This document shows, piece after piece, positions 1 through 48,133 of a DNA stretch of 48,133 nt. Below the pieces are notes generated by a model, which ran no database searches, was not told the origin of the DNA, and saw only the letters and a list, made by a program, of their open reading frames with translations. The translations under genes and the position numbers were made by a program. Origin of the DNA: Erysipelotrichia bacterium (GTDB lineage: Bacteria > Bacillota_I > Bacilli_A > Erysipelotrichales > Erysipelotrichaceae); assembly GCA_012800355.1 (NCBI GenBank), contig JAAZJL010000062.1, positions 1 through 48,133 of the forward strand. Reading direction: 5' to 3'. Each line of letters begins with the position of its first letter. Positions within the stretch are counted from its first letter, which is position 1.

Positions 1-478
1 CACAATTCATCAATTCAGCTGCCTTTAAAAAGATATCTGGTGCTGGCTTTGAGTTTTCCATTTCACAACCAGTAACTATATATTCAAAAGGATTTGATCC
101 AAATTTTGTATTGTTAAAACATACTGCCACTCTTTCCAATGGCGAAGAAGTCGCCAAGGCATAAGGAATATTTTTTTCTTTTAAATAATTTACAAGTTCA
201 TAGGCACCCTTTTTCAAAGCGATTTTCCCTTTAGCATAAGCTTCTTCCATAAGTGAGTTATATTGTGTTCTAAAATATAACAAATCTTTTTCACTGCCAA
301 AATAATCCAAAAGAATCTGATTTTCAGCTTCAATGGTAATGCCTAATACTGATATAAATAATTCTTCTGTAAATTCTTTATTTAAATTCGCAAAAGTTTC
401 TTTGAAAATTTCCACAGCATATCTTTCTGAATCCAATATTATGCCATCCATATCAAATATAACGCCTTCAAACTTCAT
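1..478 (-). CDS. HAD-superfamily hydrolase (beta-phosphoglucomutase-like), 3' end truncated by window edge
   Basis: Minus frame from ATG at 478 reads MKFEGVIFDMDGIILDSERYAVEIF...; DxDG(I/T) HAD motif I; open to window edge so absent from ORF track. Confidence 0.85.
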   Translation of the reverse strand, partial: MKFEGVIFDMDGIILDSERYAVEIFKETFANLNKEFTEELFISVLGITIEAENQILLDYFGSEKDLLYFRTQYNSLMEEAYAKGKIALKKGAYELVNYLKEKNIPYALATSSPLERVAVCFNNTKFGSNPFEYIVTGCEMENSKPAPDIFLKAAELMNC

Positions 479-479
479 A

Positions 480-1286
480 TCAATATTTCTCCTTTAAATA
501 ATTTCTTACAAAATCTACTGCTTCAGCAAATCTGAATAAGCGACACACTGCACTACCAACCTTGCCTACTCGAACCATCTTTCTTTTTTCCATTTCCTTA
601 CCAATTTCAATAAACTCGCTACTATCTAGTTCTATATCTAAATATTTCTTCCAGATAGTTTCACCACTTTTTTTCACTGCACCACCTTGTAAAATGATAC
701 TTCTACAATTTGATAAATATTCTCCTAAATGTAGACCTGTTGCTCTATTATAGTTCACCCCTATTAGTAAAATATAACTATTTTCTTTTTCATACATCTT
801 ACCTAAAGGTGAATCCATGGAAAGTGGAAAAGATAGAGGTTGATTAGCCATTAAATACTTGGCATCCTTACCATTGGCAATAAAACCACAACTTGGATGA
901 TAAGAATGATAAGTTGATTTTCTTACTCTTAAATTGTCAGTTACAACCCCCATTAGATGATGACCAGAAGTATAAATATCATATCCTGGAGTATTGTTAC
1001 GAATTTTGTCCATTAGCCTTATTTCTGCTGGAGGATTTTCCCAAAATAATGGTTCAGTATTATTGTAATCTTGACTCGCCATTACTATCGTTCCATTTTC
1101 TCCAACTGCTTTTAATAAGGCATCAACAAAAGTAGTTGGACCACCAATTATAGTTCCAACACTATTAAAAGATACATGTACTTCTAAACACATATCTTCA
1201 ATAACTCCTAAATGTTGAAGTTGATTAATTACTTCTTTTTCACTTAGAGCTACGGTAATAATGTCATCACTGTGGTAAGTATTCAT
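480..1286 (-). CDS. AAC(3)-family (YokD-like) aminoglycoside N3-acetyltransferase homologue
   Basis: HPSCGFIANG motif, SPLGKMYE...ILLIGVNYNRATGLHLGE pattern of Antibiotic_NAT family. Confidence 0.8.
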   Translation of the reverse strand: MNTYHSDDIITVALSEKEVINQLQHLGVIEDMCLEVHVSFNSVGTIIGGPTTFVDALLKAVGENGTIVMASQDYNNTEPLFWENPPAEIRLMDKIRNNTPGYDIYTSGHHLMGVVTDNLRVRKSTYHSYHPSCGFIANGKDAKYLMANQPLSFPLSMDSPLGKMYEKENSYILLIGVNYNRATGLHLGEYLSNCRSIILQGGAVKKSGETIWKKYLDIELDSSEFIEIGKEMEKRKMVRVGKVGSAVCRLFRFAEAVDFVRNYLKEKY

Positions 1287-1683
1287 ACTGTTTCAACCAT
1301 TCTTCCAACTGTTCAAGTTCCATATAGATTTCTTTCATATCGATTATTTTACCTTCTTTTACTAGGTATGTTGAAGGTAGCATATACAAACGAAATAAAT
1401 AGTCATAAGTTAAGGTATTTATGATTTCTTCATCTTCGCTTACCTGAATATTCAAATATATAATTTCAATTTCATATTTCTCAATTAACTCTTGCAAAAC
1501 CTGTCGATAATCATTACAGGTATTACAATCATTACTTCCAGCATACAAAATGAAACTTTCTTTATTTTCAAACATTTTTAAGACATCATCAGCTCTTTTA
1601 GTATTTACTTCACCTTTAGTAAATTTAAAACAGCCACCTAATAAACAAAGAGTTAGAACAACTAACAAAATCTTTTTCATCAA
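1267..1683 (-). CDS. thioredoxin-fold lipoprotein
   Basis: Signal peptide with LGGC lipobox; FILYAGSNDCNTCNDYRQVL (CxxC) thioredoxin-like. Confidence 0.7.
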   Translation of the reverse strand: MMKKILLVVLTLCLLGGCFKFTKGEVNTKRADDVLKMFENKESFILYAGSNDCNTCNDYRQVLQELIEKYEIEIIYLNIQVSEDEEIINTLTYDYLFRLYMLPSTYLVKEGKIIDMKEIYMELEQLEEWLKQYEYLPQ

Positions 1684-1858
1684 GATATCTCCTTTTCAAT
1701 ATTATAGCATACATATTTTATTGTTTTTTCAATTTTCAATAATCTTATTTTATAACTGCTCACATTAATCAAAAAAGAAAAAAAGAAGTAATTTCAAAGT
1801 ATAATTCATCACCTTACTTCAATATCTAATTACTTCCCCTTTATTAATTTAAACTATT

Positions 1859-3259
1859 CTAATTACTTTCTTTCTTTTTATATTTTTTAGTTAAAACAAC
1901 TAATCCTAAACCAGATAGTATCATCATAGACGCAAAGACATTTTGATTAAACCTATCTCCTGTATCTGGAGTTAACGGTTTAGTCTCATAGCCAGCTACT
2001 AAACTATATTCACCTATCAAAGCATCATTTTGTAGAGTCGTAAACTCAATAACGCTTGGATTGGTCATACTCCAGCGATTATCACTATTATCTTCATACC
2101 AACCTATTATTAAATTCATATAAGGAGTAGTTTGTTTTGTATTCATCGAACTGGCAACTGGCAAATATAATTTACTGCCAGGATCAAAACCTAAAAAGTA
2201 TATATCTGATGCTCCATTAGTTGCTGTATTAAAAGCCACCAGTGAATTAGTAATCGTTAAATCGGTATAACTGGTAGAAATAGCTCCACCATGACTGCCA
2301 TACTCTGATGAAACTTTGTTATTTGTAATTACACTATTGTCAATTACAAGTGTCGATTCAAAGGCATAAATACCTCCACCTTCACATCCTACTTTATTTC
2401 CGATTATTTCATTACCCGAAATGTTAACATCAGAAATATTTACTGTTGACCTGTAAATAAACAAAGCGCACCCATTACCAGAACTATTAGTACTATTCAA
2501 GATAATTTTGTTGTTTATTATCTTACCACCAGTGATAGTTATATCACTGTTTTTAGATATGAGAACTGCTGAATGTATTGCCCAATCATTATCAGCAACA
2601 GGTGAATCTTGAACGGTATTACCACTTATCTCTCCACCAGACATATTAAATGTTGCATTATTGACAACTATCATTGCACAATCTGCATTTGTAGTTTTTG
2701 AAATAATGCAGTTTTTGATTGAGCCTCCATACATATTGAAAATCGATTCTGATCCAATATAGAATATAAAACCCTCATATTCAACAAGTGGTATCTCTCT
2801 GTCATATATCTCAACACCTTGATGCATATTTAAGATGCTGCCATTACTCACCAAAAACATACTGTCTGGAGAACCAGTTCCAGTATAACTGCCCTTTAAC
2901 TTCAAGATATTATTACCATCTTGTTGACCTAAAGTTAAGGTTGTTTTAGCAACAGCAGGATCATCAGAATAAACCTCAAAACCATAAATGTTGGTAATTT
3001 CATGTCCGTTACCCAGTATTGTAGTATTACCTCTTGTCAGTTCAATAGAATCCGTGGTTAAAATATCAATGTTAGCTTTTAAACTTATAATATAATCACT
3101 TTCTTCACCATTATTTATATCAGTAATTGCTTTCAGAAACTGTGTCCTATCATCAACATTAAAAACTACGGGTGCAGCTTTCAGCACTTTTGGTATTGAA
3201 CATAACATCATCAGAATAGTAATAATGATAAAAATTTTTCTTTTAAATTTACTATCCAT
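1859..3259 (-). CDS. secreted, wall-anchored parallel beta-helix (pectate-lyase-like fold) surface protein
   Basis: N-terminal signal peptide; repeated NxSGGxIxxNxxxx rungs; C-terminal TPDTGD + hydrophobic segment + KKYKKK tail resembling a sortase sorting signal. Confidence 0.65.
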   Translation of the reverse strand: MDSKFKRKIFIIITILMMLCSIPKVLKAAPVVFNVDDRTQFLKAITDINNGEESDYIISLKANIDILTTDSIELTRGNTTILGNGHEITNIYGFEVYSDDPAVAKTTLTLGQQDGNNILKLKGSYTGTGSPDSMFLVSNGSILNMHQGVEIYDREIPLVEYEGFIFYIGSESIFNMYGGSIKNCIISKTTNADCAMIVVNNATFNMSGGEISGNTVQDSPVADNDWAIHSAVLISKNSDITITGGKIINNKIILNSTNSSGNGCALFIYRSTVNISDVNISGNEIIGNKVGCEGGGIYAFESTLVIDNSVITNNKVSSEYGSHGGAISTSYTDLTITNSLVAFNTATNGASDIYFLGFDPGSKLYLPVASSMNTKQTTPYMNLIIGWYEDNSDNRWSMTNPSVIEFTTLQNDALIGEYSLVAGYETKPLTPDTGDRFNQNVFASMMILSGLGLVVLTKKYKKKESN

Positions 3260-3330
3260 AAAACAAACTACCTTTCAATATTTATTAATTTAATTATAAA
3301 GGATTTTCAATATTTCTGTAAATCATTATT

Positions 3331-3891
3331 TTATTCAACAATTAATAAACCTTCAAATTCTTTATTATATTGATACTTTAATCTTTCTTTTTGTTTTTCA
3401 CTTAAAGGATCTTCAAAACCATTATGCCCAGAAACTGTTCCAACATGAATTTTATATAGTTGTCCTATTTTTACATACATTACTGTTGGAAAAAAGAAAG
3501 AAAACTGTCCTTCTTCTAAACCTTCTTGATTATTGCCACAAAACTCACTAATTTGTTTCATCCCTTGATAATTTTCACTATTAATATCATTATGAAAATC
3601 TAAATAATAAATAGGCATTTCATTTTCAATTGATACCTCATTTAAAATAGGGACCACACAATTGCACCAAGGACAATCTTCATAACCAAAATACACAATG
3701 AAAGTTTCCTTGTTTTTAATTTTTTCTAGAACCTCAGCAACCGTAATATCATAAAACTGTTCACTGGCAAGTCCATCATAACCACTCATATCGGAAATGG
3801 TTCCTGTTGGTTTTTGATATTCAATTAATTTTTCTTTTTGACATCCAGATACTGTCAATAAAAATAACAACAAAATAACTATTTTTTTCAT
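3331..3891 (-). CDS. thioredoxin-fold lipoprotein (CPWC)
   Basis: VSGC lipobox; FIVYFGYEDCPWCNCVVPILNEV. Confidence 0.75.
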   Translation of the reverse strand: MKKIVILLLFLLTVSGCQKEKLIEYQKPTGTISDMSGYDGLASEQFYDITVAEVLEKIKNKETFIVYFGYEDCPWCNCVVPILNEVSIENEMPIYYLDFHNDINSENYQGMKQISEFCGNNQEGLEEGQFSFFFPTVMYVKIGQLYKIHVGTVSGHNGFEDPLSEKQKERLKYQYNKEFEGLLIVE

Positions 3892-3976
3892 GCTCTAATT
3901 TTACCACTTACCCTTCAAAAGAAAAAGCCTTACCTTTAATCATTGAAGATTGTTTTCTTTTTCCCTTAATTACCAG

Positions 3977-4009
3977 CAAACAAAAGGCGTATTTCTACGC
4001 CTTAGTTTG
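3977..4009 (-). terminator. intrinsic terminator-like hairpin downstream of EF-G-like gene
   Basis: Inverted repeat CAAAC(A/T)AAGGCGTA...TACGCCTT..GTTTG with T-rich flanks. Confidence 0.7.
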
Positions 4010-4026
4010 TTTTGTTTGAATGAAGA

Positions 4027-6081
4027 CTAGTCTTCGTCATCTTCTTCAAGTCTTGCTTTAGCTGCAGCAATTACTTTATCTGCAACATCTTTTGGAGCTC
4101 TTTCATATCTTAAGAACTCTTGAACATAAGAACCATTACCTTGAGTCATACTTCTAAGTTCGGTAGCATAACTCATCATTTCTGCTTGTGGAACTTCAGC
4201 AACAATGACTGTTGTTTCTTCATCAATCGCATTATTTTCCATAATCATTCCTCTACGCTTTGAAAAGTCACCATAGATTGTTCCAACATAATCTGAAGGA
4301 ATTTGTACTTCTGCTCTAATAATTGGTTCAAGTAATGCTGGCTTAGCTTCTGGCATACCTTTTCTATATGCTAATCTAGCTGCTGATTTAAATGCTACTT
4401 CTTTTGAGTCAACTGGATGCATTGAGCCATCATATAAAGTAGCTTTAACCTGTACCACTTTAAATCCCGCTAGAACACCTTTGTTCATAGCTTCTCTTAG
4501 TCCTGACTCAACAGCTGGGAAGTAGTTTTTACTCACTGCTCCACCAACAATTTCTTCTTCAAAGACCATTTCATCTTGTTCAGGGTTTGGTTCAAATCTA
4601 ATCCAAACTTCACCGAATTGTCCTGCACCACCAGATTGTTTCTTATGCCTGCCTTGAGCTTCTGAAGTACCAGTAATTGTTTCACGATATTGAACTGTCG
4701 GTTCAGTTAAATCAACTTCAACTTTATATCTTGATTTTAATTTATTGACAATTATATCAATATGTTGATCACCAAGACCGTATAAAACTTGTTCTCTAGT
4801 CTCAGTATTATTAACTAATAACATACTCTTATCTTCACTAGCTAATCTTGATAAACCACTTGATAATCTATCTTCATCATTTCTTGTTTTTGGCCAAATT
4901 GCTTTTCCTAACATACCTTGTGGAAAATCAATAGGCTTGTACTGAATTGGATTAGCTTTTGTTGCTAAGGTATGGTTTACATCAGTATCTTGTAATTTTA
5001 AAATTGCTCCGATATCACCACATTCTAACCTGTCAACTTTTATTTGGTTTTTACCTCTAATTAAAACTAAAGAACCCATTTTTTCGTTTTCAGATTTATT
5101 AGAGTTATATAAAGGTGTATCTGAAGTTAATGTTCCACTCATTACTTTCACATATGAAGCTTGAGCAAAATTGTCACTAACTAATTTAAACACGAAAGCA
5201 CTAAAGTCTTCTTTGTTTGATGTTTTTACTTCTACACCATTGGCATCAGTAATCGTACCTTTTTCGGCATATGAAGGACAGTAATTGATGATTGTATCTA
5301 ATAAAGTATCAAGACCAACATTTGAAATTGCACTTCCACATAAAATAGGTCTAATACTGCCATCTCTTAAACCATGAGAAACACCAGCAATCATTTCTTC
5401 AGCAGTAAAATCTTCTTCCATTAAAAATTTTTCTGTTAAAGCATCATCAGTCATCGCAACTGCTTCACATAATTCAAAGTGACCAGTTTCAACTTGATCT
5501 ACAAAGTTTGCAGGGATTTCTGCATCCTTACCATTAATTGTTGCTTTTCTAGTAATAATATTTACTACACCTGTTGCTTTTCCACCATCCATAATAGGAA
5601 ATACCAGTGGCACAGCTTTACATCTTCTTTCAAGTTCAGCAACTGTTTTAACAAAATCAGCATGTTCTTCATCAACTCTGGTGACAAAGAAAATAACTGG
5701 TAAATTTTTAGCTAATGCTTGTCTGTAAGCCTTCATAGTACCAGATTGTACACCTTCTTTTGCACTAACAACGATTACTACTGAATCAGCTACTGCCAGT
5801 GCTGCAACCTGCTCACCAGCAAAGTCTACATAACCTGGTGTATCAATAAAGTTAACCTTATAATCTTTCCATTCAATTGGCACTAAAGAAGAATAAACTG
5901 TCATTCCTCTTTTAATTTCTTCTGCATCATAGTCAATGATACTGTTACCATCAACAGCTTTTCCAAAGCGATCGGTGATTTTATTGTTGTATAAAATCGA
6001 CTCTAACACTTCACTTTTTCCAGCGCCTGTATGACCTAGCACTGCAACATTTCTAATAAAATCAGTTGTATATACTTTCAT
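4027..6081 (-). CDS. elongation factor G-like GTPase paralogue (FusA2/EF-G-like type)
   Basis: P-loop GHTGAGKS, FIDTPGYVDF, EF-G domain III-V similarity (GSMHPVDSKEVAFKSA, RRGMI). Confidence 0.85.
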   Translation of the reverse strand: MKVYTTDFIRNVAVLGHTGAGKSEVLESILYNNKITDRFGKAVDGNSIIDYDAEEIKRGMTVYSSLVPIEWKDYKVNFIDTPGYVDFAGEQVAALAVADSVVIVVSAKEGVQSGTMKAYRQALAKNLPVIFFVTRVDEEHADFVKTVAELERRCKAVPLVFPIMDGGKATGVVNIITRKATINGKDAEIPANFVDQVETGHFELCEAVAMTDDALTEKFLMEEDFTAEEMIAGVSHGLRDGSIRPILCGSAISNVGLDTLLDTIINYCPSYAEKGTITDANGVEVKTSNKEDFSAFVFKLVSDNFAQASYVKVMSGTLTSDTPLYNSNKSENEKMGSLVLIRGKNQIKVDRLECGDIGAILKLQDTDVNHTLATKANPIQYKPIDFPQGMLGKAIWPKTRNDEDRLSSGLSRLASEDKSMLLVNNTETREQVLYGLGDQHIDIIVNKLKSRYKVEVDLTEPTVQYRETITGTSEAQGRHKKQSGGAGQFGEVWIRFEPNPEQDEMVFEEEIVGGAVSKNYFPAVESGLREAMNKGVLAGFKVVQVKATLYDGSMHPVDSKEVAFKSAARLAYRKGMPEAKPALLEPIIRAEVQIPSDYVGTIYGDFSKRRGMIMENNAIDEETTVIVAEVPQAEMMSYATELRSMTQGNGSYVQEFLRYERAPKDVADKVIAAAKARLEEDDED

Positions 6082-6096
6082 AATATATTTTTCCCC

Positions 6097-6768
6097 CTAA
6101 GTTAAAATTTTCTTTATTTCCTCATTACTTCCTTTAGTAATGTAATAGTTATAGGCTTTTCTGCCTTCTTTATCTTTAACATTTATATCAGCACCATTAT
6201 TTACCAAAAGCTTAATTAGTTCTTCAAACCCAGCATAAGCAGCTCTCATTAGTGCTGTACATCCCATCTCATCTTGCAAATCAATATTTGCACCACGTGA
6301 CAGCAGAACATCAATTACTGCAATATTTCCTGTTGAACATGCTTCCATTAAAGCAGTTCTACCTTTTTCATCTTGATCGTCAAGATTAGCTTTATATTGT
6401 AGTAACAATCTCACAATATCTACAAAGCCATAAAAACTTGCGCGCATTAGAGAATTATTACCTTGATAGTCAGCAGCATTTACATCTGCTCCAGCATCAA
6501 GTAGCATTTGAACTACCTCATAATACCCCTTTTGACAAGGTCCCATTATTGCTGTTTTTTCATGATAATCTCTTAGATCTACACTAGCACCACTATCCAA
6601 AAGTAGTCTAGTCATTTGAATTCTTCCTCTTTTAGCGCAGCGCATCAAGGCTGTTCTTTTTTGTTGGTTTTTTACATTGACATTTACACCATCTTCAATA
6701 GCTTTTTTTACAACATTTATATTATTATCAACTGCTGCATCAAAAAATACTTTTTCTAATTGGTCCAT
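6097..6768 (-). CDS. ankyrin-repeat protein
   Basis: Multiple ~33-aa ankyrin repeats (GRTALMEACSTGNIAVIDVLLSRGANIDLQD...). Confidence 0.9.
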   Translation of the reverse strand: MDQLEKVFFDAAVDNNINVVKKAIEDGVNVNVKNQQKRTALMRCAKRGRIQMTRLLLDSGASVDLRDYHEKTAIMGPCQKGYYEVVQMLLDAGADVNAADYQGNNSLMRASFYGFVDIVRLLLQYKANLDDQDEKGRTALMEACSTGNIAVIDVLLSRGANIDLQDEMGCTALMRAAYAGFEELIKLLVNNGADINVKDKEGRKAYNYYITKGSNEEIKKILT

Positions 6769-6810
6769 AAGCCTTTTTTCCTCCTATCTTTATAATTAAT
6801 TATTGTAAAT

Positions 6811-6840
6811 AAAAGACGCTTCCCATTAAGAAAGCATCTT
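6811..6840 (-). terminator. intrinsic terminator overlapping the 3' end of a leader ORF
   Basis: Minus RNA AGAUGCUUUC-UUAAU-GGGAAGCGUCUUUU: 10-bp stem (two G-U) followed by U-tract. Confidence 0.75.
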
Positions 6841-6930
6841 ATTTTTCCCTTTAGAGCTAAAAACCACCACCATATGGTGGCTAGATACTCCGCCAATTTG
6901 CGTACCATTAACAGCAAATATTTTATTCAT
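6826..6930 (-). CDS. 34-aa putative leader peptide (MNKIFAVNGTQIGGVSSHHMVVVFSSKGKNKMLS)
   Basis: ATG 9 nt after AAGGG SD-like sequence; preceded by TTGTAT-17-TAAAAT promoter; stop codon inside terminator loop; same strand as ankyrin/EF-G-like genes. Confidence 0.55.
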   Translation of the reverse strand: MNKIFAVNGTQIGGVSSHHMVVVFSSKGKNKMLS

Positions 6931-7056
6931 TTTAGCTGATCCCTTCTTCTAACTCTATTAGTATTTTACTATTTTTTGACCTTCAATACAAGTCATTTCT
7001 TGATTATGTAAAAGAAAATAGGTAAAATATATAAGGTGAGTATGGAGGTTTAATAA

Positions 7057-7956
7057 ATGAAAGATCCTGTATTAGTAATTTTAGCTGCTGGTTTAGGAAG
7101 CAGATATGGTGGTTTAAAGCAAATTGACACTGTTGGCAATAACGGAGAAAGTATTATCGACTTTTCTATCTATGATGCTTATCAAGCTGGTTTTAGAAAA
7201 GTTATCTTAATTATTAGAGCAGAACATGAAGAACTATTTGAAGAAAATATTGGAGCTAAAATCAGACCGTTTATGGATGTTGTTTACGCTTATCAAGATG
7301 TTAATGATTTGCCAGAAGGATTCATTTGTCCAGAAGATAGAACCAAGCCTTGGGGTACAACTCACGCTTTATTATGCACGAAAAAATATATTGATGGACC
7401 ATTTATGATTATTAATGCTGATGACTTCTATGGCAAAAAATCATATAAAATTATGTATGATTTCTTAAAAAATGAGGTTAATGATAAATTATTTGGGATG
7501 GTCGGCTATCAATTAACTAAAACTTTGACCGATAATGGAGCTGTTACCAGAGCTATATGTAAAAAAGATGATAATGGCAACTTAGAGCATATTGAAGAAT
7601 ATCAAAAAATCATTAGAAAAAATGGCGTAGCTTATCAAATCGATAATGGTGAAGAAGTTAAACTTGAAGATGGTATTTGTTCAATGAACTATTGGGGCTT
7701 TACTCCAGCTATTTTTCCATTAATGGAAGAAGACTTCATCAACTTCTTAAAAGAGAAGCTTGAAGTTGAAAAAAGTGAATTAGTAATTCCAACCTCGGTA
7801 GCTCACATCGTTGAAAATAAACAAGCTGATGTTAAAGTAATGTCTACTACTGATGAATGGTTTGGTGTCACTTATCCACAAGATAAAGAAGAAGTTCAAA
7901 ACAAAATAACCCAGTATAAGGAAGATGATATTTATCCATTTGATCTTTGGGCTTAA
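7057..7956 (+). CDS. nucleotidyltransferase (sugar-phosphate nucleotidylyltransferase-like)
   Basis: VILAAGLGSRYGGLKQ N-terminal NTP_transferase signature; promoter TTGATT-17-TAAAAT upstream. Confidence 0.85.
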   Translation: MKDPVLVILAAGLGSRYGGLKQIDTVGNNGESIIDFSIYDAYQAGFRKVILIIRAEHEELFEENIGAKIRPFMDVVYAYQDVNDLPEGFICPEDRTKPWGTTHALLCTKKYIDGPFMIINADDFYGKKSYKIMYDFLKNEVNDKLFGMVGYQLTKTLTDNGAVTRAICKKDDNGNLEHIEEYQKIIRKNGVAYQIDNGEEVKLEDGICSMNYWGFTPAIFPLMEEDFINFLKEKLEVEKSELVIPTSVAHIVENKQADVKVMSTTDEWFGVTYPQDKEEVQNKITQYKEDDIYPFDLWA

Positions 7957-7970
7957 CGAAAAATACAAAC

Positions 7971-8002
7971 AAAAACAGATTGTTGAAAAATCTGTTTTTT
8001 TT
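7971..8002 (+). terminator. intrinsic terminator
   Basis: AAACAGATT-gttgaa-AATCTGTTTTTTTT. Confidence 0.75.
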
Positions 8003-8004
8003 AT

Positions 8005-9309
8005 TTATTTAGAAATAAAATATCTATTATCGTCAACAGTAATTGTACTGTTATAAAACTCCAACATGAAATTAATCATATAATTGATATCATAACTTCC
8101 TGCTGTTTCATAAGAAGAATGCATTGCCAGTTGAGCCACACCAACATCGACCATATTTATCGGTAAGTTGATGGTTGAAATAGCAGCTTGAGTAGTTCCC
8201 CCTTTCGAACCATTGATATTAGCAAACAACTGATAAGGAACATCTGCTCTATGACACAACTCTTTAGCAATGGCAATTGTTATAGCATCAGAAACATAAC
8301 TTTGAGTAGCACTTGTTTTAATTACCACTCCTTTATTTAAATAAGCTTGATTTGTTGAATCATACATTTCAGGATGATTTGGATGAACACCATGGCCATT
8401 ATCAGCACTAACCAAAAACGAATTAGCTAAAATAGCTTTGATATCACTTTTAACATAATAGAAACTAGCAAATACTCTTTCAATTGTATCGCTTAAAAAA
8501 TTAGAGGCCATTCCCTGTTTTGTGATAGCACCAATTTCTTCATGGTCAAACACTGCCAATACATTTAGTGAATTAGTACTATATCCTAACAGAAATGCTT
8601 TTAAAGAAGTGTAAACACTTTCCAAATTATCTAGTTTTCCACCCGAAACAAACTCTTTGTTTTCTCCCCAAAGAAGAGCTTTTTGACGATTATAAAAATA
8701 TAAATCATGAGCTAAGATATCTTTTTTATTTACAAGAAGTTTTTTGCTTAATAAACTGTTAAAATAATCTTCTGTTGGCTCTAATCCCATAATCGGAATT
8801 AAATCAACCTTAGTATCCCACTTATAACCATTATTAGCTTCTCTATTTTGGTGGATAGCAACATTAGGAATTATTGCCATATCTTCTTTAAAATCAACTA
8901 AATGACTCACAATAACACCATTTTCTTTAGTGGTTATTCTTCCCGCAATTCCTAGTGGCTTATCTAACCAGGTTGATAAAAGAGCTCCGCCATAAACCTC
9001 AACATTTATTCTGTTATAATTGCTATCTTTGATGTCAGCTATAGGTTTAACTTTCAAACAAGGAGAATCTGCGTGTGAAGCGATAATATTCACTGATTTA
9101 ACATTGGCTATTTCAGGAATTTTAAAAGCTATCAAGCTACTTTGATTTCTAACCACATAATAGTAACGATTATTCTCTAATGTCCAGGTTGAATTTTCTT
9201 TTAGCTTAATAAAACCTGCTTCTATCAACTGTCTTTCAACTTCACTAACAGCATGATATGTTGAACTACTTTTATTTAAAAAATCTACAAACCCTCTTCT
9301 ATTAACCAT
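8005..9309 (-). CDS. M18 family aminopeptidase
   Basis: ASHADSPCLKVKP, VFDHEEIGA, SADNGHGVHPNHPE, NGSKGGTT motifs. Confidence 0.92.
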   Translation of the reverse strand: MVNRRGFVDFLNKSSSTYHAVSEVERQLIEAGFIKLKENSTWTLENNRYYYVVRNQSSLIAFKIPEIANVKSVNIIASHADSPCLKVKPIADIKDSNYNRINVEVYGGALLSTWLDKPLGIAGRITTKENGVIVSHLVDFKEDMAIIPNVAIHQNREANNGYKWDTKVDLIPIMGLEPTEDYFNSLLSKKLLVNKKDILAHDLYFYNRQKALLWGENKEFVSGGKLDNLESVYTSLKAFLLGYSTNSLNVLAVFDHEEIGAITKQGMASNFLSDTIERVFASFYYVKSDIKAILANSFLVSADNGHGVHPNHPEMYDSTNQAYLNKGVVIKTSATQSYVSDAITIAIAKELCHRADVPYQLFANINGSKGGTTQAAISTINLPINMVDVGVAQLAMHSSYETAGSYDINYMINFMLEFYNSTITVDDNRYFISK

Positions 9310-9904
9310 ATCTTTTTCTCCTTTTACAAATTAATAAGCCATCTCCTATTTCTAAGTATTCACTTTCGAAATCAGGATGATTTAACATATCTTCTCTAAA
9401 TTTAGCCAGTTTTTTAACTAGTGGTCTAAGTCTTTTTTTCTCAACCAAATCTGGACTATCAATATAACCATGGAAAAACATATTATCCACTATAATAGTT
9501 CCATCTTCTTTTAAGTTTTTTAAATACTTTTCTAAAAGTTCTTGATTATGTGCCTTTGGTCCATCCAAAAATAACACCTCAAATTTATCAGGTAAATCAT
9601 ACTTTCTAGCATCAGTTAAAATCGGAACTATTCTTTCTTCTAAATTAGCTAATCTGATATTTTCTTTAGCCATACTATGTCTTTCTTTATCTATTTCTAA
9701 AGTAACGATTTTTAGTTTTGGATTACTGCTAGCAAAACAAATACTGCTGTATCCAACAGCTGTACCAATTTCTAAAAGAGATTCTATGTCATTCTCTTTT
9801 AAATAATTAATAACATAGTTTAATCCATCTTCCTCCATAATTGGAATTTTATCTATCAGCGCCTGTTGTTTAATTGTTTCAATGAGTTGTTTGTTCATAA
9901 TCAT
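9302..9904 (-). CDS. O-methyltransferase (TrmR-like)
   Basis: LLEIGTAVGYSSI SAM-binding motif, LFLDGPKAHNQELLEKY. Confidence 0.8.
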   Translation of the reverse strand: MIMNKQLIETIKQQALIDKIPIMEEDGLNYVINYLKENDIESLLEIGTAVGYSSICFASSNPKLKIVTLEIDKERHSMAKENIRLANLEERIVPILTDARKYDLPDKFEVLFLDGPKAHNQELLEKYLKNLKEDGTIIVDNMFFHGYIDSPDLVEKKRLRPLVKKLAKFREDMLNHPDFESEYLEIGDGLLICKRRKRYG

Positions 9905-9939
9905 TACCTATTAACAATTATAACAAATCACCTTAACTT

Positions 9940-11577
9940 TTAATAAATTTTTTGAGCGAGCTCAAAGTCTTTCTTTCTAATATAGTAATATAAACCATAA
10001 CTTATAGCACTATGAACTAATAAATTAAGTGAAACTACCACCATTAAAGGTAAATCAGATAAGAATATTAAAGATAATACTGATGGAACCATCAAGATAA
10101 AGTTATAAACAATATCATAGAAGATTGAAAAATTACTTTTAACAACCTGATATTCACTAGTAAAGTTGTGTTTTGGATTTTTACAGTCAATAATAATGCC
10201 AAAGAAACTGCGCCCAATAGCAAATATCGCAAAGATAATAATAGCAAAGGCTGTAGGTAAAACAGGTAGTTTTATTAGAATAGCCACTATTACAAATAGC
10301 ATTCCATTAGGAACAAAGGTTAGAAGCATATCTGGCACACACTTATAAACCAACTGCTGATAGAAAGCAATAGGAATATACTTCATAAATATCGCACTGT
10401 TACCATCTCTACTTACAGCTGTAATACTTACATAGGTGTACAGTGACATAAATATGCAAATTAACAACAAGACTGAAAATGTAATCTGTCCACCTGCATC
10501 AAGACTAGTTATTCTCGAACTATCAGCAACTAATTGACTTATACCACCAACACCCTGACTGAAAGTGAAGGTCATAATTATTGGTAGAATTAGACTTGGC
10601 AAAACACATTGAGTAAAATAAACTGGTTTTCTAATTAAACATTTAAATTCTTTTAATACATAATTAAAAGCCACACTTACCTTAACAAAATCTTTTTTGT
10701 CTACTTTTTTTCTAGAGTAACTGCCAGTAGTGCTATTTCCTAATACACCTTTAAAGTAAAGTCTATTACTAACAACTATCATTACTACATAAACAACTAC
10801 ACTTATTAGTACAAGCAGTAATAAAGAAACAATTGAAAGATTTATCAAAGCTTCGCTAGCAAACTTTAAAGTTGGGAAAAATGAATACATTGATTTTGCT
10901 AAACCATCTATTTGGGTAATTAATGCCAACAACTGCTCTGGATCAGAACTGCTTTGTGAGGCATTCATGCTAATATACATTGAAACTACCAAGACCATCA
11001 GAACACCTAAAGTCTGAAATAATCCCTTGTGTTTTGATAAGTTAACAAAAGACATTACTACCATCATCACCAATGCCATTAAAACAACTGGAACAACTGG
11101 GATAATCAGCAAAACAAGAATCATAAAGACATAAAACACAATTGAGGCCTTTGTCAGATAACCATAAACAATTAGTGGAATTAATCCAAAAAACATTTCT
11201 GAGAAATATGAATAAGCAAGCAAAGTATTTATTTTACCAGCAACAATTTCAAATGGTTGAAATGGCAAAGGTAATAAGTGTTCATTGTCTTTAGAAAAAT
11301 ATAAAATGTTAGCGCTAGTAAAGACTGTGTTGAATAAACCACTAGCAATATTAATTAAACAAATCAAACTAATAAAAGCTGTTTGTTGATTGAAATTCAT
11401 TAATGTGTTAATAGTACCATAAGAAAAAATTCCAGCAATGGCAGATAAATAACCATAAGCAAATATCATCAAAAGTATGGTTGATATTTTCTTTTTACCA
11501 AAACCTTGTTTAGAAAAAGCATTGATAATATAGGTTTTAATTAAAACTTTTGTCAGTGATAAAATACGCTTAAGCAT
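9940..11577 (-). CDS. ABC transporter permease (multi-TM)
   Basis: Many TM segments; overlaps/adjacent to ABC ATPase gene. Confidence 0.75.
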   Translation of the reverse strand: MLKRILSLTKVLIKTYIINAFSKQGFGKKKISTILLMIFAYGYLSAIAGIFSYGTINTLMNFNQQTAFISLICLINIASGLFNTVFTSANILYFSKDNEHLLPLPFQPFEIVAGKINTLLAYSYFSEMFFGLIPLIVYGYLTKASIVFYVFMILVLLIIPVVPVVLMALVMMVVMSFVNLSKHKGLFQTLGVLMVLVVSMYISMNASQSSSDPEQLLALITQIDGLAKSMYSFFPTLKFASEALINLSIVSLLLLVLISVVVYVVMIVVSNRLYFKGVLGNSTTGSYSRKKVDKKDFVKVSVAFNYVLKEFKCLIRKPVYFTQCVLPSLILPIIMTFTFSQGVGGISQLVADSSRITSLDAGGQITFSVLLLICIFMSLYTYVSITAVSRDGNSAIFMKYIPIAFYQQLVYKCVPDMLLTFVPNGMLFVIVAILIKLPVLPTAFAIIIFAIFAIGRSFFGIIIDCKNPKHNFTSEYQVVKSNFSIFYDIVYNFILMVPSVLSLIFLSDLPLMVVVSLNLLVHSAISYGLYYYIRKKDFELAQKIY

Positions 11578-12295
11578 TTTCTGTAATCTCCAAAAATACT
11601 TTTTCTAAGCTACCTTCTTTAGCAAACTGTTCTCTGGCTTCTTCTACTGTTCCAACAAACAATAATTTTCCTTTAGAAATAATTCCAATTCTATCACACA
11701 TTTTTTCTGCCACTTCCAAAACATGGGTTGAGAAAAAGACTGTTTTTCCCTCATCAGCATGTTCTCTCATCATTTCTTTTAGATCAAAACTGCTCTTTGG
11801 ATCTAACCCTGTCATTGGTTCATCTAAAATCCAATTGTTTGGATTGTGTAATAACGCCCCAATTATAACTACCTTTTGTCTCATACCATGTGAGAAAGAC
11901 TCTAACTTATTGTTTAAGACATCATATATTTCAAACTTTTTAGCTAACTCTATTACTTTGTTTTCTCTATCTTCAATATCATAAATATCACAAATAAAGT
12001 TTAGATACTCGATTGCCTTTAAAGATAAAAAGATATCTGGACTATCTGGAACAAAGCCAAATATTCTCTTAGCTTCCATTGGCTGTTTAACAATATCATA
12101 ACCATCAATTAAAATTTCGCCCTCATCAGCATCTAAAATACCAGTAATCATTTTAATTGTAGTTGTCTTTCCAGCACCATTGGGACCTAAAAAACCAAAT
12201 ATCTCGCCATTATTAATTGTCAAATTTAGACTGTCGACTGATTTTTTTCCTTTTGTATATGATTTAGAAACATTTTTAATTTCTATCATCTTCAT
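11570..12295 (-). CDS. ABC transporter ATP-binding protein
   Basis: Walker A GPNGAGKTT, signature SHGMRQK, Walker B NWILDEPMTGLD. Confidence 0.95.
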   Translation of the reverse strand: MKMIEIKNVSKSYTKGKKSVDSLNLTINNGEIFGFLGPNGAGKTTTIKMITGILDADEGEILIDGYDIVKQPMEAKRIFGFVPDSPDIFLSLKAIEYLNFICDIYDIEDRENKVIELAKKFEIYDVLNNKLESFSHGMRQKVVIIGALLHNPNNWILDEPMTGLDPKSSFDLKEMMREHADEGKTVFFSTHVLEVAEKMCDRIGIISKGKLLFVGTVEEAREQFAKEGSLEKVFLEITENA

Positions 12296-12400
12296 ACCTC
12301 CTAAGCAAACATTTGCTCTATATATTATACGATAAAAAACATTAAATCTAAATTAGAATGATACATATATTACTAAAAAATTACATAACACTAAACTATT

Positions 12401-12430
12401 AAAAAAAAGGCCCAGCATTTCTGCTGGGTC
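12401..12430 (-). terminator. intrinsic terminator
   Basis: GACCCAGCAGAAATGCTGGGCCTTTTTTTT on minus. Confidence 0.85.
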
Positions 12431-12445
12431 AAAGTTAGCAAACTT

Positions 12446-13696
12446 CTATTTTTCTTCTAAAATTTCGCCTGTATTGGCATCAATAACATATTTACATTGA
12501 CGACTGTTAGCTTTAAATTCAATACAATAGACTAGTTTGCCATCTTGAAGACATAATTCAGATTTATAGTTGCTATATTCTGAAGCATTAGCATGGTTTA
12601 AAACTATTCTCTTAACATTTTTTTGACCAATGCAACTTCCGTTACCATAATTGTTGCCATTACCACTGTTGCTACCTTTTCCATGATTGTGACCACTTGT
12701 ATCATCATTTGAGCTTGATGAATGACTGTGCTCATATTGATGTTTATATTGTCTATTTTCTTGTTCACATTCCAAGATTACACCACTGGTTCCATTAACC
12801 ATAACTACATAATCAGTGTTGTTGTAAACAAATTTGATTACATAGACAATATTGTGATGACGATAATCAATTTCCATTGTGTAATCTGAAATTTCAGTTG
12901 CTGATGCTTTTACAGATTTTAAAGCAATTTCTTTAGCTTTTTCTTCACCAATATATTCTTTTTGGCTTGCTTGCCCCATTCTTTGAATTCCTGGAATTGT
13001 ATTTTCAGAATTACCTAATAGTAAGTTTAACTGAGTAACATTTAACTTTGCTAGCTCTTCAATATTGTAAGTGCTATCTAAGGCAATCAATTCGGTAATT
13101 AATTGTGCTCTACCTATTGAAATATTATATGTTTCAGCTAATTTTACTAAATCTGGATTGTTTTTTAAATTTTGACACACAACTGATCCATCAAAATCAT
13201 CTTCAGCTAAAATATCTTCAATCATTTCCATTAGATTAGCAGTTATATTTTCATTATCAACAGTAACCAAAATAGAGTTGGCACTATCGTTTAAATATCC
13301 CTGTTCTAATAATGATTCAATTAAAGTTTTTAAAGCTACTTTAACCTGACATCCCTTTACATTTAAATTTTCAACTACATCGATTCCTTCTTCATTTTTT
13401 CCAAATATTTCAATAACTTTATCTTTTTCATCCAAAGTAATTTCAATTGAAGGATTAATATCTAATGAAATTGTTGCTGCTACAACAGATGTAGCTGGTC
13501 TAGTTACAATTATTGTTACAAATAATAAACAACTCATCGCAAATATTAAAACTGGCTTCCAAGAAAAACCTCTTGATTTTTCTTTCTTTTCTTGATGTAC
13601 CCTTTTTCTTGCATCTAGAATAATCTGCTCAGATATATCTGGGGTAATTTTTTGAACTGTTTTATTAATTTTTTCTTTTATTTTTTCTGGTGTCAT
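12446..13696 (-). CDS. RsgI-like anti-sigma factor with PepSY domains
   Basis: TM segment then VVAATISLDINPSIEITLDEKDKVIEIFGKNEEG (RsgI middle-domain signature); PepSY-like ...IVYVIKFVYNNTDYVVMVNGTSGVIL and LVYCIEFKANSRQCKYVIDANTGEIL. Confidence 0.8.
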   Translation of the reverse strand: MTPEKIKEKINKTVQKITPDISEQIILDARKRVHQEKKEKSRGFSWKPVLIFAMSCLLFVTIIVTRPATSVVAATISLDINPSIEITLDEKDKVIEIFGKNEEGIDVVENLNVKGCQVKVALKTLIESLLEQGYLNDSANSILVTVDNENITANLMEMIEDILAEDDFDGSVVCQNLKNNPDLVKLAETYNISIGRAQLITELIALDSTYNIEELAKLNVTQLNLLLGNSENTIPGIQRMGQASQKEYIGEEKAKEIALKSVKASATEISDYTMEIDYRHHNIVYVIKFVYNNTDYVVMVNGTSGVILECEQENRQYKHQYEHSHSSSSNDDTSGHNHGKGSNSGNGNNYGNGSCIGQKNVKRIVLNHANASEYSNYKSELCLQDGKLVYCIEFKANSRQCKYVIDANTGEILEEK

Positions 13697-13699
13697 TTT

Positions 13700-14254
13700 C
13701 TATTCCTCCTGTTTCACGATTTGTTGTAGTTTTTTTATCGCCCGATTATGTCTTGACAGAACTGTTGATAAAGGTAATTTTAATATCTGAGCAATCTCTT
13801 TAAATTTATAACCGGTTAGAGAATGCAATATAATAACTTGTCTTTCTTTATCATCTAGTTGATTTAAGCATTGATTTAAAAATTCTTTGTCCACCACATT
13901 AACATCATCTTCTTCTTTGGCTTGCAATATCCACTGTTCTTCAGTAAGGTTGATCTGCTTTTTGTTTTCTCTTAACCTTTGTAAGCAAGTATTTCTTGTT
14001 ATAGTAAGCATCCAAGCTAACGGTTTTGACTTTGAAACATAAGTTTTGGCTGCTTCAATAATCTTTATATAACTATCGTGCAAACAATCTTGCGCTGAAT
14101 ATTCATCTTTAACAATTGACAAAGAAAAACCATACAAGATATGACTTGTTAATTCATACAGTTTTCTAAATCCGTCCATATTATCTGAAGCTATTTCTTC
14201 AAGGCATTCATCTAACAGGACATCATCAATGCCTTCTTTACAAAAATCAGTCAT
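13700..14254 (-). CDS. ECF-type RNA polymerase sigma factor
   Basis: Sigma-70 region 2 (DCLHDSYIKII..AWMLTITRNTCL) and region 4 (LDDKERQVIILHSLTGYKFKEIAQILKLPLSTVLSRHNRAIKKL). Confidence 0.92.
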   Translation of the reverse strand: MTDFCKEGIDDVLLDECLEEIASDNMDGFRKLYELTSHILYGFSLSIVKDEYSAQDCLHDSYIKIIEAAKTYVSKSKPLAWMLTITRNTCLQRLRENKKQINLTEEQWILQAKEEDDVNVVDKEFLNQCLNQLDDKERQVIILHSLTGYKFKEIAQILKLPLSTVLSRHNRAIKKLQQIVKQEE

Positions 14255-14311
14255 TTACTACTCCTTTCACTTATATAACGTTTCAACAGGACATTTTATT
14301 GCAAGTATATC

Positions 14312-14339
14312 AAAAAAGATTTCTTTTTTTTAGAAATCT
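14312..14339 (-). terminator. intrinsic terminator
   Basis: AGATTTCTAAAAAAAAGAAATCTTTTTTG on minus. Confidence 0.7.
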
Positions 14340-15173
14340 CTATTTTATCAATTCAATACTATATCCAGTCTTGAATGTTTCATTAGGTTTTAAAGACATC
14401 ATCCCTTCTCTATCTTTAAAATCTACTTCCACCTTTTCTAAATCACTATGACCATACCAAGGTTCTAAACAAATAAATGGTGCTTTATCATCACTTGTCC
14501 AAATGGCAAAATAAGGATAACCTTCAATCTCCATTTTTATTGTGTAATCTTTTTGTACTAGTTTGACATATTTACTTTCTAATCCTTTATAGATGATAGT
14601 CTGATATTTTTTAATATCTTTATAAGATAATTGCCATTTATCTAATGTGACATCTTTTTCATAAAGTGGTCCATCATTAAAAACAATTTGTTTGACAATT
14701 TCTTTCTTTTCGTATTGCAAATAACTATCTTCAAAGTTTAAAACATTAAAACCTGGATGTAAGCCAAAGGTAAATGGCATGTCTTTTTTACTATCATTTC
14801 TAATATAGTAATCAATATTAACTTTATTTTTATCTAAAGAATATTTAATTTGGTAAGTAAACTGAAATGGGTAACGACTTAAAGTATCATCATTTTCTTT
14901 TAACTCCATAATGATTTTACTATCATCACATTTAACACAAACTAAATTATTATCTCTGATAAAACCATGATTATTCATTGAATATGTCTTACCTTCTACT
15001 TGATATGATTTGCTGTAAGTATTACCTACTATTGGAAAAAGCGTTGGATTTTTTCCTTTCCAATGATTAGAATCACCTTGCCACATGACTTCTTTGCCAT
15101 CAAATAATAAACTTTGGATTTCGCCACCTTTTTCAATTACTTCTAGTTGAATAAAATCATTTTTAATTTTCAT
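14340..15173 (-). CDS. aldose 1-epimerase family protein
   Basis: GGEIQSLLFDGKEVMWQGD, NNHGFIRD, FGLHPGFNV, CLEPWYGHSD. Confidence 0.85.
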   Translation of the reverse strand: MKIKNDFIQLEVIEKGGEIQSLLFDGKEVMWQGDSNHWKGKNPTLFPIVGNTYSKSYQVEGKTYSMNNHGFIRDNNLVCVKCDDSKIIMELKENDDTLSRYPFQFTYQIKYSLDKNKVNIDYYIRNDSKKDMPFTFGLHPGFNVLNFEDSYLQYEKKEIVKQIVFNDGPLYEKDVTLDKWQLSYKDIKKYQTIIYKGLESKYVKLVQKDYTIKMEIEGYPYFAIWTSDDKAPFICLEPWYGHSDLEKVEVDFKDREGMMSLKPNETFKTGYSIELIK

Positions 15174-15189
15174 ATCTTTTTCCCCTTTA

Positions 15190-15265
15190 TGGTGCCGCTT
15201 GCAAGACTTGAACTTGCGACCTGCACATTACGAATGAGTTGCTCTACCAACTGAGCTAAAACGGC
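15190..15265 (-). tRNA. tRNA-Thr(CGU)
   Basis: 76-nt cloverleaf on minus, encoded CCA, anticodon CGT; acceptor, D and T stems pair; anticodon stem has two mismatches. Confidence 0.85.
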
Positions 15266-15310
15266 TTTTTATTTATTAAATAATAACACAATCTATTATT
15301 GTTCTAGCAA

Positions 15311-15341
15311 AAAGAAAAAGCTTCTAAAAAGCTTCTTCTTT
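15311..15341 (-). terminator. intrinsic terminator-like hairpin
   Basis: AAGAAGCTTTTTAGAAGCTTTTTCTTT. Confidence 0.6.
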
Positions 15342-15353
15342 AATGATTTCAAA

Positions 15354-16007
15354 TTATTTTATTTCCCAAACAAAAGTAGCAGTATCACTGGCATTGATAT
15401 CATCTGGAACAATTTCAATATTGCTTTCTCTTTCTACTGCTAGAACCTTATACTCAATATCATAGCTTGTATCAGAGTAAATATTTAATTGTCCCCAGTT
15501 GTAATCAATCGTTTTCAACTCACCTAGTTTGGCGTTAGCTGCCTTACAGAGAGTTTTTGCTTTTCTTTTAGCATTTTTTGTGGCAGAAATTAGCAATTCT
15601 TCATTAACTGCATCGGGATCCTTAACGGTAAATCTTATCGATAAATTAGGTTGAGAAATACATTTTGAAATAGCAGTTAAAGTTTTAGCCAGTTTAGTCA
15701 TATCAAAGTCAAAAGATACTTTTAAATCATGTATCACTAAATATCCAGCAAATACCTGTTTATAATTGCCTTCTGAATCTCTTTCGCTTTCATAGTGTGT
15801 CCTGACATTAAAGTTTGTTGTTTTCAAATCTTCTTTCTCAAATCCAACATCATTTAATGTTTTATTAAGATTATCAATCTGCTCACTGGCAATGTTCATC
15901 GCTTTTTCATATTCTTTATTAATTGATTCTAGAGTCAAGGAAATTATCACATAATCTGGTTTTACTGAAACTTTTCCCACTCCTTTTACTGTAATTGTTT
16001 TTGTCAT
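15354..16007 (-). CDS. SIMPL-domain (DUF541) protein
   Basis: ITVKGVGKVSVKPDYVIISLTLES start and overall SIMPL pattern. Confidence 0.85.
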   Translation of the reverse strand: MTKTITVKGVGKVSVKPDYVIISLTLESINKEYEKAMNIASEQIDNLNKTLNDVGFEKEDLKTTNFNVRTHYESERDSEGNYKQVFAGYLVIHDLKVSFDFDMTKLAKTLTAISKCISQPNLSIRFTVKDPDAVNEELLISATKNAKRKAKTLCKAANAKLGELKTIDYNWGQLNIYSDTSYDIEYKVLAVERESNIEIVPDDINASDTATFVWEIK

Positions 16008-16308
16008 AATAGTTCCTCCTGATATTTATATTTTTTATTAGCATATTTTTTAAACATTTCTTACTTTAATTACAATCCATTATACGTTACATATTATATG
16101 TATTATCGTTATTTTTTTACCTCATTTTTCCTTCTTAAAAATAAGGGTAGACACAATAATTATAACAAACTTTTAATCAAAACTGAATGAAAAGGGAGAA
16201 TAAAATTACTTTTTTTTTACAAAAATAAATATATAAAAAATATGTTATTTTTTGCTTGACTTTAATGATTTTTTAATGTTATAGTCTCTTTTTAAAAGGA
16301 GAATATAT

Positions 16309-17658
16309 ATGATTGAAAAGTTTTTTCAGCTAAAAGAGAATGGTACAACAGTTCTCACTGAAGTAGCAGCTGGTTTAACTACTTTTGCTGCTATGGCCTA
16401 CATTATTGCTCTTAACCCTATTATTTTATCTGGGTTAGATGGTGGTAGTGGAGCGGTTTACATTGCGACTATTTTATCAAGTGCTATCTGTACTACATTA
16501 ATGGGTCTTATCGCCAATGTACCTTATGCTACTGCCCCTGGTTTGGGTCTTAACTCACTGGCAGCTGGTTTATTATCAAGTTCTTTAGGCTTTAGTCCAG
16601 CAGCTATCTTGGCAATTGTTTTACTTTCAGGTTTAATTAACGTTTTAATTACTGTTACAAGCATTAGAAAACACATCATTAAATCTATCCCTGTATTTTT
16701 ACAAAATTCTATCGCTGGTGGTATTGGTATCTTTATCATTTACATCGGTGTCGTTAATGTTGGACTTGTTAATTTTTCTATTGGCATTCCAATGATTAAC
16801 ACAGCAATGGATGTAAAAGTATTAGTAGTCTTCTTAGCTGGGCTAGCTACAACAATCTTTTTATTAATCAAAAAGGTTCCTGGAGCTATCTTAATTGGTG
16901 TTATCATTTCTACTATTGTTGGAATTCCATTAAAAATTACAGCTTTAGGCGGAACTTATAACATTGTTGAAGCACTTACTGCTTATAAAGGTTGGTTTGG
17001 AATTGCCTTAACACAAGGTTTAGGCGAACTATTCTCTAACCCTGCTGGATTTGTTTCTGTTTTAGTAATAATTTTATCTTTTTCAATTTCAGATAACTTC
17101 GATACTATTGGTACATTTGTTGGAACAGGTAGAACTACTGGTATCTTTACTGATGAAGACATTGAAAAGATGGAAACTGGTCATGGTTTCAGTTCTAAAA
17201 TGGACAAAGCTTTATTTGCAGATGCTATCGCAACTCCTATTGGTGCTATTTTAGGAACTTCACCTACTACAACTTATGTAGAATCTGCAGCAGGTATTGG
17301 AGCTGGTGGAAAAACTGGTTTGGTTTCAGTTGTTGTTGGTGCATGCTTCTTTTTAAGCTTACCACTTGCTTCTCTTGTCAGTGCTATCCCTTCAGCAGCC
17401 ACTGCTCCAGCACTAGTTATTGTTGGGGTAATGATGCTATCAGCATTTAAAGAAATCGACTGGGCTAATTTAGATCAAGCTCTTCCAGCAATGGGTGCAG
17501 GATGCTTTATGGCTTTAAGTTATGGCATCACAAATGGTGTAATGGTTGGTTTCTTCCTTTATACATTTGTTGAAGCATGTAAAGGAAACTTATTAAAACT
17601 ACATCCAATTATCTTAGTAAGTGACCTGTTATTCATTATTAATTTATGGTTATCTTAA
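16309..17658 (+). CDS. NCS2-family (AzgA/guanine-hypoxanthine type) purine permease
   Basis: TEVAAGLTTFAAMAYIIALNP, DNFDTIGTFVG, GTSPTTTYVESAAGIGAGGKTG. Confidence 0.92.
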   Translation: MIEKFFQLKENGTTVLTEVAAGLTTFAAMAYIIALNPIILSGLDGGSGAVYIATILSSAICTTLMGLIANVPYATAPGLGLNSLAAGLLSSSLGFSPAAILAIVLLSGLINVLITVTSIRKHIIKSIPVFLQNSIAGGIGIFIIYIGVVNVGLVNFSIGIPMINTAMDVKVLVVFLAGLATTIFLLIKKVPGAILIGVIISTIVGIPLKITALGGTYNIVEALTAYKGWFGIALTQGLGELFSNPAGFVSVLVIILSFSISDNFDTIGTFVGTGRTTGIFTDEDIEKMETGHGFSSKMDKALFADAIATPIGAILGTSPTTTYVESAAGIGAGGKTGLVSVVVGACFFLSLPLASLVSAIPSAATAPALVIVGVMMLSAFKEIDWANLDQALPAMGAGCFMALSYGITNGVMVGFFLYTFVEACKGNLLKLHPIILVSDLLFIINLWLS

Positions 17659-17727
17659 TCACTTTGCCATAAATAATAAACTTAACGAACAAGTCTTTTA
17701 AAGAAAATAGATTTATATAATTTATTT

Positions 17728-17750
17728 AGAGGTTTTATAACCTCTTTTTT
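17728..17750 (+). terminator. intrinsic terminator
   Basis: AGAGGTTTTATAACCTCTTTTTT. Confidence 0.85.
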
Positions 17751-17851
17751 ATTTTAAAGATTTTATAACATCTGTTATATTGCTAGTTTGAACTAATTGT
17801 TTGAAAATTCAAATAAAAATAATTATCTTTGTAAAAACATTCTGATAGAGA

Positions 17852-18574
17852 TTAGGAAACTTTTAAACAGTTTTCTTCAGCTTTTTTCAACATTATCAAT
17901 AATCCAGCTATCTTCCATATATTGCCTAAAGTTAAGCAGCCGACCATTATCGCATTAACTATCGCATGATTGCCTAATAATCTTACAAAACTAAAAATTA
18001 ATGTTCCCACTGGCAATGAAAATATCCAACACCAGCGAGGATAAGGACTTAATCCAGTAGAAAAAGCTTTTAAATGAGCGTAAGTTTCAATAATCCAAAA
18101 AACTAAAAAAGGAATATATAAAGGCAACGAAAAATAGCAAGCAAACCTAATTGAAGCTGCTAAAGCTACATCTGGATTAGTTAATGTCATATATTTATAA
18201 AAAAATGCCGTAGCCACAGAAGACATATGAACACCAGGACCTCCTAAAACTAAACAGCCAAAAAGTCCGTTTCTATACAACTTACTGTATTTTTGAGAAA
18301 ACGGCTCAATAAGCTTATAAACTCCAAAATGAGCAACGGTAGAAATAGGAGCACCAACTAAACCCAAAATCGCTGAGCAAAAAAGCCTACCATCAGATAC
18401 CGTAAGATAATGAGAAACAAAACCCTCTAACCCTGTTAAATGCTCGTTTCTAATGCCCCAGCCAATAATCATATCACCTGCTAGATTTATAAATGCTCCT
18501 ACTAATCCAATTTTCATTAAAAGACTTATTTTATCCCAATCAATATTTTTCTTAAGTGTTACTCTCTCTTTCAT
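17852..18574 (-). CDS. uncharacterised multi-TM membrane protein (DUF6796-like)
   Basis: Several hydrophobic segments; similarity judged by eye. Confidence 0.5.
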   Translation of the reverse strand: MKERVTLKKNIDWDKISLLMKIGLVGAFINLAGDMIIGWGIRNEHLTGLEGFVSHYLTVSDGRLFCSAILGLVGAPISTVAHFGVYKLIEPFSQKYSKLYRNGLFGCLVLGGPGVHMSSVATAFFYKYMTLTNPDVALAASIRFACYFSLPLYIPFLVFWIIETYAHLKAFSTGLSPYPRWCWIFSLPVGTLIFSFVRLLGNHAIVNAIMVGCLTLGNIWKIAGLLIMLKKAEENCLKVS

Positions 18575-18649
18575 GTTTTATAACCTCAATTCTTTTCATT
18601 ACAAGTGAATTTTTATAACTTCTCACTATAATTGAGTTTTACTCAATTC

Positions 18650-18667
18650 AGTTAGTCTACACTAACT
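18650..18667. promoter_or_regulatory. candidate operator AGTTAG-tctaca-CTAACT
   Basis: 18-bp inverted repeat with same half-sites and spacing as the feoAB promoter repeat at 41974-41991; upstream of 17852..18574. Confidence 0.45.
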
Positions 18668-18810
18668 AATGTTTTAGCACAATATATTTCTTTATGGTTT
18701 ATTTTCTTTTATATATTTGTTGAAACTTATTTAGCTATATTAATTATTTGTCATAAAAAAACCTTTTATGTCAAAATAATAGGTTTTTTTATTACATCAT
18801 ATAGTTTTTA

Positions 18811-19524
18811 TTAATCTTTTGTTTTAAAGAAACTGCTTTTTTCAGCCTCTCTATATTTATCCATTTTTATTCTAAACAAATCACCATTTGTAGGTGGAGT
18901 ATAGGATATCGCATTAGCTCCAGCTTCAATAGTTTCTAATATTGTCTTAGCAGAAGGACCACCAGTGGCAATTATTGGAATATTCGGATATTTCTCTTTT
19001 ACTTTTTTAACAATATTTACTGTATTAGCTCCTCCACTAATGTTAATAATAGAAGCTCCAGCTTTAATCTTTTCCTCAATATCCGTATACTCAGAAACTA
19101 TAGTGGCAACAATTGGACAAATAACACTTTTGGCTATCAGTTTAAATGTCTCTATTGGTGCTGGGGCATTTAAAACAACTGCCATACAACCTTGAGATTC
19201 GGCCAAAAGAGCCATTTCACGAGCTCTGTCTCCTTGAGTTGTACCCCCTCCTACTCCAGCAAAAACAGGAGCTTGAGCTACACTAGTGATTGCTGAAAAT
19301 ATTGAGGGATGGGGAGTAAAAGGATAAACCGCAAAAATCGCATCAGCATTATTGTTCATTACAATAGCTACATCAGTTGTAAATATTAGTGATTTTATCT
19401 TTTTACCATTTATTATTATTCCAGAACAGTTATCTATTTCACTTGGAACCATTACTAGATCTCCGTCTGCCCAACTACTTACTATCGGAGCCTTTTTTTC
19501 TTCATTTGTATTTACATTATTCAC
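18811..19524 (-). CDS. TIM-barrel-like protein of unknown function (often labelled hydrolase)
   Basis: Alternating beta/alpha pattern; IIATGGPSAKTILETIEAGANAISYTPP phosphate-binding-like C-terminal segment. Confidence 0.6.
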   Translation of the reverse strand: MNNVNTNEEKKAPIVSSWADGDLVMVPSEIDNCSGIIINGKKIKSLIFTTDVAIVMNNNADAIFAVYPFTPHPSIFSAITSVAQAPVFAGVGGGTTQGDRAREMALLAESQGCMAVVLNAPAPIETFKLIAKSVICPIVATIVSEYTDIEEKIKAGASIINISGGANTVNIVKKVKEKYPNIPIIATGGPSAKTILETIEAGANAISYTPPTNGDLFRIKMDKYREAEKSSFFKTKD

Positions 19525-19675
19525 GATAATCTACTCCTTTATAAAAATTTATTTTCAAACAAATCTTAACACAATTTATATCAAAATAAAAAAAGCCACA
19601 TAAAAACCAGACTACCAAGCAACAATCAAACATAGCAAAATCTTATAAGTTTCTCGCTTATTAAAGTTTCAATAT

Positions 19676-19882
19676 TTATTCTTCTTCTTTATTATCAGTT
19701 TTAGAATCCATACTACTAAAAGCAGCACCTAAAGCTATGCCTAAGCACATCCCAACAGGTATCCATAAGCCAATATTGTCAAGCAATAAACCTAGAGCTG
19801 CACCTATAGCTAAACCAAATCCAATACCACTGCTAACACCATCAGCTAACTTTGACTTATTTGTATTTTTTTCTTTTTCCAT
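19676..19882 (-). CDS. small Gly-rich membrane protein, 68 aa
   Basis: Two short hydrophobic Gly-rich helices; SD AAGGAGG upstream. Confidence 0.6.
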   Translation of the reverse strand: MEKEKNTNKSKLADGVSSGIGFGLAIGAALGLLLDNIGLWIPVGMCLGIALGAAFSSMDSKTDNKEEE

Positions 19883-20215
19883 AATTAACCTCCTTTTAAA
19901 TTTATTTTTAATAAAATCTATCTACAGCTTAATAATAAAACTCACTTTTTTTATTGCCCTTTCTTTTTTCAAGAGCAAAGGAGTAAATATTAAAAGTTTT
20001 TCTTTTATTATTTTATCAATTAAATTATATAACGACCTTTTTATAGATAAAAGTAAATTAAAGGTAAATTTCATGAAAAAATTAATGATTTATTCATTAA
20101 ATTAATATTTTTTAATTAATTAATAAATTTATTTAATTTTATTATTAATATAATTAATTTATGTATTGACTTTTTTAATTGTTTATTTTATATTATTGAC
20201 AAAGAGGTGAAATAT

Positions 20216-20587
20216 ATGAAGAAAAGACTGTTAGGCACATGTCCAGTTTGTGATAACAAACTCGTTATTAGCGAATTACATTGTTCTGACTGTAAGACAA
20301 ATATTCAAGGAGAGTTTCCATTAAGTAAGTTTGACTACTTGTCAAGTGAAGAACAGGACTTTGCACTGGTGTTTTTAAAAAATGCTGGAAATATTAAACA
20401 AATTGAAAAAGAATTAAACATTTCTTATCCAACAGTAAGGAAAATGCTAGATTCCGTTATCCAAAATTTAGGTTTTGAACAAACAACTATTTCTAATCCT
20501 TTAACTAGAGGCGAAGTGTTAGAGATGTTGAAAAATGATGAAATAAGCTTTGAAGATGCAGAACAGATGCTAAAGGAGATCAAATAA
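20216..20587 (+). CDS. DUF2089-family protein
   Basis: GTCPVCDNKLVISELHCSDCKTNIQGEF zinc-ribbon plus HTH; ATG at 20216 preferred over GTG at 20207 because of AAAGAGGTG SD. Confidence 0.85.
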   Translation: MKKRLLGTCPVCDNKLVISELHCSDCKTNIQGEFPLSKFDYLSSEEQDFALVFLKNAGNIKQIEKELNISYPTVRKMLDSVIQNLGFEQTTISNPLTRGEVLEMLKNDEISFEDAEQMLKEIK

Positions 20588-21405
20588 TGTTTGAAAAATT
20601 TATTGAAGAATTAACTAAAAAAGCTCAGGAAAATAATGTTAATGTTGACGAACTAATTAAAACCTATCAAAATCACTATCAATTAGGTTTAGAAGCGGGT
20701 TTAAGTGAAGAGGAAATAGTTGCAAGATTTGGAAGCGTTGATGAAATTTTTGGTTTAAAGCAACAAAAAACTGTCCGATATTTTAAACTATTTAAAGTAG
20801 CACTGCTCCATGATGGTGATTTAACTTTTAAAACTAGCCCAGATGATAGCATTCATATCGACATTGAAGAAAATGCAATTGATTATTATAACACTATTAT
20901 TAGTGATGACGAGCTGATAATTGAACCACTACAAAAAGAAATGAAGCTTTTAAGACGAGTTAGTGGAGATATAACAATTCATTTTCCTGAAACAACAAGT
21001 TTTAAAAAAGTCGAATTAAAAGGCATCTCTTCTGATATTGATGCCAAAGAATTTGGTTTTGTTTGTGAAGACTTTTCATTAAACAGCACCAGTAGTGACT
21101 GTAATTTTATTTACATCAAAGCTGATTTGGCCAAATTTGCCACAGTCAGTGGTGATATTGATGTTACTAATTTATTTGCCTCAACTTGCTCAATAGCTAC
21201 AGTTAGTGGTGACTTTAAAACCAATAGAAGTGCTATTTATAAACTCAATGCTTCTACCGTAAGTGGTGATATCTCTATTAATGGGAAAGTTGAAAAAGTT
21301 AAATCTTCTTCTATTTCTGGAGATATAACAATCAATAACGTTTATGAAAAAACTTCTGTTAGCGATTTGATTGAAGAAGGTTTTAAAAATATTTTTAATC
21401 GCTAA
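20587..21405 (+). CDS. DUF4097-family (putative adhesin) protein
   Basis: Repeated VSGDI..., SISGDITIN rungs; coupled to DUF2089 gene. Confidence 0.8.
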   Translation: MFEKFIEELTKKAQENNVNVDELIKTYQNHYQLGLEAGLSEEEIVARFGSVDEIFGLKQQKTVRYFKLFKVALLHDGDLTFKTSPDDSIHIDIEENAIDYYNTIISDDELIIEPLQKEMKLLRRVSGDITIHFPETTSFKKVELKGISSDIDAKEFGFVCEDFSLNSTSSDCNFIYIKADLAKFATVSGDIDVTNLFASTCSIATVSGDFKTNRSAIYKLNASTVSGDISINGKVEKVKSSSISGDITINNVYEKTSVSDLIEEGFKNIFNR

Positions 21406-21427
21406 TTATGATTAAAGTTTAATTTAA

Positions 21428-22285
21428 CTACCTTAAATCAAGATTGTTAGCATTGTACCAATAAAACCCATTTGCTAAACAGTAGTCATCAATATTTTTT
21501 GAAAGATCACGGTTTGCTCCATACTCTAGTAAATACACGGTCAAACCGTTTTCTTTTACTTTCTCAAGATATTCTTTAAAATATTCTGTTTCATCTTTAC
21601 TTTGTATTTTAAAACTTTGATTTTCAAAATCTATGGCTGTAAACACTGTTTCTTGATTAATTCCATCAAATAAAGAAAGGGCTATATTTTCTTCAATACA
21701 CCTTGATACAAACATATCTCCACCATTTATTATTAAAGGAATATTATATTTTTTTAATCCCTTTAAAATGGCACAAAGTCCTTGATAAATCTCTTCTTTA
21801 GGATAGTTATAATAGACATCCACATTATCCAAAAAGAAACCATTAATATCTAAATCAAAATATTGTTTTGCTAGCTCATCAACAATAAAATCTTGCCACT
21901 GGCTACAAGAAACGTCCACCCATTGTTCATCTGGCCAATCTTGATAAACACCTAAAAACACCTCTTCAAACCTATCAAAATAATCTCGATATTCTTCAAC
22001 TGATCCAATGTTTAAGTAACCATAAACTGTTTTACCATTATTATGTAATTGTTCGATAGTGGTAACAGAAAACTCTGCTGGTTCAATTACAACAAACTGA
22101 TACAATTTTAATTTATCAACTTCATCTTCATTTATCCCTAAAAATACTCCATACTTGTATTCATGTTCATGTTCAAAAGTATGCTTTTTACTGCATCCAC
22201 TTACAACTAAAAAAATTCCAATTAAAACAACAATTAGTAATTTTTTAAAATTAATAAATTTTGGAAAATTTACTTTAATATTCAT
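21428..22285 (-). CDS. GH114-like (endo-alpha-1,4-polygalactosaminidase) lipoprotein
   Basis: VSGC lipobox; GKTVYGYLNIGSVEEYRDYF, INGFFLDNVDVYYNYP, PLIINGGDMFVS typical of GH114. Confidence 0.75.
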   Translation of the reverse strand: MNIKVNFPKFINFKKLLIVVLIGIFLVVSGCSKKHTFEHEHEYKYGVFLGINEDEVDKLKLYQFVVIEPAEFSVTTIEQLHNNGKTVYGYLNIGSVEEYRDYFDRFEEVFLGVYQDWPDEQWVDVSCSQWQDFIVDELAKQYFDLDINGFFLDNVDVYYNYPKEEIYQGLCAILKGLKKYNIPLIINGGDMFVSRCIEENIALSLFDGINQETVFTAIDFENQSFKIQSKDETEYFKEYLEKVKENGLTVYLLEYGANRDLSKNIDDYCLANGFYWYNANNLDLR

Positions 22286-22316
22286 AATATTATTTTATCA
22301 CTAGGTCTACTCTTTT

Positions 22317-22778
22317 TTAATAGTTTTCCAATACTAAAGACAGTAAAAATGAGCCAAAATCTTCCGAAATATCCTCAATCTTTTGATATCGTTCACCATT
22401 ATACAAGCACCTTATAACAGCTGGCTCTTTCTCGTTATTTAAACATCCAAAATCTAAAAAAGCTAAACTACCATCTTCAAAATTATAAATTGGCAACCAC
22501 TCTTGTGGAAGTCCAAATTCTTTGCGCTCACAAAGAGCATAAGTAAGTGTATTTCCTTCAAAAATATCTAAATTATCTAAATCAATCCCAAAAATTTCAC
22601 AGCCATAAAAGGAAATATAATTAAATTTTTTATAATACTCTACTAGTTGTGGAGAAAAAGTTAAACCCAAAATCTTTTCTGCTTTTTTCATTTCTTCAGC
22701 AGTCAATCCCGTACCACTAATAAAATATTTGCGGTTTACTGCTAATTCTAGTGCTTGTTTAAAGTCGTGATAACTCAT
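22317..22778 (-). CDS. SMI1/KNR4 (SUKH)-family protein
   Basis: GLTAEEMKKAEKILGLTFSPQLVEYYKKFN..., PIYNFEDGSLAFLDFG. Confidence 0.75.
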   Translation of the reverse strand: MSYHDFKQALELAVNRKYFISGTGLTAEEMKKAEKILGLTFSPQLVEYYKKFNYISFYGCEIFGIDLDNLDIFEGNTLTYALCERKEFGLPQEWLPIYNFEDGSLAFLDFGCLNNEKEPAVIRCLYNGERYQKIEDISEDFGSFLLSLVLENY

Positions 22779-22938
22779 ATTTTTTACCTACTTTACCTTC
22801 CTTATGATTTTTCTTAATTATACTATTATGTTTACTTATTATATTGAAAATCCAGAAAATTTTACTTCGATTTTAACTATTCTTTATATTTGCTGATTTA
22901 TAAAAAAGAAAAACCACTTACTGTGGCTATCTAACAAA

Positions 22939-23015
22939 TGGCGTCCACGAAGGGATTCGAACCCCTGACCGTCCGCTTAGAAGGCGGATGCTCTATCCAG
23001 CTGAGCTACGTGGAC
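22939..23015 (-). tRNA. tRNA-Arg(UCU)
   Basis: 77-nt cloverleaf, anticodon TCT, encoded CCA. Confidence 0.95.
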
Positions 23016-23120
23016 AACTTGCTTAAATATAATATCATTATCATTTGTAAAATGCAACCAAGTGAATTTGCCAAATCCAACATCTTATTTTGTCTTTATA
23101 CAAAAGTTTTCAATCTATAA

Positions 23121-23411
23121 TTAGTCTGCATTTTTCCATTCTCTATAATCCTGAGACCAGTCTTTTTCAGAACATTGTTTAATGTATTTTTCAAGTTTAT
23201 CATAATCAACTGTCTTTTTGCCAAAATCACAGATCAAACTAAAAAATCCAGTTTTATTTTTGTAATTAACCTGCAATGCTGTACAGTTAATATTAATATG
23301 TTCGACAAGTTCTTTTACAATTTCAACAGCTTTTTTCTTGCTGTTATCAACACTAATATTTACCTTTTCTCTAATATTCAAGATGTATACTTTAGGATAT
23401 GTCTTGGTCAT
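23121..23411 (-). CDS. hypothetical protein, 96 aa
   Basis: ORF only. Confidence 0.45.
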   Translation of the reverse strand: MTKTYPKVYILNIREKVNISVDNSKKKAVEIVKELVEHININCTALQVNYKNKTGFFSLICDFGKKTVDYDKLEKYIKQCSEKDWSQDYREWKNAD

Positions 23412-23636
23412 ATCATTAGCATCAATTTTTACCCAAGCATATATTAGTATAACTTTAAATTAAATAGATTTTATTATGAAAAATATTAAAAATCAATTTT
23501 TATCATTTTTCACTTTTTTAATGATTAAATTTAGTATATAATCAACTCTGCTAGCACTTAATAAATGATTGCTGACAAAAGAATAAAGTGATTACTACTT
23601 TTTCTTTTAATAAAATATTAGAAAAGAGGATTAAAA

Positions 23637-25331
23637 ATGAAATTTTCAGAATTTAAATACGAAAGAATCAACTATGAAAAATTAGAAAAAACAATAACTG
23701 AACTTTTAAATCAACTTCAAAAACAAAAAGATGCTGATGGCTTTATTGAAACTTTTAAAGAAATTGAAAAAGTTAAATCTCATATTAGCACGATGGCTTC
23801 TCTAGCAACTGTTAGACACACCATTGATACAAAAGACGAGTTTTACGAAAAGGAAAATGATTTCTGGGATGAAACTAGCCCAAAATTACAAGTTTTTGAA
23901 AATAGAATTGCAGAAATTTGCTTAGCTTTCAAAGATAAGGAAAAACTATATCATTATCTTCCTGAAGTATATTTTAAAAAAGCTGAGTTTGCCTTAAAAT
24001 CGTTCGATGAAAAAATAATTCCATTAATGATTGAAGAAAATAAATTGACTTCAGAGTATGGAAAACTTAAAGCTTCAGCTCAAATTGAATTTGATGGCAA
24101 GATTTATAACTTATCTTCAATTTCGCCATTTATCCAATCTGATGATAGAGAAACAAGAAAAAGGGCTTTTGATGCTAGAATGAAATTTTACCAAGACAAC
24201 GAACATGAGTTTGATAGAATTTTTGACAAACTAGTAAAAGTTAGAAATCAAATGGCTAAAGAATTGGGATATGAAACCTTCACTGAACTTGGTTATTTAA
24301 GAATGAACCGTTTTGACTACAACCAAGAAATGGTTGCCAATTATCGCCAACAAATCCTTACTGACTTAGTGCCATTAAATAGCGAACTTTACAAAAGACA
24401 AGCTAAGCGTCTAGGTTTAGATAAGTTAGCATACTATGATTTTGTTTATGAGTTCTCTACTGGTAATCCAACACCTAAAAAAGATGCCAATGGTCTAATA
24501 GAAGCAGCAGTTAATATGTATCATCAAATGCATGAAAAAACTGGTGAGTTTATCGACATAATGAAAGAAAAAGAACTATGGGATTTATTAAGTAAAGATG
24601 GCAAAGAAATGGGCGGTTACTGTACCTCTTTTAGCGACTACAAAGTTCCATTTATTTTCGCTAACTTCAATGGAACTAGCGGGGATGTTGATGTTTTAAC
24701 TCATGAAGCAGGTCATGCTTTCCAATATTATATGAGTAAAGATATTCCTATTGAAGATTGCCAGTGGCCAACAATGGAATCAGCAGAAATACACTCTATG
24801 AGTATGGAGTTTTTTGCTTATCCTTGGATGCAGGACTTCTTTGGTGAAGATACTGAAAAATACTACTACTCTCACTTAACAGGAACTTTAAATTTTCTTC
24901 CTTATGGAGTATTAGTAGATCATTTCCAACATGAAATCTACAACAATCCTAAAATGACTCCTGAAGAAAGAAAAGTTACTTGGAGAAAACTTGAAAAATT
25001 ATATTGTCCAGAAAGAGATTACAGTGGATGTGATATCTTAGAAAGAGGTGCCTTCTGGTTTCAACAAGGACACATCTTCCAATCTCCATTCTATTATATT
25101 GATTACACCTTAGCCCAAGTCTGTGCACTACAATTCTGGGCTAGAACTAGGCAAAAAGATGAAACAGCATTTGATGATTATTTACATTTGTGTTCACTAG
25201 GAGGAACACTGCCTTTTACAAAGTTAGTAAAAGAAGCTTGTCTAATTGTTCCTTTTGATAATGGATGTGTAAGTTCAGTTGTCAAACAGGCAAGAGAATT
25301 CTTAAATAAAATCGACGATACTAAACTATAA
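23637..25331 (+). CDS. M3-family oligoendopeptidase (PepF-like)
   Basis: HEAGHAFQYY zinc motif, overall M3B features. Confidence 0.93.
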   Translation: MKFSEFKYERINYEKLEKTITELLNQLQKQKDADGFIETFKEIEKVKSHISTMASLATVRHTIDTKDEFYEKENDFWDETSPKLQVFENRIAEICLAFKDKEKLYHYLPEVYFKKAEFALKSFDEKIIPLMIEENKLTSEYGKLKASAQIEFDGKIYNLSSISPFIQSDDRETRKRAFDARMKFYQDNEHEFDRIFDKLVKVRNQMAKELGYETFTELGYLRMNRFDYNQEMVANYRQQILTDLVPLNSELYKRQAKRLGLDKLAYYDFVYEFSTGNPTPKKDANGLIEAAVNMYHQMHEKTGEFIDIMKEKELWDLLSKDGKEMGGYCTSFSDYKVPFIFANFNGTSGDVDVLTHEAGHAFQYYMSKDIPIEDCQWPTMESAEIHSMSMEFFAYPWMQDFFGEDTEKYYYSHLTGTLNFLPYGVLVDHFQHEIYNNPKMTPEERKVTWRKLEKLYCPERDYSGCDILERGAFWFQQGHIFQSPFYYIDYTLAQVCALQFWARTRQKDETAFDDYLHLCSLGGTLPFTKLVKEACLIVPFDNGCVSSVVKQAREFLNKIDDTKL

Positions 25332-25337
25332 TTAACA

Positions 25338-25375
25338 AACCTCATAAGTAAAACAAGCTTATGAGGTTTTATTTT
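25338..25375 (+). terminator. intrinsic terminator
   Basis: AACCTCATAAG-N9-CTTATGAGGTTTTATTTTT. Confidence 0.8.
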
Positions 25376-25439
25376 TCTTTTAAAATATTAATGAATTAAA
25401 GGAAAAATTATTTTTCTTGGTTGACAATATACAAAGTAA

Positions 25440-25505
25440 TCACTAAAATAGTAGATGTCACTTTACGACAAAAAGTAGCCCCGGAAACTACATTTTGATG
25501 AGGAG
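25440..25505 (+). promoter_or_regulatory. probable ribosomal protein L13 leader (autoregulatory mRNA structure)
   Basis: AAAAGTAGCCCCGGAAACTACATTTT hairpin just upstream of rplM SD; resembles Firmicutes L13 leader. Confidence 0.6.
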
Positions 25506-25514
25506 GACAAAAAT

Positions 25515-25952
25515 ATGCGTCAAACTACAATGCTAAAACCAGCAGACGTTACACGTACATGGTATGTTGTCGATGGAACAGGCTTAACTTTAGGTCGCTT
25601 ATCAACTAAAGTTGCTGAAGTTTTAAAAGGCAAACACAAACCAGAATATACACCAAATGTTGATTGTGGAGATTATGTTATTGTTATCAATGCTGACAAA
25701 ATTGTCGTTACAGGTAACAAATTAGACACTAAATTCTATTATAATCACTCTCAATATCCTGGTGGACTTAGAACTAGATCTATGCGTACTATGAAAGATA
25801 AGTACACAGTTGAATGGATCGAAAGATCTATTCATGGTATGTTACCACACACTAAGTTAGGAAATGTTCAACGTAAACACTTATTTGTTTACAAAGGTAA
25901 TGAACATCCACATGCAGCTCAACAACCAGTTGAGTTAAAAATTGAAGAATAG
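25515..25952 (+). CDS. rplM: 50S ribosomal protein L13
   Basis: [45 protein letters not shown]. Confidence 0.98.
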
Positions 25953-25966
25953 GAGGATCAGTAAAT

Positions 25967-26374
25967 ATGGCAACTAAGAAAAAAGATACTGTTAGATACC
26001 AAGGTACTGGTCGTAGAAAGACTTCAGTAGCTAGAGCATACCTAACACAAGGTGAAGGAAACATCACTGTTAATGGTAAGCCTTTAGATGAATACTTACC
26101 ACAAGAAACTTTAAAAATGGTCGTTAATGCACCATTTGTAGTTACTGAAACTGTCGGCCAATACGATGTAAACGTTAATGTTTATGGTGGTGGTTATACA
26201 GGACAAGCAGGAGCAATGAGACATGCAATCTCTAGAGCTTTATTAGAAGTTGTAGATGATTATCGTCCAAAATTAAAAGCTGCAGGTTTCTTAACTAGAG
26301 ACCCAAGAGCTAAAGAAAGAAAGAAATATGGCTTGAAAAAAGCTAGAAAAGCTCCACAATTCTCAAAACGTTAA
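25967..26374 (+). CDS. rpsI: 30S ribosomal protein S9
   Basis: [16 protein letters not shown]...[25 protein letters not shown]. Confidence 0.98.
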
Positions 26375-26397
26375 TATTTTTATCGCTAGAGATACAA

Positions 26398-26421
26398 AAG
26401 CTCTCATTAGAGAGTTTTTTT
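26398..26421 (+). terminator. intrinsic terminator
   Basis: CTCTCATTAGAGAGTTTTTTT. Confidence 0.85.
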
Positions 26422-26548
26422 ATTTACCAATATAACAATTGGTTTTTTTATTTAAATATAATATTATTGTCATTAATAAAAATACTTTAAATTATGTTGA
26501 ATCTAAATTAAGTTAAGGCTATAATAGGACAGTTGTTGAGGTGACCTG

Positions 26549-27766
26549 TTGATGACAAAAAACGAAAAACTATTAATCAGTTCCAGTATCTTAAGTACTC
26601 TTGCAGGTGGTATGAGTGCTGTCTTTATGAATGTCTTTTTATACAATTATACTGGATCTTTAACTGTAATGGCTTTATATACTTGTATTAGAATAGGCAT
26701 GTTTCCAATATGTTTTACCATTGCTGGCAAAACTGCTAGAAAAGTTGGTTATGGTTTTACTATGAGTATGGGTTTGTTTTTTATCTTTTTACACCTACTA
26801 TTTGTTTTACAATTTGACTATTTGATAGCTGCCAATAATAATTTGGTTTACTTTGTTGCTCTTTTATATGGCATAGGAGAAGGATTCTACTGGTTAAGTG
26901 TTAATACCCTTAATCAACTTGTAACTAATCCTGAAACTCGCGCAGACTTTCTATCAATAAGTGGAATACTAAGCAATATCGCTAATGTTGCTGCTCCACT
27001 GCTTGCTACATTTATCATCAATTTATCAGGTAGTGATATTGATGGTTATTTAAATATCTTCAAAATTGTTCTAATCATTTATGGTGGTAGTTCTATTTTG
27101 GGTTTAATGATTAAAGAAAAAGGCAACCCTTTTAAATTTAGCGTTTTAAAATCCCTTACTTTTCAAAAAGACAAACAATGGCGCTATGTGCTATTATCTT
27201 ATTTCTTTTATGGCTTTAGAGATTCTCTAATTTTATCATTAACTGGTATTCTAGTTTATAATGCTACCAATGGAAGCGGTAGTTTTTATGGCAAGTTACT
27301 AGCATTTTTCTCGCTTTTGACTATCGTTGCTTATGCTGTAGCCTCAAAAATTATTAAAAGAAATAACCGAATTAAATACTATACCTATGGAGCTATCTTT
27401 ATTTCAAGCACGACAATAGTACTTGTTTTATTGCCAAATTTATTTGGAGCTTTATACTATGGAATTGTTAATGCCATTGCTACTCCATTTTATATGATTC
27501 CTTTTAGCATCATCTCAATGAATGCTATCAATGATTATAGTAAAACAGAAAATTTAGCAGGAAGAATTATCGCAAAAGAAACATATTTATCTTTATCTAG
27601 ATGTTTGGGAATGTTGTTTATTGTCTTATGTGAAAAGATTTTCCCAGGAAATATTTTCTTATATGTTTCAGTTTTAATCCTTTCACTTTCACCAATTATC
27701 TTAGTAATTTTCGCCAACTTCTATCATAAGAAAAGAGATGGCGCTAAATCGTTAGCTAATCAATAA
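26549..27766 (+). CDS. MFS transporter
   Basis: ~12 TM segments; promoter TTGAAT-17-TATAAT upstream. Confidence 0.8.
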   Translation: MMTKNEKLLISSSILSTLAGGMSAVFMNVFLYNYTGSLTVMALYTCIRIGMFPICFTIAGKTARKVGYGFTMSMGLFFIFLHLLFVLQFDYLIAANNNLVYFVALLYGIGEGFYWLSVNTLNQLVTNPETRADFLSISGILSNIANVAAPLLATFIINLSGSDIDGYLNIFKIVLIIYGGSSILGLMIKEKGNPFKFSVLKSLTFQKDKQWRYVLLSYFFYGFRDSLILSLTGILVYNATNGSGSFYGKLLAFFSLLTIVAYAVASKIIKRNNRIKYYTYGAIFISSTTIVLVLLPNLFGALYYGIVNAIATPFYMIPFSIISMNAINDYSKTENLAGRIIAKETYLSLSRCLGMLFIVLCEKIFPGNIFLYVSVLILSLSPIILVIFANFYHKKRDGAKSLANQ

Positions 27767-27770
27767 TTTA

Positions 27771-27795
27771 GGATATTATTTAGATATCCTTTTTT
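27771..27795 (+). terminator. intrinsic terminator
   Basis: GGATATTATTTAGATATCCTTTTTT. Confidence 0.8.
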
Positions 27796-27857
27796 AATCC
27801 TCACTTGAACAAAACAGGTAATATCAATATAATTAAATCAACAATGAGGAAATAATT

Positions 27858-29816
27858 ATGGAAAATTTAAGAGATTATATTTTTGATCTTAAACATCAAA
27901 AATATCGTAAAAAGGTTGATGAAATAGCACAAAATTATCAAGATCTTGCCCTATCTGATAAAGAGAGAGTTGTTAGAAGATTTGAATATATGTGTGAAAA
28001 TGAAGAAGCTGTCATTTTAAATAATCAGCAAATTGTTTTCATGCGCACAATTAGTAATTTACCTGATTGCTTTACTAAAGAAGAATGGAGTGAAAAATTT
28101 AAAAATCACTACATTCACGAAAGTGGTTATGTTTCTAATTTATTGCCTGATTATACTTCTATCATTAAAGAAGGTCTTTTAAAAGTTAAAGAAAGAAATG
28201 ACAATTATCTAAAAAGAGAAATTGATGCTCTTTTAAAACTAACTGATAAATATTTGATTGAAGCTAAAAAGCTTGGTAGAAAAGATATAGTAGAAACATT
28301 ATCAGTAGTGCCAAGATATCCAGCATTAAATCTAAAACAAGCCATGCAGTTTTTTAGAATCCTTCATTATGGTTATATGCTAGAAGGAGGATATCAGATT
28401 GTTGGTGGTAGAATTGACCAATTATTTTATCCTTATCTAAAAAAAGATATGGAAGAAGGTTTGTTAGATGAAGATTCTGCCTTAGAATTAATAAAAGACT
28501 TTTTCTTATCATTTAATGTTGATGCTGATTTATATGATGGAGTTCAACAAGGAGATAATGGCCAGAGTGTAGTTCTTGGCGGTGTCGATGAAAAAGGAAA
28601 TCAGCTTTTTAATCTTTTCAGTAAACTTTCTCTAATTGCTAGCAGACAAAACAATATGATTGATCCAAAAATCAATTTACGTGTTAATAAAGATACACCA
28701 ATTGAAATATTTGAGTTGGGAAGTGAACTGACTAAAGCTGGTTTAGGATTTCCACAGTATTTAAATGATGATGTTATCGTTGAAAGTTTAATTAAACAAG
28801 GCTATAAAAAGCAAGATGCTTATAACTATGCTGTAGCTGCTTGTTGGGAAATAGTCATTCCAAGATATGGTTTTGAAATCGTTAATATTGGCGCTTGCTG
28901 CTTCTTTAAAGTTTTAGAAGATTTGCTAAAAGATAAAACTGACTATTATAGTTTTTCGCAGTTACTAGCTGACTATAAAGTCTATTTAGAAAAAGAGTGT
29001 GACAGTTTATTAAAACAGTATCAAAACATTTACTTTGTCCCTGCTCCACTTATCGAAAGTGGATTAGAAGTAAAATATCAAAATTTTGGTATTCATGGTA
29101 CTGGTATTTCTACCATCACAGATAGTCTGTACACAATTAAAAAATTGGTTTTTGATGATAAGAAATTAAGTTTAAAAGAATTGGTTTCAGTAATTAATAA
29201 AAACTATGAAAACCATGATGAATTATTCCATTATATAAAATATCAATTGCCAAAGATGGGACAAAATAATGACGAAGTTGATAAAATAGCTGTTGAAGTT
29301 TTAGAAATGTTTTATGATGCTTTGAAAGATAAAAGAAATTGTTATGGTGGGCTTATAAGACCAGGAACTGGCACAGCTATGTATTATTTGTGGCACGGTA
29401 AACAATTAGGTGCCTCATATGATGGAAGAAAAAAGGCAGAGCCATTAAGTGCTAATTACTCTCCTAGTTTATCCACTAACATTAAAGGTCCTATTTCAAT
29501 TATTGAATCATTCTGTAAACCCGATTTAATTAAATGCAATAATGGTGGACCATTAACATTAGAATTTTCCAGTTCTATGTTTAAAGATAATGAAAGTGTT
29601 AAAAAAATGGCAAACTTCGTTAAACTATTCATACTTAAAAAAGGACATCAGTTACAATGTAATTCGGTAAACCTTAACGATTTAAAAAATGCTCAAATCT
29701 ATCCTGACAAATATCGCAATCTAATTGTTCGAATTTGGGGCTGGAGTGCTTATTTTGTTGATTTAGATAAGGAATATCAAGATCACGTTATTGCTAGACA
29801 GGAACATTCTCTATGA
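27858..29816 (+). CDS. pyruvate formate-lyase-like glycyl radical enzyme, substrate unknown
   Basis: C-terminal glycyl-radical motif RIWGWSAYFVDLDKEYQDHVIARQEHSL; AACWE active-site Cys region; adjacent activase. Confidence 0.9.
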   Translation: MENLRDYIFDLKHQKYRKKVDEIAQNYQDLALSDKERVVRRFEYMCENEEAVILNNQQIVFMRTISNLPDCFTKEEWSEKFKNHYIHESGYVSNLLPDYTSIIKEGLLKVKERNDNYLKREIDALLKLTDKYLIEAKKLGRKDIVETLSVVPRYPALNLKQAMQFFRILHYGYMLEGGYQIVGGRIDQLFYPYLKKDMEEGLLDEDSALELIKDFFLSFNVDADLYDGVQQGDNGQSVVLGGVDEKGNQLFNLFSKLSLIASRQNNMIDPKINLRVNKDTPIEIFELGSELTKAGLGFPQYLNDDVIVESLIKQGYKKQDAYNYAVAACWEIVIPRYGFEIVNIGACCFFKVLEDLLKDKTDYYSFSQLLADYKVYLEKECDSLLKQYQNIYFVPAPLIESGLEVKYQNFGIHGTGISTITDSLYTIKKLVFDDKKLSLKELVSVINKNYENHDELFHYIKYQLPKMGQNNDEVDKIAVEVLEMFYDALKDKRNCYGGLIRPGTGTAMYYLWHGKQLGASYDGRKKAEPLSANYSPSLSTNIKGPISIIESFCKPDLIKCNNGGPLTLEFSSSMFKDNESVKKMANFVKLFILKKGHQLQCNSVNLNDLKNAQIYPDKYRNLIVRIWGWSAYFVDLDKEYQDHVIARQEHSL

Positions 29817-30559
29817 ATGGAACAGTTTTTGATATTCAAGAATTAACAGTCCATGATGGGCCAGGGACAAGAATCACAATCTTTCTAAAAGGTTGTCCTT
29901 TAAGGTGTCTTTGGTGCCATAACCCTGAAGGGCAAAATATACAACAAGAATTAATGTTTAATAAAAATAAGTGTGTTAACTGTCACAAATGTGAGGTTGA
30001 TGGTAAAAAAACAAACTATCATTTATGTCCTAACAACGCTTTGATAGTTAAAGGCTATCAGATGTCTGTCGATGATATTTTAAATTTAGCTCTTAAAAAT
30101 AAAGAAACACTTGAATTATTAGAAGGAGGGATTACCTTTAGTGGTGGAGAACCTCTTTTTCAATCTGCTTTCTTGCTGCAATGCCTAAAAAAACTCAAAG
30201 AAAATAATATTCATACCGCTATTGAAACTTCTGGTTTTTGTGATGAAAAAACTTTTAAACAATTACTACTTTACTGCGATTACATCATTATGGACATTAA
30301 ACTTTTTGATGATGAAAAACATCTTTTTTACACTGGTAAATCCAATAAAATTATTCTTGAAAATGCTAAACAACTAATGAAAAGTGATGTAGAACACGTT
30401 TTTAGAACTCCTTTAATCAAAGGTATTACTGATACAAAAGAAAACTTAAAAGCTATTGAAACTTTTATAAATGGACATCATTGGGAGAAAATACCTTCAA
30501 ACCCACTAGCTGCTGTTAAATATCAACAATTAGGTAGAACTTTTTACTTAGAAAACTAA
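29813..30559 (+). CDS. glycyl radical enzyme activating protein (radical SAM)
   Basis: GCPLRCLWCHNPEG CxxxCxxC motif, TFSGGEPLFQ; single CxxCxxC...C ferredoxin-like insert. Confidence 0.93.
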   Translation: MNGTVFDIQELTVHDGPGTRITIFLKGCPLRCLWCHNPEGQNIQQELMFNKNKCVNCHKCEVDGKKTNYHLCPNNALIVKGYQMSVDDILNLALKNKETLELLEGGITFSGGEPLFQSAFLLQCLKKLKENNIHTAIETSGFCDEKTFKQLLLYCDYIIMDIKLFDDEKHLFYTGKSNKIILENAKQLMKSDVEHVFRTPLIKGITDTKENLKAIETFINGHHWEKIPSNPLAAVKYQQLGRTFYLEN

Positions 30560-30647
30560 AAAAAAGGTTTTTCTCTTTATTTTTTCTATAAAAAAAGGTA
30601 CAATTGAACTTAGGGAAGAATACATAGTGTTATGGATAGGTGGGAAT

Positions 30648-31559
30648 ATGGTAGAATACAGTGATTTAGATTTAAACCTAAAGCGTAAGGAAGAGTTAGT
30701 TAAGAAAGCTAAAAGACTCTCTGAATCTGACAACGTTTTTAATGCGGTCAAAACAGCTTCAAGTTTAAAAAGACAATGGAAGAGATTTCCGGAGTATGAA
30801 TCTGGTTACGAAGTAGAATTGAGAGAAGAATTTGATGAGTATCTTGCTCTTATTGAAGCTAAGAAACATGAATTATCTCTAAATGCCGCAGAAACAAAAG
30901 CTGCTATCATTGAAAAGTCAAAAGAAGTACTTGAAATGAAAAACTTTAGAAAAGCAACTAAAGTAATGAATGATTTATTTAACCAATGGAAAATAACAGG
31001 CTCTGCTGGTAAAGAGACTGACGATGAACTCTGGGCTCAATATAAAGAGGTTAGAGATACATTTTTTGATAACAGAAGAGCGTATTATGCTACTTTAGAA
31101 GAAAAACGTGCTGAAGCAAAAGAAGCAAAAGAAGCAATCATTGTTGAACTGCAACAATTAGTTACATCAACTGAATGGAAGAAAACCACTAAAGCCATTA
31201 ATGAATTACTAGAAAAATGGAAAGTTGCTGGAAGTGCTGGCAGAAAACACGATGAAGAGTTGTGGAAACAATTCTCAGCCGCAAGAAAATCTTTCAATCA
31301 AGCCAAAAATGCATATTATGCTGAATTAAAAGCTTCATTTGCTGATAGGGCTGTCAAAAAAGAAGAGTTAATTGCAGAAGCTAAATTGTGTACAGCACAA
31401 TGTGATTTCTCAGAAGAAATGATTGAAAGAGTTAAAGGTTTAAGAACTAAATGGAAAGAGGTGGGCTTCTGTGGAGCTCAAAGAGATAACGAATTATACA
31501 GTGAATTTAATGAAGCTGTTAACAATTTCTTCCAAAACCTTAAAGATCACAGAGAATAA
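30648..31559 (+). CDS. DUF349-repeat protein
   Basis: Repeated (F/W)N.LxxxWKxxGSAG(K/R)..DDELWxQ(Y/F) units; ATG at 30648 after AGGTGGG. Confidence 0.85.
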   Translation: MVEYSDLDLNLKRKEELVKKAKRLSESDNVFNAVKTASSLKRQWKRFPEYESGYEVELREEFDEYLALIEAKKHELSLNAAETKAAIIEKSKEVLEMKNFRKATKVMNDLFNQWKITGSAGKETDDELWAQYKEVRDTFFDNRRAYYATLEEKRAEAKEAKEAIIVELQQLVTSTEWKKTTKAINELLEKWKVAGSAGRKHDEELWKQFSAARKSFNQAKNAYYAELKASFADRAVKKEELIAEAKLCTAQCDFSEEMIERVKGLRTKWKEVGFCGAQRDNELYSEFNEAVNNFFQNLKDHRE

Positions 31560-31673
31560 TTAACAAAATTAATAATATGATAAAAGAGTGTGAAAATTAA
31601 ATAGGTCAATAAATTCACGCTTTTTTATTTTCTGTTTAAACAGTATAATATAAGACAAGTGGAGGAAAAGATT

Positions 31674-32618
31674 ATGAAAGCAACAAAAATCTCAATAATT
31701 GGAGCTGGCTATGTTGGTTCAGCTACAGCATTTGCGCTTTTAAATCATGGAATTGCAACTGATATTGTGTTAGTTGATGTTAACAATGATCGCGCCAAAG
31801 GCGAGGCAATGGATTTAGATCATGGAAAAGTTTTTGTTTCGCCAGTAAACGTAGTGGCTGGCAGTTATGAAGATACCACAGGAAGCGATATTGTCATTAT
31901 CACAGCTGGACTAGCCCAAAAACAAGGGGAAACTAGGATTGATTTAGTTAATAAAAATATTGAAATATTCAAACAAATGATTCCACAAATTGTTAAATAT
32001 AATCCTGATGCAATTTTGTTAGTAGTATCAAATCCAGTGGATATCTTAACTTATGTAACATATAAATTATCAGGATTTCCACAACATCGTGTCTTTGGTT
32101 CAGGAACGGTATTAGATACTGCTCGTTTCCAATCAGATTTATCAATTAGATTTCAGGTTGATCCACGCGATATTAGAGCTAACATTATTGGTGAACATGG
32201 TGATAGTGAAGTAGCTACTTGGTCAGTTACTACCATTGCTGGATTAACGGTTGATCAGTATTGTGATTTAGTCGGAATTGAATTTACTGAAGAAGATAAA
32301 AAAAGAATTTCAGAAGGTGTTAAAAATGCAGCTTATGAAATTATAGAACGTAAAGGTTATACCAATTATGCGGTGGCCTTGGCCATTACTCGTATTGTAA
32401 CGGCTATCTTACGTGATGAGAAATCAATTTTAACAGTTTCAACACTACAACAAGGAACATATGGTTTAGAGGATGTCTATATCTCAGTACCAACACGTGT
32501 AGGTCGAAGAGGAGCACTTGATGTAATAGAAGTTCCTTATAGTTCAGATGAACTAAAAGCTTTGCATCGTTCAGCCCAATTGTTAAAAGATATTATTAAA
32601 GATTCAACACTACAATAA
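31674..32618 (+). CDS. ldh: L-lactate dehydrogenase
   Basis: [43 protein letters not shown] 31674 with AGTGGAGGA SD. Confidence 0.95.
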
Positions 32619-32640
32619 AAACGGGAAAATCCCGTTTTTA
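32617..32640. terminator. bidirectional intrinsic terminator
   Basis: AAAAACGGGAAAATCCCGTTTTTA. Confidence 0.85.
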
Positions 32641-33441
32641 TATTAGTTCATACTTTTTAAAACAGTTATATATTCCATTATCATCAACATTTGTAGTTAT
32701 ATAATCTGCTACTTCTTTTAACTTTTCGTTAGCATTACCCATAGCTACTCCAATACCAGCATGTATTACCATTTCATAATCATTTATACCATCACCTATT
32801 GCTATTGTTTTTTCAATTGGATGATTGTATTTATTAATGATGTAATCAATACCTGAAGCTTTAGTGTTTTTTCCATAAGATATTTCGCCAGTATAAACTT
32901 TCGGATACCAGTTATCACTATTGCTATTTAATTCTTTTCCCAAACTTGCTAAAAATTTGTCTGTTTTTTCTTTTTTTAAGGTGAAAAAAGCAAGTTTGAT
33001 TATTTCTTCATATTTATTTTCAAAATGACTAAATGGAGCAAAAATACCATCAGTATATAAAAAGTCAGTAAGTTCTTTTTCTATTTCGCTACTATTTTTA
33101 GCGCAATACAAATAATTTACTTTTTCCCCTTCAAGCATAAAACCTATATCATTTTCAATAAAATATTCAACTGTTGACTTAATCATTTCTTTAGGCATTG
33201 GGCAAAAGTATTCTTGAGCACCATTAATAATTATTTGACCACCACAACCAGCAACTATACCATCAATATTTAACTCTAAAAAGTTTTCAGTAACTGAAGG
33301 CAAGCTTCTTCCAGTACAAATAAAAATCTTATGACCATTTTCTTTAGCTATATTAATAGCTTCTATTGCTGAAGAAGGAATATTATTGGTGCTGTTATCA
33401 AGCAATGTTCCATCAATATCAATAAAAACATAGTAACTCAT
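32638..33441 (-). CDS. Cof-type HAD hydrolase
   Basis: VFIDIDGTLLDN, ICTGR, IGDGINDYEM. Confidence 0.9.
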   Translation of the reverse strand: MSYYVFIDIDGTLLDNSTNNIPSSAIEAINIAKENGHKIFICTGRSLPSVTENFLELNIDGIVAGCGGQIIINGAQEYFCPMPKEMIKSTVEYFIENDIGFMLEGEKVNYLYCAKNSSEIEKELTDFLYTDGIFAPFSHFENKYEEIIKLAFFTLKKEKTDKFLASLGKELNSNSDNWYPKVYTGEISYGKNTKASGIDYIINKYNHPIEKTIAIGDGINDYEMVIHAGIGVAMGNANEKLKEVADYITTNVDDNGIYNCFKKYELI

Positions 33442-34100
33442 AGCTTTTTTTTCCTTTCTTCTCTTTTTAAAAAATCATTATAAGAGTAATAACATCCGCA
33501 ATATTGTTGACGATAAAGATTGTATTCTTTAGATAACTGGTTTGTTTTAAATATTCCATCATCTTTTTTAAAATCAGAATAGAAGTATTTTACTTTCGGA
33601 AATAAAACAGCAATCTTTTCACCAACTTTATTTAAAGTTTCAGAATCCTTTTGTCTAGAAATTGTCATAACTGTCGTAAAATAATCAAAGTTATTTTCAC
33701 TAGCATACTGCATTGCTTGTTTCATTCTTAAAAAGTAACAAAGCAAACATCTTTTACCTTTTTCTGGTTCATCAGCTAAAGGTTCAAGCTTTTTAAGGTA
33801 ATTTTCTCCGTCAAATTCAGTTTTTATAATCTTGATAGTTGTTCCTTTTTCTTTGTTGTATTCATCAATCAATCTAACTAATTCATAATAACGGCGGTCA
33901 TATTCCTGTTTTGGATAAATATTATCGTTATTGTAGTAAAGGGTTAAATCAAAATACTCACTTAAATATAAAGAAACATAACTAGCACATACCCCACAAC
34001 AAACATGCATTAGTAAAGAAGGTTTATTTTCTAAACCTTTTATTTCTTCTAAGGTTTGCTGCTGCAAATAATAATACTTTTTCTTTCCTATCTCTTTCAT
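33438..34100 (-). CDS. queH: epoxyqueuosine reductase QueH
   Basis: LLMHVCCGVCASY, RCLLCYFLRM, NLYRQQYCGCYYS; adjacent queA/tgt. Confidence 0.93.
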   Translation of the reverse strand: MKEIGKKKYYYLQQQTLEEIKGLENKPSLLMHVCCGVCASYVSLYLSEYFDLTLYYNNDNIYPKQEYDRRYYELVRLIDEYNKEKGTTIKIIKTEFDGENYLKKLEPLADEPEKGKRCLLCYFLRMKQAMQYASENNFDYFTTVMTISRQKDSETLNKVGEKIAVLFPKVKYFYSDFKKDDGIFKTNQLSKEYNLYRQQYCGCYYSYNDFLKREERKKKL

Positions 34101-34102
34101 AA

Positions 34103-35146
34103 TTAATATATAAACATACTATCACCAAATGAGAAGAAGCGATACTTTTCTTCTATGGCATGTTTGTAAGCTTCAAAAATTAAATCTTTTCCCCCAAAGG
34201 CACTAATCATCATAATCAGTGTTGATTTTGGCAAATGAAAATTAGTAACAATTGCATCTATCGCCTTAAAATTATAACCTGGATAAATAAAGATATTTGT
34301 ATTTCCAGAACATTCTTTAAAACAGCCATACTCATTATAAATAGTTTCAAGTGTTCTAACTGATGTGGTTCCTATAGCGATAATTCTTTGTCCATTTTCT
34401 TTGGCCTTGTTTAATAAATCAGCTGTTTCTTTAGACATTTGATAATATTCACTATGCATTACATGTTTACTAACATCATCGACGTTAACTGGTCTAAAGG
34501 TGCCCAGTCCAATGTGTAAAGTCACATCTACAAAACGACAGCCTTTTTTCTTAATTTGTTCAATTAACTCTTCAGTAAAGTGTAAACCAGCAGTTGGAGC
34601 AGCTGCACTTCCCTTTACCTCACTATAAACTGTTTGATATCTTTCTGTATCTACTAATTTTTCCTTGATGTATGGAGGTAAAGGGATATTACCTAATTGA
34701 TCTAATACTTCCATAAAAATACCTTCATAAATCATTTCAAAATGACGTATACCCATTTCTTTTATTTTCACACAACGAGCTTTAAGTTTATCATCACCAA
34801 AACTAATAATCGTATTTAATTTTACAATTTTAGAATTACCTACTAAAGTTTCCCAAATGTTGTTTCCTTCATCTTTTAAAAGTAAAACTTCACAATGTCC
34901 ATCAGTTTGGGTGTTGTTTTCTTTAGCTTTTTTAACACCAAATAATCGCGCTGGAATAACTCTAGTGTTATTTCTGACAATAATGTCATCTTCTTTTAAA
35001 AAATTTATTAACTCACTAAAATGATAATCACTATAAGAGTTTTCAGTTTTATTTACCACTAATAATCTTGAGTCACTTCTATTTTCCAGTGGAGTCTGAG
35101 CTATTAAAGATTCTGGTAAATTAAAGTCAAAATCACTTGTTTTCAT
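34103..35146 (-). CDS. queA: tRNA preQ1(34) S-adenosylmethionine ribosyltransferase-isomerase
   Basis: KTSDFDFNLPESLIAQTPLENRSDSRLL; start MKTSDF at 35146 is typical (ORF open to 35173). Confidence 0.95.
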   Translation of the reverse strand: MKTSDFDFNLPESLIAQTPLENRSDSRLLVVNKTENSYSDYHFSELINFLKEDDIIVRNNTRVIPARLFGVKKAKENNTQTDGHCEVLLLKDEGNNIWETLVGNSKIVKLNTIISFGDDKLKARCVKIKEMGIRHFEMIYEGIFMEVLDQLGNIPLPPYIKEKLVDTERYQTVYSEVKGSAAAPTAGLHFTEELIEQIKKKGCRFVDVTLHIGLGTFRPVNVDDVSKHVMHSEYYQMSKETADLLNKAKENGQRIIAIGTTSVRTLETIYNEYGCFKECSGNTNIFIYPGYNFKAIDAIVTNFHLPKSTLIMMISAFGGKDLIFEAYKHAIEEKYRFFSFGDSMFIY

Positions 35147-35147
35147 T

Positions 35148-36574
<1,427 letters not shown>

Positions 36575-36688
36575 ATCTTTTTTTACTCCTTTGCTTAATA
36601 ATATTATCATAATTTGGTAAATTAGGTTAGGATTATTAAGTATTATGCACCATTATTTTAGTGCAGGGATTTTTAGGAGGTAGAAAGT

Positions 36689-37081
36689 ATGACAAACCCT
36701 AACTCTAGCATTTTGCTAATTATTAAGAAATTAGAAAGGTATCAAAAACAAGGATACATGGATGGTTTTGAAATCGGTGAAATCATTGAAGAAATCCGTA
36801 AAGCCTATACTGAAGAAAATCAGTATCGTTTAAACAAGATGATGGAAGATGTTACCCAATATTTAACAGGACTATCTGAAGGAACTTTGATTTTTGAAGA
36901 ATATGTCAAAACAAATATTGAAAAAGTTGCTGAAGTTATTGAAAGAAGTCCTAGGACAGTTTATAGAAAACTGCAAAACAATGGGTTCTCACTAATTGAA
37001 CGTCAATTAATTAATAAAGAAATTCAGAATGCTAACAATAACGACATTAATAAATATTTGTCAAAATTATCAATTGACTAA
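36689..37081 (+). CDS. HTH-containing hypothetical protein, 130 aa
   Basis: Coiled N-term, C-terminal VAEVIERSPRTVYRKLQNNGFS HTH. Confidence 0.55.
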   Translation: MTNPNSSILLIIKKLERYQKQGYMDGFEIGEIIEEIRKAYTEENQYRLNKMMEDVTQYLTGLSEGTLIFEEYVKTNIEKVAEVIERSPRTVYRKLQNNGFSLIERQLINKEIQNANNNDINKYLSKLSID

Positions 37082-37472
37082 AAAACAACGACTTCTTCAA
37101 ATACTAGATTTTTTGAAAAAGGAAGGTTTTTATTATATTGATGGAAAATTATATTTATCTGAAAACAACAGTCTTTATCAAAAGTTAAATTATACATCAT
37201 CAATAATTAAAATAACTTCTGATAAAAAGGTTGTTGATAAAACTTGTCAATTTGTTTTAGAACTTATTGAACACGAAAACACTATTAAGAAAATTATTAG
37301 TAGTATTAATTCAATTATCTTAGAGGAAGATAGAAAGATTTTTATTGATCGTTATATCTTTAATTTATCAATTCAAGAAATAATGAGAAAATATTTTGTC
37401 TCTCAAAAATCTTACTATCAGTCTATTAAAAACAGCACCTCACATCTTTATAAGATGTTTTTAATTAGGTAA
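37029..37472 (+). CDS. sigma-region-4/ArpU-like hypothetical protein (start uncertain)
   Basis: LEEDRKIFIDRYIFNLSIQEIMRKYFVSQKSYYQSIKNSTSHLYK; overlaps preceding ORF by 53 nt. Confidence 0.45.
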   Translation: MLTITTLINICQNYQLTKKQRLLQILDFLKKEGFYYIDGKLYLSENNSLYQKLNYTSSIIKITSDKKVVDKTCQFVLELIEHENTIKKIISSINSIILEEDRKIFIDRYIFNLSIQEIMRKYFVSQKSYYQSIKNSTSHLYKMFLIR

Positions 37473-37533
37473 ATAATCCAACAAATCCTTTTTGCTGGTA
37501 GATATTTTGTCAAGATACCATTATAATAAAGGC

Positions 37534-37911
37534 ATGAAAAAAATAAACTATATGTTTTTACAGCTATTACTATCGTCGCTATTAATAGCTTTAGGATTAT
37601 TAATCCACTTTTGTGGAGAAAATACCGTTGAAGGTGTTTCACTGATATTATTGACCATTCCAGGAATTGTATTATTCCTAAGTTTTTTTGTGGAGTTTTT
37701 TAAATTTAAAAAGGATATTTACTGTATTCCTGTCTATTTAATTTTGATTATTGGTTTAGATTTATTAGTGTACTATATGTTCAGTGTATCTTTAAAATCA
37801 AACAAAGCATGGATTTTATTTGTTGTTGTGGGTGTAATTACCATTCTAATCTGCTTTTTGTTTCACATCGTTTATCAAACGTTGCCTCCAATTTCGGAAA
37901 ACAAAAAATAA
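37534..37911 (+). CDS. small integral membrane protein
   Basis: Four hydrophobic segments; start MKKINYMFLQ at 37534. Confidence 0.55.
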   Translation: MKKINYMFLQLLLSSLLIALGLLIHFCGENTVEGVSLILLTIPGIVLFLSFFVEFFKFKKDIYCIPVYLILIIGLDLLVYYMFSVSLKSNKAWILFVVVGVITILICFLFHIVYQTLPPISENKK

Positions 37912-37937
37912 AACCCAGTTTAATTTCCTGGGTTTTC
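37908..37937 (+). terminator. intrinsic terminator
   Basis: AAAACCCAGTTTAATTTCCTGGGTTTTCTTT. Confidence 0.8.
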
Positions 37938-37944
37938 TTTCTAA

Positions 37945-38020
37945 TGGCGCCTGATACAGGACTTGAACCTGTGACAAATCGGTTAACAGCCGATTGCTCT
38001 ACCGACTGAGCTAATCAGGC
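37945..38020 (-). tRNA. tRNA-Asn(GUU)
   Basis: 76-nt cloverleaf, anticodon GTT, encoded CCA. Confidence 0.96.
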
Positions 38021-38263
38021 AGCATAATTATGCTATCATAGTAAGATTACAAAAGCAAGATATAAATTTAAAAAAAGAGTAAATAAACTGCAGTCTTGTC
38101 CTTTATAATTTGAGCATATTTATTTGCTATAATTAGATAGTATTACAAAAACAAAGTACAGTTTTTACTTTAGTATGTTACACTAAAATTGTGGTTTATT
38201 TATAAGATAATTATTTATAATTATATTGATATTTAGACATAGTTTTAAACTAGGAGGACTATT

Positions 38264-39277
38264 ATGAGCAAAGTTTTATTAACTGGAGGAATGGGGTTTA
38301 TTGGGTCCCACACTGCCATATCACTTATTGAAAATGGTTATGATGTTGTAATCATCGATAATCTCGTAAATTCAGAAGAAGATGTTGTAAAAAGATTAGA
38401 AAAATTTAAAAATGTTTCCATTCCTTTCTACTATGGAGATTGTCGTAATGGAGAGTTGTTAGATAAAATCTTCAAAGAGCATAATATTGAAATTGTTATT
38501 CACTTTGCTGGATTAAAAGCAGTAGGAGAATCTGTAAATCTACCACTAGAATATTATGAAAACAACTTAAATGCGACTATAACTTTATTAAAATCTATGT
38601 TAAATAATAAAGTACATAAGTTAGTGTTCTCTAGTAGTGCTACTGTATATGATGAAGAAAATCCGCCAGAAAGATTAGAAGGATATAAATTAGGATGTAC
38701 CAATCCATATGGTTGGACTAAATTGATGTGTGAGCAAATCATTAGAGATACCTGTCATGCTAATAGTCAACTAGATGCTATTTCTCTGAGATATTTCAAT
38801 CCAGTTGGAGCTCATCCTTCTGGAATCATAGGTGAAAATCCTAAAGGGGTCCCTAACAATCTAATGCCTTATATTCAACAGGTAGCAACTGGTGTTAGAG
38901 ACTATTTAAGAGTCTACGGCAACGATTATGACACTATTGATGGTACAGGTGTTAGAGACTATATTCACGTCTGTGACTTGGCTGATGCCCATGTAGCAGC
39001 AAGTAAATACTTGCAAAATCATAAAGGTTGTTTAGAAATCAACATTGGAACAGGAAAAGGTGCATCAGTACTGGAAATGGTTGAAGCCTTTGAAAAAGCC
39101 AATAATCTTAAAATACCTTACAAGATTGAAGCAAGAAGACTAGGAGATTTAGCTATCTACTATGCTAATGCCAACAAAGCCTACAAACTGTTAGGTTGGA
39201 AAGCAAACAGGACTTTAGAAGATATGTGTAAAGATGCTTATAATTGGCAATGTAATTTACAAAAAAAGAAAAACTAG
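38264..39277 (+). CDS. galE: UDP-glucose 4-epimerase
   Basis: VLLTGGMGFIGSHTAISL, FSSSATVYD, NPYGWTKLMCEQI, LRYFNPVGAHPSG. Confidence 0.95.
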   Translation: MSKVLLTGGMGFIGSHTAISLIENGYDVVIIDNLVNSEEDVVKRLEKFKNVSIPFYYGDCRNGELLDKIFKEHNIEIVIHFAGLKAVGESVNLPLEYYENNLNATITLLKSMLNNKVHKLVFSSSATVYDEENPPERLEGYKLGCTNPYGWTKLMCEQIIRDTCHANSQLDAISLRYFNPVGAHPSGIIGENPKGVPNNLMPYIQQVATGVRDYLRVYGNDYDTIDGTGVRDYIHVCDLADAHVAASKYLQNHKGCLEINIGTGKGASVLEMVEAFEKANNLKIPYKIEARRLGDLAIYYANANKAYKLLGWKANRTLEDMCKDAYNWQCNLQKKKN

Positions 39278-39339
39278 TGTATAATTAATCTAAACATGAA
39301 GACAAATAAAAATGTTCTTAAATATAGGAGGATGACTAA

Positions 39340-39513
39340 ATGTTAAAAAAACTTGTTGGAACTGCAATTGTAGGTGCTGTTGTTACAGCAATCGGAGTTA
39401 AAGTTATTAAAGACATCTTACATGCTAATGAAGAAGAAAAAAACATTATTGATTTAGAAAAAGACACAGGTTCAAAATGTGAAGAACCATGTGAAGAAAA
39501 AGTTGAAGAATAA
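39340..39513 (+). CDS. 57-aa small protein, not in ORF track
   Basis: AGGAGG SD; MLKKLVGTAIVGAVVTAIGVKVIKDILHANEEEKNIIDLEKDTGSKCEEPCEEKVEE. Confidence 0.7.
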   Translation: MLKKLVGTAIVGAVVTAIGVKVIKDILHANEEEKNIIDLEKDTGSKCEEPCEEKVEE

Positions 39514-39530
39514 TTAATAACGTCATACTC

Positions 39531-39559
39531 AAAAACACAGGTTAATCCTGTGTTTTTTT
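39531..39559. terminator. intrinsic terminator
   Basis: AAAACACAGGTTAATCCTGTGTTTTTTT. Confidence 0.85.
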
Positions 39560-39586
39560 ATTAACAATTGATTTAGAAACAGTATT

Positions 39587-39733
39587 TCAACCCTTCTTAT
39601 CTTTATAAATATTACTTGGACAATTGCTACAATCAACAATACATCCTATACATTTATTTTTTTTACTATTTTTTATTGCTAGAACAAATATAACTGCTAC
39701 CAACATAATAATAATATAATCTATAAAACTCAT
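39587..39733 (-). CDS. FeoB-associated Cys-rich membrane protein, 48 aa, not in ORF track
   Basis: MSFIDYIIIMLVAVIFVLAIKNSKKNKCIGCIVDCSNCPSNIYKDKKG; ATGA overlap with feoB stop. Confidence 0.85.
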   Translation of the reverse strand: MSFIDYIIIMLVAVIFVLAIKNSKKNKCIGCIVDCSNCPSNIYKDKKG

Positions 39734-41712
39734 ATTAATACCCCCGCCACACTATAAACTAAAAATGATATAAGCCAAGCAACTATTATTTGAAACACAA
39801 TAATTCCTATAGTTTTAATTGTTGAGTTTACTTCACGTTTAATTGAAGCAATCGCTGCAAAACAAGGAGTATACAAAAGAGTAAAAGTTAAAAACGATAA
39901 AGCACTAGCCGTAGTTAATATTGTTGTAATACCTGTAGGTATTAATACTTCTAAAGTAGAAACTACTGTTTCTTTAGCAATCAAACCCGTAACCAATGCT
40001 GTAACAAAACGATAATCACCAAATCCAAGTGGCCTAAATGCTGGCTCTAAAACTTTTCCAAGCGAACCTAAAATTGATAGACTAGCATCTTCAACGACAT
40101 TGAATCTCAAATCAAATGATTGTAAAATCCAAACTAAAATTGTCGAAGCTACAATTATTGTAAAGGCTCTTTGAATGAAATCCTTGGCTTTTTCTTCCAT
40201 CAATAAAGCCACTGATTTTAAACTAGGTAAACGGTAATTTGGCATTTCCATGACAAATGGTATTGGATTACCTTTAAAAGCCACCTTATTAAAGATAATA
40301 GAAGTAATAATCGCTGTTATAATTCCACCAAAATATAATCCCGTCATTATCAAAGCTTTATGCTCAACAAAGAAATAGTTAGTAAAGAAAGCATAAATTG
40401 GAATTTTAGCTGTACAACTCATAAATGGCACTAATAAAATGGTTAACTTTCTATCTCTTTCAGAGGGAAGGGTTCTTGTTGCCATAACAGCTGGAACCGT
40501 ACAACCAAATCCTATTAAAAATGGAACAATACTTTTTCCAGATAAACCTATTTTTCTTAACAATTTATCCATTACAAAGGCAATTCTGGCCATGTACCCT
40601 GTATCTTCTAAAATTGATAAAAAGAAAAATAATAGTAAGATCATTGGTAAAAACGACAGAACTGAACCAACACCAGCTAAAATACCATCAACAATTAAAC
40701 CTTGCACTACCTCGTTAATACCATAACTTGCCAGTAAAGAGCCAATTACACCAATAATTTTATCAATAAAAGACGAAAAACCATCAGATAAAAGTTTCCC
40801 TATTGGTCCAAAAGTCAACCAGAATATGGTGGTGATAATAACTGCAAAAATTGGAATAGCAAAATATTTATGAGTTAAAATTTTGTCAATATTGATACTT
40901 CTTTCTCTTTCCTTACTTTTTTCTGGTTTTAAAACTGTTTGACTACAAACACTTTCAATAAACTTGTATCTCATATCAGCAATAGCCGCTTCACAATCCA
41001 AACCTCTTTCAGTTTCCATCTCCACAATATTGTGTCTAATTGTTTCTATTTCATTATCATTAAGTTGTAACAAATTTATTATATGTTGGTCATTTAAAAT
41101 CACTTGTATCGTTGCAAACCTACTTGCAATACCAACTTTATCAGCATGATCCTCAATAATATGACTAACTGCATGAATACATCTGTGTACTGGCCCAGGT
41201 TTACAAAAGTCATATACCTTTGGAATGCTTTTGTTTTTGGCGGTGTTTTCTACCACTTGTATTAATTCTGAAATTCCTTCCTCTTTAATCGCACTGATTG
41301 GAACAACAGCAACACCTAAAAGTTCAGATAATAATTCTATATTAACGGAAGCGTTGTTAGCTCTAATTTCATCCATCATATTAATAGCTATAACAGTTGG
41401 AATTCTTAATTCCAGTAATTGTAACGTTAAATACAAATTCCTTTCAATATTCATTGCATCAACGATATTAATAATAGCATCTGGTTTATTATTTAAAATG
41501 AAATCTCTAGTTAAAATTTCTTCATTAGAATAAGGCCTAATTGAATAGATGCCTGGTAAATCTACCACTTGATAATCGGTGCCTTTTATAATTCCATATT
41601 TTTGTTCAACTGTTACTCCTGGAAAATTACCAACATGTTGACTAGACCCTGTTAAAGCATTGAATAAAGTTGTCTTTCCACTATTCTGGTTTCCTACTAA
41701 AGCATAAATCAT
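39730..41712 (-). CDS. feoB: ferrous iron transport protein B
   Basis: GNQNSGKTTLFNALTGSSQHVGNFPGVTVE; FeoB membrane domain GFGCTVPAVMATRTL. Confidence 0.97.
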   Translation of the reverse strand: MIYALVGNQNSGKTTLFNALTGSSQHVGNFPGVTVEQKYGIIKGTDYQVVDLPGIYSIRPYSNEEILTRDFILNNKPDAIINIVDAMNIERNLYLTLQLLELRIPTVIAINMMDEIRANNASVNIELLSELLGVAVVPISAIKEEGISELIQVVENTAKNKSIPKVYDFCKPGPVHRCIHAVSHIIEDHADKVGIASRFATIQVILNDQHIINLLQLNDNEIETIRHNIVEMETERGLDCEAAIADMRYKFIESVCSQTVLKPEKSKERERSINIDKILTHKYFAIPIFAVIITTIFWLTFGPIGKLLSDGFSSFIDKIIGVIGSLLASYGINEVVQGLIVDGILAGVGSVLSFLPMILLLFFFLSILEDTGYMARIAFVMDKLLRKIGLSGKSIVPFLIGFGCTVPAVMATRTLPSERDRKLTILLVPFMSCTAKIPIYAFFTNYFFVEHKALIMTGLYFGGIITAIITSIIFNKVAFKGNPIPFVMEMPNYRLPSLKSVALLMEEKAKDFIQRAFTIIVASTILVWILQSFDLRFNVVEDASLSILGSLGKVLEPAFRPLGFGDYRFVTALVTGLIAKETVVSTLEVLIPTGITTILTTASALSFLTFTLLYTPCFAAIASIKREVNSTIKTIGIIVFQIIVAWLISFLVYSVAGVLI

Positions 41713-41941
41713 CTTTATTTACCTCTTGCACTTCAATTAACTGTGCTTCTTCTAATCTGATTGTTAAAACATAACTTCTTAAAGATATTTCAATTGGATC
41801 CTTTAATGGAGCAGTTTTAACTACTTCAACTATTGTTTCTGGTATTAAACCCATTTCAAGCAATCTGCTTCTTAATATGCCATTGCCATTTACTTTTGTG
41901 ATAATTGCTGGTTTTCCGATTTCTAATTGGTCTAACGTCAT
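41681..41941 (-). CDS. feoA: FeoA-domain protein
   Basis: GNGILRSRLLEMGLIPETIVEVVKTAPLKDPIEISLRSYVLTIR. Confidence 0.93.
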   Translation of the reverse strand: MTLDQLEIGKPAIITKVNGNGILRSRLLEMGLIPETIVEVVKTAPLKDPIEISLRSYVLTIRLEEAQLIEVQEVNKDDLCFSRKPE

Positions 41942-41973
41942 GAAAAATTCCTCTTTCTAATACTATAAATTAT

Positions 41974-41991
41974 AGTTAGCCAATTCTAACT
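41974..41991. promoter_or_regulatory. feoAB operator within promoter spacer
   Basis: Minus: TTGCAA-[AGTTAGAATTGGCTAAC]-TATAAT; perfect AGTTAG-N6-CTAACT inverted repeat fills the 17-bp spacer. Confidence 0.7.
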
Positions 41992-42037
41992 TTGCAACTC
42001 TATTTATTAATTCTATTTTTATGTTATAATGTTTTCT

Positions 42038-42616
42038 GTGAAAAGAATATTAATTTATGGTGATTCCAATACTTGGGGATATAACAGTGAAGGCGGTCGT
42101 TATGATAATAGATGGCCTAGGTTACTTACTGGCTATGAAATCGTAGAAGAAGGCATAAATGGTAGAACAACCGTTTTTGATGACTATAAGCCTTATAGAA
42201 ATGGTCTAAGTGGTTTAGGTTATGCTTTAATTTCAGCTAAACCAATAGACTTGTTGATCATTCAACTAGGAATCAACGATTTAAAATTTACTGATGCTGA
42301 AGGTAGTGGGCAAGGATTAAGAGAAATACTTGATTCTTTAATTGATGTTGATATAAAATATCCAGGAGCTAATTCAGCAATTTTTAATGATATTAAAAGG
42401 ATACTAATTGTTTCAGCTATTGAATCTGATAACGAAGAATCTAAAAAACTAGCTTCTATCTACGAAAAAATAGCTATTGAATACAATTGCTTCTTTTTGA
42501 ATCCTAATAAATTTGTTAAATCTAATGATATTGACCATCTTCATTTAGATGAAGTTAATCATCGAAAACTTGCTATCGCTATGCAAGTAGCTATAGATAA
42601 TATACTAGGAGATTAA
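42038..42616 (+). CDS. SGNH/GDSL hydrolase
   Basis: RILIYGDSNTWGYNSEGGRYDNRWPRLL; track start ATG 42029 lies inside a TGTTATAAT -10 element, GTG 42038 preferred. Confidence 0.85.
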   Translation: MKRILIYGDSNTWGYNSEGGRYDNRWPRLLTGYEIVEEGINGRTTVFDDYKPYRNGLSGLGYALISAKPIDLLIIQLGINDLKFTDAEGSGQGLREILDSLIDVDIKYPGANSAIFNDIKRILIVSAIESDNEESKKLASIYEKIAIEYNCFFLNPNKFVKSNDIDHLHLDEVNHRKLAIAMQVAIDNILGD

Positions 42617-42619
42617 ATT

Positions 42620-43357
42620 ATGTGCGAAATGTTTGCTTATAGTGGAGAAAAAACAAAACTTAATTCATATTTAAATGAATTTTTTTCTCATAGCGAAGAG
42701 AATCCTCATGGTTGGGGTTTAGCAATTGGTTATAATGTGGAAAAAGAACCTATAAAAGCTAATGATTCTGCTTATCTAAAATATCGTTTGCAAGAAAATA
42801 TTGAAGTAAGCGAACTAATTGCTCACATTCGCGAAGCTACAGTTGGTTCAACTAATTACTCAAATACTCATCCATTCATCAAAGTAGATAAATTTAACAA
42901 TAAATATGTCTTAACCCATAATGGCACAATTAACGAATATAACGCTTTGGATAAGTATAAAAATATTCAAATAGGTTCAACCGATTCTGAAAGAATTAGT
43001 GAAATGTTAATTGATAAAATTAATGAATTTGAGTATAACCCTTCTTTTGAAGAAAAATTTTCTCTCATTGAAAATTTAATTTATAAAATAACTAAAAACA
43101 ATCGAAATAAGGTAAACCTCTTTATCTATGATGGACAACACTTATATGTTCACTGTAACTTTAAAACTACTCTACATATTTTAGAAAAAGATAAAGGAGT
43201 ATTTATCGCAACTAAGCCCATCTCAGATGAAAATTGGAAACAATTTCCACTTAATACCTTACTAGCATACAAAAATGGTAAATGTATAAAAAAAGGAACC
43301 AATCATAATGGAATATGGATTCCTACAACTGAAGAAATTGCTTGGTCAAAATACTAA
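42620..43357 (+). CDS. class II glutamine amidotransferase
   Basis: MCEMFAYSG, NPHGWGLAIGY, THPFI..LTHNGTINEY. Confidence 0.9.
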   Translation: MCEMFAYSGEKTKLNSYLNEFFSHSEENPHGWGLAIGYNVEKEPIKANDSAYLKYRLQENIEVSELIAHIREATVGSTNYSNTHPFIKVDKFNNKYVLTHNGTINEYNALDKYKNIQIGSTDSERISEMLIDKINEFEYNPSFEEKFSLIENLIYKITKNNRNKVNLFIYDGQHLYVHCNFKTTLHILEKDKGVFIATKPISDENWKQFPLNTLLAYKNGKCIKKGTNHNGIWIPTTEEIAWSKY

Positions 43358-43382
43358 AGGCTGAATTATCAGTCTTTTTTTC
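43357..43382 (+). terminator. intrinsic terminator
   Basis: AGGCTGAATTATCAGTCTTTTTTT. Confidence 0.7.
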
Positions 43383-43415
43383 TTTAGTTAAAAATATTCT
43401 TTCTATATATATCAT

Positions 43416-43458
43416 AAAAAAACATCTATTATTTCTATTAAAAATAGATGTTTTTTTT
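43416..43458. terminator. intrinsic terminator-like hairpin
   Basis: AAACATCTATT-N10-AAAATAGATGTTTTTTTT. Confidence 0.65.
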
Positions 43459-43543
43459 ACTTTAATTAAGATTTAGCAAATATCAATTTAAAAGCAAATA
43501 GAATTTAATTTTATATTTTTTATCGTTAACTGAAAGCGTGTAT

Positions 43544-44113
43544 TTATTGTTTGTTTTCTTCTTCATCTAACTTAGCAATCATTTTGTTGTAACGTTTTAT
43601 TTCGTAACACTCTCCAATTAGATAATCAAATATAAATGAAACTGTAAATCCTGCAGCAAAGACAGCTAAAGCTGATAATACCAGAACTAATGTTCCATTT
43701 GAGTTAGGTAGAATTTCTTTTATCGCTTCATGTTCAAGAAAATCATATCCTGCAGATAAAAGCAAGATAACATCCATTACCGCAAATCCTAATCCAAAAA
43801 GCATACTATTGATTAAATAATTTTTTAAGCGTCTTTGTTTTTCAGGCTTAGAATCACCTGTAGGTAATGGTCTATTTAAATAGTCTACAGGTTGTTCAAC
43901 ATCACCCATTAAACGGCGCGAAACAACAACAACTGCAGCTGATACAAGCACCCCTATTATTTCCAAAATTGGGTCAGCCTCTATAGCAAACTTATAAACA
44001 ATAATAGCAATTAAGTAAACTAGCAAGAAAACATAACCATTAGCACATGCTTTTTGTACTATTTGTTTTTGTCTTTCATCTAAAATGTTAAAATTTTTGT
44101 TTTTCTTATTCAT
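43544..44113 (-). CDS. multi-TM membrane protein (DUF6773-like), coupled to Xre regulator
   Basis: Start ATG 44113 overlaps xre stop (ATGAATAA), GGGAGG SD; N-term DERQKQIVQKA. Confidence 0.7.
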   Translation of the reverse strand: MNKKNKNFNILDERQKQIVQKACANGYVFLLVYLIAIIVYKFAIEADPILEIIGVLVSAAVVVVSRRLMGDVEQPVDYLNRPLPTGDSKPEKQRRLKNYLINSMLFGLGFAVMDVILLLSAGYDFLEHEAIKEILPNSNGTLVLVLSALAVFAAGFTVSFIFDYLIGECYEIKRYNKMIAKLDEEENKQ

Positions 44114-44312
44114 TTTCTTCATCCTCCCAGAATAAATCATTTAATGTTTTTTTCGTTACTCTACAAATATCAATACAGAGATTTAATGTTGGATTATAAC
44201 TTCCATTTTCAATTGCACCAATGGTTTGGCGAGTTACCCCTACTGCATTAGCTAAATCTTCTTGAGACATGTCTAATTCGACACGTGCGATTTTCAATCG
44301 TAAATTTTTCAT
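44106..44312 (-). CDS. Xre-family HTH transcriptional regulator
   Basis: LKIARVELDMSQEDLANAVGVTRQTIGAIENGSYNPTLNLCIDICRVT. Confidence 0.95.
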   Translation of the reverse strand: MKNLRLKIARVELDMSQEDLANAVGVTRQTIGAIENGSYNPTLNLCIDICRVTKKTLNDLFWEDEENE

Positions 44313-44361
44313 AACACACCTCCTGGCAATATCAATGTATCATTTATATAACTATTTGTCA

Positions 44362-44398
44362 ACTATATTTTACATTTAATTTACTATATTTTACATTT
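44362..44398. repeat. tandem 16-bp direct repeats, 21-bp period, upstream of Xre promoter
   Basis: ACTATATTTTACATTT at 44362-44377 and 44383-44398, immediately upstream of TTGACA-17-TACATT on minus. Confidence 0.75.
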
Positions 44399-44528
44399 TG
44401 TTTATTTTAAATGACTTTTTTAGGTATAAAACGGTTTTTTAAAAGAAAAATAATGTATTTTTTTACTCATTAATAAAAAAACTGTACAACATTATTAAAA
44501 TTATACAGTTTTTATCATTCTTTATTTA

Positions 44529-44558
44529 AAAAGAAAGCCTGTCGTTTCTACGACAGGC
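44529..44558 (-). terminator. intrinsic terminator
   Basis: GCCTGTCG-TAGAAA-CGACAGGC then TTTCTTTTT on minus. Confidence 0.85.
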
Positions 44559-44569
44559 AACTGATTATA

Positions 44570-44947
44570 CTATAATTCAGTTTTCCATAGGCCATGTAAA
44601 TTACAATATGCATATACAGCAACTGCATTATCATCGCCTAAACAGAATGACGCTTTTGGTGCATCTTCTGGTGTTAATGGCTTAATTTGTCCGCCTTTTT
44701 CTGTTTCAAGATAGATCCATTCAATATAGTGTTCTGGAACCATCGGATGATCTACACTTCCAACATTAACATTTACAACACCGTTTTCTACCTTAACAAA
44801 TGGTAAATGTTTTTCGCCACTTGCCTCAACAGTATTGTGTACTAATTCTTCCATTTTCTCACCACAACATACTACAGGAACACCTGCATCATGGATTTTT
44901 TGAATTTGGTTACCACAACGACGACAAATATAAAATTTTGCTTTCAT
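44570..44947 (-). CDS. desulfoferrodoxin / superoxide reductase
   Basis: MKAKFYICRRCGNQIQKI, KHLPFV, GSVDHPMVPEHYIEWIYL, AYCNLHGLW; start at ATG 44947. Confidence 0.95.
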   Translation of the reverse strand: MKAKFYICRRCGNQIQKIHDAGVPVVCCGEKMEELVHNTVEASGEKHLPFVKVENGVVNVNVGSVDHPMVPEHYIEWIYLETEKGGQIKPLTPEDAPKASFCLGDDNAVAVYAYCNLHGLWKTEL

Positions 44948-44960
44948 TTTATCTTTCTCC

Positions 44961-46103
44961 TTAGTAATTTTCAGCACGCACTTCAAAGAATGCTTGTTTA
45001 TGTGCACATACTGGACATACTTCTGATGCCTCAACACCCATTTCTAAATGGCCACAATTACGGCATTCCCAAACAGTTACACCTTTCTTTTTAAATACTT
45101 CTTGAACTTCTACATTATGTAATAATTTACGATAACGTTCTTCATGATTCTTTTCTACAGCTGCAACTCCGCGGAATTGTTCTGCAAGTTCATGATAACC
45201 TTCTTCATCAGCTTCACGAGCCATACGAGCATACATATCAGTCCACTCATAGTTTTCACCTTCAGCAGCATCTAATAAATTTTGAGCTGTATCACCCAAT
45301 GCTCCTAAAGCTTTGAACCATAGTTTAGCATGTTCTTTTTCATTTTCAGCCGTTTGTAAGAAGATAGCTGCAATTTGCTCAAATCCTGCTTTCTTAGCAA
45401 CTGAAGCATAGTAAGTATATTTGTTACGTGCTTGAGACTCACCAGCAAAAGCTTCCCATAGGTTCTTTTCAGTTTTTGAACCCGCAAATGGTTTCTTTTC
45501 AACTGCTTCTTCTAATTTTACGAATTTGTCTGGTCCAACTTTACAAACTGGACATACAAAATCAGGTGTCATTGGGCCTTCATGAATGTAGCCACAGACA
45601 GTACATTTCCATTTTTCCATTTTCTTCTCCTCCATTTTTTCATTAAAATTAATAGTTTTTAATAGTGTATCAACGGCATCAAATGGTACGCCGGGATAAC
45701 TTTTGATATTTTCCAGAAATTTTCTGGCATTTTCGCTTTGTGGTAACATAAAACCTGCTTCTCGATTAAGGTCTTCTGCCATCAAGCGACTAGATTTTTC
45801 GATGGCAACACTTAGCATATCTGATAATTGTGTAGCCAGCATTTCTACTTTGGCTTTGCTTTGAACTAAACCTCGCATTGCCTCAATAACAATCTTTTCT
45901 TTAGGTTGTTGTGGTGGCATTACCTTTGGCACCATCGAGATTGCTGCTGAAGGACAAGCTTTCGCACATTCACCACATCCTATACACTTACTAACATCAA
46001 TAATGCTATTTTCTGTATCGGTTGCACCAGTAGGACAGACATATAAACAAATGCAATCCTTAGTACAAAGCCTAAGATTTCTTACCGCATATTTTTCAGT
46101 CAT
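44961..46103 (-). CDS. ferredoxin - helical - rubrerythrin (rubredoxin-ferritin-like-rubredoxin) fusion
   Basis: Continuous ORF: CxxxCxxxCP / [12 protein letters not shown] 4Fe-4S domain, then [15 protein letters not shown] rubredoxin, [33 protein letters not shown] ferritin-like, [15 protein letters not shown] rubredoxin. Confidence 0.9.
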
Positions 46104-46105
46104 CT

Positions 46106-46759
46106 TCAGTTCCTCCTTTCAATTTTTTCAAATTTCCAGTTAGGGACCTTACAAACAGGACACAACCAAGGAGCATCATCTCCTACATAAATAAATCCAC
46201 AAACCGTACAAACATATACATTTGTGTTTTCTAACATCTTTTCTCCTTCTTTTTCATAACGAGTTAATAATGATTGGAGCATGCGAGTGACTTTCTCACT
46301 CCACGTTAAAGCACGTAAAGCTCCTCTGTCAGAATTTTCAGATGCAACTTTATTAGCATATGGATAATAAACTTCAAGATCCTCATTAACAAGTTCTAAA
46401 AACTTGCTTACATTACCTTCTTTAATAGGTTCAACTTTACTTTTGAAAAAAATTGCTAATTTAGAAAACAACTTTGATTGTTCGTATAAATATTGTTTTT
46501 CACACCCTTTTGCTAAATTTGAACAAATAACGCTCATCTCAATAGCAGATAGTTCCTTATCAACATGGGGCTTTCCAACATCTTTGCTTGATATTTCGCT
46601 TTGCTTTTCACTAAAAGCTTCTTTTCCTGCTCCACACCACGGACACTTCCAATCCAAAGGAAGATCTTCCCATTTAGTGTTTGCAGGGATATTTGCTTCT
46701 GGAATACCTTTTGCTTCATCATACACATATGAGCAAATTGAACATATCATTTGTTTCAT
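46106..46759 (-). CDS. protein with rubredoxin domains at both ends
   Basis: [28 protein letters not shown] and [29 protein letters not shown]. Confidence 0.85.
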
Positions 46760-46811
46760 AGGTTCTTAAAGCCTCCTCTATTATTATCATACCATATTTA
46801 CTTGTTTTTTC

Positions 46812-46826
46812 TGTGATGTAATCACA
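46812..46826. promoter_or_regulatory. Crp/Fnr-type box TGTGATGTAATCACA
   Basis: Perfect inverted repeat; ~20 nt upstream of TATGAT -10 of the rubredoxin/rubrerythrin operon. Confidence 0.6.
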
Positions 46827-47077
46827 AAAGAAAATGTAATTGCATTATTATTTTTATTATAATCTTTTCCCTTTCTTGAGATTTTTTACCTTTTATAATT
46901 GTGCTGTTTAGACTATACTTTACAGAAAATTATAAACAAGATATTCAATAAGTCTCTTTACTTTCATTAATGTAGAATTTTCTCTTATAAATTATTTAAG
47001 ACAAATGATTGTCGCTCAAATTGACACAAATGCTGCACAAAAGATATAATTAGTTATAAATTATGGAGGAATATACC

Positions 47078-47737
47078 ATGACTTTTGAAACAACTTTTCC
47101 AGTATGGAATAAATTAAATTCAAGTCAACAAAGCAAACTTCTCAACACTTTAATCACACGAAAGGTTGAAAAAGGCACAATCATTCATAATGGTATGATG
47201 CATTGCACAGGACTTATTCTTGTTAAATCAGGTCAGCTTCGCGCTTATATGATTTCACCAGAAGGACGTGAAATTACTCTTTATCGTTTGTTTGATTATG
47301 ATATGTGTTTGTTTTCTGGTTATTGTATTATGCGCTCAATTGAATTTGAAGTAATAGTTGAAGCAGAAAAAGACACCGAACTTTGGGTAATTCCTTCTGA
47401 AATTTATAAAAGTATCATGGATGAATCAGCAGATGTCGCAAATTTCACTAATGAAATAATGGGCACTCGTTTTACTAATGTTATGTGGCTTATTGAACAA
47501 ATCATGTGGAAAAGTTTAGACAAACGTCTGGCAGCATTTTTAATAGAAGAAACAAAGATTGAAGAAAGCAATAAGCTCAACACTACTCACGAAAATATTG
47601 CCAACCATCTTGGCTCACATCGTGAAGTCATTACAAGAATGCTTCGTCATTTCCAAAATGAAGGAATTGTTAAACTCTCACGAGGTCTTATAGAAATTGT
47701 TGATGAAGATAAACTATATTCCCTTGTTGATGAATAA
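47078..47737 (+). CDS. Crp/Fnr-family transcriptional regulator
   Basis: cNMP-like domain plus TTHENIANHLGSHREVITRMLRHFQNEGIVKLSRGLIEIVD HTH; start ATG 47078 with GGAGGA SD; promoter TTGACA-18-TATAAT. Confidence 0.92.
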   Translation: MTFETTFPVWNKLNSSQQSKLLNTLITRKVEKGTIIHNGMMHCTGLILVKSGQLRAYMISPEGREITLYRLFDYDMCLFSGYCIMRSIEFEVIVEAEKDTELWVIPSEIYKSIMDESADVANFTNEIMGTRFTNVMWLIEQIMWKSLDKRLAAFLIEETKIEESNKLNTTHENIANHLGSHREVITRMLRHFQNEGIVKLSRGLIEIVDEDKLYSLVDE

Positions 47738-47773
47738 CAAACAATCCTACTTTTAAATAATTCCAATCAAACT

Positions 47774-47809
47774 AAAGCGATATAATTATCTACAAATATC
47801 GCTTTTTTT
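47774..47809 (+). terminator. intrinsic terminator
   Basis: AAAGCGATATAATTATCTACAAATATCGCTTTTTTTG. Confidence 0.8.
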
Positions 47810-47825
47810 GATTTCGTATATTTTG

Positions 47826-47858
47826 TGTCACTTGATTAGCTCTCTTTATCAAGTGACA
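47826..47858. repeat. perfect 11-bp inverted repeat TGTCACTTGAT-N11-ATCAAGTGACA
   Basis: Read directly; begins directly after the stop codon of the 46-aa ORF on minus. Confidence 0.85.
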
Positions 47859-47999
47859 TCATACACTTTTATTATCAGATTTGTTAAATAGTCTTTTTAT
47901 AAGATTAACAAGTTTGAAAACACCAGCCATAATTATGCAATTGCACACAGGTCCTTTTTGAACAACATCTTCTTTATTATCTTTTTTCATTTCAGTCAT
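47859..47999 (-). CDS. 46-aa small peptide with Cys pair and amphipathic cationic C-terminus
   Basis: AAGGAGG-TAATT-ATG; MTEMKKDNKEDVVQKGPVCNCIIMAGVFKLVNLIKRLFNKSDNKSV; shorter start than track ORF. Confidence 0.65.
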   Translation of the reverse strand: MTEMKKDNKEDVVQKGPVCNCIIMAGVFKLVNLIKRLFNKSDNKSV

Positions 48000-48062
48000 A
48001 ATTACCTCCTTATGATTATTCATATTTGCATATTCATAATAAAATATTTCAAAAATTCTTTC

Positions 48063-48077
48063 TGTGATAAAATCACT
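48063..48077. promoter_or_regulatory. Crp/Fnr-type box TGTGATAAAATCACT
   Basis: Same TTTCTGTGATNNAATCAC core as 46812 box; upstream of 46-aa ORF. Confidence 0.55.
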
Positions 48078-48090
48078 TTTAACCATTTAA

Positions 48091-48118
48091 AAACACACTC
48101 TTTTTTTTGAGTGTGTTT
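48091..48118. terminator. terminator-like hairpin
   Basis: AAACACACTC-TTTTTTTT-GAGTGTGTTT. Confidence 0.6.
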
Positions 48119-48133
48119 GTTATTTTTTATTAA

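Follow-up and report, generated by a model that had tools for sequence, protein, structure and literature searches.

The locus analyzed here raises the question of whether a ribosome on a short leader open reading frame (ORF) decides whether a spare elongation factor G (EF-G) is made, and a comparison of related genomes indicates that it probably does. The window, i.e., the whole stretch of 48,133 nucleotides that was analyzed, comes from a draft genome of 1.48 Mb, in which it is contig C11, and the named relatives in the comparison are Erysipelotrichia MAGs. On the minus strand, a promoter, a Shine-Dalgarno sequence, a 34-codon ORF, an intrinsic terminator, an AGGAGG sequence, an ankyrin gene and an EF-G-like gene follow one another (Table 1), and all elements of this order claimed in the original prediction were present at their sites, including the leader stop codon TAA inside the 4-nt terminator loop UAAU. 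The palindrome CCACCATATGGTGG at positions 6880-6867 is the core of a mid-leader hairpin, and the T5 run that follows it (U5 in the RNA, 6863-6859) lies within the 3' side of this hairpin.

Table 1. Features of the ankyrin-EF-G locus in the window, listed in the direction of transcription.
Feature	Position (strand)	Detail	Evidence
Promoter TTGTAT-17-TAAAAT	6963..6991 (-)	TTGTAT 6991-6986, 17-nt spacer, TAAAAT 6968-6963	Sequence
Leader ORF Shine-Dalgarno-like site	6941..6945 (-)	AAGGG	Sequence
Leader ORF	6826..6930 (-)	34 codons, ATG 6930, TAA 6828-6826	Peptide MNKIFAVNGTQIGGVSSHHMVVVFSSKGKNKMLS
Mid-leader hairpin	6853..6891 (-)	GGAGU..GCCACC/GGUGGU..AGCUCU, palindrome inside	-17.1 kcal/mol
Intrinsic terminator hairpin	6813..6840 (-)	12 pairs, tail UUAUUU	-14.3 kcal/mol
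Ankyrin gene Shine-Dalgarno	6780..6785 (-)	AGGAGG	Sequence
Ankyrin-repeat protein	6097..6768 (-)	223 aa, ATG 6768	Pfam Ank families
EF-G paralog, probably EFG II type	4027..6081 (-)	684 aa, ATG 6081	NF009381, 815.8 bits (cut-off 583)

The RNA fold of the window's leader was unusually stable (z = -3.06, with none of 200 shuffles equally stable), and shuffling of this one leader produced a comparable ORF with its stop at the hairpin in 4.7% of cases. No known RNA family matched the leader at its gathering score; Phe_leader came closest, weakly, with 20.3 bits against 55.

The EF-G-like product was tried as a Tet ribosomal protection protein and rejected, scoring 316 bits against the tetracycline-protection model NF012153 with its cut-off of 775 bits. 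A second EF-G, as expected for the EFG II subfamily, is present in the genome, the canonical EF-G being encoded on contig C49 with 37% identity to the window paralog. In the motif table, the window paralog and its orthologs carry the G3 motif DTPGY in place of the canonical DTPGH, with Tyr standing where the catalytic His is expected, and loss of this His in translational GTPases lowers GTPase activity. A Bacteroides EF-G paralog is reported to have no GTPase activity in the title of a paper cited in PMC10994844. The G2 motif is mostly RGxS among the orthologs and RGMT in the window protein, and a Ser in G2 (xxxSx instead of RGITI) marks the EFG II subfamily (PMC3150367). Judged by its sequence, the window protein is probably an EFG II-type paralog. 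Its G4 guanine-specificity motif NKxD is replaced by TRVD, which departs from most of the family, as does RGMT. Downstream of the EF-G gene (1859-3891), a lipoprotein with a sub-threshold match to PedC/BrcD (thioredoxin-like) and a 466-aa protein with no family match are encoded. On contig C1 of the same genome (L003:748-3276, minus strand), the translation read by eye suggests an 842-aa Tet-like/EF-G-like GTPase with an apparent C-terminal NYN (YacP-like) nuclease region.

The EF-G paralog was found in 79 of 146 relatives at the threshold used, nearly all of them within the window's family, and the ankyrin gene lay directly upstream of it in every family locus with enough upstream sequence. 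Searched for by itself, the ankyrin gene was present in 94 of the 148 genomes taken from the order, all of the same family among the matches listed. At three matches from other families and three Clostridia homologs, no ankyrin gene was present upstream of EF-G and no leader was seen by eye. The pairing, unrecognised as described when first noticed, is a fixed feature of the family, and the operon defined here is conserved across about 50 genera with no describing paper found in the literature.

Upstream regions could be evaluated at 72 loci from 49 genera, all from draft genomes of which some are incomplete. A detectable terminator preceded the ankyrin gene in 66 of them, and in 63 of these 66 (46 genera) an ATG ORF of 17 to 47 codons, preceded by a Shine-Dalgarno sequence, ended between -12 and +19 nt of the stem start. 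Dinucleotide shuffles of the same 66 leaders gave 3.5 +/- 1.8 such cases. The distance from ATG to stem ranged from 55 to 133 nt (median 86). A scan of 396 kb of one related genome with 506 long ORFs returned the ankyrin leader and only two other matches, and the leader ORF was retained in five genomes of the window's genus. Inspection of exceptions showed an ORF with its stop near or in the hairpin at L042, L056 and L104, an ORF with a terminator that is weak at best at L101 and L102, and no leader at three loci (L077, L079 and L109). At L056, the leader and terminator are kept about 279 nt upstream of the ankyrin gene, with roughly 200 extra bases between. By eye, the leader ORF of L110 has no stop at the hairpin, continues across the terminator and stops only at the start codon of the ankyrin gene. 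Lack of conservation among relatives, one of the outcomes that had been named as fatal to the original prediction, was thus not encountered.

The leader peptide itself was hardly conserved. In eight same-genus pairs, its dN/dS was 0.60 compared to 0.05 for the ankyrin gene, and its dS was also low, 0.27 compared to 0.76, so that the constraint falls mostly on the frame and the nucleotides, not on the peptide. Between genera, the peptides are mostly unalike and unalignable, and no conserved stall peptide, regulatory codon run or motif shared across genera was found. With peptides so little constrained, ribosome position would count rather than peptide sequence. Within the window's genus, the leaders can be aligned, and there the ORF, the terminator and the core GCCACC/GGUGGU of the mid-leader hairpin were all retained, the terminator with compensatory changes among relatives. 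The alternative hairpin predicted at the palindrome is real, with a core invariant in seven sequences of two genera, but its alignment does not extend beyond the window's genus and a single related genus. It is a candidate RNA polymerase pause hairpin or, alternatively, an anti-antiterminator hairpin.

The leaders were also more structured than their shuffles (mean z -1.13 +/- 0.14). A TTTT run occurred at most 14 nt before the stem in 42 of 63 leaders, compared to 9.0 +/- 2.6 in shuffles and to only 3/80 and 1/15 gene-end terminators in two genomes. In the window, no U-tract directly precedes the stem; the T5 run is situated ~20 nt farther upstream, inside the 3' side of the mid-leader hairpin. 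The NusG-type pause motif TTNTTT was not enriched in the leaders (22 versus 29.4 expected). Leader pairing with either terminator arm showed no excess that would mark a family-wide antiterminator (mean z 0.06 and 0.00, s.e. 0.14).

Taken from sequence comparison, a family-wide translation-dependent attenuator is likely to be real, as the original prediction had proposed, with the ORF, the stop-at-stem geometry and the terminator recurring in 46 genera despite near-free divergence of the peptide. The best single mechanism, to which we give about an even chance, would be direct occlusion of the terminator of the ankyrin-EFG II operon by the ribosome in the manner of pyrBI and pyrE. By default, RNA polymerase would get ahead of the ribosome over the short leader, so that the terminator folds and transcription stops. 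A slowdown of polymerase at the mid-leader hairpin and at the U-tract before the stem could let the ribosome catch up, or the ribosome could alternatively linger on the stop codon; in both cases a ribosome at the stop would cover the 5' arm or the loop, block the hairpin and allow readthrough into the ankyrin and EF-G genes. The peptide would be irrelevant, and the location of the ribosome at the moment of terminator synthesis would decide. Translation of the leader ORF, polymerase pausing and terminator occlusion are what we infer from this layout and are not seen in the sequence as such. The leaders are short (55-133 nt before the stem), so coupling should depend on a pause, for which the mid-leader hairpin and the U-tract are candidates. 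If the footprint is assumed to extend 12 nt downstream from the first nucleotide of the stop, 3 nt or more of the 5' arm would be covered by a ribosome positioned there in 61 of 63 leaders. With the stop placed at the stem, slowing of a ribosome within the ORF should permit termination; slower ribosomes should therefore give less readthrough, and more would be expected if RNA polymerase or release at the stop is slowed. The physiological signal would probably be a shortage of NTPs or carbon, or delayed translation termination or recycling.

Effects of this kind have been reported elsewhere. When a stop codon was shifted to 5 bp ahead of a terminator, termination fell from ~90% to below 10%; this repression by ribosomes was lost once translation was removed, and amino-acid attenuators have their terminators >20 bp away from the leader gene (PMC4824070). 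In work cited in that paper, fusidic acid raised termination in vitro at a terminator 7 bp from a gene. According to PMC2784333, pyrE expression is believed to be set by where the rph stop lies with respect to the pyrE attenuator. In the UTP-sensitive pyrBI and rph-pyrE attenuators of enterobacteria, a short leader or upstream ORF likewise ends at or over an intrinsic terminator, an antiterminator is unneeded, the coupled ribosome blocks the terminator and pause elements time it, as we propose for the leader described here. They differ in phylum and in target, which here are the ankyrin gene and the EF-G paralog, and in that the stop here sits right at the stem or within the loop. UTP sensing, a feature of pyrBI and pyrE, would be no more than a possibility for the ankyrin-EF-G leader, and Bacillota are not normally coupled. 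Their classification as runaway, i.e., uncoupled, transcription (PMC13323073) raises doubt and counts against the occlusion reading; if occlusion operates, a pyrBI-like coupling-dependent attenuator would exist in a phylum classed as uncoupled. The stop-stem distance fell within [-3,+19] in 57 of 63 leaders compared to 29 of 80 ordinary gene ends of a related genome, and the two sets differed by a Mann-Whitney test (p = 6e-7) that is biased because the leaders were chosen for proximity. Overlap of stop and stem being common at ordinary gene ends, position alone is no proof of occlusion. The three loci with no leader, the read-through ORF of L110, the missing U-tract directly before the window's stem and a possible antiterminator in the window's genus likewise count against the occlusion reading.

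An unlikely alternative is a classical stalled-ribosome attenuator, in which a ribosome slowed in the ORF would free an antiterminator formed by GGAGUAUCU and the terminator 5' arm, the mid-leader hairpin would act as the anti-antiterminator, and translation inhibitors or a shortage of amino acids would switch the operon on. Such an antiterminator is possible in the window's genus, in which GGAGUAUCU and the 5' arm can form 8 bp; over seven sequences, 89% of cells were paired, compared to 36-50% when the segment was slid. With the terminator forbidden, this fold was the minimum free energy structure in L009 and L010, and a related fold appeared in L011, but in the window's own sequence the mid-leader hairpin was the minimum instead. 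No pair of the GGAGUAUCU pairing changed on both sides in the seven sequences, the mid-leader hairpin holds the same nucleotides, the antiterminator signal is absent family-wide, and the little conserved peptide shows neither a stall motif nor a codon run. The hflXr and vmlR switches, which serve antibiotic-response, ribosome-acting genes in Listeria and Bacillus subtilis (PMC6310831, PMC9226507), lend this reading some precedent. Together with bmrCD, these Bacillota attenuators resemble the locus in placing a leader ORF and a terminator before ribosome-acting or drug-export genes. They differ in responding to antibiotic-stalled ribosomes via antiterminators, for which the ankyrin-EF-G leader has neither a conserved stall peptide nor a family-wide antiterminator. 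Tet(M)-type ribosomal protection genes are similar in that a leader ORF and terminator precede a gene for an EF-G-like GTPase; the product here is EFG II-like rather than a Tet protection protein. Drug induction via ribosomes stalled on the leader in the erm or ABC-F manner, as first suspected, thus found no support, and the sign expected from occlusion, less readthrough with slow ribosomes, is opposite to it.

A sensor of stop-codon dwell, in which slow peptide release or ribosome recycling is the signal, ribosomes lingering on the leader stop hold the terminator open and the alternative EF-G is called when recycling runs short, appears still more doubtful. The stop lies at the stem in nearly all genomes, and according to PMC6989115 EF-G acts with RRF in ribosome recycling, but recycling by an EF-G of the window's type is presumed. 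Furthermore, the leader stops (TAA 37, TGA 17 and TAG 9; n = 63) have no uniform poor context, and the C-terminal Phe found in 20 of 63 leaders goes with the U-tract. In its widest form, a peptide-independent, family-wide switch that reads the dwell of the ribosome on the stop codon and turns on an alternative EF-G without the catalytic His, along with a dedicated ankyrin partner, has a low probability. If true, the translation motor would be under the control of a switch that senses translation termination, recycling or energy state, in a phylum thought to be without transcription-translation coupling. That the leader is an ordinary small gene or a chance ORF with its own terminator, the ankyrin and EF-G genes being reached only by leak-through or from a second promoter, is improbable: gene-end terminators in the clade often overlap stops, but these peptides are unalignable between genera, evolve at a dN/dS of 0.60 within genera, and have a placement that is far above shuffles and rare in the related genome.

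The widespread EFG II paralogs are poorly understood, and a switch tied to ribosome position, as in the favored occlusion reading, would tell when such a factor is needed. The conserved leader switch offers a testable handle on the role of these paralogs.

A possible further layer of control lies at the promoters. With the general cre consensus, cre-like sites matching at least 10 of 11 positions were found in the promoter regions of 27 of 63 leaders (0.27 expected), 10 of these 27 with 11/11 matches (0 expected), and they usually overlap the -35 or -10 element, e.g., in L043, L046, L048, L049, L054, L070 and L082. The best match in the window's own promoter region, 8/11, was not convincing and was not accepted as a cre site. 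Two LacI-family proteins are encoded in the window's genome, both below the CcpA cut-off, and the presence of CcpA there is uncertain. In many relatives, the cre-like sites suggest carbon catabolite control, parallel to the induction of Bacteroides EF-G2 (fusA2), likewise an EF-G paralog besides the canonical EF-G, by carbon limitation, as given in the available part of PMC6989115. EF-G2 differs in being driven by the activator BT4338/Cur at its promoter, and that part of the source mentions neither a leader attenuator nor an ankyrin partner.
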